Assembly: GCA_946488855.1 (NCBI GenBank)
Contig: CAMLWC010000007.1
Location: 1 to 46,313, forward strand
Length of the DNA: 46,313 nt
Source of the DNA: an uncultured Mycoplasmatota bacterium
GTDB taxonomy: Bacteria > Bacillota_I > Bacilli_A > RF39 > UBA660
Reading direction: 5' to 3'
The translations under genes and the position numbers were made by a program. Shown here one piece after another: positions 1 through 46,313 of this stretch. The first letter of the stretch is position 1; every line of letters begins with the position of its first letter. The notes below the pieces were generated by a model that made no database searches, was not told where the DNA came from, and saw only the letters and a program-made list of their open reading frames with translations.

Positions 1-1377
1 CGAAAAGGTACAGGAAATTATGATAAAGATAGAACAATATTTAATTATAGTTATGTACCTTTATCTAAACCCACTCTACAAGAACAAGTCTATTCTAAAT
101 TAAAAGATAATAAAATATATTATAACGATGGTAAAAACACAAATTTATTAAATGGTGCTATCGTTACAAGTGGAAAAGAATTTTTTCAAAGTTTGGGAAT
201 GAAGTTTAAAGAAAGTAATAGAACTCATCAAGTTGGAAAAGATAAAGGAAAACCTATTCTAGTTCCTGATATAAAATCTAAAGAAGATATACCTAAAAAA
301 GTTATGGATTTTTTTGATGATAGTTATAAATTTTTAGAAGAACTTGTTGGTAAAGATAATATAGTATATGCAGAAATTCATTTTGATGAAGATACACCAC
401 ATTTACAATTTTACTTTATCCCTGTTATTAATGAAGTTAAGAGAAAAGTTTTTGAAACTGATACAAACGGAAATATAATTTATCGTGAAGGAATAGATAA
501 AAAAGGAAATAAAAAAATGTATCCAGTTCAAAAGAAAGATAAAAATGGCAAAAACATTTTCAAAGTTGAAAAAGGAAAATTTTTAAATTGTGATCAGTTT
601 TGGAAAACTTTAGGCGGTAAAACTTCTTATGCTAAAATTCAAGATAACTACAACAAGTTCATTACTGAAAAAGGTTATAATCTCTTTCGTGGAAATATTG
701 GCGATAATAAACATCATAAAACTAAAGCTCAAAAAGAAATTGAAGATTTAAATGAACAAATTAGTGAAATGAAAATTGAATTTGAGAAGAATAAACGACT
801 AAATGAAATAGAATTAGAAACAGCAAAGGAAATATCAGAAATTGATTCTAATGCAGTTTTAAACCCAGTAAAAAGAAAAGTTATTGGTTATAAAGATGAA
901 GATATTAACAATCTAATTGACTATTCAAAAAATATGCAGAAACAGAATTCTAATAGCAAAAATGTTATTAAACAAAAAAATGTTATTATTGAAGAACTAA
1001 CTTACAAAGTAAAAAATCTTCAAACTGAAAATTCAAAATTGAAAGATGGTCGAGCTATTAAAGAAAGAGATATAAAAATTCAAGAGCAACAACAAACTAT
1101 ATCTAAACAAAAATCAATAATTAAAGAAAAAAATTCTATTATTGAAAAATTAGAAGAAAAAGTTAATGAAATACAAGAAACTTTTAATAATTTCAAAGAA
1201 AAAATGTTTAACTTTTGTGACAAAATATGCCGAGCATTAGGTCATAAGATAGGAATTCATTTTTCTAAAAATAGCGAAATTAATTACGATGATATGGAAT
1301 ACTATGCAAATGGTGTTAATCGTAAATACGAACGACCTGAAAAAGATAAATCCGATGACTTTGATATAAGTAGATAA
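1..1377 (+). CDS. MobV-type relaxase (Mob/Pre family), 5'-truncated by window edge
   Basis: The frame is open from base 1, so the N-terminus lies outside the window. Mob/Pre proteins nick DNA at oriT to start conjugative mobilization. The family's metal-binding motif HxDExTPHxH appears at 379-408 as HFDEDTPHLQ, so the last histidine is replaced by glutamine while the other two histidines and the acidic residues are kept. After a conserved domain of roughly 240 residues comes a long Lys/Glu/Gln-rich coiled coil (about 700-1200), as is usual in the family. An internal TTG at 193 can be read as a start, but family-like residues continue upstream of it. The N-terminal nucleophile region cannot be seen. 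The gene belongs with the recombinase downstream as the transfer module of the element. Confidence 0.85.
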   Translation, partial: RKGTGNYDKDRTIFNYSYVPLSKPTLQEQVYSKLKDNKIYYNDGKNTNLLNGAIVTSGKEFFQSLGMKFKESNRTHQVGKDKGKPILVPDIKSKEDIPKKVMDFFDDSYKFLEELVGKDNIVYAEIHFDEDTPHLQFYFIPVINEVKRKVFETDTNGNIIYREGIDKKGNKKMYPVQKKDKNGKNIFKVEKGKFLNCDQFWKTLGGKTSYAKIQDNYNKFITEKGYNLFRGNIGDNKHHKTKAQKEIEDLNEQISEMKIEFEKNKRLNEIELETAKEISEIDSNAVLNPVKRKVIGYKDEDINNLIDYSKNMQKQNSNSKNVIKQKNVIIEELTYKVKNLQTENSKLKDGRAIKERDIKIQEQQQTISKQKSIIKEKNSIIEKLEEKVNEIQETFNNFKEKMFNFCDKICRALGHKIGIHFSKNSEINYDDMEYYANGVNRKYERPEKDKSDDFDISR

Positions 1378-1516
1378 GTAAACTCTTAATATTAAAAAAA
1401 GATATTTGTAACCAAAATAGTATTAACTTTGTATAAATGAGAAAAAAGATAAAATTTTTAATAAAATGTACCAAAATAATTATTTTAAATTAAATAGTGA
1501 TTGGAGGATTGATAAT

Positions 1517-1573
1517 ATGAGAAAAAATATAGATAAAATTTATTACAAATGTCTTTCTATTTCTCAAACTTAA
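1517..1573 (+). CDS. Possible 18-aa peptide
   Basis: An ATG lies 9 bases after a clear GGAGG (1503-1507) and opens an 18-residue frame, MRKNIDKIYYKCLSISQT, ending in TAA. It is basic and has no recognisable domain. It sits directly before another small gene with its own ribosome binding site. It could be a leader peptide or a decayed gene end. The good Shine-Dalgarno is the only support. Confidence 0.3.
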   Translation: MRKNIDKIYYKCLSISQT

Positions 1574-1594
1574 AATATGTAAAGGAGAAAGATA

Positions 1595-1720
1595 ATGAAA
1601 TATAATATTATTGATGTTGTGGATAATAAATTAACTGATACTAAATTAAAAGAAATAGTCAATAAAAAATTATATAAAATTATTGAACTAATGGAGTTTA
1701 ATGTTAATTACTCTAAATAG
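1595..1720 (+). CDS. Small 41-aa element-encoded protein
   Basis: An ATG preceded by AAAGGAGA opens a 41-residue frame beginning MKYNIIDVVDNKLTD and rich in Lys, Ile and Asn. There is no signal peptide or membrane segment. The amphipathic stretch TKLKEIVNKKLYKIIELM could form a helix. Small proteins of this kind often precede large serine recombinases in integrative elements, but I cannot assign a function. Its stop lies just before the recombinase promoter. Confidence 0.55.
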   Translation: MKYNIIDVVDNKLTDTKLKEIVNKKLYKIIELMEFNVNYSK

Positions 1721-1721
1721 A

Positions 1722-1760
1722 TGTTATAATAGTATTGGTTATAAGTTTAACTTTAAACTT
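1722..1760 (+). promoter_or_regulatory. Recombinase promoter with operator-like inverted repeat
   Basis: An extended -10 box, TG-T-TATAAT, spans 1722-1730; the -35 region is weak. It is followed 12 bases later by a perfect 7-bp inverted repeat, AAGTTTA-ACTT-TAAACTT (1743-1760), placed over the expected start of transcription. A repressor bound there would block initiation. It could also be a 5'-end hairpin in the transcript. Confidence 0.55.
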
Positions 1761-1791
1761 AATTATTACCTTAAGTTAGGAGGTAATAGTT
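1761..1791 (+). promoter_or_regulatory. Hairpin masking the recombinase ribosome binding site
   Basis: Bases 1761-1771 (AATTATTACCT) pair with 1781-1791 (AGGTAATAGTT) in an 11-bp stem with one G-U pair and a 9-base loop. The descending arm and loop contain the Shine-Dalgarno AGGAGGT (1778-1784), and the stem ends exactly at the ATG of the recombinase (1792). This should lower translation unless the hairpin is opened. Confidence 0.55.
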
Positions 1792-3402
1792 ATGAATGAA
1801 ATGGAGAGTGTTTTAAGTAAGAAAGTATTAAGAGTTGGTATTTATTTAAGATTGTCTAATGAAGATAGAGACAAAGTAAACAAAGATGATGATAGTGAAT
1901 CTATTAAAAACCAAAGAAATATGCTTGCCCAATATATAAATAAGCATCCTGAATTTGCATTAATAGATGAATATTGTGATGAAGATTTATCTGGTGCAGG
2001 AACTTATAGACCTGAATTTGAAAGACTAATTAGAGATTGTGAAAATCGTAAACTTGATATTGTTTTATGCAAGAGTCAATCAAGATTTTCAAGAGATATG
2101 GAAATTGTTGAAAAATATATCAATAATAAATTCAAAGAATGGAATATTAGATTTATCGGTTTATCAGATAATGCTGATACTGAAGTTTTAGGAAATAAAA
2201 AATCTAGGCAAATAAATGGCTTAGTTAACGAATGGTATTTGGAAGATGTTTCTGACAATATAAGAAGTGCTTTTAATTCAAAAATGAAGCAAGGAGAATT
2301 TATTTCTCCTTTCGCTCCATTTGGTTATGAAGTATCACCTGATGATAATAATAAGTTGATAGTAGATCCTATAGCGAGTGAAATTGTAAAAAACATTTAT
2401 GATTTATATCTAACAGGACTAGGATTTACAGGTATTGCTAAATATTTAAATAGCAAGGAAATACCTTCTCCTTCCCTGTATAAATACCGCAAAGGTATTA
2501 AATTAAATGTAATTAGTAATAGACCTCGTGAAGAAATAAAATGGTCTACAAATGCCATTAAAACTATTTTAACAAATGAAATTTATCTGGGACATTTAAT
2601 ACAAGGCAAAAGAACCACTGTTAGTTATAAAAATCATAAAATAAGAAACAAAGATAAAAGTGAATGGATCAGAATAGAAAATACACATGAAGCTATCATT
2701 GATGAAGAAACATTTAATAAAGTGCAAATTGCTATGAAAGAAAGAACTAAACCAATGAAAGCAACTGGTGTTGTGCATATATTCTCTGGTAAGGTATTTT
2801 GTCTTGAATGTAATCATTATATGCGAAAAAAGAATTCTTCTAAACATGAATATTTAGTATGTTCTAATAATCGTGATGGATATGATGATTGTATAAATAA
2901 AACTTCTATTAGATATGATGAATTAGCTAATCTAGTATTAGAGGCAATCAATAAGAAAATCGAGAAATTTTATGATGAAGAAGAATTAAAAAATTTAGAT
3001 TCAAAAAAACTTGATAGCAGATTCAAGGAAAAAATTAAATCTTTAGAAAAACAAAGAACTGATATTGAAAATAAAATATCTAAAACTAGAAATTATTTAA
3101 AAAATATTTATGAAGATAAAGTAAATGGTGTTATTACACCAGAACAATTTAAAGATTTAATTACTAATTATAATAAAGATGAAGACATTTATAAAGATCA
3201 AATTAAATCAATTAATAATGAAATATCTTATTATAGAATGAAAGAAGAATCTGCAAAAAATAATAAAGAAATATTTAGTAAATACCAAAAATTAGAAGAA
3301 TTAAATAGAGTTATTGTTGATGAATTTATTGATAAAATATATATTGGTAAATTAAACGAAGAAACAAATACTAGAGATATTCAAATTAAATGGAATTTTT
3401 AA
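1792..3402 (+). CDS. Large serine recombinase / site-specific integrase
   Basis: This protein of 536 residues catalyses integration and excision of the element. It has a resolvase-type catalytic domain (residues about 12-160) with YLRLS, where Ser22 is the likely nucleophile, and SRFSRD carrying a catalytic arginine. A recombinase domain follows (about 175-300). A zinc ribbon begins near residue 338 with CLEC and continues with a downstream Cys pair, and a coiled coil runs from about 395 to 490. Length and domain order fit the Tn4451/phiC31 class. The start at 1792 has a perfect AGGAGGT eight bases away, although it lies inside a hairpin. The gene lies near the right end of the element, as expected for a recombinase beside its attachment site. 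Met4 is an alternative start. Confidence 0.93.
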   Translation: MNEMESVLSKKVLRVGIYLRLSNEDRDKVNKDDDSESIKNQRNMLAQYINKHPEFALIDEYCDEDLSGAGTYRPEFERLIRDCENRKLDIVLCKSQSRFSRDMEIVEKYINNKFKEWNIRFIGLSDNADTEVLGNKKSRQINGLVNEWYLEDVSDNIRSAFNSKMKQGEFISPFAPFGYEVSPDDNNKLIVDPIASEIVKNIYDLYLTGLGFTGIAKYLNSKEIPSPSLYKYRKGIKLNVISNRPREEIKWSTNAIKTILTNEIYLGHLIQGKRTTVSYKNHKIRNKDKSEWIRIENTHEAIIDEETFNKVQIAMKERTKPMKATGVVHIFSGKVFCLECNHYMRKKNSSKHEYLVCSNNRDGYDDCINKTSIRYDELANLVLEAINKKIEKFYDEEELKNLDSKKLDSRFKEKIKSLEKQRTDIENKISKTRNYLKNIYEDKVNGVITPEQFKDLITNYNKDEDIYKDQIKSINNEISYYRMKEESAKNNKEIFSKYQKLEELNRVIVDEFIDKIYIGKLNEETNTRDIQIKWNF

Positions 3403-3455
3403 TAAATTTCAAAAAAAAAGGAAATACAAAATTTTTGTAGAATAATATAAGTGAG

Positions 3456-3477
3456 AGGTTGTATATATCTATAACCT
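3456..3477. promoter_or_regulatory. Imperfect inverted repeat upstream of the BRO gene
   Basis: AGGTTGTATAT followed by ATCTATAACCT forms two 11-base arms matching at 9 positions, 46 bases before the BRO-N start codon. It could be an operator or a weak hairpin between the recombinase and BRO genes. The right arm is followed by TTTTGC, so weak termination of the recombinase transcript is also possible. Confidence 0.3.
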
Positions 3478-3523
3478 TTTGCTTAATACATATTAAAAAT
3501 AAACAGTAAAGGACGGTGAAAAA

Positions 3524-4378
3524 ATGAATCAAGATAAAATGCATCTAATTAATAAAATATTCAATAATGAAACAATAAGAACTGTGTGGGATAAAGAAAA
3601 AGAAAAGTATTATATAAGTGTTATTGATATTGTTGGTGTATTAGCAGAAAGCGATAACCCAAGAAAATATTGGTCAGTTATGAAAACTAGATTAAAAAAA
3701 GAAGGAAATGAGGTGGCTACAATTTGTAGTCAACTGAAATTAAAAGCTTCTGATGGAAAATATTATAATACTGATGTATGTGATATTGAGGGTATGTTTA
3801 GAATAATTCAATCAATTCCTAGCAAAAATGCCGAACCAGTGAAACTTTGGTTAGCTAGTCTTGGTAAAGAAAGAATTGATGAAGTATTTGATCCTTCATT
3901 AACAATACAAAGAGCAATAGATACATATCGTGCTAAAGGTTATGATGAAGCTTGGATTGCTAAAAGAATTAAAGGCATTCAAGAAAGGAAAAAACTAACT
4001 GATATTTGGAAAGATGGTGGTATTGAAAGTAATTTAGAGTATGCAATGCTTACTAACGAAATATATAAAAGTTGGTCTGGATTTACTGCTAAGCAATATA
4101 AACAATATAAAGGATTAAGAAAAGAATCTTTAAGAGATAATATGACTGATATAGAAATAGCACTTGCTGATTTAGGAGAACTTACTACTCGTGATATTGC
4201 TTTATCAGAACATCCTGAAGGACTTAAAGAAAATCTTAAAGTTGCTCAAAGAGGTGGACAAGTTGCAAATGATGCAAGAAAATCATATGAACAGCAAACT
4301 AAAAGGTCTGCTATATCAAATCAAAATGCACTTAATTATCAATATATAGAAGAAGATAAACAAATTGAAAATAAATAA
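3524..4378 (+). CDS. BRO-N domain protein (phage antirepressor / DinD-like)
   Basis: This 284-residue protein has an N-terminal BRO-N-type DNA-binding domain (about 15-130, with YISVIDIVGVL and the IEGMFRIIQSIPS segment). A C-terminal half of roughly 150 residues contains ERIDEVFDPSLTIQRA, GLRKESLRDNMTDIEIALAD and ELTTRDIA. BRO-N proteins are common in phages and mobile elements, often as antirepressors or SOS-linked regulators; the target here is unknown. It lies between the recombinase and the element end, with AAGGACGGTG as ribosome binding site. A close paralogue of identical length lies at 45327-46181 on the opposite strand. The residues that differ are concentrated around positions 45-80 and the C-terminus. 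Confidence 0.8.
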   Translation: MNQDKMHLINKIFNNETIRTVWDKEKEKYYISVIDIVGVLAESDNPRKYWSVMKTRLKKEGNEVATICSQLKLKASDGKYYNTDVCDIEGMFRIIQSIPSKNAEPVKLWLASLGKERIDEVFDPSLTIQRAIDTYRAKGYDEAWIAKRIKGIQERKKLTDIWKDGGIESNLEYAMLTNEIYKSWSGFTAKQYKQYKGLRKESLRDNMTDIEIALADLGELTTRDIALSEHPEGLKENLKVAQRGGQVANDARKSYEQQTKRSAISNQNALNYQYIEEDKQIENK

Positions 4379-4439
4379 ATTACAATTTAGTTGTTGCATA
4401 ATTTGCAATAACTAAAAAAACAATAACTCTAAAATATTA

Positions 4440-4464
4440 AAAAATAATAAAAAGTGTCTTCGTT
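4440..4464. other. Probable element-chromosome junction (att site)
   Basis: Upstream of about 4455 the ATPase frame reads an AT-rich, non-homologous stretch and soon a stop (4413-4415). From about 4464 it reads tyrosine-isoleucine-QRVALIRTLA, the part of an ABC ATPase right after the LSGG signature. The LSGG codons are missing, so the crossover lies at or just before them. The exact core dinucleotide cannot be defined without the other end. Confidence 0.5.
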
Positions 4465-4808
4465 ATATTCAAAGAGTTGCACTAATTAGAACACTTGCTA
4501 CTAAACCAGATATATTATTATTAGATGAACCTTTTAGCGCTCTGGATTACCAAACAAGATTAAAAGTATCGGATGATGTTTATAATATTATCAAAAAAGA
4601 AAAAAAATCAGCTATAATGGTTACCCATGATATAGCCGAAGCAATAAGTATGGCTGATAGAATTATTGTATTATCAAAACGACCTAGTGTAATCAAAAAA
4701 ATAATTGACATTAATTTAACTGACAAAAGTACGCCAATTAATAATAGAAAAGCAAAAGAATTTGCTTATTATTATGATTTAATATGGAAAGAGATTGATT
4801 ATGACTAA
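4461..4808 (+). pseudogene. 3' fragment of NitT/TauT-type ABC transporter ATPase
   Basis: The frame shows QRVALIRTLA, then Walker B with D-loop (DILLLDEPFSALD) and the switch histidine MVTHD, then a C-terminal region typical of SsuB/TauB/NitT-type importers. Walker A, the Q-loop and the LSGG signature are absent because the mobile element begins where they should be. An internal ATG at 4617 could give a 63-residue product, which could not bind ATP. The stop overlaps the permease start, so the original genes were an operon. The remnant shows that the element split an importer gene. Confidence 0.85.
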
Positions 4809-5589
4809 TGAACATATAAATTATTTAAAAAAAATTAAAAGAAACACTCTTTTAATTAAGCTAACTCAATTTAGTATTTTAATTTTATTTATTATTATTT
4901 GGCAATTATTATCTGATTATAAAATAATTAATCCATTTATTTTTTCATCTCCTAAAAAAGTAATAGAATGTCTAATTAGTCTACACAACGCAAATAATTT
5001 ATATAATCATATTTTTATAACTGTTTATGAAACTTTTATAAGTTTTTTATTGGGGACTTTATTAGGAATTTTAATAGCAAGTATAATGTGGTGGAATAAA
5101 TTTTTGGCGAAAGTAATTGATCCTTATTTGACAGTTTTAAATAGTCTACCTAAAGTAGCACTAGGTCCAATATTAATTATTTGGGTTGGGGCTGGTATGC
5201 AGTCAATCATTGTTATGGCTTTATTAATATCTACTATTATTACTATTATAACTGTTTATCAAGGATTTATTAGTGTTGATCCAATTAAAGTAAAATTAAT
5301 GAAAACATTTAAAGCAAATAAACGACAAATATATACAAAATTAATATTACCAGCCACTTTGCCTAATATAATTAGCTGTTTCAAAGTAAATATTAGCATG
5401 TCTTTAATCGGTGTTATTATGGGAGAATTTTTAGTATCTAAAGAAGGTATTGGTTATTTAATTATGTATGGATCACAAGTATTTAATTTGGATTTAGTAA
5501 TTACCGGAACAATAATCTTATGTTTAGTAGCAGTTATCATGTACTATTTAGTACAATTATTAGAAAAAAAACTAATAAAGAGTAGTTAA
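4801..5589 (+). CDS. ABC transporter permease, NitT/TauT (SsuC) type
   Basis: A membrane protein of 262 residues with about six transmembrane segments and the binding-protein-dependent permease domain. The cytoplasmic EAA-like loop reads MKTFKANKRQIYTKLILPA, followed by LPNIISCFKV. Such permeases import sulfonates, nitrate/taurine-like compounds, thiamine precursors or similar small molecules; the substrate cannot be told. I place the start at ATG 4801, which overlaps the ATPase stop (ATGACTAA), rather than the upstream TTG at 4795. Its ATPase partner is broken by the mobile element, so the transporter is probably inactive or depends on another ATPase. Expression may come from the element or not at all. 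Confidence 0.85.
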   Translation: MTNEHINYLKKIKRNTLLIKLTQFSILILFIIIWQLLSDYKIINPFIFSSPKKVIECLISLHNANNLYNHIFITVYETFISFLLGTLLGILIASIMWWNKFLAKVIDPYLTVLNSLPKVALGPILIIWVGAGMQSIIVMALLISTIITIITVYQGFISVDPIKVKLMKTFKANKRQIYTKLILPATLPNIISCFKVNISMSLIGVIMGEFLVSKEGIGYLIMYGSQVFNLDLVITGTIILCLVAVIMYYLVQLLEKKLIKSS

Positions 5590-5604
5590 AAACTACTCTT
5601 TATT
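5574..5604. terminator. Bidirectional terminator between convergent genes
   Basis: A perfect 14-bp inverted repeat (AATAAAGAGTAGTT with loop AAA) covers the stop codons of both the permease (plus) and the transporter gene on the minus strand. The genes overlap by four bases. Confidence 0.7.
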
Positions 5605-6443
5605 AATATGACTCCTACTACAGTTAAAATTCCTGCAATTAATTTTTGAATAAATCTATCCTTTTTCTTATAAAATATTAATTCAATTAATGAATTTATT
5701 ATTGTTGTAATTGAAAACAAAGATGCTACTATAGCCATATTACCTAATTGATATGCTCTAACTGAAGACACTAACATCACACACCATAAAAAAGCAGAAA
5801 ATATTAATTCTTTTTTATCATATAAATTATATTCTTCTTTCAAATATTTAAATTTATTTTTAGTAAATAAAATTAAATAAATAGCAGGAAATAATACTGT
5901 ACATATTGTATATATACCTAAATTAAAATTATTAGATATATTAACATTTATAAGCATTCCTATAGCAAATAAAAAATTAGCTAAAAAGGAAATAAAATAA
6001 TATTTATTAAAATTCAATTTACCTTTTTCATAAAAAATAATTACATTAGCTAAAATAATAATAGTTGTTCCTATTATTTTATTTATCCCAAATGATTCAT
6101 GAAAAAATATAAAACTAAATATTATCAAATACACTGAAGATGTTTGTTTAAACATACTAAATATAGATGGATCTAATCCATATCTTGCTTCAATATTTAA
6201 TCTATCAGTTACTGCATATAAAATTGTCACAATAAATAATGTAATATATATATTTATATCATTTGGAAATTTAAATTCAAAAAAAGGAATAAACAAAATA
6301 GCAAAAAAAGCAGTTAAAATTTCTAATAAAATTGTTAGTTTAGTAGCATCTTTCATATTTCGATTGGCTTTTTTAAATGTATGAGCAAATATAATAGAAG
6401 CAATCAAATAAATAACAACCCAAAAATACCATATATCAAACAT
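5586..6443 (-). CDS. EamA/DMT-family membrane transporter
   Basis: A very hydrophobic protein of 285 residues with about ten predicted transmembrane helices arranged as two similar halves, as in drug/metabolite (EamA) transporters. The family traits seen are a hydrophobic segment ending FFHESFGINKIIGTTIIILANVI in the middle and a C-terminal IAGILTVVGVILI helix. Substrates in the family include amino acids and other metabolites; none can be named here. The start at 6443 (MFDIWYFW) is preferred because GGTGA lies five bases before it; a longer frame to 6509 has no ribosome site. It is divergent from the next gene and convergent with the permease. Confidence 0.7.
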   Translation of the reverse strand: MFDIWYFWVVIYLIASIIFAHTFKKANRNMKDATKLTILLEILTAFFAILFIPFFEFKFPNDINIYITLFIVTILYAVTDRLNIEARYGLDPSIFSMFKQTSSVYLIIFSFIFFHESFGINKIIGTTIIILANVIIFYEKGKLNFNKYYFISFLANFLFAIGMLINVNISNNFNLGIYTICTVLFPAIYLILFTKNKFKYLKEEYNLYDKKELIFSAFLWCVMLVSSVRAYQLGNMAIVASLFSITTIINSLIELIFYKKKDRFIQKLIAGILTVVGVILIKSSF

Positions 6444-6502
6444 ATTATCACCATTTATTATTATACTAAAAAATATAATAATAATAAATATATTTTTGCA
6501 AT

Positions 6503-6547
6503 TTGACAATTGTTTATAAAGATGTTAAAATACCTCTTCGAAAGAGG
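6503..6547 (+). promoter_or_regulatory. Sigma-A promoter and small palindrome
   Basis: TTGACA (6503-6508), a 17-base spacer and an extended -10 TG-T-TAAAAT (6523-6531) form a near-consensus promoter for the gene at 6555. Just after it, CCTCTT-CGA-AAGAGG (6533-6547) is a perfect 6-bp inverted repeat whose right arm overlaps the ribosome binding site GAGGGG. It may be an operator at the start site or part of a very short leader. Confidence 0.6.
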
Positions 6548-6554
6548 GGATATC

Positions 6555-7043
6555 ATGAATTTTATAGAAAAAACAATTACATTAGAAAAATATATATTAA
6601 TAAAAAATTGGGCATACAACAGTGTAGAATATTTTCGAACCTTATCATTAAAAGATAAATATATTTTTATAAAATCATTGCAAATAAAAGATAAAAATAT
6701 TCTTGATATATTTTTATCAACTTTGTTTTTGCCAAACGATTTAGAACTTATAACTTTATTTTCAAATAATAAAGATGTAAATGGAATAGCAAAAAAATTT
6801 AATGTTCCATTTAATTTAATAATTAAAAAGAAATTAGAATTGCGTGAAATTAATTTAATTGAACTTATAAATGAAGGTAAAATTTCAAAAGAATCAGCAA
6901 TGCAAAAACCGATTGATTTAAATGAAAAAGACGATATAGATGATTTATTATTAGCGGTTTTCCCAGATCAACCATATATAGCTTATACTGAAAAACAAAA
7001 CGAATTAATAAAACAAAAAATATTAGAATTATTAAAAAAATAA
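6555..7043 (+). CDS. Hypothetical protein, 162 aa
   Basis: I do not recognise this protein. It is soluble, mostly helical, and has a segment IAKKFNVPFNLIIKKKLEL that resembles the helix found after the active site in ImmA/IrrE-type proteins or in small DNA-binding helices. No HExxH or other catalytic motif is present. The start at 6555 is chosen for GAGGGG eight bases before it; the longer frame from 6510 includes the promoter. It has its own promoter and is followed by the UvsE gene on the same strand. Confidence 0.6.
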   Translation: MNFIEKTITLEKYILIKNWAYNSVEYFRTLSLKDKYIFIKSLQIKDKNILDIFLSTLFLPNDLELITLFSNNKDVNGIAKKFNVPFNLIIKKKLELREINLIELINEGKISKESAMQKPIDLNEKDDIDDLLLAVFPDQPYIAYTEKQNELIKQKILELLKK

Positions 7044-7092
7044 ATTCTTAAATGAATTTGTTTTTTTTTGCCATATTATTAATGGTGATAAA

Positions 7093-8013
7093 ATGATAAG
7101 ATTGGGATATGTATCTATTTCAAATACATTAGATATAAGTTGTTCTAAAACAATTACTTATACTGAATTTAATAAAAATAAAGATTTAAATAAAATTGAT
7201 AAAATAATACTAGAAAACTTAAATAATTTGAATAAAATAATTGATTATAATATTAAAAATAATATTCATTTTTATAGATTAACATCCAAATTAATACCAC
7301 TTGCAACCAAAAAAGATGTTGTATTTGATTATATTGAAAAATATAAAAATATTTATCAAAAAATAGGCGATAAAATCCAAAAAAATAACATGAGAGTTGA
7401 TGTTCATCCAGATCAATTTTGTGTTTTAAATAGCACAAAAAAAGAAGTGTTAGAAAACACTTTTGAAATATTAGAATATCATTATAAAATATTAGATGCT
7501 TTAAATATTAAAAATAAAATAATAATTTTACATATTGGAAGTAGTGTCTTAGGCAAACAAAATAGTATCAAAAGATTTATTAACAACTTTTACAAATTAC
7601 CTAAATATATACAAGAATGTATAGCTATTGAAAATGATGATAAAATATATAATATTTTAGATTGTTTATATATATGTAATAAATTAAATATACCTTTAGT
7701 ATTAGATTATCATCATCATATTTGTAATAATATTTGTGATATTGAAGAATATTTAACAGATATTTTTAAAACTTGGAAAACAACACCTAAAATACATTTT
7801 TCTTCTCCCAAAAATATTACAAAAAAAGACTTTAGGTCTCACCATGATTATATTAATATTGATGACTTTATTATTTTTTTAAATAAAGTTAAAAACATTG
7901 ATTTAGATATCATGTTAGAAGCCAAAGCCAAAGATGAAGCACTATTTAGATTAGTTAGATTATTAAAATATAATAATTATAAATTTATTGATGATACAAC
8001 TTTTATTAATTAA
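7093..8013 (+). CDS. uvsE: UV DNA damage endonuclease UvsE (UVDE)
   Basis: UvsE nicks DNA 5' to UV photoproducts and abasic sites in an alternative excision repair pathway. The 306-residue protein shows the TIM-barrel family motifs: RLGYVSISNTL at the start, VHPDQFCVLNS (about 100-110), LHIGSSVLGKQNSIKRFINN, AIENDDKIYN, DYHHHICN, and HFSSPKN near the C-terminus. The His/Glu/Asp metal ligands are present. Length fits the bacterial family. Such repair is common in spore formers. The ribosome site is weak (GGTGAT). The end overlaps the convergent ferredoxin gene by eight bases. Confidence 0.92.
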   Translation: MIRLGYVSISNTLDISCSKTITYTEFNKNKDLNKIDKIILENLNNLNKIIDYNIKNNIHFYRLTSKLIPLATKKDVVFDYIEKYKNIYQKIGDKIQKNNMRVDVHPDQFCVLNSTKKEVLENTFEILEYHYKILDALNIKNKIIILHIGSSVLGKQNSIKRFINNFYKLPKYIQECIAIENDDKIYNILDCLYICNKLNIPLVLDYHHHICNNICDIEEYLTDIFKTWKTTPKIHFSSPKNITKKDFRSHHDYINIDDFIIFLNKVKNIDLDIMLEAKAKDEALFRLVRLLKYNNYKFIDDTTFIN

Positions 8014-8494
8014 ATTCTAATAATTCTAATAATTTTTTTATATCTTCTTTATTAGTATTATCTTTTTCTAATAATTCCTCTAAAAATTTTTTAGTATTAT
8101 TGCTCTGAGGCAACATATATCCTGCTTCACGATATAAATCTTCAGTTATTAATCTATTTGATTTCATTAAAATTTTTGCCAATAACTTTTCTTCTTCATC
8201 ATTACTATTTTCAAATATATAATGAGCTATTTGTTCTTGATCAACTTTACTACTAATTACCCTTCTTAATTTATCGATTACTTCATTATCTTTTTCTTGT
8301 TGTTTAGGATATTTATAAGGTACCATTGAAATAGCCCCAGAAGGACAAGCCTTACTACATGCTCCACAACCAATACATTTTTCAAAATCAATTTGACCTG
8401 TTTCAGTATCAGTAGCTCCAGTTGGGCATACAAATAAGCATAGACAATCTTTACTACATATTCTTAAATTACGAACTGCTCTTAAATCACTCAT
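8006..8494 (-). CDS. 4Fe-4S dicluster ferredoxin-like protein
   Basis: The N-terminal 60 residues carry two cysteine sets, [14 protein letters not shown] and [14 protein letters not shown], as in 2[4Fe-4S] ferredoxins that shuttle electrons. The remaining 100 residues are helical and charged ([21 protein letters not shown]), with no clear domain; this is longer than a simple ferredoxin. The start ATG overlaps the stop of the rubredoxin gene (ATGA), so the two are translationally coupled and probably act in one electron-transfer or oxidative-stress pathway. Confidence 0.8.
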
Positions 8495-9084
8495 CTTACT
8501 ACCTCCACTAATTTAAAATTAGGAACTTTACATACTGGACATATCTCTGGTTTTTCATCACCTACATAAACAAAACCACAAACTTCACATACATATATTT
8601 TTTTATCAGTAGGTATTCCTTCATTTAATAAAGATTTTAAAATCATTGTAACTTTTTCACCCCAAGTAATTACACGTAAAGATCCTCGATCTTGTTTTTC
8701 TTGTGATACTTCTCGTGATTTTTTATAATTCAAATCTAAATCTTTATTAATCTTATTAATCAAATCTTCAAAATTACCTTCTACTTTTGCTTTACTATTA
8801 TAATAATCAGCTAATTTTTTAAATAGTTTTGCTTCTTCTTGTAAATATTGTTTTTCACAACTACTTGCTAAACTACTACATAAAGCACTTACTTCACCAT
8901 AATTCATCTCTCTTAATTCTTCTTCTTGTTCTTCAACTATAACTTCTACTGCTTCAGCTTTAAATAAATTTTTAGGAGCACCACATAATGGACATTTCCA
9001 ATCATCTGGTAAATCTTCAAACTTTATTCCTTCTTTTTCTTCATCATAAACATATCCACATATTGGACAAATATATTTTTTCAT
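8491..9084 (-). CDS. Protein with two rubredoxin-type domains
   Basis: A 197-residue protein. The N-terminus is a classic rubredoxin ([14 protein letters not shown], then DDWKCPLCG). The C-terminus carries a second, shorter rubredoxin-like site ([20 protein letters not shown]), like the tail of rubrerythrins. Between them lies a helical stretch of about 90 residues ([16 protein letters not shown]) that may derive from a ferritin-like fold but lacks an obvious set of diiron ligands. Likely role: iron-dependent electron transfer in peroxide or oxygen protection. Start 9084 is preferred over 9093 because AAAGGA is correctly spaced for it. It is the first gene of a two-gene operon with the ferredoxin. 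Confidence 0.8.
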
Positions 9085-9123
9085 TACCCACATCCTTTAT
9101 AACAAAATTATATCATAATAATT

Positions 9124-9149
9124 CAAAAAAAGTATAGTCTTCCTATACT
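9124..9149 (-). terminator. Intrinsic terminator
   Basis: Read on the minus strand, AGTATAG-GAAGA-CTATACT is followed by seven T. The stem contains the stop codon of the gene at 9143-9895. Confidence 0.75.
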
Positions 9150-9895
9150 AATCTTTTTTGTTTTCCTTTTAATTCAGTTAATTTTTGCTTTAACTGTTGT
9201 TCTAATTGTAGTTTTAATTCATTTATTTCATTATTAGCAATTTTTACATTTAATAATAGTTCAATTGCTCTAGTTAATAATTCTTCATTAATATTATTAT
9301 TTGATAAATGTAATATTGAACTAGCATACATTAACCAAAAAAATAAACTTAATTCATTTGTTCTCAAACTATAAATTATTTTTTCAATAAATTCTATACT
9401 TTGTCTATATGATGAATATTTTTTCAATTTTATATATTCAATTTTTGTACTTACGTTTTTAATCGCTAAATTAAATTTTTTAACTAAATCTTCTATTCTT
9501 AATTCTCGTCGTACAATTTCAAAAAACAAACTATCTCTCTTAAGATAACTTTCAGCATATTCTTTCTTTTCTTCTTTTAATTTTAATTTTTCTAATTCAA
9601 TTAATTTTTCCAATTGAAGTATTTGATTAATAGATAATTTTTTTACATTATAATCATCAATAATTTCTTTTACTATCCAATTCCCATTTTCATAAACTAA
9701 ATTAACTAAATCTCCTTGATAAGAACATTTACTAGTACTAATAAAAATACTATTTAATTTACCATTTTGATTGCATAAATCAACACTAATATATCCAATT
9801 GAATCACTAAGATTTGGATAATCACTGTAATCATTATAAAATTTTTTAATTCTTTCACTTTTAAAATGTCTATTTGTAACAACACCTAAATACAT
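9143..9895 (-). CDS. Hypothetical protein, 250 aa
   Basis: Not recognised. The first 80 residues (MYLGVVTNRHF, GYISVDLCNQNGKLNSIFIS, then GNWIVKEI) look like a compact beta-rich domain. Residues about 85-250 are helical and charged, with a coiled coil (LEKLIELEKLKLKEEKKEYAE) and a C-terminal Gln/Lys-rich helix. There is no signal peptide and no membrane segment. The start at 9895 has a very strong AAGGGGGGAG site. It is a single-gene unit, with its own consensus promoter at 9922-9950 and terminator at 9124-9149. Confidence 0.65.
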   Translation of the reverse strand: MYLGVVTNRHFKSERIKKFYNDYSDYPNLSDSIGYISVDLCNQNGKLNSIFISTSKCSYQGDLVNLVYENGNWIVKEIIDDYNVKKLSINQILQLEKLIELEKLKLKEEKKEYAESYLKRDSLFFEIVRRELRIEDLVKKFNLAIKNVSTKIEYIKLKKYSSYRQSIEFIEKIIYSLRTNELSLFFWLMYASSILHLSNNNINEELLTRAIELLLNVKIANNEINELKLQLEQQLKQKLTELKGKQKRLV

Positions 9896-9921
9896 ATTAA
9901 CTCCCCCCTTAAGTAGTTTGT

Positions 9922-9950
9922 ATAATAACACAATTACATTAATATGTCAA
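9922..9950 (-). promoter_or_regulatory. Sigma-A promoter
   Basis: On the minus strand, TTGACA (9945-9950), a 17-base spacer and an extended -10 TG-T-TATTAT (hexamer 9922-9927) precede the gene at 9143-9895. The -35 box lies just outside the 3' end of the Ca2+ ATPase gene. Confidence 0.7.
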
Positions 9951-9951
9951 T

Positions 9952-12510
9952 TTACACTCCTCCAATAATTCCTTTTTTTCTTAAATAAATCTTTCTTAAA
10001 AAATCAACTGGAACAACTGTAAAACTTAACCAAAACATAATTTGAAATTCAAAGAATGTTAAACCATATGTTCTAAATAATTCTCCACCAAAATAAATTA
10101 GCAATACTTGAACAGTAAATATAAAACTAATTATAAAAATAAACATTTTGTTTTTTAATATATTAGCTAACAAATTTAATCTATGAGTTCTTGCATTAAA
10201 ACTATTAAATATACTAATGAAAATAAATAATCCAAAGAAAGCTGTTAAAATGTATTGATCACCATTTCTAAATAAATGATGAAAAATTGGTAACTTTAAA
10301 AATAATATGCATAATATTGTGGAATAAATTCCGGTAAAAAATATTTCGTGTTTCATATATTCATTAATTATATTTTCATCTCTTCTTTTAGGCTTTTCAT
10401 ACATATACTCTTTTAGTGGTGCTTCAAACGAGAATGCTAAAGCAGCTAATGTATCCATAACCATATTTATCCACAGCATTTGAATAACTGTAACTGGTGT
10501 ATCAACCCCAATAAAAGGTCCAATGACGGACAAACTTACCGCACATATATTGACAGTTAATTGAAATATAATAAATTTTCTAATACTTTTAAATATAGTT
10601 CGACCAAATAATATTGCTTTAGTGATAGATAAAAAATTATTATCTAATATAACAATTTCACTTGCTTCCTTAGCCACTTCCGTACCTGAGCCAAAGGCAA
10701 AACCTACATCTGCTCTTTTTAAAGCTGGTGCATCATTTACACCATCTCCTGTCATACCTACAACCAAATCTAATTCTTGACTAATTCTGACTAATCTACT
10801 TTTATCCTGTGGAATTGCTCTAGCAACAACTCTTAATTTTGGTAATACTTTTTTTAAATCTTCATCAGACATACTTTTCATTTCATCACTAGTTAATATT
10901 AAATCACCATCTTTATATAAACCAACCTCCTTAGCAATTGCTAAAGCAGTTAATTTATTATCACCTGTTACCATAACAGTTTGAATAGATGCTTGTTTAA
11001 CTAAATCAATTCCTTCATAAGCTTCTTTTCTAATTTCATCTTTAATTAATACAAATCCAACTAAAGTTAATTCTTTACTATTTTGTTTACAAGAAGCAAA
11101 AGCAATTATTCTATTTCCCTCTTTAGTTAATTTTCTTAAATTATCCTCAATAATTAATTTTTTCCTTAAAAATTTCTTATTACCATCAACATCAAAATAA
11201 AATTCACATTTTTTTAAAATAACTTCTGGTGCTCCTTTAATTAAATAAATATTTTCATTTTTATATTTAATTGTTGTTGAAGAATATTTATTTTTACTAT
11301 CAAAAGGTACATTTTCAATTATTTCATATTTATTTTTTTCTTTAACATTAGTAAATTTTAAAATTGCTCGATCAGTAATATTTCCACCTATTATTTTATT
11401 GTCATAATAACTAGCGTTGTTATAAACTAAAGATATCAAAACTATTTCTTTTAAATTATTTTCTATTTTATCAATATTATCATATTTTTTTAAATCACTA
11501 TTTAAAAAATGTGTTACTTCTAAATTTCCTTTAGTTATTGTTCCTGTTTTATCACTAAATAAAATATTAATACTTCCTGCAGTTTCAATACCATGTAATT
11601 TTCTAACTAAAACATTATTTTTAAGCATTCTTTTAACATTAGAAGATAATACTAAAGTAATCATCATCGGTAATCCTTCTGGTACTGCTACTACTATTAC
11701 TGTAACGCATAATGTTAAGGCATATAAAATGTGACCACTTATTACAGGAATATTAGTAATAGTTTCTTTTATTAAATTAAAATCAAAATTATTTTTAATA
11801 AATATTACCGAGAATAAATAAGAAAAGAAAACTAAAAATGCTCCAATATACCCTATTTTACTAATTACTTCCGCTAATTTTCTTAATCTTAATTTTAGAG
11901 GACTTTCTGGCTGGCTTTCTTGTAATTCTTTAGATATTGAACCATAAAAAGTATTATCTCCTACCTTAGTAACAATCATTTTAGCTTGTTTTGAATAAAC
12001 AATAGTTCCTCTAAATACTGGTTTATTTAATGCATTTTTATATATTTCTTTTGCTTCACCGGTAATACTAGACTCATCAACTGTTATCTCACCTTCAATA
12101 ATTTCGCCATCAGCAGGTATTCTATCTCCTGACTCTAATAAAACGATGTCACCTACTACAACTTCATCAATATTAACTTCAACTACTTTATTATTTCTTA
12201 AAACTTTACATTTTATTTTTGATGATTCTTCTTGTAACTTTTCAAATGCTTTCTCACTACCATATTCACTAATGGTAGATATAAAAGAAGCTAGAAAAAT
12301 GGCTATTACAATACCTACTGTTTCATACCAATCAAAATTTTTAATTAAAAATACTGTTTTTATTCCTAAAGCTATCAATAATATTCTTATTATAGGATCA
12401 CCTAATGTGGCTATGTACTGTTTAATAAAACTATTTTTTTTACTAGAATTAATTACATTAGATCCAAATTTTTTTCTTGATTCAATTACTTCATTGTCTG
12501 TTAGTCCCAT
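9952..12510 (-). CDS. P-type cation ATPase, Ca2+-transporting (P2 type)
   Basis: An ATP-driven cation pump of 852 residues in the cell membrane. Domain order is standard: actuator domain with TGEA (about 150), TM4 with PEGLP (277-281), phosphorylation motif DKTGT with Asp320, nucleotide domain, hinge MTGDGVNDAPALKRADVGFA, and a C-terminal six-helix cation-transporting domain. In that domain TM6 reads NMVMDTLAALAF, with the Asn and Asp expected in Ca2+ pumps. PEGLP rather than CPx excludes heavy-metal pumps. The N-terminal cation ATPase domain begins at once (MGLTDNEVIESRKKFG). AGGTGA supports the start. Ca2+ export is likely; Mn2+ or another divalent ion cannot be excluded. Confidence 0.9.
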   Translation of the reverse strand: MGLTDNEVIESRKKFGSNVINSSKKNSFIKQYIATLGDPIIRILLIALGIKTVFLIKNFDWYETVGIVIAIFLASFISTISEYGSEKAFEKLQEESSKIKCKVLRNNKVVEVNIDEVVVGDIVLLESGDRIPADGEIIEGEITVDESSITGEAKEIYKNALNKPVFRGTIVYSKQAKMIVTKVGDNTFYGSISKELQESQPESPLKLRLRKLAEVISKIGYIGAFLVFFSYLFSVIFIKNNFDFNLIKETITNIPVISGHILYALTLCVTVIVVAVPEGLPMMITLVLSSNVKRMLKNNVLVRKLHGIETAGSINILFSDKTGTITKGNLEVTHFLNSDLKKYDNIDKIENNLKEIVLISLVYNNASYYDNKIIGGNITDRAILKFTNVKEKNKYEIIENVPFDSKNKYSSTTIKYKNENIYLIKGAPEVILKKCEFYFDVDGNKKFLRKKLIIEDNLRKLTKEGNRIIAFASCKQNSKELTLVGFVLIKDEIRKEAYEGIDLVKQASIQTVMVTGDNKLTALAIAKEVGLYKDGDLILTSDEMKSMSDEDLKKVLPKLRVVARAIPQDKSRLVRISQELDLVVGMTGDGVNDAPALKRADVGFAFGSGTEVAKEASEIVILDNNFLSITKAILFGRTIFKSIRKFIIFQLTVNICAVSLSVIGPFIGVDTPVTVIQMLWINMVMDTLAALAFSFEAPLKEYMYEKPKRRDENIINEYMKHEIFFTGIYSTILCILFLKLPIFHHLFRNGDQYILTAFFGLFIFISIFNSFNARTHRLNLLANILKNKMFIFIISFIFTVQVLLIYFGGELFRTYGLTFFEFQIMFWLSFTVVPVDFLRKIYLRKKGIIGGV

Positions 12511-12530
12511 AAATATATCACCTAATAAAA

Positions 12531-12555
12531 AATATTAAAAAAAATTTTTAATATT
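12531..12555. repeat. Perfect AT-rich palindrome between divergent genes
   Basis: AATATTAAAAA, three A, TTTTTAATATT: 11-bp arms with no mismatch, between the divergent starts of the Ca2+ ATPase and the germination operon. It has only A and T and could be an operator, a cruciform or a chance event in AT-rich DNA. Confidence 0.5.
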
Positions 12556-12586
12556 ATAGTTTTAATTCGACAAAATTAACAATTTA

Positions 12587-12616
12587 GTATTATTTAATTT
12601 ATATTTATCCATAATA
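12587..12616 (+). promoter_or_regulatory. Possible sigma-G/sigma-F promoter of the germination operon
   Basis: CATAATA (12610-12616) matches the forespore sigma-G -10 consensus CATNMTA, and GTATT (12587-12591) fits the -35 pattern at four of five positions with an 18-base spacer. Germination receptor operons are known sigma-G targets, which supports the reading. In such AT-rich DNA the match could be chance. Confidence 0.35.
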
Positions 12617-12636
12617 ATTATAAAGTAGGTGAAACT

Positions 12637-14094
12637 ATGAATAAAGAGTTAGATAAAATAATTAAACATATTAAAGATATGAATGGTAATAGTAGTGACA
12701 TTAATGTAAGATACTTTAATATTCATAAAGAAAAAGTAGCTTTCATGTTTTTAGAAAGTGTCGCTAATGATGATAAAATTAGTAATTTTTTAGGTAAAAG
12801 CTTAAGTATTAGTGTTAGAAGTAAAAAAAATTTATTTGAAAATTTATTCGATAGTATTAATAATACTATTCCAAATAGTAAAGTTAAGATAATAGATAAC
12901 TATGACGATATTTTTTATCATTTAGCAAGCGGTTTTACTTGTGTTTTTGTCGATGGTTATAATAAAGCAATCACTTTAGAAACCAAAGCTTTATTAGATA
13001 GAAGTGTTACTGAAGCTACTAGTGAACCAGTTCTAAAAGGTCCTAAAGATTGTTTTATTGAAAATATTTTAGCTAATATGGGATTAATTAGAAAAAGGAT
13101 TAAAGATCCTAATCTTTATTTTGAAGAAACAAAAGTCGGGAGAAGGACAAAAACAAAAGTTGTAATTGGTTATATTAAAGATATTGCTGATGAAGAAAAA
13201 GTAAATTTATTAAAGAAAAAACTAGAAAAAATTAATATTGATGGAATCATCGATTCAAATTATATAAAAGAATTATTAACCGATAATCAAAAATCTTTTT
13301 TACCAAGAGTAATATCTACAGAAAGACCTGATTTAACCGCCATGGGATTATTAGACGGTAAAATAGCTATCATCGTAGAAAACACTCCTTATGTTTTATT
13401 ACTTCCTACTGTATTTGCTGATTTTTTTAATTCAACCGAAGATTATTATACAAAACCATTTAATGCATCATTCACTAGAATATTAAGATATATTGCATTC
13501 TTTATTGCTATTTTAGTGCCACCTTTTTATATTGCCGTAACAACATTTAATATGGAAATTGTTCCTAGTTCTTTATTAATATCATTTTCAATTCAAAGGG
13601 AAAGTGTTCCCTTTCCCACCATAATAGAAGTTCTAATACTAGTAATTTCTTACGAGATATTAAGAGAAGCCGATACAAGAAAACCACAAATCATGGGCGC
13701 ATCCATCAGTATTGTCGGTGCTTTAATTTTAGGTGAAGCAGCAGTTTCTGCCGGCGTTATATCACCAATTGTTGTTATTGTTATTTCTATTTCAGCCGTT
13801 TCAGGAATGGGTTTCAATGATCCAGACATAACAAATGCAATTAGAATATGGCGAATTTTATTCATGTTGGCCGCTTGCTTGTTTGGTATTGTTGGAATCG
13901 TCATTTTATTCATTATCTTTATAACTAAATTGAACAGTATTGAAGTATTAGGTACACCTTATTTAGCGCCTTTATCTCCTTTTAGTTTAAAAGATTTTAA
14001 AAATTCTTTGACAAGATTCCCTCAGCAAAAAATCAAGACAAGACCGACTTATTTTAATAAAAAAAATATTAATAGAATAGGAAGTGACAAATGA
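12637..14094 (+). CDS. gerAA: Spore germination protein, GerA family (A subunit)
   Basis: The A subunit of the Ger germinant receptor, in the inner spore membrane. The 485-residue protein has a cytoplasmic N-terminal domain (about 1-260) with the family motifs DGYNKAITLETKALLDRSVTEA, GPKDCFIENILAN and RRTKTKVVIGYIKDIA. A membrane domain of about five helices follows (about 280-445), with PPFYIAVTTFNMEIVP and QRESVPFPTIIEVLI. The A, C, B order of the operon and the overlaps (ATGA to the next gene) are typical. Start at 12637 has TAGGTGAA. Expression in the forespore is expected. The germinant cannot be deduced. Confidence 0.95.
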   Translation: MNKELDKIIKHIKDMNGNSSDINVRYFNIHKEKVAFMFLESVANDDKISNFLGKSLSISVRSKKNLFENLFDSINNTIPNSKVKIIDNYDDIFYHLASGFTCVFVDGYNKAITLETKALLDRSVTEATSEPVLKGPKDCFIENILANMGLIRKRIKDPNLYFEETKVGRRTKTKVVIGYIKDIADEEKVNLLKKKLEKINIDGIIDSNYIKELLTDNQKSFLPRVISTERPDLTAMGLLDGKIAIIVENTPYVLLLPTVFADFFNSTEDYYTKPFNASFTRILRYIAFFIAILVPPFYIAVTTFNMEIVPSSLLISFSIQRESVPFPTIIEVLILVISYEILREADTRKPQIMGASISIVGALILGEAAVSAGVISPIVVIVISISAVSGMGFNDPDITNAIRIWRILFMLAACLFGIVGIVILFIIFITKLNSIEVLGTPYLAPLSPFSLKDFKNSLTRFPQQKIKTRPTYFNKKNINRIGSDK

Positions 14095-15251
14095 AAAAAC
14101 TATTAATCATTCCATTAATATTCCTATTAACTGGGTGTTGGAATTATCGCGAACTTAATCAATTAGCTATAACGACTGGGATAGCAGTAGATAAAGAAAA
14201 TGATAATTATAAAATAACTATCATGATAGCTAATTCTAAAAAAAGCAGTAGTTCAGATGGTAGTATAACTCCATCAGCAGCTGTTTATGATGGAACAGGT
14301 CAGACAATTTATGAAGCCTTTAAAGATACATCTTTAAGCGTATCTAAACAAATTTATCTAAGCCATATTGATGTATTAGTATTATCTGAAGAAGTTGCGA
14401 AAAATAATTTAACTGATGTAATTGATTTTCTATTTCGTTATCCCCAAACAAGAAATAATTTTTATTTAGTTTTAGCAAAGGATAAAAAAGCTAGCGACAT
14501 CTTAAAAGTAACTACGCCATTAGAGACATTTCCCTCTCAAAATCTAGCTAAAAATCTTGAAATAACTGATAAATTACAAGGATTTACTTATACAGTCGAT
14601 TTTACTGATTTCACAAAATCACTTGTATCAGAAGGAATAAATCCTATTCTTCCATCAGTAACAATCATCGGAAATAGTGAAGAAGGAAATAAAGAAGAAA
14701 ACGTACAACAAAATGAACCATCTACTTATTTAAAATTAGACATATTAGGATTATTTAAAAAAGATAAATTTGTTGCTTGGGCCAATTCTAATCAAAGCAA
14801 AGGAATCAATATAATCAATAATAAAATATACATATTAGGAGTTATCATTGATTACCAAAATGAAAAAATAGTAACAGAAATAACCGAAATGAAAACTGAT
14901 TTTAAAGTTGAAAATAATAAAGTGAAAATAACTATTGGTGCAACTGGAGCAATTCAAGAGGTAAATTCTAATGTTGATCTATATAATCTTAAAACTATTG
15001 AAGAAATTCAAAATTCAGATGTTGAAAAAATTAAAGAATATGTTAATGATGCTATTAATTTAGCCAAAGATAATAAAACAGATATTTTTGGTTTTGGAAA
15101 CTATGTTTATAAGAATAATCCTAAAAAATGGAATGAAATAAAAGATAAATGGGGCGATGAAATATTCCCTAGTTTAGAAGTAGAAATAGAAGTCAATCTA
15201 AAACTTCAGGCCAAAGGTTCAATAAATAATATCGTTGAGGTGAGAGAATGA
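14091..15251 (+). CDS. gerAC: Spore germination lipoprotein, GerC family
   Basis: The lipoprotein subunit of the germinant receptor. A signal peptide ends in the lipobox LTGC, with Cys16 as the lipidated residue, followed by WNYREL, the family hallmark. The rest of the 386 residues forms the three-domain GerC fold; visible motifs include TTGIAVDKE, LSHIDVLVLSEEVA and the C-terminal helix before FPSLEVEIEVNLKL. The start overlaps the stop of the A subunit gene, and its stop overlaps the start of the B subunit gene, so all three are coupled. Confidence 0.95.
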   Translation: MKKLLIIPLIFLLTGCWNYRELNQLAITTGIAVDKENDNYKITIMIANSKKSSSSDGSITPSAAVYDGTGQTIYEAFKDTSLSVSKQIYLSHIDVLVLSEEVAKNNLTDVIDFLFRYPQTRNNFYLVLAKDKKASDILKVTTPLETFPSQNLAKNLEITDKLQGFTYTVDFTDFTKSLVSEGINPILPSVTIIGNSEEGNKEENVQQNEPSTYLKLDILGLFKKDKFVAWANSNQSKGINIINNKIYILGVIIDYQNEKIVTEITEMKTDFKVENNKVKITIGATGAIQEVNSNVDLYNLKTIEEIQNSDVEKIKEYVNDAINLAKDNKTDIFGFGNYVYKNNPKKWNEIKDKWGDEIFPSLEVEIEVNLKLQAKGSINNIVEVRE

Positions 15252-16321
15252 AAGTAACTAATTCAGAATATGCTTGTTTATCATCTTTTTTAATAAGATC
15301 ATTATTTTTTGGACCAGCTATTTATAGTATCTTACATTTTGCTTTACAAGATGGCTGGATAAGTATCATTGTTTCATTTATTTTAAGCTTTATTCCTTTA
15401 ATTATTTATTATAAGCTACTAAATTGTAATCCTAATGATAATATTGTTAGCTTAAATAACAAATTAGGATTAATAGGAAAAATAATTAATACAATTCTAA
15501 CAGCTTTTGTTATTTTTCACGCCAGTCTAATTCTATGGAATTTAACTAACTTCATATATTCACAATTTCTATTCCAAACACCATTAATTGTTATTGCTAT
15601 TATTATTTCCTTTGGCATATTTTATATCAGTATTAAAAACCTAACAACTATTGCTAGAACGGGAACTGTTTTCTTTATTATTAGCACTATACTATATTTT
15701 ATAGCAGCTTTATCTTTGATTGGCAAATGCGATTTAAATGGGCTTAAACCTATTTTCAACTCAGGTATTATGCCAATTCTAAAGGGAAGTTTTTCTTCTT
15801 TAGGACTTAATATATTTCCTTTATTTATAATTTTAATAATACCGAAAAATAACATCAAAAATAATAACAAAATTATATCATCTTTCTTTAAAGTTTATAT
15901 TTTCAGATATTTGTGCATGCTATCAGTATTAGTAATTTGTGTAGCTATTTTGGGAATAGAATTAACTAACCTTTATCAATATCCGGAATATCACATTTTA
16001 AAAACTATTAATATTGCTAACTTTTTTCAAAGAGTCGAATCAGTTTTATCAGTTCAGTGGATATTTGACGCCGTTATGTCAATTGCATTATGCCTTTATT
16101 ATGTTAAAGAAAGTATAACCAAAACATTTAATTTAAAAAATAAATTTAATTTAATAAATATTATTTCCATTATTAGTATTTTAATTATCGCAAATTATAT
16201 CTTTACTAGTAATACGGTAGCAGAAACATTTTATAAAAATATTTATCCTTTTCTAACTTCAATCTTTTTCTTAATTATTCCTTTGATAATATTAATAATA
16301 GTTAAAGTTAAGAAAACTTAA
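15248..16321 (+). CDS. gerAB: Spore germination permease, GerB family (B subunit)
   Basis: An integral membrane protein of 357 residues with about ten helices, related to the APC amino acid permease superfamily and regarded as the germinant-binding subunit. It has SSFLIRSLFFGPAIY at the start, a segment IPLIIYYKLL, and the C-terminal VQWIFDAVMSIALCLYYVKE typical of GerB. It is last in the operon; its stop is directly next to that of the convergent popT gene. The transcript probably ends at the hairpin inside popT (16372-16405). Confidence 0.92.
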   Translation: MKVTNSEYACLSSFLIRSLFFGPAIYSILHFALQDGWISIIVSFILSFIPLIIYYKLLNCNPNDNIVSLNNKLGLIGKIINTILTAFVIFHASLILWNLTNFIYSQFLFQTPLIVIAIIISFGIFYISIKNLTTIARTGTVFFIISTILYFIAALSLIGKCDLNGLKPIFNSGIMPILKGSFSSLGLNIFPLFIILIIPKNNIKNNNKIISSFFKVYIFRYLCMLSVLVICVAILGIELTNLYQYPEYHILKTINIANFFQRVESVLSVQWIFDAVMSIALCLYYVKESITKTFNLKNKFNLINIISIISILIIANYIFTSNTVAETFYKNIYPFLTSIFFLIIPLIILIIVKVKKT

Positions 16322-17119
16322 TTATTCTAATTTTCTCGCTATATTATATCCAACAACTAGCAATACAAGGGCAACTATAGTTTCTAAAATGCTATAGTTG
16401 TTTTTAAATGTTTCAAAAAATAAACTCAACACCGAACTTAAAGTAAATCCAAGAATTCCACAGTACATATACTCCTTTTTTTTATCAAATAAATATGTCA
16501 TCACTTTAGATAATAGTAAAACACATAAAACAATACCTAATGAATAACCTAAAACATTATTAAAATTAGATAATATTGCTTCAATACTTATTAAATTACT
16601 TAAAAAATTTAATAATGTGTTATAACAACCTAATAACATCATGACAGCTGTCCCACTTATTCCTGGTATTACCATTGTGGCAGCATCAATTATCCCAATC
16701 ATAAAGAAAGTAATAAAGTTTTCATTATTAATTATATTATATTTACCTAATATAGAAATTATAAAAACTAAAGAAAAACTAAATAAAATTATCAATAAAT
16801 GTTTAATATTAACTTTATTATTTACATTTTTAACTAATGAAGGAATACCTCCTAATATTAAACCAATAAATAATAACATAGTTGGTAAATAAAAAATATC
16901 TAATAAATATAAAATTAACTTACTAAAAATTACAATAGCAATTAATAAACCAATTCCAATAGGAGTTAAATATAAAATACTTTTAATTGGATTTTTAATA
17001 ATATTATTTATAGCCTTAATAGAATCTTCATATATGCCTAAAGATATAGCTAAAACTGCTCCGCTTACCCCTGGTATTATTTTCGCTATTCCTACTATAA
17101 AACCTTTTAACAATAACAT
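16322..17119 (-). CDS. popT: DUF368 protein, undecaprenyl phosphate carrier PopT
   Basis: A membrane protein of 265 residues with about eight helices. Two repeats carry the hallmark sequences IPGVSGAVLAISLGIYE (near the N-terminus) and IPGISGTAVMMLLG (middle), as in DUF368 proteins. Members of this family have been shown to return undecaprenyl phosphate across the membrane for cell wall synthesis. Start at 17119 has GTGGAGGT. The upstream trpS terminator (17134-17156) leaves little room for a promoter, so popT may depend on read-through or a promoter inside trpS. Confidence 0.85.
   Translation of the reverse strand: MLLLKGFIVGIAKIIPGVSGAVLAISLGIYEDSIKAINNIIKNPIKSILYLTPIGIGLLIAIVIFSKLILYLLDIFYLPTMLLFIGLILGGIPSLVKNVNNKVNIKHLLIILFSFSLVFIISILGKYNIINNENFITFFMIGIIDAATMVIPGISGTAVMMLLGCYNTLLNFLSNLISIEAILSNFNNVLGYSLGIVLCVLLLSKVMTYLFDKKKEYMYCGILGFTLSSVLSLFFETFKNNYSILETIVALVLLVVGYNIARKLE
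16372..16405 (+). terminator. Germination operon terminator inside popT coding sequence
   Basis: CAACTATAG, 11-base loop, CTATAGTTG, then TTTTT: a perfect 9-bp stem with a T run on the plus strand. It lies 50 bases past the gerB stop, within the last codons of the convergent popT gene. Confidence 0.7.
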
Positions 17120-17133
17120 AAAAATACCTCCAC

Positions 17134-17156
17134 AAAAAAAGATGTTACTACATCTT
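17134..17156 (-). terminator. Intrinsic terminator after trpS
   Basis: On the minus strand AAGATGT-AGTA-ACATCTT is followed by a T run; the trpS stop codon is in the stem. Confidence 0.8.
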
Positions 17157-18156
17157 ATTCAAAATAATCTATTTTCATGTTTTTTCTTACTAATTTCATT
17201 TTATTAATAGCATATTTTCTTGCATTATTAGTACCATCTTTTAATATTTGTTCAACTAAATTCATATTCTTTTCATATTCTTTTCTTTTATCTTGAATTG
17301 GTTTTAAAAATTCCATCATTTTATTAATTAATTCTTTTTTACAAGCTACACAACCACGGCTACCATTTTTGCATTCACTACATACAGTATCTAAATTATC
17401 TTTATTAACTAATTTATGATAGTAATAAACCATACAAACATCTGGATTAGCTTTATCATCTTTTTTTATTTTATTAGGATCGGTAACTGCTGACATAACC
17501 TTTTTAGAAATTGTATCTAAATCATCAATTAAATATATAGCGTTACCTAAGCTTTTGCCCATTTTTTCATTACCATCTAAACCTTTAATTCTAGTATTTT
17601 TAGTTAATAATTGCTCAGGTTCTACTAATGTATTACCATATATAGAATTAAATTTACGAACTATTTCACGACATTGTTCTAATAATGGCAATTGATCTTC
17701 TCCTACTGGAACCAACTGTCCATCAAACATTGTAATATCTGCAGCTTGGCTTACTGGATAACCTAAAAAACCATATGTAACACTTTCACCATTACCAAAC
17801 AAATCTTTTTTTTGTTTAATTTCTGTTTTAACAGTTGGATTACGATACAATCTAGAAATAGTTACTAAATTAGAATAATAAACTGTAGCTTCTGCTATTT
17901 CAGGTATTAAAGATTGTATAAAAATAGTTGTTTTTTTAGGATCAATACCACAAGCTAACAAATCTAAAGTTAATTCTTTAACATTTTTTCTAACCTTATC
18001 AGGATTATTAAAATTATCAGTTAATGCTTGAACATCTGCTATTTCAATAAAAGTATTATATTTATCTTGTAAATCTACCCAATTAGATACTGCACCAAAA
18101 TAGTGACCTAAATGCAAATTACCTGTTGGTCTAATACCTGTTAATATATTTTTCAT
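17155..18156 (-). CDS. trpS: Tryptophanyl-tRNA synthetase
   Basis: Charges tRNA-Trp with tryptophan. The 333-residue class I enzyme has GIRPTGNLHLGHYFGAV (the HIGH motif as HLGH), the tryptophan/ATP site region MFDGQLVPVGEDQLP, and GNEKMGKSLGNAI, the KMSKS motif in the form MGKS. The insertion with four cysteines (CSECKNGSRGCVAC region) is seen in some Bacillota TrpS proteins and could bind a metal. It follows the patatin gene with a two-base gap and no leader, so no T-box is possible directly in front of it. Confidence 0.96.
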   Translation of the reverse strand: MKNILTGIRPTGNLHLGHYFGAVSNWVDLQDKYNTFIEIADVQALTDNFNNPDKVRKNVKELTLDLLACGIDPKKTTIFIQSLIPEIAEATVYYSNLVTISRLYRNPTVKTEIKQKKDLFGNGESVTYGFLGYPVSQAADITMFDGQLVPVGEDQLPLLEQCREIVRKFNSIYGNTLVEPEQLLTKNTRIKGLDGNEKMGKSLGNAIYLIDDLDTISKKVMSAVTDPNKIKKDDKANPDVCMVYYYHKLVNKDNLDTVCSECKNGSRGCVACKKELINKMMEFLKPIQDKRKEYEKNMNLVEQILKDGTNNARKYAINKMKLVRKNMKIDYFE

Positions 18157-18158
18157 AA

Positions 18159-19313
18159 TTACCTCCCTACTGCTAATAAATAAATAGCTGCTGTATATTC
18201 CTTTGGAAAAAATGTGAATATAGGATTTATTTTATCACATTTCTTTAATTTTAAAAATATATATTTCGTAATTATGGAACGATCTAATACCTTTTTTGCT
18301 TCATTTAATGTAAATTTATCAAAATTTATTTCTTCTGTTTCATCTAATTTTTTTATTAAAACTTTATTTATATCATAAGAATTATATATTTTATCAATTT
18401 TCATTTCAAAAACTTCTAATATATCTTCCATTATTTTATAAAATCTTTTTCTATCATAATTTCTAAAATTTCCAACATAATTTAATTTATCACAAATATC
18501 ATTTATTTTATTTTGATATTTGTAATAAAGATTATCCAAAGTACCTTTTTTAAAACTATACAAATTTCCTTCTAATTTACCAAATTTTTTTAATGTATCA
18601 TTATACCCTAAATTAATCATTCTTTTAGCAACATTTGATTCAAACATTAAAAATGAATCTAATTTATTATTTGGAGAAATATAAGTTATTTTAATATCTT
18701 TATTTCTAATCCTTTTTTTTAATCCCAAAGCCCTTAAATCGACTGCTATAATTTCAGTTGCACCTAAATCAATAGCTAAGTTAATTGGTAAATTATCATA
18801 ATAACCACCATCCACTAATATATCTTTACCAATTTTTGTTGGTTTAAAAACTGGAAAGCAAGTAGCTGAAGCTAAAATATATTTTTTAAGTTTATCAGGT
18901 CTTGTATTTTTTTTAGTTGAGTAAACTACTTTCTTAGTGGATAAATTATAAGAAACAACACCAAAACTAACCTTAGAATTATATAACTTATTGGGTTTAT
19001 AATGTTCTTCTATTATATTTTCAATTTTTTTAGTATCGATTCCTCCATCAAATATTTTATTTAAATATTCTAAATACATTTCTTTTGAATTACCTATTTT
19101 TTTAAAATTATCATATAAAATATCATAATTAATATTTTCCCATAATTTTAGACATTTATAAAATTCATTTTGAGCCATCATTAATCCATTTAAAGCACCG
19201 ATTGATGTTCCTGTTACAATTTGATATTTTATATGTAATTTACGTAAAGCCTTCCAAACACCAACTTCATAAGCTCCCTTAGCTCCTCCACCTGATAATA
19301 CAATAGCTAGCAT
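18159..19313 (-). CDS. Patatin-like phospholipase
   Basis: A 384-residue protein with an N-terminal patatin domain: oxyanion loop SGGGAKGAYEVGV (7-19), nucleophile elbow GTSIG with Ser37, and the catalytic Asp in DGGYYDN (about residue 167). Patatins hydrolyse acyl chains from membrane lipids. There is no signal peptide, so it is probably cytoplasmic. Residues about 270-384 form a helical tail that I cannot assign. It sits between a membrane-anchored unknown and trpS in one transcription unit; the ribosome site is GGAGATGA before the start. Confidence 0.88.
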   Translation of the reverse strand: MLAIVLSGGGAKGAYEVGVWKALRKLHIKYQIVTGTSIGALNGLMMAQNEFYKCLKLWENINYDILYDNFKKIGNSKEMYLEYLNKIFDGGIDTKKIENIIEEHYKPNKLYNSKVSFGVVSYNLSTKKVVYSTKKNTRPDKLKKYILASATCFPVFKPTKIGKDILVDGGYYDNLPINLAIDLGATEIIAVDLRALGLKKRIRNKDIKITYISPNNKLDSFLMFESNVAKRMINLGYNDTLKKFGKLEGNLYSFKKGTLDNLYYKYQNKINDICDKLNYVGNFRNYDRKRFYKIMEDILEVFEMKIDKIYNSYDINKVLIKKLDETEEINFDKFTLNEAKKVLDRSIITKYIFLKLKKCDKINPIFTFFPKEYTAAIYLLAVGR

Positions 19314-19325
19314 ATTTCATCTCCA

Positions 19326-20549
19326 TTAATCTGCATATACATAAAACTTAATATTTTTATTAAATTCTAATTCTTTATATTCAATAATATTCTTTATTCC
19401 AAAAGTATCATTAAAAACTTTTATTTTATTGTCATCAACAAAATAAACGTAATTATTTACATAGTTAATTAAATCAATTGATTGAGTACTAAATAAATAA
19501 ATTAAGCCTAATTGATTTTGTTTATTAATTCTATAACAATCATATTTATTGCCATTCTTTTTATATAAATAATAATAACTATCAGTTTGATCAATTTTAA
19601 CATATTCACTATTTTCATAATCTATTTTATTAGTAATAAACATTTTTTCTTCTTTAGCTTCTTTAACACTCATTGTAGACCACTGTCCATCATAATATTT
19701 AATTTCATTGCTTAATTTTATTATACTTTCTTTTGAAGGATCTATCTCATATTGAATGTTATTATCTTTATCATATAAATATAATTTGTGGTAAACAATT
19801 CCTTGGATATAACTATCAAAAGATATAGATTTATCAGATACAATTGTGCTAGATTTTAAAGTAATCAAATTTATTACATTAATTTTATTAAAAGTATTTT
19901 TTTCATTATAATCAGCTACAACATAATAATTATCAACAAAAATTCCTAATTTTTGATTATAAATATCTTTACCAAATAAACTTATATTATGAACTATAGA
20001 ATTAAATGATTTATTAACATTGTAAAATCCTTTGTAATTTGTAATACCTATATAATGTTTATCAATTAAATTATTTTTATATATATTTATACCTTCTTTA
20101 GTTTCACTATCAGTTGCATCAATAAATTTATTTTTGTCATATATTTTAATACTATCTACAAAATTATCAACATTTTCATCATTTAAATTATGATAGTATA
20201 CTAAATGTCCATTATTCATACACATAACATCAGTAAATGTTTTTTCATCTTTAAATACTGGTAAAAAACATTCATAATTTGCATCTTTATAATAAAATAT
20301 ATCTACTAAAACTTTGTAATCTTTATTGTAATCATTAAAAATTTGAAAAGAAAAGTTAGTTTCATTTATTTTTATTTCATACAAATAACTATTATTATCA
20401 AAATTAGAAATTTCTTTTACTTCAAAGATATTATTATCATTTTTTATTTTATATTCATTTTCTTGTCCATCACTGAACCAATGAAAAGCAAACTGAATAC
20501 CTAAATATAATATAAATAATATTATCAACATAAAAAATAATTTTTTCAT
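19326..20549 (-). CDS. Membrane-anchored hypothetical protein, 407 aa
   Basis: The start at 20549 (MKKLFFML) has AGGTGAG properly spaced. A single hydrophobic segment (about 4-23) without a lipobox anchors the protein; the remaining 380 residues are predicted outside the cell and are rich in Asn, Asp, Tyr and Lys. Repeated strand-like pieces ending in aromatic residues (YVYFVDDNKIKVF, YYLYKKNGNKYDCY, HKLYLYDKDNNIQYEID) suggest a beta-propeller-like fold. No catalytic motif is visible. It is the first gene of the unit with the patatin gene and trpS. Confidence 0.65.
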   Translation of the reverse strand: MKKLFFMLIILFILYLGIQFAFHWFSDGQENEYKIKNDNNIFEVKEISNFDNNSYLYEIKINETNFSFQIFNDYNKDYKVLVDIFYYKDANYECFLPVFKDEKTFTDVMCMNNGHLVYYHNLNDENVDNFVDSIKIYDKNKFIDATDSETKEGINIYKNNLIDKHYIGITNYKGFYNVNKSFNSIVHNISLFGKDIYNQKLGIFVDNYYVVADYNEKNTFNKINVINLITLKSSTIVSDKSISFDSYIQGIVYHKLYLYDKDNNIQYEIDPSKESIIKLSNEIKYYDGQWSTMSVKEAKEEKMFITNKIDYENSEYVKIDQTDSYYYLYKKNGNKYDCYRINKQNQLGLIYLFSTQSIDLINYVNNYVYFVDDNKIKVFNDTFGIKNIIEYKELEFNKNIKFYVYAD

Positions 20550-20682
20550 ATACTCACCTATATTTATTATATATGATTTTTTAATAATTATCAATATGTA
20601 TTAATTACAAAATATAGGTATTTAATTCACACGCTTTTGCCTTAGTTGAATATGCTATATTAGAAATGAAAGGGTGGATTTT

Positions 20683-21129
20683 ATGTGTAATAATGAAAAT
20701 GAATCTTGTAAATGTATAGCTGAAATATTAACCGTAATATGCATATTACAACAAAATGCTAATTGCTGTGATTCATGCTTAGATACATGTGATCGTGGAT
20801 TCTTAGGTTGTGGAACTACTACCTATACTTGTAATACAAGACCTATAATGTTATATACTTGTTGTGGTAATGGAACACCTTGGAGTATGCCAACAACTAA
20901 AGATACAACAGATTGTACTGATACTCCAACACCAGCTAATTGCTCAAATGTATTTAGAATTGAAAAAATTGATGGATGTTGTGCAACTTTTAGAGTATTA
21001 GCTAAAAATACTGATCCAACTACACAAGCAGCAATTCCATATGTAGCAACTAATTCTTTCTTTACTATGAATTTAAATTGTGTTTGTAGTTTAAGATGTT
21101 TACAAGATACATATGTAGAATGCATTTAA
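20683..21129 (+). CDS. Spore coat protein, CotY/CotZ family
   Basis: A 148-residue protein with about 23 cysteines, the trait of CotY/CotZ proteins that crosslink into the outer coat or crust of the spore. It starts MCNNENESCKCIAEILTVIC, followed by NCCDSCLDTCDRGFLGC; the central part has IDGCCATFRVL, a conserved family stretch, and the C-terminus NCVCSLRCLQDTYVEC. The start at 20683 is supported by AAAGGGTGG; a GTG at 20674 overlaps that site. Mother-cell (sigma-K/E) expression is expected, but no clear promoter of that type could be read. Confidence 0.88.
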   Translation: MCNNENESCKCIAEILTVICILQQNANCCDSCLDTCDRGFLGCGTTTYTCNTRPIMLYTCCGNGTPWSMPTTKDTTDCTDTPTPANCSNVFRIEKIDGCCATFRVLAKNTDPTTQAAIPYVATNSFFTMNLNCVCSLRCLQDTYVECI

Positions 21130-21149
21130 GGACAAATTTGTCCTTTTTT
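21128..21149 (+). terminator. Terminator of the coat gene
   Basis: The palindrome AAGGACAAATTTGTCCTT begins within the stop codon and runs into a T tract. Confidence 0.8.
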
Positions 21150-21186
21150 ATTTTAAGATTGTGATATAATATTGATGGTGAAGTAT

Positions 21187-22227
21187 ATGTCATATGTAGA
21201 AATTAATTTAAAAAGCATAAAAGAAAATTGTCAAAAAATTAAAAAATTATTTCCACAATATAAATACTATATGGGAGTTGTAAAAAGTGATGCTTATGGT
21301 TGTGGAATTAAAGCAATTAAATCAATTAGTAAAGAAATGAATTATTTAGTTGTCGCTAATATTGATGAAGCAATTAAAATAAGAAAATATAAAATTAATA
21401 AACCCATTTTAGTTTTACAACCAATTGAAGCAAAGGATATAAAAATATATGAAAAATATAATATTACAGCTACTATAGATAATATTGATGTAATAAAAAA
21501 AATAAATGATCATAAAATTAATGTTCATATTAAAATAGATACTGGAATGAATAGATTTGGTTTTAAAGAAAAACAAGAATTTATTGAATCATACAATTTA
21601 TTAAAAAAAGGCAATCTTAAATTAGAAGGGATTTATACACATTTATATTTTGTTGATAATAAAGAAATTACAAATAATCAAATTATAAAATTTAAAAGTT
21701 TTATTAATTTAATAGATTACAATAAAGTTCCAATTATTCATATTGCACAAAGTTTAGGTGTTACTAAATATAAAAATATAGAATTTGCAAATGGAATTAG
21801 AATTGGAGATTTAATGTATGGAATAACAGAAGAAAAAAAATTTGATTTGAAATCAACTTTTAGTTTTGTTAGTAAAATTGTATCAATTAAAAAAGTTTCA
21901 GCTAATGAAACTGTTGGATATGACGCTAATTTTAAATGCAAAAAAGATGAAGTTATTGGAATTATTCCTATTGGATATAGTCATGGCTTAACAAAAAATC
22001 ATATTAATACTAATGTAATTATTAACAATAAAGAATATCCAATAATTAGTAATACAATGAACATATCTTTTATTAAAATTGATAATACAATAAAAATAAA
22101 TGATAAAGTGTATATATATAATGATATTAATCACATTATGAAACTTAGCAACCAATTAAATACTGTTCCACAAGAATTAATGACAATTATTGATAAAAAT
22201 ATTAATAAAAAATACATAGAAAAATAA
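21187..22227 (+). CDS. alr: Alanine racemase
   Basis: PLP-dependent conversion of L- to D-alanine for peptidoglycan; some spore formers also use it to control germination by L-alanine. The 346-residue protein has the PLP lysine in VVKSDAYGCG (Lys about 36), HIKIDTGMNRFGF, the catalytic tyrosine in TVGYDANF, and the IPIGYSHGL segment. Slightly shorter than most family members (about 370). ATG 21187 is chosen over the TTG at 21172 because GGTGA is spaced for it. An extended -10 TG-A-TATAAT at 21162-21170 gives it a promoter right after the coat gene terminator. Confidence 0.92.
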   Translation: MSYVEINLKSIKENCQKIKKLFPQYKYYMGVVKSDAYGCGIKAIKSISKEMNYLVVANIDEAIKIRKYKINKPILVLQPIEAKDIKIYEKYNITATIDNIDVIKKINDHKINVHIKIDTGMNRFGFKEKQEFIESYNLLKKGNLKLEGIYTHLYFVDNKEITNNQIIKFKSFINLIDYNKVPIIHIAQSLGVTKYKNIEFANGIRIGDLMYGITEEKKFDLKSTFSFVSKIVSIKKVSANETVGYDANFKCKKDEVIGIIPIGYSHGLTKNHINTNVIINNKEYPIISNTMNISFIKIDNTIKINDKVYIYNDINHIMKLSNQLNTVPQELMTIIDKNINKKYIEK

Positions 22228-22256
22228 CTTTTATAAATTATAAAAGTTATTTTTTT
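22226..22256. terminator. Bidirectional terminator
   Basis: AACTTTTATAA-A-TTATAAAAGTT has 11-bp arms with T runs on both strands, between convergent alr and the ATP-grasp gene. The stop codons of both lie in or next to it. Confidence 0.75.
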
Positions 22257-23221
22257 ATATTATCAAATTCTTCCTTTAAAATTTTTTTTAATTTATCTTT
22301 AAAGAAATAATCTTTATTTAGTAAATAGTATTGATGCAACCCATAACTAGGAAAAAAATTACCCTCAATAATTAATGGACCTTTTTCTGTTAATGTAAAA
22401 TCCCAACCAACAAATCTTACTTCTGGAACTTCCATTGCAGCTTTACAAGCCATATCCAGCATTTCTTTCATAAAAGGAACTTTTCCTTTTTCAAAACTAA
22501 AATTTGAAGTAGGATGTTTTTGATAATTAACCAAATTGTCATCATATGCTTTACTTATAAAATTACCTTCATCATCTAAAGAAACCATAATATCATGACA
22601 ACTTATAACTTCTTCTATTCCATCACTTAATCTTAAAACTTTAGCAATTATATAAACATTTCTATCTTTTATTAACGTAACTATCCTAATATTATTAACT
22701 GCTTTAGAATTTATTTTATTTAAATAAGAATGTTGAATAATAGTTTCTTCTACTAAATATTGTTTATTTGAAATCAATTCATTATATAATTTTTCATAAT
22801 TTAAATTTTTATTAATAATTTTTTTTACACCATCGCCACCAAATGAATTATGTTTTTTTACAAAAAATGTTTCTTTATTTTTAATAAAATTAATAAAATC
22901 ATCTAAACTGCAAGTTCTTAAATCAATAAATTCTCTATTTATATATTTTTTAAAAACTTTATTAAATAAAATTTTATCTAAGAAAACACTATCATATTTT
23001 TCATCATTTAAATATTTAATCATCTTACGATATTCACTCATACTTAAACATTTTTGTTTTTCACTTTTACTTAAATTAATAAAATTACATTTTTTATAAT
23101 CTGTAAAACTTAAACCATATCTTAAAACGTTAAAGACCATATCAAAAAATATATAAGCTTTACTTTTATTAGGATTTTCTTTGTGAACTAAATTAATTGT
23201 TGTTTTAATTCTTTCAAACAT
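22247..23221 (-). CDS. ATP-grasp protein of the sugar-transfer-associated type
   Basis: A 324-residue protein with an ATP-grasp core: FFVKKHNSFGGDGVKKI (nucleotide-binding loop), YLVEETIIQHSYL, NNIRIVTLIKD, and the metal-binding end VGWDFTLTEKGPLIIEGN. This arrangement fits ATPgrasp_ST proteins, found in polysaccharide and cell-surface synthesis clusters, where they probably ligate a carboxylate to an amine. No glycosyltransferase genes are next to it here, so its substrate is unknown. The start at 23221 uses GGTGG; an upstream GTG is less likely. Confidence 0.75.
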   Translation of the reverse strand: MFERIKTTINLVHKENPNKSKAYIFFDMVFNVLRYGLSFTDYKKCNFINLSKSEKQKCLSMSEYRKMIKYLNDEKYDSVFLDKILFNKVFKKYINREFIDLRTCSLDDFINFIKNKETFFVKKHNSFGGDGVKKIINKNLNYEKLYNELISNKQYLVEETIIQHSYLNKINSKAVNNIRIVTLIKDRNVYIIAKVLRLSDGIEEVISCHDIMVSLDDEGNFISKAYDDNLVNYQKHPTSNFSFEKGKVPFMKEMLDMACKAAMEVPEVRFVGWDFTLTEKGPLIIEGNFFPSYGLHQYYLLNKDYFFKDKLKKILKEEFDNIKK

Positions 23222-23253
23222 ATAAACCACCAAAGATATTATAACACAAATTT

Positions 23254-23280
23254 AAAAAAAAATTTAGTTTTCACTAAATT
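23254..23280 (-). terminator. Intrinsic terminator
   Basis: On the minus strand AATTTAGT-GAAA-ACTAAATT with a GAAA tetraloop and a run of T; it ends the 109-aa gene. Confidence 0.8.
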
Positions 23281-23593
23281 CTATATCTAATATATCGTTA
23301 ACATTAATAACTTCATTATCCATGGTAATTAATTCATTTCTATTTCTACCTATTATTTTTTTATTCATTTTACCATTTTTTGTTGTTATTACTACATCAG
23401 CTTTATAAACATACCTAGCAGAACTAAAAATTTGATTAATTTTTTGATTAACAGATAATAAAGATTCCGTTACATTTTTTCTTTCATCTTTTTTTTCACT
23501 TCTTACATCATTTTTGTCATAATAAACAGTTTCATTATTATTTAATTTTTTATCAATTTTATTTGCAAATACTTTAGGTAATTTTTTTTCCAT
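23264..23593 (-). CDS. Hypothetical protein, 109 aa
   Basis: Not recognised. A charged, disordered N-terminal half (MEKKLPKVFANKIDKKL, then Asn/Lys/Glu-rich) is followed by a compact beta-rich end (YKADVVITTKNGKMNKKII, then NVNDILDIEF). No membrane segment or cysteines. GAGGTGT precedes the start. It lies right after polC in the same direction, but the polC terminator separates them. Confidence 0.6.
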   Translation of the reverse strand: MEKKLPKVFANKIDKKLNNNETVYYDKNDVRSEKKDERKNVTESLLSVNQKINQIFSSARYVYKADVVITTKNGKMNKKIIGRNRNELITMDNEVINVNDILDIEFSEN

Positions 23594-23637
23594 AGAACAC
23601 CTCTTAATAAATTATATTGTTTATTCATAAATTTATG

Positions 23638-23667
23638 AAAAAAATCAATTAAAATAAACTTAATTGA
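23638..23667 (-). terminator. polC terminator
   Basis: Minus strand: TCAATTAA, 7-base loop, TTAATTGA, then seven T. The stem contains the polC stop codon. Confidence 0.75.
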
Positions 23668-26600
23668 CTTGATTCATCTAAATTATCTAAAATATGCATA
23701 TTACGCATCTTTTCAATTAATGTACTAGATACTTTACCTCGTTTTTGTAAATCTTCTATACTTAAGAATTCACCTTTGTTTCTTTCTTCAACTATTGTTT
23801 TAGCAACTGTATCACCTAATCCATCAATACTACTAAAAGGAGGAATTAAATTATTATCTTCATCTAAACAGAAAGTTGTAGCTTGACTTTTATTTAAATC
23901 AATATTTTTAAATTTTAATCCTCTTGCTGTCATTTCTAAAGCTAGTTTTAAGCATTCTAAAATACCACTTTCTTTATTTGAAGCATCAAATCCTTTATTT
24001 GATATTTCAATCATTCTATTTTTAATTGCATCATATCCTTTTATCATTGTTTCAATATCAAAATCAGTCGCTTTAGTTGAAAACCAAGACGCATAGAAAT
24101 AACTTGGATAATGTACTTTATAATAAGCTATTCTAAAGGCACTAGTAACATATGCTGTAGCATGAGCTTTCGGGAACATATATTTTATTTTACGACAAGA
24201 ATCAATATACCAATCTTCGATACCTGCTTCTTTCATTTCGGCTTCAAATTCAACCCATTTATCTGGTTCTTTGCTAGCTTTACCTTTTCTTACAAATTCC
24301 ATTATTTTAAATGCTTTTATTGGCTTCATTCCCTTTTGCATTAAATATACCATTATATCATCACGACAGCCGATTACTTCTTTAAATGGTACGATATTGT
24401 TTTTAATTAATTCTTGAGCATTACCTAACCATACATCAGTTCCATGTGATAGACCTGATATTTTAATTAATTCTGCAAATGTAGTCGGCTTAGTTTCAGC
24501 TACTAATCCAATTGTAAAAGGTGTACCAAATTCTGGTATTCCTAAAGTACCAGTCTCATTTAATATTTGTTCTTTAGTAACACCTAAAGGTTCAGGTGAT
24601 AAAAATATTCCCATCGTTTTTTTATCATCTAAAGGCACTTTAGTTATGTCATGTCCTGATAAATCTTGAATCATTCTTAATTGTGTTGGATCTGAATGAC
24701 CTAAAATATCTAGTTTTAAAACATCTTGATCAATAGCGTGATAATCAAAGTGAGTTGTACGCCAAGCACTATTAGGGTCATCAGCAGGATATTGGAAAGG
24801 CGTAAAATCAAAAACATCCATATATCCAGGTATTACAACAATTCCTCCAGGATGCTGTCCAGTTGTTCTTTTAACTCCTGTACACCCGATAGCTAATCTT
24901 TCTATTTCAGCTGATTTTTTAGTTATACCTTTATCTTCACAGTAACCTTTAACAAAACCATAAGCAGTTTTATCAGCTACTGTACCAATAGTACCTGCAC
25001 GATAAACATTATCTTCACCAAATAATACTTTAGTATACTCATGAGCTGAAGCTTGATTTAAATCAGAAAAGTTTAAATCAATATCAGGAACTTTATCCGC
25101 ATTAAATCCTAAGAATGTTGCGAAAGGCATATCGTTACCATCTTTTAACATTTTAGTTTGACATTTAGGACATTCTAAATCTGGCAAATCAAATCCAGAT
25201 GAATATGTATTAGCTAATGGTTCACCATTCATTTCAAAGATACTATGTTTACAATTAGGACAACGATAATGAGCTGGTAATGGATTTACTTCTGTTATTC
25301 CCATCATTGTTGCAACAAATGAAGAACCAACAGATCCACGTGAACCTACTAAAAAACCATCATCATTAGATTTTTTAACTAGTTTTTGAGCAATCAAATA
25401 AATAACATCGAACCCGCCACCAATTATACCACCTAATGTTTTCTTTAACTTTTTTTCAGTTTCTTCATCATTTAATTCTGGCTCAGTTATTTTAATTTCA
25501 TTTCTAATTTTATCTTTAACTGCATCAAATCCTTGTAATATAGTTTCATGTAATATTTTAAATCCTTCTTCTTCTATATTTTCTACATTATTTCTTTTTA
25601 ATTCTTCTTTAATACTATTAAATATACCATCACCATATAGTTCTTTAGCAATTCTCTCTTCTATATTATATGGTAATGGATCACCATACCAATCTTTAGC
25701 TTTTGTATAAACTAAATCGGTAACAGTTTCTACTGATTTATCAATTTTAGGAGAAAAAGGAACACCACCTGTTTCAATAATAACTTCAATAATATCAACC
25801 ATATCAGCTATTTTATTAGGATTAGTAATAACAATTTCTTTTCTTGTTTCCTCATCTAAAAAATCAAAATTTTCAAGCATTTCATCTGTTGTTCTAAAAT
25901 GTTGACTAGGTATTTCAGTTATACTATTTTTAGCAAGTGGATGTCTTCCACCACCTGGAACTTTTTGATTAACAATAATTTCTCTATAAATTTTATCTTC
26001 TTTAAACAAATGATGAACATCACCTGTTGCAACTATTATTTTACCTGAATCTTTAGTTACTCTAATTATTTTTCTAATTTGTTCCATTATTTCACTAACT
26101 GATCCAAAATCATTAGTTTGCAACAAATGACTATATGCATCAACTGGTTGTACTTCAACATAATCATAAAAATTAATTATATTAGTTAACTCTTCATCAG
26201 ATTTACTTTTAGCCTCAATAAATACTTCACTTTCATAACAACCGCTACCAATTAATAATCCTTCTCTTAATTCATTTAAAACACTTCTTAATATTCTAGG
26301 CGTTTTATATAAATAAACTGTATTAGCCAAAGAAATAATTTTAAATAAATTTTTTAGTCCTGTTTTATTTTTTACTAGTATATTAACATGATAACTTCGA
26401 CCATATTTATGAATTTCACTTTTATCAATCATCTTATTTAGTTGTGAAACTTTTTCAATATTTTGACTTGATAGTTTTTGCATCATTTTATGGAATACTA
26501 ATGCAGTACCTTCTGCATCATAATCAGCTCTATGGTGAGCATCTTCATCCCATGGAACATCATATCGTTTAACTAAAGCAGTTAAGTTATGTCTAGCATA

Positions 26601-28166
26601 ATTACTATCTAATATTCTTGATAATTCTAAAGTATCGATAACTGTATTCTTATATTCACCTAAATTATATTTTTTATAGCACATTTCCAAAAAAGATGTA
26701 TCAAATTTAGCATTATGAGCAACCATTGGTAAATCACCATACCACTCAATAAATCTTTTAATAGCATTTTCTTCATTATCCTTACCTTCTAACATTTCAT
26801 CAGTTATATTAGTAACTTCAGTTATTTTAGGAGGTAATTTACGACCTGGATTAATTAATTCATCATATCTATCAATTATTTCCCCATTATGAATTTTAAC
26901 TGCACCTATTTCAATAATGGTGTCTCCACCGGCAGCATTAAAACCAGTAGTTTCAAAGTCAAATACGACATATGTATTATCTAATAAAACAGAATTATTT
27001 TCTCTTACGACAATATTAACACTATCATCAATTAAAGTTAATTCTGTTCCATATATTGCCTTAAATTTATCTTTTTCTTCTTTACCTTTATTTAAATCGC
27101 ATACTAAATGATATACATCAGGATAAGCTTGAGCACCATTATGATCGGTAATAGCAATAGCTTTATGTCCCCATTTATAAGCTTGTTTAACTAATGTTTT
27201 AGCGTCTACTACACCATCCATTTGACTCATCATCGTATGAGCATGTAATTCAACTCTTTTTTCTTCTGCTTCATCTTTAGGTGTAACAATTACTTTATCA
27301 CTTTTATTAACATCTCTTAAATTTAATACAATTTCATTAGAATATTTATCAAATTTAGTATATCCTCTAAATTTATACCAAGAATTATTTTTAATATTTT
27401 TCTTATAAAAATCAAAATCGCTTTGTTCTTTTACAAATAATTTAGCGTACATACTATCATTAAAATCAGTTATTTTAAAAGTAAATATTTTAAAATTAGA
27501 TTTACTTGATTCAAATACATCAATACCAAAAATATAAGCTTCAATACTTACATTATCTTCTTCAGCAAATATTCCACTGATTTCATGCGTAATTTTAGGT
27601 ATAAAACTACCCATTATTTCAATTATTTCTTTCTTTTCTGTTGGTACTTCCACCACTTTAGCTTCTTCTATTTCTTTTCTTATTTCTTTACTTTTTTCTT
27701 CATCAATAGTTATATTTACATTAATATCATTATACCCAACACTATTTAATAAATCGATCAGTTTAATTTCTATTGATTTAAATTTCATTTCCTCTGCTTT
27801 ATTAGCTACTTTAATATTAATCGTATTATCATTAATATCTAAATTATCAGTTATAAAAGTTTCTAATAAAGGAAATTCTTTTAAATTTTGTTGTAGTAAA
27901 TAATTATAATAATCATTTATATATTCATTGTTTATGTTTTCCACATTAAATGAAACACTTACTTTATAATTTTTAAAATTATTTTTTAAACACTTTAAAA
28001 ATTCTATATAAGTAGCAAGTGGTAAAGTACTTTTTAAAGTAATGAAAAAATGATAACAAGTTTTATCTTTATTACCTATTATTTTATCTAATTTTCCTTC
28101 ATTAAAAAAATTAAATAAGTTTTCATTTAATTTAATTTGATTTAGTAATAAGATAAGTTTTTCCAT
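23649..28166 (-). CDS. polC: DNA polymerase III alpha subunit, PolC type
   Basis: The main replicative polymerase of low-GC Gram-positives; 1505 residues, close to the usual 1430-1450 plus small insertions. Order seen: N-terminal domain, OB-fold region, PHP domain (VELHAHTMMSQMDG) split by a 3'-5' exonuclease with YVVFDFETTGF and HHRADYDAEG, a zinc site (CPNC and CPKC), the polymerase with PDIDLNFS and RAGTIGTVADKTAYG, and HhH elements near the C-terminus (FSSIDGLGDTVAKTI). The start at 28166 follows GGGTGG; a 29-residue longer frame has no ribosome site. A -10 box lies at 28183-28188. It faces the candidate toxin-antitoxin locus. Confidence 0.97.
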   Translation of the reverse strand: MEKLILLLNQIKLNENLFNFFNEGKLDKIIGNKDKTCYHFFITLKSTLPLATYIEFLKCLKNNFKNYKVSVSFNVENINNEYINDYYNYLLQQNLKEFPLLETFITDNLDINDNTINIKVANKAEEMKFKSIEIKLIDLLNSVGYNDINVNITIDEEKSKEIRKEIEEAKVVEVPTEKKEIIEIMGSFIPKITHEISGIFAEEDNVSIEAYIFGIDVFESSKSNFKIFTFKITDFNDSMYAKLFVKEQSDFDFYKKNIKNNSWYKFRGYTKFDKYSNEIVLNLRDVNKSDKVIVTPKDEAEEKRVELHAHTMMSQMDGVVDAKTLVKQAYKWGHKAIAITDHNGAQAYPDVYHLVCDLNKGKEEKDKFKAIYGTELTLIDDSVNIVVRENNSVLLDNTYVVFDFETTGFNAAGGDTIIEIGAVKIHNGEIIDRYDELINPGRKLPPKITEVTNITDEMLEGKDNEENAIKRFIEWYGDLPMVAHNAKFDTSFLEMCYKKYNLGEYKNTVIDTLELSRILDSNYARHNLTALVKRYDVPWDEDAHHRADYDAEGTALVFHKMMQKLSSQNIEKVSQLNKMIDKSEIHKYGRSYHVNILVKNKTGLKNLFKIISLANTVYLYKTPRILRSVLNELREGLLIGSGCYESEVFIEAKSKSDEELTNIINFYDYVEVQPVDAYSHLLQTNDFGSVSEIMEQIRKIIRVTKDSGKIIVATGDVHHLFKEDKIYREIIVNQKVPGGGRHPLAKNSITEIPSQHFRTTDEMLENFDFLDEETRKEIVITNPNKIADMVDIIEVIIETGGVPFSPKIDKSVETVTDLVYTKAKDWYGDPLPYNIEERIAKELYGDGIFNSIKEELKRNNVENIEEEGFKILHETILQGFDAVKDKIRNEIKITEPELNDEETEKKLKKTLGGIIGGGFDVIYLIAQKLVKKSNDDGFLVGSRGSVGSSFVATMMGITEVNPLPAHYRCPNCKHSIFEMNGEPLANTYSSGFDLPDLECPKCQTKMLKDGNDMPFATFLGFNADKVPDIDLNFSDLNQASAHEYTKVLFGEDNVYRAGTIGTVADKTAYGFVKGYCEDKGITKKSAEIERLAIGCTGVKRTTGQHPGGIVVIPGYMDVFDFTPFQYPADDPNSAWRTTHFDYHAIDQDVLKLDILGHSDPTQLRMIQDLSGHDITKVPLDDKKTMGIFLSPEPLGVTKEQILNETGTLGIPEFGTPFTIGLVAETKPTTFAELIKISGLSHGTDVWLGNAQELIKNNIVPFKEVIGCRDDIMVYLMQKGMKPIKAFKIMEFVRKGKASKEPDKWVEFEAEMKEAGIEDWYIDSCRKIKYMFPKAHATAYVTSAFRIAYYKVHYPSYFYASWFSTKATDFDIETMIKGYDAIKNRMIEISNKGFDASNKESGILECLKLALEMTARGLKFKNIDLNKSQATTFCLDEDNNLIPPFSSIDGLGDTVAKTIVEERNKGEFLSIEDLQKRGKVSSTLIEKMRNMHILDNLDESSQLSLF

Positions 28167-28182
28167 TTTTACCACCCAATAT

Positions 28183-28188
28183 ATTGTA
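28183..28188 (-). promoter_or_regulatory. Extended -10 box of polC
   Basis: Minus strand TG-A-TACAAT, 17 bases before the polC start and giving a very short leader. No good -35 is visible. Confidence 0.45.
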
Positions 28189-28246
28189 TCAAATTTAGTA
28201 ATTTTTTTAAATAGTTTAATTATAAATAATACAAATAAATTTGTAG

Positions 28247-28275
28247 TTGACAAAAATAAGTTTATGTTATAAAAT
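28247..28275 (+). promoter_or_regulatory. Promoter of the antisense RNA
   Basis: TTGACA (28247-28252), 17 bases, TAAAAT (28270-28275) on the plus strand. No ORF with a ribosome site follows before the terminator at 28361-28398, so it appears to drive a short untranslated RNA. A palindrome ACAAAT-AA-ATTTGT (28231-28244) lies directly upstream. Confidence 0.7.
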
Positions 28276-28281
28276 GTATAT

Positions 28282-28398
28282 AGATATGAATTATTTCATA
28301 TATTAAAAAAAGAGATACACTTAATATCCTTTTGTTAAGTATTTACTCTATTAATTGGGTAAACACCGTTTCAATGATGATTCGGTGTTTTGTTTTTT
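28282..28398 (+). ncRNA. Candidate antisense antitoxin RNA of a type I system
   Basis: Inferred from promoter and terminator: a transcript of about 115 nt. It begins with a 7-bp hairpin (ATATGAA-TTAT-TTCATAT, 28284-28301), which could protect the 5' end, continues with a single-stranded AU-rich middle, and ends in the 28361-28398 terminator. It carries no ORF with a ribosome binding site. It is complementary to the 3' part of any transcript from the convergent toxin promoter at 28564-28592. This matches the layout of known 3'-overlapping type I systems such as txpA/ratA and bsrG/SR4, and of par/fst, which uses a shared terminator. There is no similarity that I can read to those RNAs. Confidence 0.6.
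28361..28398 (+). terminator. Terminator of the antisense RNA
   Basis: AAACACCG, 14-base loop, CGGTGTTT, then TGTTTTTT. The same stem forms on the opposite strand, but that strand has no T run next to it, so the toxin mRNA probably reads further. Confidence 0.8.
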
Positions 28399-28496
28399 AA
28401 TTTTTGCTTTTTAAAGCAACAACTGTATAAAATACAATCATTGCAAATACAATTATTAATTGCATCTTTATTCCTTTCAGTCAAGTTAAAGTTCAT
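28371..28496 (-). CDS. Overlapping 41-aa Cys-rich ORF, possible leader
   Basis: A near-perfect ribosome site GGAGGTGAT (28501-28509) stands four bases before an ATG that opens MNFNLTERNKDAINNC and continues with further cysteines (CICNDCILYSCC). It overlaps the 22-aa hydrophobic frame completely in another phase. It could be a leader that couples translation of the toxin, or the real product, with the hydrophobic frame as chance. The strong site says that something here is translated. Confidence 0.4.
   Translation of the reverse strand: MNFNLTERNKDAINNCICNDCILYSCCFKKQKLKNKTPNHH
28397..28465 (-). CDS. Candidate type I toxin, 22-aa membrane peptide
   Basis: The frame starts MQLIIVFAMIVFYTVVA and ends LKSKN: one uninterrupted hydrophobic helix of about 17 residues followed by a short basic tail, the usual shape of type I toxins (Fst, TxpA, BsrG, Ibs). 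AAAGGA (28472-28477) stands six bases before the ATG. A perfect consensus promoter (28564-28592) drives it and a convergent antisense RNA overlaps its 3' end. Residue-level similarity to a named toxin family is not obvious. It is nested in another frame of the same mRNA, and either frame could be the functional one. Confidence 0.55.
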   Translation of the reverse strand: MQLIIVFAMIVFYTVVALKSKN

Positions 28497-28563
28497 AAAG
28501 ATCACCTCCGTCTTAATAAAAACAGAGTAAAACACCTAACTATTAAATATATCTCAATGTTAA

Positions 28564-28592
28564 TTATAAATTAATTTTATTATGTTGTCAAT
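28564..28592 (-). promoter_or_regulatory. Perfect consensus promoter of the toxin mRNA
   Basis: Minus strand TTGACA (28587-28592), exactly 17 bases, TATAAT (28564-28569): full consensus sigma-A promoter. Two copies of a 13-base AT repeat (AATTATAAATTAA), one over the -10 and one just upstream of the -35, flank it; each has palindromic TTAATT/AATTAA arms or a part of them. The leader to the first ATG is about 60 bases. Confidence 0.8.
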
Positions 28593-28603
28593 TATAAATT
28601 AAC

Positions 28604-28626
28604 AAAAAACTCTATTTAAGAGTTTT
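28604..28626 (-). terminator. prmC terminator
   Basis: Minus strand AAAACTCT, short loop, AGAGTTTT and further T. The prmC stop is in the hairpin. The limits are good to about one base. Confidence 0.7.
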
Positions 28627-29320
28627 CAATAAATATATATCTATCTTTACCAGATAAATCTTTTTCAATAGTAACATTACAAGATAAATAAGAATGAGCT
28701 AAAGACTCTATTTTTTTTGCTTGTTTATAACCTATTTCAAAAGCAATTAAGTAATCTTTTTTTAAATAGTCTTTAACATTTTTTAATATTTGTTCATAAT
28801 AATATAATCCTTCATTTTTTGCATATAAAGCAAGATGTGGTTCATTATTTTTAACTATATCCATAATTTTTTCATCATAAACAATATATGGTGGATTACT
28901 TATTATTAAATCATATTTTTTATTTAAAGGATTTAACATATCTCCTAAGTAAAAATTTATATTCACTTTATTATTAATAGCATTTTTTTTAGCCACTTCT
29001 AAAGCTTCTTTAGAAATATCCACAGCATCAACATTACTATTTAAATTTTTAGCTAAAGAAATTGCTATACAACCACTACCAGTTCCTAAATCAACTATAT
29101 CTAAATTACTTTTATTTTTTAACCTTTTTATTACTCTATCAACTAACTCTTCTGTTTCAAATCTAGGTATTAAAACATTTTCATTAACCTCAATAATACT
29201 ACCATAAAAATCAACATTACCTACGATATATTGAACGGGCATTCCTTTTTCTAATTTTTTAATACCTTCTTCTAATTTATTAGAATCTAAATATTTTTTT
29301 AAATATTCTATATCAGTCAA
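28616..29320 (-). CDS. prmC: Release factor glutamine methyltransferase PrmC
   Basis: N5-methylates the glutamine of the GGQ motif in release factors RF1 and RF2. The 234-residue protein has GMPVQYIVGNVDFYG, VLIPRFETEELVDRV, the SAM site VDLGTGSGCIAISLA, and the catalytic NPPY in ISNPPYIVYDEKI. The N-terminal helical domain is only about 28 residues before PVQYI, against about 70 in typical PrmC, so part of the region that binds the release factor seems lost. The start codon is TTG, following GAGGAG, one base after the prfA stop. The pairing prfA-prmC is widespread and supports the assignment. Confidence 0.92.
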   Translation of the reverse strand: MTDIEYLKKYLDSNKLEEGIKKLEKGMPVQYIVGNVDFYGSIIEVNENVLIPRFETEELVDRVIKRLKNKSNLDIVDLGTGSGCIAISLAKNLNSNVDAVDISKEALEVAKKNAINNKVNINFYLGDMLNPLNKKYDLIISNPPYIVYDEKIMDIVKNNEPHLALYAKNEGLYYYEQILKNVKDYLKKDYLIAFEIGYKQAKKIESLAHSYLSCNVTIEKDLSGKDRYIFIENS

Positions 29321-29321
29321 A

Positions 29322-30377
29322 TTATTCTCCTCGTAATTTCCTGTTTTGATCTTCGGTAATTAAAGCTTCTATTACTTTATCAATATCACCTTGCATTACT
29401 CTATCTAATGTATTTAAAGTAAAACCAATACGATGATCAGTTACACGATTTTGTGGATAATTATAAGTTCTTATTTTTTCTGATCTATCTCCAGTACCAA
29501 TTTTACTTCTTCTTTCTTCACCTAACTCTTTTTCTCTTTGTTGCATTTTTAAATCATAAAGACGAGTTTGTAATATTTTGATAGCTTTTTCTTTATTTTT
29601 AATTTGACTTCTTTCAGTTTGTGAATAAACTACAATTCCGGTTGGAATATGAGTTAATCTAACTGCTGAATCAGTTGTATTAACTCCTTGACCACCACAA
29701 CCACTACTTCTAGTTATATCAACTCTAACATCATTCATATCTAAGTCACAATCTAATTCTTCAGCTTCTGGCATTACTAAAACAGTAGCAGTTGAAGTGT
29801 GAACTCTACCTTGAGTTTCAGTAACTGGTACTCTTTGAACACGATGTGCTCCTGATTCATATTTTAATTTAGAATAAACATTTTCTCCTCTTACAATAAA
29901 ACTAATTAAAGTATATCCACCTGCTTCAGATTTTTCTTCTTCTACTATTTCAATTTTCCAACCATTTCTTTCAGCTAATTTTTTATACATATCAAATAAA
30001 TCGCCAGCAAAGATATTACCTTCATCACCACCTGCAGCGCCTCTTATTTCGACAATAACATCTTTGCCATCATTAGGATCTTTTGGTAATAATAGAACTT
30101 CAATATCTTTAGTTAATTTTTCTAATTTCTTTTGATTTTCCTCTAGTTCTTCTTTAGCAAATTCACCTAATTCTGGATCTTTTACCATTTCTTTTGCAGC
30201 TTCAATATCACTAGTTAATCTTTTATATTCTTGATATGCATCATATGCTTCTTTTAAACTAGCTTGTTCTTTTGATAAACTAGTAGCTTTTTTAATATCA
30301 GATATGTTTTCAGGTTTCATTAATTCTTCATTTATCTCATTATATCTATTCTCAATAGCATTTAATCTTTCAATCAT
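29322..30377 (-). CDS. prfA: Peptide chain release factor 1
   Basis: Terminates translation at UAA and UAG. The 351-residue protein has the PVT stop-codon recognition tripeptide (PVTETQGRVHTSTA), GGQ in SSGCGGQGVNTTDSAVRL, and the KNKEKA and RSEKIRTYN segments characteristic of RF1. Start at 30377 (MIERLNAIENRYNEI) fits the family and has GGGTGA spaced for it; an ATG four codons earlier overlaps that site. It is the first gene of the prfA-prmC pair. Confidence 0.97.
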   Translation of the reverse strand: MIERLNAIENRYNEINEELMKPENISDIKKATSLSKEQASLKEAYDAYQEYKRLTSDIEAAKEMVKDPELGEFAKEELEENQKKLEKLTKDIEVLLLPKDPNDGKDVIVEIRGAAGGDEGNIFAGDLFDMYKKLAERNGWKIEIVEEEKSEAGGYTLISFIVRGENVYSKLKYESGAHRVQRVPVTETQGRVHTSTATVLVMPEAEELDCDLDMNDVRVDITRSSGCGGQGVNTTDSAVRLTHIPTGIVVYSQTERSQIKNKEKAIKILQTRLYDLKMQQREKELGEERRSKIGTGDRSEKIRTYNYPQNRVTDHRIGFTLNTLDRVMQGDIDKVIEALITEDQNRKLRGE

Positions 30378-30433
30378 TTTTTCACCCATTTCTCAATATA
30401 AGATTATACTATATAATTAAATAAAATTCAAAT

Positions 30434-30457
30434 AAAAACTTATTCAAATAGAATAAG
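30434..30457 (-). terminator. Terminator of the phosphohexomutase gene
   Basis: Minus strand CTTATTC-TATTT-GAATAAG followed by TTTTTATTT. The stop codon is in the stem. Confidence 0.75.
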
Positions 30458-31796
30458 CATTTATTATTTTCATAAATTCGTCATTTATTTCTTGTAATCT
30501 TTCTTTAGTACTAGCTTCAAATCTTGCACTTATAATAGGTCCCGTATTAGAAAATCTAATTAATGCCCAGCCATCTTTGAATTCAACTCTAACACCATCA
30601 ATATCATTATATTTATAATTTTTGTTTTTAGCATATTCTTTAACTGCTTCAACTGCTTGATATTTCTTTTCTTCAGTTGTATTTATCTTTAATTCATCTG
30701 TTGAATAATAAATATTTATATCATTATATAATTCATCTAAGTTTTTATTACTGTTTGATAATACCTCAATCATACGTAATCCAGCATACAATCCATCATC
30801 AAATCCATAGAATCTATCTCCAAACCACATATGACCAGAATATTCTCCTGCAAATTCAATTTTTTCTTCATGCATTTTACGATACATATAAGAATTACCA
30901 GTTCGATACATAATATGTTCATAATTTAATTTATTTAACTCATCTATCAAAGATTTAGAACATTTAACATCATACAAAGCTTTATTAACTATTTTGTCTT
31001 TTAAATAACGATACATCATTATCATATAAATATCTGAATTAATAATATTTCCTTTATTATCAATTATTCTTACTCGATCACCATCAGCGTCCATAGCAAC
31101 ACCAATATCATAACCTAGTTCTACTACTCTTTTTTGAATATCAACTAAATTAGAACTTATTGATGGATCAGGATGATGATTAGGGAAAGTTGGATCACTA
31201 TCACAATATAATAAATCATAAGTTATATTTAATTTATCTAATATTTCTTTTATGATAACTGATACAGTTCCATTACCACAATCAAATACTGCTTTAATAT
31301 TTTTATTTATTTTCAAATTATTGACTATTAAATCAATATATTCATTTTTAATATCATAATTTGATAAAATACCATTACCTTTTATAAAATCATTTTTATT
31401 AGTAAAGTCCCTAAATGCAATTATCTCTTCACCTGCTGCATTACCATTTTCATCAAATGATATTTTAAATCCATTATGATTACTTGGATTATGAGAGGCT
31501 GTAATCATAATTGCAGCCCATTTATTTAAATGCTGTCTTGCATAATAATACATTGGTGTTGTAACCAAACCTAAATTAGTCACATTAACACCTGTTTCTA
31601 ATAATCCTTTAATAAGGTTATTAGCTAAATTAGGAGATGATAACCTATTATCATATCCAACTAAAACTTCTTTTTTCCCTCTTAATTGTACATAACTACC
31701 AAAACTTTTACCTAATATGTAAGCTGTTTCATCAGTTATTTGTTCATTATAAATTCCTCTTATATCATATGCTCTAAAAATTGTTTGATTAATCAT
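30444..31796 (-). CDS. Phosphomannomutase/phosphoglucomutase family enzyme
   Basis: Moves phosphate between C1 and C6 of hexose phosphates for sugar nucleotide synthesis. The 450-residue protein has FRAYDIRGIYNE at the start, the phosphoserine loop TASHNPSNHNGFK, the metal loop DADGDRVR, the sugar loop GEYSGH and the phosphate-binding RFSNTGP near the C-terminus. This set fits the alpha-D-phosphohexomutase superfamily; PMM/PGM (ManB/AlgC-type) is likelier than GlmM because of GEYSGH and the loop contents. The start at 31796 has GGAGG; it overlaps the dgkA stop (ATGA). Confidence 0.92.
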   Translation of the reverse strand: MINQTIFRAYDIRGIYNEQITDETAYILGKSFGSYVQLRGKKEVLVGYDNRLSSPNLANNLIKGLLETGVNVTNLGLVTTPMYYYARQHLNKWAAIMITASHNPSNHNGFKISFDENGNAAGEEIIAFRDFTNKNDFIKGNGILSNYDIKNEYIDLIVNNLKINKNIKAVFDCGNGTVSVIIKEILDKLNITYDLLYCDSDPTFPNHHPDPSISSNLVDIQKRVVELGYDIGVAMDADGDRVRIIDNKGNIINSDIYMIMMYRYLKDKIVNKALYDVKCSKSLIDELNKLNYEHIMYRTGNSYMYRKMHEEKIEFAGEYSGHMWFGDRFYGFDDGLYAGLRMIEVLSNSNKNLDELYNDINIYYSTDELKINTTEEKKYQAVEAVKEYAKNKNYKYNDIDGVRVEFKDGWALIRFSNTGPIISARFEASTKERLQEINDEFMKIINAYSI

Positions 31797-32185
31797 AAAT
31801 TCCTCCATATTTCTAATAATTTTGGCCCAAAAATCATTATACCAATTACTACTGATACCATAGCAACCACTAACACAGCACCAGCTGATGTATCTTTTGC
31901 TAACTTAGCTTTAGGATTAATTTCTGGCATACATATATCGATTGCTGTTTCAATAGCAGTATTCATTAATTCTAAAGTTATAACAAAACCAAATAATAAA
32001 ATACATATTAGCCATTCAGTTTTACTTATATTTAAAATAAATCCAAAAGCTATTACTAATAACATTACCATAAAATGAATACATAAATTTCTTTCATTTA
32101 ATATATTTACTCTTATACCTTCAAAAGCATAATAAAAACTTTTAAATAAAGATGGTTTTGTTTTTTTAAACTTCTTTTTAAACAT
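31793..32185 (-). CDS. dgkA: Diacylglycerol/undecaprenol kinase (DgkA family)
   Basis: A small membrane kinase of 130 residues with three or four helices. In Gram-positives this family mainly phosphorylates undecaprenol for cell wall recycling. It has SFYYAFEGI, NLCIHF, the core ELMNTAIETAIDI with Glu and Asn ligands, and the AKDTSAGAVLV segment. The start at 32185 is fixed by AGGTGAG; a longer frame to 32233 has no ribosome site. It shares ATGA with the phosphohexomutase gene, so the two are coupled and both serve envelope synthesis. Confidence 0.92.
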   Translation of the reverse strand: MFKKKFKKTKPSLFKSFYYAFEGIRVNILNERNLCIHFMVMLLVIAFGFILNISKTEWLICILLFGFVITLELMNTAIETAIDICMPEINPKAKLAKDTSAGAVLVVAMVSVVIGIMIFGPKLLEIWRNL

Positions 32186-32242
32186 ATACTCACCTACTAA
32201 TATAAGTATACACATTATTTTTTTAAAAATCAATTATACTTT

Positions 32243-32270
32243 ACAAAAAAAATCTAAATTACTTTAGATT
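32243..32270 (-). terminator. Terminator of the fic operon
   Basis: Minus strand AATCTAAA-GTAA-TTTAGATT followed by eight T. The fic stop lies in the stem. Confidence 0.8.
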
Positions 32271-32871
32271 CTTTTTTCTCTTTTATCAATGCCTTTTCAA
32301 ATTGCATAATTAATAAAGTTCTTGTAAAACGAGCATTTTCCATTGCCTCTTCTAAATCATCTTTATTCATTCGCGACCAGTCTAATATATAATCAGGAAT
32401 ATTTGCATCTACAAATTCTCTCATAAATTCTCTTATAGTTCTACCATTGCCTTCTCTAAATGGATGTACTGTTAACAAATCATAATAAAACTGCGCTAAA
32501 AAAGTAGAATAATCTTGCAAATTATGACAATCTTTAAAATCATCTTGCATCTCTTTTAAAACAAGATCTAAATGATAATCAATTTCTTTTTCACTTATAA
32601 AATAGGAATTAGGTTTTGTCATATAAACAGTTCTATACTGTCCAGCAAAAGGATATAAATCGCCAAAAAGATATTTATGAATATCACATAAATGCTTTTT
32701 ATCAAAAGTTCCTTCAATTGGTTTTTCATACAATTCTACTAATCTTTCAAATGTTATATCAGTTTCTTTTTGCACTAATTCATCATAATCAGTTATTCCC
32801 AAATAATTTTTAAAAACATTTGTACCATCAATAAAATAATCATTCCATCTTTTTTCATAATCATTATCCAT
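32254..32871 (-). CDS. fic: Fic-family AMP transferase, toxin of a class I FicTA pair
   Basis: Fic domains transfer AMP (or another nucleotide part) to hydroxyl groups of target proteins. The 205-residue protein has the complete catalytic motif HPFREGNGR at 136-144 and the flap region YPFAGQYRTVYMTK. No inhibitory (S/T)xxxE(G/N) helix is evident inside the protein; it is provided by the small protein encoded just upstream (32864-33013). That makes it a class I FicTA toxin. The start overlaps the antitoxin stop by eight bases, with AGGTGA inside the antitoxin gene. Targets cannot be told; topoisomerases are known targets of some relatives. Confidence 0.9.
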   Translation of the reverse strand: MDNDYEKRWNDYFIDGTNVFKNYLGITDYDELVQKETDITFERLVELYEKPIEGTFDKKHLCDIHKYLFGDLYPFAGQYRTVYMTKPNSYFISEKEIDYHLDLVLKEMQDDFKDCHNLQDYSTFLAQFYYDLLTVHPFREGNGRTIREFMREFVDANIPDYILDWSRMNKDDLEEAMENARFTRTLLIMQFEKALIKEKKESKVI

Positions 32872-33013
32872 TAAATTTCACCTGCTTTATCATTTTTTTT
32901 TCTTCTTCTTTTTCTTTATTTAAAATTTTCTTTATACAAGAATCACTAACATTAAGTCCCTCAAAATTAACACTAGCTAAAGCTTGTTTAATTGCTTGTT
33001 CTTTTTTTGACAT
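32864..33013 (-). CDS. VbhA-like Fic antitoxin, 49 aa
   Basis: Begins MSKKEQAIKQALASVNFEGL, then NVSDSCIKKIL and a Glu/Lys-rich tail. SVNFEG (14-19) fits the inhibitory (S/T)xxxE(G/N) motif, whose Glu blocks the ATP site of the Fic partner. The surrounding ALAS...EGL.VSD pattern is like VbhA antitoxins. GTAGGTGG precedes the ATG, and its end overlaps the fic start by eight bases, the usual order of antitoxin before toxin. The gene is short and easily missed by gene finders. Its -10 box (TATAAT) lies in the divergent region toward the J-domain gene. Confidence 0.85.
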   Translation of the reverse strand: MSKKEQAIKQALASVNFEGLNVSDSCIKKILNKEKEEEKKMIKQVKFNG

Positions 33014-33068
33014 ACAACCACCTACATAATTATATTATATCATTAAATTTAAAATGTGAAAAATATAT

Positions 33069-33097
33069 TTGACTACAATTTCTATTTATGCTAAAAT
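33069..33097 (+). promoter_or_regulatory. Promoter of the J-domain gene
   Basis: TTGACT (33069-33074), 17 bases, extended -10 TG-C-TAAAAT (hexamer 33092-33097). Confidence 0.7.
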
Positions 33098-33122
33098 AAC
33101 GAACACCAAAAAGGGGATTAAT

Positions 33123-34811
33123 ATGACAAGATATGAAGCATTAAAAATTTTTAATTTAAGTGAAAATTTTACTGAAAACGAATTAAAAAAAGCATATCGT
33201 ACTTTAGCTAAAAAATATCATCCTGATAATTTTTCTAAAAATAGTTTTGAACAAAAGCAAGCTCAAGAAAAAATGAAAGAAATTAATGAAGCTAAGGATT
33301 TATTAGATAAATCTTTAAAAAATAATAGTTCTAATGAACAATCTTATTTTGATCTTGAAAATTATAAAAATGATTTAATAAATAAATTATCTAAATATAA
33401 ATTTCAACATTTTTGCCCAGATGAATTAAAAACATATAATGAACAAATTGAAGCCATTGTATTTTGGTTTAAATTAGATATAAAAATAGATTTTCTTTAT
33501 GCAAACGATAAAAATAAAATTAATGAAGCTTATCAAGAACATTTGAATTTAATTATTCAAGTTTTTAAAGATTTTAAAAAAGATTTTTTTGATAAACATA
33601 ACATTGACGAATCAAAAATTAAAGAAAATATTAATTATGAATGTAACCTTGAAGAATTTTATAATCAATTATTAAAAATTAAAGAAAAGTACGATTTAAA
33701 AGAAATTTATAGAAAAAAAATTGAACATGATTTAAACGATTATAAGTTAAGAGCAGGTTATGATTATTTAAAAGAATTAATTGAATTTGAAATAGATAAT
33801 ATTTTAAAAAGATTAAAAAACAATAATTATACTAATTACGAAGAAGAGTTAAATAAAGGTAAAAAAGAAATTGATGAGATATTTAAAGATTATTTTAATT
33901 ATTTAGTACAATTTAATGAAATTCAGAAGTTTTTAGATAACCAAGATCTAAATGATACTAAAATTGCAAAAATTTACTATTTATTTAAAAGTACATGGGA
34001 TAATTTTAATAATCATATATCTTTATATGACACAGGAGAAAATTTAAAAAAAATAAATTCATTAATTGAAGAATATAAAAAATACCAACAAAATTTAATG
34101 GAATATAATGAATTTATTAGTTATGCAAGTAGCACCATTATAAATAATTATCAAAACGCTTTGAGTAAATTTACACTAAACAACTTAGAAAAAGCTAAAC
34201 TAGCTACAGCAACATTAAATAAAATTTTTGAAATAATTGGTGAAATTAAAGGTGGAGCAATAAGTGTAGATAAAGGTAAATTATTATTTAAAATAAAATT
34301 TGAATCTTTTGACGAAGATGAAAAAATATTAAATAAAATTAGAGGGTTAGATGACAGCAAAGGAATTTATATTTTAAATACAAATAATTTTAATTATGGT
34401 GATATTGCTATAGGAACTGTTATTAGTGAAGATGAAAATTATGTTGTTATTCAAGGTGCTGAAGTAATTAGCGGTTATTTTACAAAAACAAAAATAATAA
34501 AAGAAAGATTTAATCAAATGTATATTCCAATATATTTATGGTTATCAAATTGTCAATTTTCTGGAAAAGATAGTAAAAACTTTATTGGTGAAATTATTCT
34601 TTATTATAATGACAACTTCTGCATTAGTTATGATAAAACAACAAATTTAATTAAATTTCATTGGAATTCTGCAACAAATGATACTTATAATCCAGAAATA
34701 GAAAATTTTAAAGATATTAGTTATATGATAAACAAAATTGAAGAAACATTAGAAAAAAATGCAGAAAATACAAATAGTATAAAAACAAAAAAAAGAGGAA
34801 AAATTTGTTAG
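33123..34811 (+). CDS. J-domain protein with long coiled-coil and unknown C-terminal domain
   Basis: Residues 1-70 are a J-domain: YEALKIFNLSENFTENELKKAYRTLAKKYHPDNF, with the HPD tripeptide that stimulates DnaK. The next 250 residues are helical and charged. Residues about 390-540 form a beta-rich domain (GKLLFKIKFESFDEDEKIL, GDIAIGTVISEDENYVVIQGAEVI) with no name I can give. No Gly/Phe region or zinc finger is present, so it is not DnaJ itself but a specialised partner of DnaK. ATG 33123 is used because of AAGGGG. It is a single-gene unit with its own promoter and terminator. Divergent from fic, and beside Hsp20. Confidence 0.75.
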   Translation: MTRYEALKIFNLSENFTENELKKAYRTLAKKYHPDNFSKNSFEQKQAQEKMKEINEAKDLLDKSLKNNSSNEQSYFDLENYKNDLINKLSKYKFQHFCPDELKTYNEQIEAIVFWFKLDIKIDFLYANDKNKINEAYQEHLNLIIQVFKDFKKDFFDKHNIDESKIKENINYECNLEEFYNQLLKIKEKYDLKEIYRKKIEHDLNDYKLRAGYDYLKELIEFEIDNILKRLKNNNYTNYEEELNKGKKEIDEIFKDYFNYLVQFNEIQKFLDNQDLNDTKIAKIYYLFKSTWDNFNNHISLYDTGENLKKINSLIEEYKKYQQNLMEYNEFISYASSTIINNYQNALSKFTLNNLEKAKLATATLNKIFEIIGEIKGGAISVDKGKLLFKIKFESFDEDEKILNKIRGLDDSKGIYILNTNNFNYGDIAIGTVISEDENYVVIQGAEVISGYFTKTKIIKERFNQMYIPIYLWLSNCQFSGKDSKNFIGEIILYYNDNFCISYDKTTNLIKFHWNSATNDTYNPEIENFKDISYMINKIEETLEKNAENTNSIKTKKRGKIC

Positions 34812-34827
34812 GAATCCTCTTTTTTTA
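34791..34827 (+). terminator. Terminator of the J-domain gene
   Basis: AAAAGAGGA, 15-base loop, TCCTCTTTT and more T. The stop codon is in the loop. Confidence 0.75.
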
Positions 34828-34853
34828 AATCATTTATTATTAATTAATTGATT

Positions 34854-35264
34854 TTAATCTTCGATTTGAACATATTTCTTTTCGGAAATTTGTTTTTCTT
34901 CTTTTTTAGGAATTTCAAGATTTAAAGTGCCATTTTTAAATGATGCTTTAATATCTTCTACTTCAATATTATCTCCTACATAGAAGCTTCTTGAACATTC
35001 ACCAAAATATCTTTCACGTCTAACAAATTTACCATGTTCTTTTTCTTCTTCATTTTTACTCATTGTTGCATTTATAGTTAAATAACCATCTTCAATTGAT
35101 ATTTTAATATCATCTTTATTATAACCTGGTAAATCTACTAAAATAGAATAATTATCTTTATGCTCTTTAATATCTGTTTTCATTATTTTATTTTCTGTAT
35201 AGTTCAAATCTCCAAAAATATCATCTAACAAATTAAATTCATTTCTTCTTGGTAACATCATCAT
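34854..35264 (-). CDS. Small heat shock protein Hsp20
   Basis: An ATP-independent chaperone of 136 residues. After an N-terminal MLPRRNEFNLLDDIFGD comes the alpha-crystallin domain (about 30-120) with ILVDLPGYNKDDIKISIEDGYLTI and the ASFKNGTLNLEIPK signature, then a short tail EKKYVQIED. The family's I-x-I tail motif is not exact. I choose ATG 35264 since AAGGAA would otherwise touch the start codon; two more ATGs follow. A CIRCE-like operator upstream implies HrcA control. Confidence 0.93.
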   Translation of the reverse strand: MMMLPRRNEFNLLDDIFGDLNYTENKIMKTDIKEHKDNYSILVDLPGYNKDDIKISIEDGYLTINATMSKNEEEKEHGKFVRRERYFGECSRSFYVGDNIEVEDIKASFKNGTLNLEIPKKEEKQISEKKYVQIED

Positions 35265-35357
35265 ATATATCATCTTCCTTCCTTAATGTGTCATACGGTT
35301 TTGTTAGCACAAATATGAATAATTATACCATGTAAGATCCTTTTTTCTTACATTATA

Positions 35358-35399
35358 ATTATAGCATATATTTTAGCAGTTGCAACAATAGAGTGCTAA
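35358..35399 (-). promoter_or_regulatory. Hsp20 promoter with CIRCE-like HrcA operator
   Basis: Plus-strand sequence TTAGCAGTT (35373-35381), nine bases, GAGTGCTAA (35391-35399) fits the CIRCE consensus TTAGCACTC-N9-GAGTGCTAA at 16 of 18 positions. It covers the -35 (TTGCAA, 35380-35385) of a minus-strand promoter whose extended -10 TG-C-TATAAT (hexamer 35358-35363) is 16 bases away. Confidence 0.8.
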
Positions 35400-35419
35400 A
35401 AAACATAATTTCACATATT

Positions 35420-36385
35420 TTATTCTAAATAATTAATATATTTGATTTGTTGTTTTTCAATTAATTCATAAATACTTAATTTGTCATCATTCATATTAAC
35501 ATTATTTAACTTAATAGCTGTTATTTGATTATTATTATATGTTTTATAATAATAAATTCCTTTAGTAGTGTTTATACAACTAGAATAAGTAGTTATATCA
35601 TAATTATTTTCTTTAGTAATTACACTACCTTTAATCATTGCTACCGAATCTAAAATATGAAAGAATTGTGTTACTGAACTTTCTTCATCATCATTACAAA
35701 CAGAATTTAATTTATTGAAAGCAACTCTTACAAATCTTGATGCTGGAGAATTATCTCCAGGTAATCCAATAGCTCCCATACCTTGTCCATAATTAGATAA
35801 ATTGATTTTATCAGAAAAAGTATTTTCTCTATTTTTAGAACTTAAATTAATATAGTTATTAATATTAGTTAAATGATAAGAAAACTGTGGATTATTAGTC
35901 AATACACCTATTTTATTATCATATACTTTTAATCCTTCTTTTACTTGTTCAACTACAATACAATCTTTATCATCACTTATCATCCAATGTAAATCAGCAA
36001 GTGGTAAATTATTAAATTTAACATTTGTTATATTAATATCATTTATGATTTCTTTTACTTCTTTAACACTTTTAAAATTGCCTAAAATATATAAAATAAA
36101 TTCATAAGGTGCTAAATTAATTTTATTTTTCATAGGTTCGTTATAATATGCATTATTAGGAAAATATAATCCAGCCATAGCTAATCCCTTTTCATTAGCT
36201 GCTTCAGCATATAAAGGATAATCATCTGATACAGTAGCCATACCTATCATAGCATATTTAATATCTATATTTTTTATATTATAATTTCTCGGTGTTATAA
36301 CAACTTTTTCATTAAACCTATATTCTAAATCTAAATTTCTTCCAAAATATTGATCTTTTGTCTTTAAATTAATACATGTACACAT
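35420..36385 (-). CDS. Bile salt hydrolase / penicillin V acylase family (Ntn hydrolase)
   Basis: Cholylglycine hydrolase family: these enzymes cleave amide bonds in conjugated bile salts, penicillin V or N-acyl homoserine lactones. The 321-residue protein starts MCTC, so Cys2 becomes the N-terminal nucleophile. YFGRNLDLEY contains the conserved Arg and Asp, NEKGLAMAGLYFP the oxyanion Asn region, LTNNPQFSYH the second Asn, and SPASRFVRVAF the Arg. Bile salt hydrolase is likely for a gut bacterium, but the residues that separate it from penicillin V acylase cannot be judged here. No signal peptide. GGAGG precedes the start. Confidence 0.88.
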   Translation of the reverse strand: MCTCINLKTKDQYFGRNLDLEYRFNEKVVITPRNYNIKNIDIKYAMIGMATVSDDYPLYAEAANEKGLAMAGLYFPNNAYYNEPMKNKINLAPYEFILYILGNFKSVKEVKEIINDINITNVKFNNLPLADLHWMISDDKDCIVVEQVKEGLKVYDNKIGVLTNNPQFSYHLTNINNYINLSSKNRENTFSDKINLSNYGQGMGAIGLPGDNSPASRFVRVAFNKLNSVCNDDEESSVTQFFHILDSVAMIKGSVITKENNYDITTYSSCINTTKGIYYYKTYNNNQITAIKLNNVNMNDDKLSIYELIEKQQIKYINYLE

Positions 36386-36409
36386 ATCATTCCTCCATTA
36401 TATTATATT

Positions 36410-36434
36410 TAAAAAAGGAGTTATTTTACTCCTT
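36410..36434 (-). terminator. Terminator of the RecQ-like/MazG operon
   Basis: Minus strand AAGGAGT, 6-base loop, ACTCCTT, then six T. The MazG-like gene stop is in the stem. Confidence 0.75.
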
Positions 36435-36735
36435 CTAAATATATTTTCTTTTCAAATCCACCACGTTTTAATCTTTTAACTTTAGCTACTTCAATTACAT
36501 CATCTAAATCTTTACCTTCTAATTTAGCTAAACTAATCATTACTTCTAACATATCAGCTAATTCTTCTATCCTATCTTTACCACTACTATTTAGTACTTC
36601 TTGATATTCTTCATATAATTTCTTTTCTAATTCTATTTTATATTCATCATCAGTTAATATTCTTGTAATTGGTATTTCTCCATTATTTCTGATTATATTT
36701 GGAATATTATCTCTTACTAATTTATTATAACTCAT
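36421..36735 (-). CDS. MazG-like / phosphoribosyl-ATP pyrophosphohydrolase-like protein
   Basis: A 104-residue all-alpha NTP pyrophosphatase of the MazG/HisE superfamily. It begins YNKLVRDNIPNIIRNNGEIPI, a pattern of PRA-PH-like proteins, and has the metal-binding helices KKLYEEYQEVLNS and RIEELADMLEVMISLA with conserved Glu/Asp. No histidine genes are nearby, so a house-cleaning or signalling nucleotide is likelier than His synthesis. It lies four bases after the RecQ-like gene in the same operon. Confidence 0.85.
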   Translation of the reverse strand: MSYNKLVRDNIPNIIRNNGEIPITRILTDDEYKIELEKKLYEEYQEVLNSSGKDRIEELADMLEVMISLAKLEGKDLDDVIEVAKVKRLKRGGFEKKIYLEGVK

Positions 36736-36739
36736 AATA

Positions 36740-39700
36740 TTACTCCGAAATCATTAATTCGCCAAGTTCATTTGATGTAATTTTTCCTAAATAATAATTT
36801 TCTATAAAATGCCACCGTTCATCATCTGTTTTTAATTTGGTAAAAAAATAGTTTAATATGACAATATCATTCTTATGTCTATTTTTAGCTTGTTCTATTA
36901 AATAATTATTATAATAAACTTTTCCTTCAACAATGTGTCGTATTTTCTCAGGGTAATTTATACGTATAAATATTTCTGGTTTATTACCACCTAAAATTTC
37001 AAAAGATACCAGTCCAAATAATAATGCAATATTAATTGCGTCGTAGCGATTATCTCTTTCATTTATTTTTTTGTTAATTACTGCATCATAGGTTGTAAAT
37101 TCATCACTATTAGAATATCTAATACTTTTTAAAAGTGGTGAAATATTTACGGTTTTTTCGGCAACACTCCTAAAATTACCTTTTGTTATTCTATACTTTA
37201 TTTCATCATTTATTGTTCTTGTTTCGAAGAAAGTTGAAACAAATGTATCTCTATATTCTGATATCATATCTAGATAAGAATTTGCTACAATTTTTGACTT
37301 AAATCTATTATTATATTTAGGTTCTAATTTTGCTGCAAAATCATCTTTAGAAAAAAAACTTCCTTCAATTTGTAATTCATTCAAAACATCTGAAACAATA
37401 TTAATCTCATTCAATATTCTTTCTTTCAATTCTGATAGTGGACTTCCATCTATTGTTTTAATTGTTATTTTATTTCTTAATTTGATAAATGGGCCAAACT
37501 GTTCAAATATCACATTTTTATTGTTATTCAATTCGTATTTAAACTCACCGAAAGTTTTTTTATAATGTTGTTCTTCCCATAAATCTTTTAAATTTATTAA
37601 AAAGATATCTCCTGGATCAGTAATAAAAACTTGATCCCTATATTTTAAATCTAATTGTTTTGTCCTTCCACTTGCAATTTTTTGAAAATATTTCCCATAT
37701 TTTGAGTTTAATAAATTATTTTCCTGATTTTTATCAACCATAGCAAAACATTCTGTAAACATATTCCTAGCCCTTGTAACAATTGGTTTACTTCCTTTAT
37801 ATCTATTGGCCAAATCCATTTCAATCGTTAATAATGCAGATTTTATTTTATTTTCCAATTGATCTTCATCACATTTTGAAAAAGCAGGTCTAAACATATC
37901 TGGAGTAACCATAAGATTATATTTCTTTTTAGAATCATATATGTTAATAATTATATTTAATATTTTTTGAATTTGGTAATTATGTAGTGCTGACATTCCA
38001 TATAATGTTTTCATATAATTTAAATCTCTATCATAATAATCGCAACTAGCAACTCCATATAATATATCTTCGCTTCTTGCTACACGACCAACTTCTTGAA
38101 CATAATCATTTAAATTTCCACTTGCCGCATAATGATATACATTTTGAATATCTTTTATATCTATCCCCATACCAAAAGCTTTTGTTGCAAACATTATTTT
38201 TTTTATATTATCTCTGAACTCCAACATATTTATATTTTTAGATTCATTACTTAATTTGCCACCACCGGTATATATAGAAAAATATTGTTTTATATCTTTT
38301 AATTCTCCAAATCCTTTTGCTGAATTAGCCCTATATGCATCATATGCAGTATTGGCATATGGAAAATATACAATTGTTTTTTCATCTTTTCTAATATATT
38401 CATCAAGTTTTTGTTTAAATGTACAATTTTTCATTTCAATATAAGCATCTTGATTTGCAGTTTTTTCATTACTATAATCCTTAATATCAAACTTAATATC
38501 GTCTCTAATTACCTTACCAAAATAGGTAATAGTATCTCTCAAATTTAAACTACTTTTTATATCATTTACATCATCGTATTTGCCACCATTAACAGCAGTA
38601 GCAGTAAAAGTACAAATTGGGAAGCAATATACAATTTTATTTTTATCTTTTAACCCCTTTGAATTTCTCACTTTTCGTAATTTATTTAAATAAGATCCTA
38701 AATACCAATAATCAGGTCTAAAGCCCTTCCCCCAAGTTGACACAATATGAGCTTCATCTACAATAACCATCCCTATTTTTCGATCACCAATTAATTGATC
38801 AATTGAATAGGATAATAAAGTTTCTGGGGCTAAATATAACAAATTTATTTTACCTTCTGAAATATTTTTTACAATATTCTTTTTTTCAATAGGATTAATT
38901 GATGAATTAAGTCTTTCAGCCGCCAAATAACCTCTTTCATGAAGATTTCTTACTTGATCATTCATTAATTCAATTAATGGAGTAATAATGATAGTTAATA
39001 AGCCATATTTTTCTGCCAGATAAATAGCAGGTACTTGAAATATTAAAGACTTTCCAGATCCTGTAGGTGCAGTAACAAAAATATCTCTATATCCACTCAA
39101 TTTTTTCCCATTAGAATTTATTACTATTTTTTCACATTCTTTTGATTTTTTTACCTGCTCTACCATATCAGCCATAATTTGTGTTTGATTAATTTTAATC
39201 ATTTTATTGCTTAAATTAGGATTTTCATAAAATTCCAAATCTCTAAATGATTTAAATCTTGGAACTTTTAAAATATTTAAAACTATATTTTTAAATTCAT
39301 CAGTCAAATCTTCTCTATATCCATACTTTTCATAATCAGTTATCAAATATGAATCACTAGTATTAATAAATGCGCAAAAACTTTTATAAAGATCTAAAAC
39401 AATCTCACTTTCACCCATTAATTTTATACCTATATTAGTATAATTATTATCAATAATTTCATTTATTTTTTCAATATATTGTTGTTTGTCTTCATTAATT
39501 TCATAAATAATTTCTGTTTTTAAATTTACTTGCAATTTTTTTGGCGTAAAGTCATATTTATACTCTCTTTCAATATTGACCATATCATATTCCATATTGT
39601 TATAACTTACATAATAAGAATTTGCAATATAATAAACTTTATTATAAATTTTTGATAATTTAATAATATCATTATTTGGCTCTTTCAAACTCATTTCATT

Positions 39701-40039
39701 ATTTACAATAAAATCATCCAATAATTCTGTATTGGTAAATTCACATGGATATATTTCAGGATAAATATTATTATATATTATTTTTAGTTTAATATTAAAT
39801 GTTGACAAAATATTTTTTAAAGTTGCTCCATTATCATTAATGCACATAAATACAAATTCTTCATATAATATATACCTATTATCTTTAATCATCATCAAAG
39901 ATCTTAATAAATTTTGATAATACATATTATCATAATTTAAAATATTTATTTTTTCATTCAAATCGTTTTCATATAAAGGCTTTAATTCCATTTTTATTAT
40001 TTCTTCTCTTCTATAGCCTTTAAGTACAATCAGTTCCAT
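36740..40039 (-). CDS. RecQ-like DNA helicase with large extra domains
   Basis: A protein of 1099 residues. The helicase core (about 315-670) has Walker A APTGSGKSLIFQVPAIYL, DEAH followed by IVSTWGKGFRPDYWYLG, which matches the RecQ aromatic loop (DEAH-x-WG-x-FRPDY), the TFTATA motif, and motif VI QEVGRVARSED. About 310 residues before it and 430 after it match no domain I know; a plain RecQ is about 600. No zinc-binding RecQ-Ct or HRDC domain could be read. It is the first gene of an operon with the MazG-like gene. The start at 40039 has TAGGTGA, and an extended -10 TG-G-TATAAT is at 40056-40064. A defence role is inferred from size and neighbours. Confidence 0.8.
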   Translation of the reverse strand: MELIVLKGYRREEIIKMELKPLYENDLNEKINILNYDNMYYQNLLRSLMMIKDNRYILYEEFVFMCINDNGATLKNILSTFNIKLKIIYNNIYPEIYPCEFTNTELLDDFIVNNEMSLKEPNNDIIKLSKIYNKVYYIANSYYVSYNNMEYDMVNIEREYKYDFTPKKLQVNLKTEIIYEINEDKQQYIEKINEIIDNNYTNIGIKLMGESEIVLDLYKSFCAFINTSDSYLITDYEKYGYREDLTDEFKNIVLNILKVPRFKSFRDLEFYENPNLSNKMIKINQTQIMADMVEQVKKSKECEKIVINSNGKKLSGYRDIFVTAPTGSGKSLIFQVPAIYLAEKYGLLTIIITPLIELMNDQVRNLHERGYLAAERLNSSINPIEKKNIVKNISEGKINLLYLAPETLLSYSIDQLIGDRKIGMVIVDEAHIVSTWGKGFRPDYWYLGSYLNKLRKVRNSKGLKDKNKIVYCFPICTFTATAVNGGKYDDVNDIKSSLNLRDTITYFGKVIRDDIKFDIKDYSNEKTANQDAYIEMKNCTFKQKLDEYIRKDEKTIVYFPYANTAYDAYRANSAKGFGELKDIKQYFSIYTGGGKLSNESKNINMLEFRDNIKKIMFATKAFGMGIDIKDIQNVYHYAASGNLNDYVQEVGRVARSEDILYGVASCDYYDRDLNYMKTLYGMSALHNYQIQKILNIIINIYDSKKKYNLMVTPDMFRPAFSKCDEDQLENKIKSALLTIEMDLANRYKGSKPIVTRARNMFTECFAMVDKNQENNLLNSKYGKYFQKIASGRTKQLDLKYRDQVFITDPGDIFLINLKDLWEEQHYKKTFGEFKYELNNNKNVIFEQFGPFIKLRNKITIKTIDGSPLSELKERILNEINIVSDVLNELQIEGSFFSKDDFAAKLEPKYNNRFKSKIVANSYLDMISEYRDTFVSTFFETRTINDEIKYRITKGNFRSVAEKTVNISPLLKSIRYSNSDEFTTYDAVINKKINERDNRYDAINIALLFGLVSFEILGGNKPEIFIRINYPEKIRHIVEGKVYYNNYLIEQAKNRHKNDIVILNYFFTKLKTDDERWHFIENYYLGKITSNELGELMISE

Positions 40040-40089
40040 ATTATCACCTACCAAAATTATACCACATATTTTATTGTCAACTTAAATAT

Positions 40090-40938
40090 TTAAGAAAAAA
40101 ATTCATTAAGTGCTTTTAAAAAAGCATCATTATCAATATCATTTTTTAATGAAATAAATAATTCTTTTGTTTTACTTAAATATTCACCATATTTATCGAA
40201 AAATTTCACATTATCATCCAAATATAAAAGGTTATTATATTTTTCAAATGTTAATTTACTATTTTTCAATTTTATGCCAACCAGAAAAAAATTAAACAGG
40301 AAACTTAAAGCCATATCTTCTTTATATAAATAATGTTTCTTATCATTAGTAAAATATTTTAAACAACAAAAAAGTAAAACTTTAACAAAATAAAAGTTTT
40401 GATAGTTTAACATTTTTAAAACTTCTTTGTCATCATTATTTTTTATTTCAGCAAGCGTAGTTACAAATAATGTACTATGCGTAAATTTGCATAATTTATC
40501 ATATAACTCTGTAAGCATGTCCCCTTTTTCTTTTCTATTGAAGTCTTTAAATAAATCCATACTAATTTCATTTAAGTGAGTTTTAAATTTGTTAATTAAT
40601 TTCTGGATCTTTGTATAATCTCTAGCGTTTTCATCATCAATAGATAAATTAATAAATTCATTATACACATTATCTTCGAATTGTAACATCATCCCAACAA
40701 GAATATATTCAAAACTAGATCTTAATAAAGTATTCGCATCTACTAATCTACCTGAATTTAGTAAATACTCTATACTACTTAAAGTAGCATATGCTTGCAT
40801 GAGCAAACTTATTGTTTCCTTATATTTTACTCTTTTTTCTATGTTAAGTTTATTAACATTGTATTTAATTCCATCATTTAATGGTCTTATAAATTTTTTT
40901 CTTATTGCTCTGTTAATTTCATTATTATTAATCTTCAT
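40090..40938 (-). CDS. Alpha-helical hypothetical protein, possibly HEPN/DUF5677-like
   Basis: A 282-residue helical protein of uncertain family. ANTLLRSSFEYILVGMML followed later by LYDKLCKFTHSTLF (about residues 70-85 and 145-160) is like the paired helices of DUF5677/HEPN-type proteins, where an Arg or Ser/Glu site and a distal His form an RNase centre. The classical RxxxxH motif is not present, so this is only a resemblance. Ribosome site AAAGGGGG. It lies between the two helicase genes, separated from DUF2075 by a terminator, so it is probably a separate unit. Confidence 0.5.
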   Translation of the reverse strand: MKINNNEINRAIRKKFIRPLNDGIKYNVNKLNIEKRVKYKETISLLMQAYATLSSIEYLLNSGRLVDANTLLRSSFEYILVGMMLQFEDNVYNEFINLSIDDENARDYTKIQKLINKFKTHLNEISMDLFKDFNRKEKGDMLTELYDKLCKFTHSTLFVTTLAEIKNNDDKEVLKMLNYQNFYFVKVLLFCCLKYFTNDKKHYLYKEDMALSFLFNFFLVGIKLKNSKLTFEKYNNLLYLDDNVKFFDKYGEYLSKTKELFISLKNDIDNDAFLKALNEFFS

Positions 40939-40983
40939 ATATCATTCCCCCTTTATAACTAAATTATTTCACCATAATCAAAA

Positions 40984-41005
40984 TAAGACTAATTTGCAAT
41001 TAGTC
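40984..41005 (-). terminator. Terminator of the DUF2075 operon
   Basis: Plus-strand GACTAATT-TGC-AATTAGTC (40987-41005), 8-bp stem with the DUF2075 stop inside; on the minus strand it continues into TTATTTTG. Confidence 0.65.
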
Positions 41006-42877
41006 ATTATAATTTTTTAAATATTCTTGTAATTCTTTATCGACACAATAAACATAGCATCCTTTCATTCCTCTAGTCATTAGAGTTCTATACGTATTCT
41101 TAATAATATTATCTGCTATTTTATTAGCAGTTTCTTGCCCATATTCTCTAGCAATTTTATTAATGCCTTTTAAAGAGAAATCTGTACTAGCTCTTTTAGT
41201 ATAATCCGTTACTATATGACCATCTTCATACCTCATATCATTTCCTATAATAACACCAACATAATCAAATTCTAAACCTTGACAAGTATGGACGCATCCC
41301 ACTTCATTTACTGAATTCGAATCAATTGCCCATGTAGTCGAATTACCTAAATTCCAACTCATACCAAAATTATATTCAGGTATTTCTATATCATGTATTT
41401 CACTATTGTTTTTACCGTCAGATATCCAATTCCAACAATATCCTGCAACTATTCTTGATTTATTATTAATTTTATTTTTTTCTTCAATCAACCTTCTAAC
41501 TTCATTAGGATCATCCAGTACTCTAAAATCATAATCAAATCCATCTATATCAAAGTTTGCTGTTTCTTTAATATCTAATACTCTATCAAGCCATGCAATA
41601 TATCCGTCTGATCCATTACATCTAAATTGACTATCTAAATCAAAAGTATAAATACCTGCGCCCTGTTCTTTGGCAAACTTTTTAATTAAGTCTTCACTAC
41701 CAATATCTTTTAAAGTGACTTTTTGATTTTCATCAATAAAAAATATAGAAAATTTAGCAGCATTAATAATTTCTTTAACTTGATTTTCTCCTTTATTTTG
41801 AAACATACCAGACTTAGCGTTTAATCTATGAGCTTCATCCACGACTAAACAATCTAATTTATTTTTTTCCTCATCTATAAAATTACCAGATCCTTGAAAT
41901 AAATGATTAATATACGTTTGGGTGTAGTCACCTCTTAACTTACTAGAATATACACTTCTTGGTGCTGCATTTTTAGTAACATAAAAACAAGTCATATTTC
42001 TGTTATTTAATTCAACTAATAAATTGATTGCTAAAACAGATTTACCAGTTCCTGGTCCACCTCTAACTATCATTACATTCTTATCATTAGCAGCTACTGT
42101 ATCAATTGCATTTCTTAAAGCATATTCATATACTACTTTTTGATTATCTATCATATAGAATTCTTTATTACCTTTTAACATATTTCTTAAAGAATCCTGT
42201 AACATTTTTGATGGTCTAATTCTTCCTTGATCTATTTCATATAAAATATTTCCATCATCACCATCTTCAATATATTTTTTTATAAAATTTCTTAATTTGA
42301 TAACATCATTATGGCCAAATAAAGGCGCTTTATCAGTATATTCTTTATAATTATTTGAAAGTAATGTATCATCATCTTCAAAATAATAATTGTGAAGATA
42401 TGCACATGGCACAACATTAATATCTTTTAATTGTACTACTTCATTATAATCTTTAATTAAATTTGCATAGGTCATAGCTTGGTAAGAAGGATGATTAACA
42501 TCTCTTAATCCTCCACCGGTATAAGTGTTTACTTTATATATGCCATCCATTTCTTTAACTTCAGTTGCTTTATCCCATTGTTTTAACTCTACTATTACAA
42601 CATTAGATTTATTCTTGTTATAACCAGATATCATAAAATCGATTCTACATCCAGTAGGCGGTATATTATATTCAATTGCTATACCAGTATTATTCGGTAT
42701 ATCGTTATCAGATAATACACCTCTCATGTATTGCATAGAATTTTTCCATGAATTAAATTCTGGCGCACTAGGCCTTTTTTTTATAACTTCAATATATTTA
42801 TTTCTAATTTTATCAGCTATTATTCCTAAATCTACATCATCAATAAATGCAGATTTAACACCTTCATATACTAACAT
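41000..42877 (-). CDS. PD-(D/E)XK nuclease fused to DUF2075 helicase
   Basis: A 625-residue protein. The N-terminal part (about 60-110) has GCRIDFMISGYNKNKSNVVIVELKQW, the D...ExK pattern of PD-(D/E)XK nucleases. Residues about 260-600 are a superfamily 1-type helicase (DUF2075) with Walker A GGPGTGKSVLAINLL, Walker B CLVVDEAHRL, FFIDENQKV, LDSQFRCNGSDGYIAWL, motif V/VI area HTCQGLEFDYVGVIIG, and TLMTRGMKGCYVY at the end. The fusion implies cutting of DNA or RNA coupled to unwinding. It is the third gene of an operon after a MazG-like enzyme and a 73-aa protein, an arrangement I have seen described in Bacillota genomes. Start 42877 has AGGTGAG. A phage defence role is inferred, not shown. Confidence 0.85.
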   Translation of the reverse strand: MLVYEGVKSAFIDDVDLGIIADKIRNKYIEVIKKRPSAPEFNSWKNSMQYMRGVLSDNDIPNNTGIAIEYNIPPTGCRIDFMISGYNKNKSNVVIVELKQWDKATEVKEMDGIYKVNTYTGGGLRDVNHPSYQAMTYANLIKDYNEVVQLKDINVVPCAYLHNYYFEDDDTLLSNNYKEYTDKAPLFGHNDVIKLRNFIKKYIEDGDDGNILYEIDQGRIRPSKMLQDSLRNMLKGNKEFYMIDNQKVVYEYALRNAIDTVAANDKNVMIVRGGPGTGKSVLAINLLVELNNRNMTCFYVTKNAAPRSVYSSKLRGDYTQTYINHLFQGSGNFIDEEKNKLDCLVVDEAHRLNAKSGMFQNKGENQVKEIINAAKFSIFFIDENQKVTLKDIGSEDLIKKFAKEQGAGIYTFDLDSQFRCNGSDGYIAWLDRVLDIKETANFDIDGFDYDFRVLDDPNEVRRLIEEKNKINNKSRIVAGYCWNWISDGKNNSEIHDIEIPEYNFGMSWNLGNSTTWAIDSNSVNEVGCVHTCQGLEFDYVGVIIGNDMRYEDGHIVTDYTKRASTDFSLKGINKIAREYGQETANKIADNIIKNTYRTLMTRGMKGCYVYCVDKELQEYLKNYND

Positions 42878-42887
42878 TTTATCTCAC

Positions 42888-43109
42888 CTACTTATTAATA
42901 ATTAACGAAGAACTCATTATTACAAAAAACGAATCCATATAAATCTTGGTTTCTTCTTCATTCAAATTCATAAGTGACTCTAAAAATTCTTTGGTATTTT
43001 TTAGTGCTTCATATAATTTAGAATATCTTTTTTTACCTTCCTCTTCCATAGATTCTATTTGTTTTAAATAGTTCCCTATCATTTCAATTGCTAACTCTGC
43101 ATTATTCAT
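42888..43109 (-). CDS. Small helical protein, 73 aa
   Basis: Not recognised. Helical, acidic in the middle (KQIESMEEEGKKRYSKLYE), with a hydrophobic C-terminus (FFVIMSSSLIINK). No cysteines or signal peptide. GGAGGTAG precedes the ATG. It lies between the MazG-like and nuclease-helicase genes with gaps of about ten bases on each side, so it belongs to their operon and may be an accessory subunit. Confidence 0.65.
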   Translation of the reverse strand: MNNAELAIEMIGNYLKQIESMEEEGKKRYSKLYEALKNTKEFLESLMNLNEEETKIYMDSFFVIMSSSLIINK

Positions 43110-43120
43110 AGTCCTACCTC

Positions 43121-43435
43121 CTATAATTTGTCATATTTTGTACTATTTCCTTTTGCTTTTTCAATAGGATACTTTTTAGAACTAATTTCCATTTTCTCTA
43201 AAATTATTTTTTTAGGATCAACCCCTATTTGATGGCATAACAAAATACAATAATTCATAACATCGGCAATTTCATATTTTAGTTCTTCTCTATCATAATT
43301 ACTATCCCATTGAAAACATTCTAACAGTTCTCCAGCTTCTATTGATATACTTTTGGCTAAATTTTCTGGTGTATTAAATTGTAACCAATCTCTTTCTTCT
43401 GCAAATTTAACTATTTTACTTTCTAATTCTTTCAT
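43121..43435 (-). CDS. MazG-like nucleotide pyrophosphohydrolase
   Basis: A 104-residue all-alpha NTP pyrophosphatase of the MazG/dCTPase kind. The metal-binding pattern is EAGELLECFQW followed by YEIADVMNYCILLCHQIG, with the Glu and Asp ligands in place; the start KIVKFAEERDWLQFNTPENLAKSI is typical of this subgroup. It cleaves a (d)NTP to the monophosphate and pyrophosphate; the substrate is unknown. It is the first gene of an operon with the nuclease-helicase. An extended -10 TG-G-TATAAT (hexamer 43454-43459) stands upstream, identical over 11 bases with the one before the RecQ-like gene. Confidence 0.88.
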   Translation of the reverse strand: MKELESKIVKFAEERDWLQFNTPENLAKSISIEAGELLECFQWDSNYDREELKYEIADVMNYCILLCHQIGVDPKKIILEKMEISSKKYPIEKAKGNSTKYDKL

Positions 43436-43868
43436 AAGATATCACCTAAAAACATTATACCACAAAATATTGAATTTTTAGGATTACATATAAAAATGAT
43501 TTATATTTCTTTATACAATTATCATTTTCAATCCATGTTTCATTAATTTTATTGTTTCACTTCATTTAGTTTTTTTTACTGTAGCAAAGATATTATAATA
43601 CATTACTTTAAACATTGTTGTGTCTCTTTATTAATAGAAAGTGATGTTAAATTAGTAAATAAATATTTTGACATGCCAAAGTAGATGATACATCAAACAC
43701 ATATTAACATATGTATAAAAATAGCCTTTATATTATAATTAATATTATTGAACTTCAAAATTGCAAATTAAATAATATTATTATTGATAATATCCAAATA
43801 TTTTATTAAAATATAAAGAAAAATCATATGATTATGAAAAAAGTGAAATATTTAAACCTTAAAGTCTT
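43436..43868. other. 433-base intergenic stretch
   Basis: No convincing ORF on either strand. It holds the MazG operon promoter at its left end, an AAAATGAT...ATCATTTT inverted repeat near 43493-43528, and an ACATAT-TAAC-ATATGT inverted repeat at 43699-43714. Composition is extremely AT-rich. It may contain remnants of a lost gene, but no frame gives recognisable protein. Confidence 0.4.
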
Positions 43869-45197
43869 TTAACAAACTAGACCATCTTTTTTCATATACA
43901 AAGCTTCATCTACCCAACATATGGTTTTTCTAAATGATGATGCAAATTTACTATCTATTTGATAATATTTTAGGTAGTATGATTTTAAAATCCTTAATAA
44001 AAATTCTTTACAATTGTTAATATTTTCTTGATTCATTGTATTAATCGCAGATAAAATTTTATAAATATCATAATTTTCATCAATATAATTGCTATCATAT
44101 AATAAAATATGATTAATAATATCTTTGCAGTATTGATATTTAGTACTTCCAACGCTTTTTATTTCCAATTTTTCAATTTTCTTTGTTTTTAATCTATTTA
44201 AAAGTTTCCGTTTCGATTGAGAACGAACAACCTCATTTTCAATTATATTTATTATTTCATCTACTGCTTTATTTGTTTTACTTATATAATAATATATTGG
44301 CAAATATCCTGAACTTTCATGACAAATTTGTGTAACATAATCTATGCCATTACTTATATTTTTTTGGTCTAGAAAATCAAGAATAATATCATTAAAACGG
44401 ATACCTTTTACCTTAACTTTTTCGGGAGCAACAACTACTTTCCCTTGTTTTATCTTAATATTACCAATTACATTTAAAGTAGGTATTCCTTTTCTTTCAT
44501 TAAATTCTCCTTCTTTTATAAATTCTATACTAGAAAGCATTTGTTCATCTAATATAACAGAGTTATTACCGGCAGAAAAGATACCTGTATTAAAATTTAA
44601 TAATCCTACATTATCAACCCCAACCTTAGAAATTTTAGAAAATAAATCAATCCACTTTTTACTTTCTTTTTCTTTTTCTTGATTTATTAGTTTAATAAGA
44701 TCTTCATAATGAATTCTTTCATTTCGCCCATGATACCTATAGTATATTTCGCCATCAATTGTGCTTGTCTTTTTGTCTTTTGAGTCATATCTTTTTTTAC
44801 AAATAACTGGCTTATAATTTGATTCATAAACATAAATTACACCAATTTTTATATCATCACCAATTATAGTAGTATTATATTCCCATAGTATTTCAGGACT
44901 ATAATGGTTATTCAAATCAACTGCAAAATCCTCAAGTTTCATATTATCAAAATCATTAAATCTTTTTTCATCTAATCCGATTAATTTTCTAGGTTTATCT
45001 TTTATTCCAAATATAATATACCCTCCTGAAGTATTTGCAAACGATGCCATTGCCTTAAAATAATCTTTTTTATTATTAAAATTAAAATTTTCTTTAAATT
45101 CAATAGTTTTAGACTCGTGTATTTTTACTAACATAGTATCCTTGTCATATTTTAATATTTTCCTTATTACATCTTCACCTATAATTTTTTCATTCAT
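43869..45197 (-). CDS. AlbA_2 / Schlafen-like domain protein
   Basis: A 442-residue protein. Residues about 20-180 form the AlbA_2 (Schlafen AAA_4-type) domain: HESKTIEFKENF, MASFANTSGGYIIFGIKDKPRKLIGLD and, further on, GEIYYRYHGRNERI. Such domains occur in putative nucleic-acid-binding or nuclease proteins and in regulators. Residues 190-300 include a second beta-rich part (GIFSAGNNSVILDE, PTLNVIGNIKIKQGKVVV) and the end is helical; neither can be named. AGGAGGT precedes the start. It stands alone between the MazG operon and the BRO gene. Schlafen-like proteins are frequent in defence islands. Confidence 0.8.
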   Translation of the reverse strand: MNEKIIGEDVIRKILKYDKDTMLVKIHESKTIEFKENFNFNNKKDYFKAMASFANTSGGYIIFGIKDKPRKLIGLDEKRFNDFDNMKLEDFAVDLNNHYSPEILWEYNTTIIGDDIKIGVIYVYESNYKPVICKKRYDSKDKKTSTIDGEIYYRYHGRNERIHYEDLIKLINQEKEKESKKWIDLFSKISKVGVDNVGLLNFNTGIFSAGNNSVILDEQMLSSIEFIKEGEFNERKGIPTLNVIGNIKIKQGKVVVAPEKVKVKGIRFNDIILDFLDQKNISNGIDYVTQICHESSGYLPIYYYISKTNKAVDEIINIIENEVVRSQSKRKLLNRLKTKKIEKLEIKSVGSTKYQYCKDIINHILLYDSNYIDENYDIYKILSAINTMNQENINNCKEFLLRILKSYYLKYYQIDSKFASSFRKTICWVDEALYMKKDGLVC

Positions 45198-45326
45198 ATA
45201 TACCTCCTACTAAAAAAACGCCAATACAAAACTTATAAAGCCTGTACTAGCGCTTTCATTGCAACTATTATACTATAAAAATTAAAATTTGAACTATTTT
45301 TTAAAACAAATTTTTAAATTTATATT

Positions 45327-46181
45327 CTACTTATTTTCTATTTGTTTAATATCATCCATATATTGATAATTTAATATATTATCTTTTGTTACAACAGATT
45401 CACCAAGTCTTGTTTCAATATCTTTTCTAGTATTACTAGCAACTTGTCCACCTTCTTTAGCAATTTTCCTATTTTCTTCTAATCCAATTGGTTTATGTTT
45501 CTTTGCAAGCTCTCTAGTTGTAAGTTCACCTATATCAGCAAGTGCTATTTCAATATCACTCATATTATCTCTTAATGATTCTTTTCTTAAGCCTTTATAT
45601 TGTTTATATTCTTTAGCTGTCATTCCAGACCATTCTTTATAAATATCATTTGTTAATATGGCATATTCTAAATTACTACCTATACCATTATCTTTCCATA
45701 CATCAGTTAGTTTTTTTCTTTCTTGAATTCCTTTAATTCTTTTAGCAATCCAATCTTCAGCATAACCTTTAGTTCTATAAGTATCTACTGCTCGTTGTAT
45801 AGTAAGTGAAGGATCAAATACTTCATCTATTCTTTCTTTACCCAATTTAGCTAACCATTGTTTTATTGGTTCAGCATTTTTACTAGGAATAGATTCTATT
45901 ATTCTAAACATTCCTTCAATATCTACAACATCAGTTAAACGATATTTACCATCTTGAGCTTTTAATTTTAAAACGTTACAATTTGTAACGGTTTGGTTTC
46001 CTTCATCTTTAAGTCTTTTCTTCATAACTCTCCAATAAGTTTGTGGATTACTACTTTCCGAAAGAACTCCAACAATATCTACTACGCTTATATAATATTT
46101 TTCTTCATCTTTATTCCATACAGTTCTAATAGTTTCATTATTAAATATTTTATTTATTAAATGCATTTTATTTTGATTCAT
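45327..46181 (-). CDS. BRO-N domain protein, paralogue of the one at 3524-4378
   Basis: 284 residues, the same length as the left-hand BRO protein and identical over most of the chain, including IEGMFRI, IPSKNAEP, KERIDEVFDPSLTIQRA, IAKRIKGIQERKKLTD and GLRKESLRDNM. Differences gather in residues 45-80 of the DNA-binding half (RVMKKRLKDEGNQTVTNCNV against SVMKTRLKKEGNEVATICSQ) and near the C-terminus. The first seven residues differ only at position 4. Ribosome site AAAGGAGAG. The transcription direction is opposite to that of the first copy. It marks the right end as mobile-element or phage-related DNA. Confidence 0.8.
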   Translation of the reverse strand: MNQNKMHLINKIFNNETIRTVWNKDEEKYYISVVDIVGVLSESSNPQTYWRVMKKRLKDEGNQTVTNCNVLKLKAQDGKYRLTDVVDIEGMFRIIESIPSKNAEPIKQWLAKLGKERIDEVFDPSLTIQRAVDTYRTKGYAEDWIAKRIKGIQERKKLTDVWKDNGIGSNLEYAILTNDIYKEWSGMTAKEYKQYKGLRKESLRDNMSDIEIALADIGELTTRELAKKHKPIGLEENRKIAKEGGQVASNTRKDIETRLGESVVTKDNILNYQYMDDIKQIENK

Positions 46182-46209
46182 ATCTCTCCTTTCTAACTCC
46201 TACAATTTA

Positions 46210-46238
46210 ATTATATCATACAAACATATGTATGTAAA
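46210..46238 (-). promoter_or_regulatory. Promoter of the right BRO gene with operator-like palindrome
   Basis: Minus strand TTTACA (46233-46238), 17 bases, TATAAT (46210-46215). An ACAAACAT/ATGTATGT palindrome (46220-46235, 7 of 8 pairs) fills the spacer and touches the -35. A repressor bound there would shut the promoter. Confidence 0.6.
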
Positions 46239-46272
46239 TCATAACTATACCTGAAAGTCATAGTTTGCACTA

Positions 46273-46285
46273 GCCCTAAAAGGGC
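46273..46285. repeat. Small GC-rich inverted repeat
   Basis: GCCCT-AAA-AGGGC upstream of the right BRO promoter. It has no T run on either strand, so it is probably not a terminator. Confidence 0.35.
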
Positions 46286-46313
46286 AAAATATTAGCTAGC
46301 CATTTTAAAACGG

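Follow-up and report, generated by a model that had tools for sequence, protein, structure and literature searches.

A conserved hairpin over the ribosome-binding site of a large serine recombinase in Mycoplasmatota elements: a likely translational brake

The gene of a large serine recombinase (LSR) from an uncultured Mycoplasmatota bacterium is directly preceded by an 11-bp hairpin that takes in part of its Shine-Dalgarno sequence (SD), and we consider it likely that this leader acts in cis as a translational brake on the recombinase. The fold is kept in many relatives although the letters have changed, from which we would conclude that the hairpin probably keeps enzyme levels low; repression of translation, and its purpose, are what we infer from the predicted fold. 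The mechanism is of a known kind, and this is a new family of it. Among the titles and abstract openings covered in the literature, we found no SD hairpin at a serine recombinase.

The window, that is, the whole stretch of 46,313 nucleotides that was analysed, is the start of a contig from a 1.23-Mb genome that is 71% complete. A near-identical locus (L041/L102, with an LSR 99% identical) belongs to Candidatus Faecisoma merdavium, of the same genus, in the taxonomy Mycoplasmatota. A MobV relaxase, a 41-residue ORF, the LSR, a Bro-N gene and host ABC-transporter genes follow one another in this order:

1..1377, + strand: MobV-type relaxase (Mob_Pre; PF01076, 5.1e-10), truncated on its 5′ side where the contig begins
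1595..1720, + strand: 41-residue ORF without a Pfam family, with homologues immediately 5′ of the LSR in most relatives (comparison of loci)
1792..3402, + strand: large serine recombinase of 536 residues, with Resolvase, Recombinase, Zn ribbon and DUF4368 domains (domain search)
3524..4378, + strand: Bro-N gene following the LSR, before the element's right end, missing from some relatives (domain search, locus comparison)
4440..4470, no strand: approximate right junction (attR), where homology to the host ABC-transporter region restarts (comparison with relatives)

Upstream of the LSR start codon we distinguish the following parts of the leader:

1701..1706, + strand: poor −35 match with 3 mismatches and a spacer of 18 (sequence)
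1722..1730, + strand: extended −10 box TGTTATAAT, the putative own promoter of the LSR (sequence, comparison)
1733..1753, + strand: 5′ part of the leader, TATTGGTTATAAGTTTAACTT, conserved within the window clade only (leader alignment)
1742..1761, + strand: perfect inverted repeat TAAGTTTAA-CT-TTAAACTTA, at chance level and unconserved as a palindrome (repeat counts, leader alignment)
1761..1771, + strand: left arm (anti-SD) of the SD hairpin, AATTATTACCT (folding, conservation)
1778..1783, + strand: Shine-Dalgarno AGGAGG, its first two bases in the loop and the others paired (sequence, folding)
1781..1791, + strand: right arm of the SD hairpin, AGGTAATAGTT, ending at the start codon (folding, conservation)

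The stem encloses a loop at 1772-1780 and lies directly before the ATG at 1792, so placed that the SD is base-paired over about half of its length in the predicted mRNA, with two or three of its bases in the loop. An initial annotation of this DNA had described an 11-bp hairpin at 1761-1791 that includes the SD and ends at the start codon; it is found exactly there, and is predicted to be stable with the ribosome site inside it. The fold reaches −12.6 kcal/mol and is above chance (z −3.8), with z at just −1.5 when a wider stretch of 93 nt is folded. It is the strongest among the 24 ORF starts of the window that have an SD-like word (the runner-up reaches −6.0 kcal/mol), and when the related loci are added only 16 of 263 such starts reach −8 kcal/mol, 15 of which precede LSRs. 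The anti-SD GGATCACCTCC was found in one of the 13 genomes of the genus; the tail was not found in the other 12, as is usual for MAGs lacking 16S. An alternative stem, AACUUAA at 1756-1762 with UUAAGUU at 1771-1777, was rejected, being lost by eye in relatives with other loops or 5′ parts.

In the reading that we prefer, RNA polymerase would start at the extended −10 promoter, with the transcription start inferred to lie near 1737, and make a 5′ leader of about 55 nt, the last 31 nt of which would fold so that most of the SD and every base up to the AUG are paired. Loading of the 30S subunit would have to wait until the hairpin breathes or is opened, and a decent promoter would then give little recombinase, with the element mostly staying put. 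In relatives without the promoter-hairpin cassette, translation of the LSR would be tied to the 41-residue ORF.

The pairing is kept in relatives despite sequence change, as seen in diverged leaders, in a sister clade and in a test with exchanged arms. We collected 72 related loci; LSRs at E <= 1e-150 occur in 49 of the 386 family genomes. The leader can be aligned gap-free at at least 55% identity in 28 of the 45 distinct rows whose LSR is at least 70% identical, two of the 28 (L089 and L039) do not fold. Folding gave z between −2.3 and −6.3 in 25 of 31 other related starts, and for the diverged leaders L104, L161, L156, L157 and L158 z lies between −3.1 and −6.0, L104 having exchanged a U-A for an A-U in the stem and L158 retaining the stem in a shifted register. 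No hairpin was found by folding in the close relatives L031, L039, L089 and L076/L090, nor in L098, and one pair is broken in L102, from the genus of the window. The first 21 coding bases, ATGAATGAAATGGAGAGTGTT (1792-1812), are almost invariant across the leader clade, and the codons that follow vary.

Covariation in relatives had been proposed as a check, and the hairpin is indeed kept with compensating changes, but column counts within the main clade are weak evidence: stem cells are paired in 90.5% of cases compared to 89.3% after shuffling, with 23 of 500 shuffles as high (32 rows, 23 distinct), since most changes are one-sided changes to G-U. In a second alignment (A4), whose 27 rows were chosen as leader-bearing with L089 and L098 left out, the values are 95.4 vs 95.0 paired, with 90 of 500 shuffles as high; a test on unique changes gives P 0.075 (0.35 for the left arm alone), and 38 of the 53 departing cells keep the pair.

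The sister clade, whose LSRs are 45-50% identical to that of the window, has the same hairpin plan in different letters (z −3.3 to −6.3 in L070, L071, L074, L213, L215, L226 and L227), with C-G, U-G or U-A at the equivalent stem positions when compared by eye. Among the sister LSRs L218, L214 and L225 the hairpin was not found in the same form, and the SD of L214 pairs with bases 3′ of it. For the exchange of arms we chose rows blind to folding, with a perfect TATAAT between −75 and −52 as the sole criterion, which gave 51 rows (27 distinct); the start of L022/L136 was moved by 6 nt, as L022 is otherwise scored from another start. Own arms pair at a mean of −13.44 kcal/mol compared to −10.02 for permuted arms, a value as low being reached in 0 of 5000 permutations, which ignore relatedness. 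Inside single clades, relatedness again ignored, values as low were reached in 122 of 5000 (main) and 67 of 5000 (sister), and arms swapped across clades pair at only about −5.5 kcal/mol. In all but one of the 27 distinct leaders, pairing between the leader's own arms reaches −9.5 kcal/mol or lower, the exception being L035, which is without pairing.

Mapped on the LSR tree, the hairpin shows clustering, with 19 changes against a shuffled mean of 35.6 and at least 11 forced by starred branches; the tree holds near-copies (the same locus twice), so that the clustering and its 54/106 are inflated. The deepest branches of the LSR family carry the hairpin, which suits an ancestral hairpin that would have been lost several times. 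Among LSR starts at least 45% identical to that of the window, 10 of 15 fold at −7 kcal/mol or lower. The hairpin as a general trait of LSRs was rejected, as only one of 34 LSR starts below 40% identity lies below −8 kcal/mol (L002, from the same genome).

A covariance model built from 22 rows, all of them hairpin-bearing, finds the leader in 24 of the 386 family genomes, in 23 cases beside this LSR or what remains of it, and in 26 of 385 genomes of the order, a set that overlaps the first, where all but G004 are at this LSR or its remnants. Before other genes in its own genome no such leader was found, and in Rfam 15 the leader reaches no family's gathering score. The lone match away from this LSR (L159, G004:C1:63270-63363; E 0.0024, one of 386 genomes) is an 11-bp SD hairpin before a short ORF, which we take to resemble the start of an ImmA/IrrE-type protein; the match is probably due to chance.

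Promoter and hairpin occur together. The extended −10 is present in 22 of 33 rows with the hairpin compared to 0 of 40 without it, and a perfect TATAAT in 29 of 33 compared to 5 of 40. The gap between the small upstream ORF and the LSR has a median of 71 nt with the hairpin (ORF in 32/33 rows) and of −4 nt without it (ORF in 37/41 rows), a count in which the short upstream ORF of L094 is spurious and the hairpin start of L044 doubtful. Long gaps without a hairpin are seen in L031, L039, L076, L214 and L218; L022 was counted as hairpin-less through the choice of start, its stem folding at −9.6 kcal/mol. Leader, TATAAT promoter and hairpin thus form one arrangement, and hairpin-less relatives mostly start the LSR overlapping the ORF or close behind it, so that the LSR family appears either to couple the recombinase to the 41-residue ORF or to give it its own promoter and a closed ribosome site. 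This alternation of hairpin and ORF overlap suggests that selection acts on tight translation of the LSR. Being conserved, short and easy to edit, the leader offers a direct experimental test of dose control of excision, and genome-writing tools could use the same design to keep integrase levels low.

The 41-residue ORF, with the core (I/V)NKKLYKII-E, stands immediately 5′ of nearly every LSR of the family, even at 46% LSR identity. It has no Pfam and no convincing PHROG match, and its product is a candidate for a directionality factor or a regulator of the LSR.

Hairpins in leaders that pair the SD and lower initiation are a general class. The stem of the window likewise keeps the SD paired as far as the start codon and is predicted to lower initiation, differing from the class in its place on the LSR of mobilizable elements and in having no trigger that we recognise. 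The main rival to a fixed brake is a regulated RNA switch, in which a trans factor would attach to the conserved 5′ leader or to the loop and unfold the hairpin for movement of the element, candidates being the 41-residue protein, the relaxase, the recombinase itself, a protein of a helper element or a small RNA. Such a switch would fit the strong conservation of 1733-1753 in the window clade, the partial exposure of the SD in the loop and the conservation of the 41-residue ORF beside the LSR. However, the 1733-1753 stretch was not found in the sister clade, the ORF is just as present without the hairpin, and neither an Rfam match nor a conserved alternative fold accompanies it, so we regard the switch as doubtful. 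We favour the fixed brake, as folding suggests no opener: the stem is predicted to be stable up to 55 °C, the fold is the same in long RNA, and no leader peptide is conserved. A protein or small RNA may open it, and a bolder form of the idea, which we think unlikely, is a clade-wide ancestral RNA switch of LSR elements in uncultured gut Mycoplasmatota/Bacilli that replaces coupling to the 41-residue protein and is opened by a trans factor for excision. Translational attenuators of the Erm/cat type also hide the SD of the main gene in a hairpin, as here, but differ in their leader peptide: the sole in-frame TTG run overlapping the stem (1735-1779) is unconserved, stopping variably or continuing into the LSR.

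Other modes of opening and other readings of the arms fare worse. RNA thermometers have the same geometry, an SD-hiding hairpin without other domains, but the fold model keeps the stem paired up to 55 °C, too stable to melt in the physiological range, which disfavours the temperature-driven opening proposed initially and makes a thermometer scarcely credible. In the transposase mRNAs of IS10 and IS50, only read-through transcripts fold shut, so that folding of the RNA keeps down the translation of a DNA-mobility enzyme, as is predicted here. Protection against transcripts entering from outside could be at work at this locus too, given a mob gene upstream in the same direction; yet the hairpin lies entirely downstream of its own promoter, and own transcripts therefore carry it and fold shut as well. 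Accessibility of the SD is moreover equal in 55-nt and 200-nt leaders (0.36 and 0.36, mean of 31 hairpin rows), and we hold a role restricted to read-through RNA to be very improbable. The reverse suggestion, that read-through from upstream opens the hairpin, is disfavoured by its persistence in longer predicted transcripts; a read-through anti-anti-SD formed by repeat I1 (1677-1707 with 1747-1777) was rejected, the hairpin being retained in folds of 1595-1830 and 1670-1800. Finally, the arms might be a DNA palindrome, an operator for a dimeric repressor rather than an RNA structure. They stand directly after the promoter, and L070, L071 and L074 have three TAACTATCA-like words around promoter and start that are possible operators there. 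But among the 38 departures that keep a pair in A4, 27 are G-U, which breaks DNA symmetry and points to RNA, and the stem stays next to SD and start codon even as its sequence changes; we find this reading improbable.

In these same loci (L070:3900-3994, L071, L074:470-571), one TAACTATCA-like word lies upstream of the −10 and two form the SD hairpin. The words may be operator sites or an RNA switch that depends on the origin of the transcript; in the fold model a longer transcript had no effect there.

The initial annotation had also placed an operator over the start site, at a perfect inverted repeat just after the extended −10. The repeat is present, 1743-1760 being the inner 8+8 of 1742-1761, but an operator finds no support in it: in this AT-rich DNA, perfect repeats with arms of at least 9 and spacers of up to 4 number 9 in the window compared to 7.8 ± 4.6 in Markov-1 random sequence (35 compared to 20.4 ± 5.1 for arms of at least 8), and as a palindrome the repeat pairs 74.1% of cells against 74.1% in shuffles. 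The region between the −10 and the hairpin folds at a mean z of −0.58 over 22 leaders, which were pre-selected by low energy so that the hairpin z from the same set is biased. Conservation is limited to the 5′ stretch 1733-1753, in the window clade, which comprises the 5′ half of the repeat and the preceding TATTGGTTATAAG; it could serve as the initial transcribed region or as a protein site without palindromic symmetry. The proposal that these controls keep the recombinase silent in the integrated state finds no support: the leader holds nothing by which integrated DNA would differ from the circular form, and the right att junction is about 2.7 kb further downstream. A role of the leader as attachment site was ruled out on the same ground, since the common host-flank homology restarts only there.

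By its genes, with relaxase and LSR together, the element is an IME with LSR and MobV; it is delimited on the right side only, the contig ending on the left. The family occupies one host site (about 4440-4500 in the window), with the same permease gene downstream on the same strand in 33 of the 44 related loci with enough sequence and absent in 11, and in L036, L038 and L044 the LSR ends within a few dozen bases of host sequence. At the junction the host sequence reads, by eye, QRVALIRTLA, which we take to be the region after the ABC signature, and the element therefore seems to interrupt an ABC-transporter ATPase gene. The gene types, MobV relaxase and LSR, are those of Tn4451-type IMEs, which have a MobV relaxase and a serine integrase. 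Tn4451 has a low site specificity according to a review (PMC5704250), unlike the present family, which has one and the same host gene region on its right flank in those 33 of 44 loci.

In L012:1-1760, the left part of a related element, we read from the sequence a divergent XRE-like gene, a small HTH-like gene and a RepA-like ATPase, followed by the relaxase. A second LSR of the same genome as the window (G000:C22:7401; L002, L228:1563-1598), 32% identical, has an SD hairpin of its own in another sequence, which folds at −10.6 kcal/mol (z −4.6).
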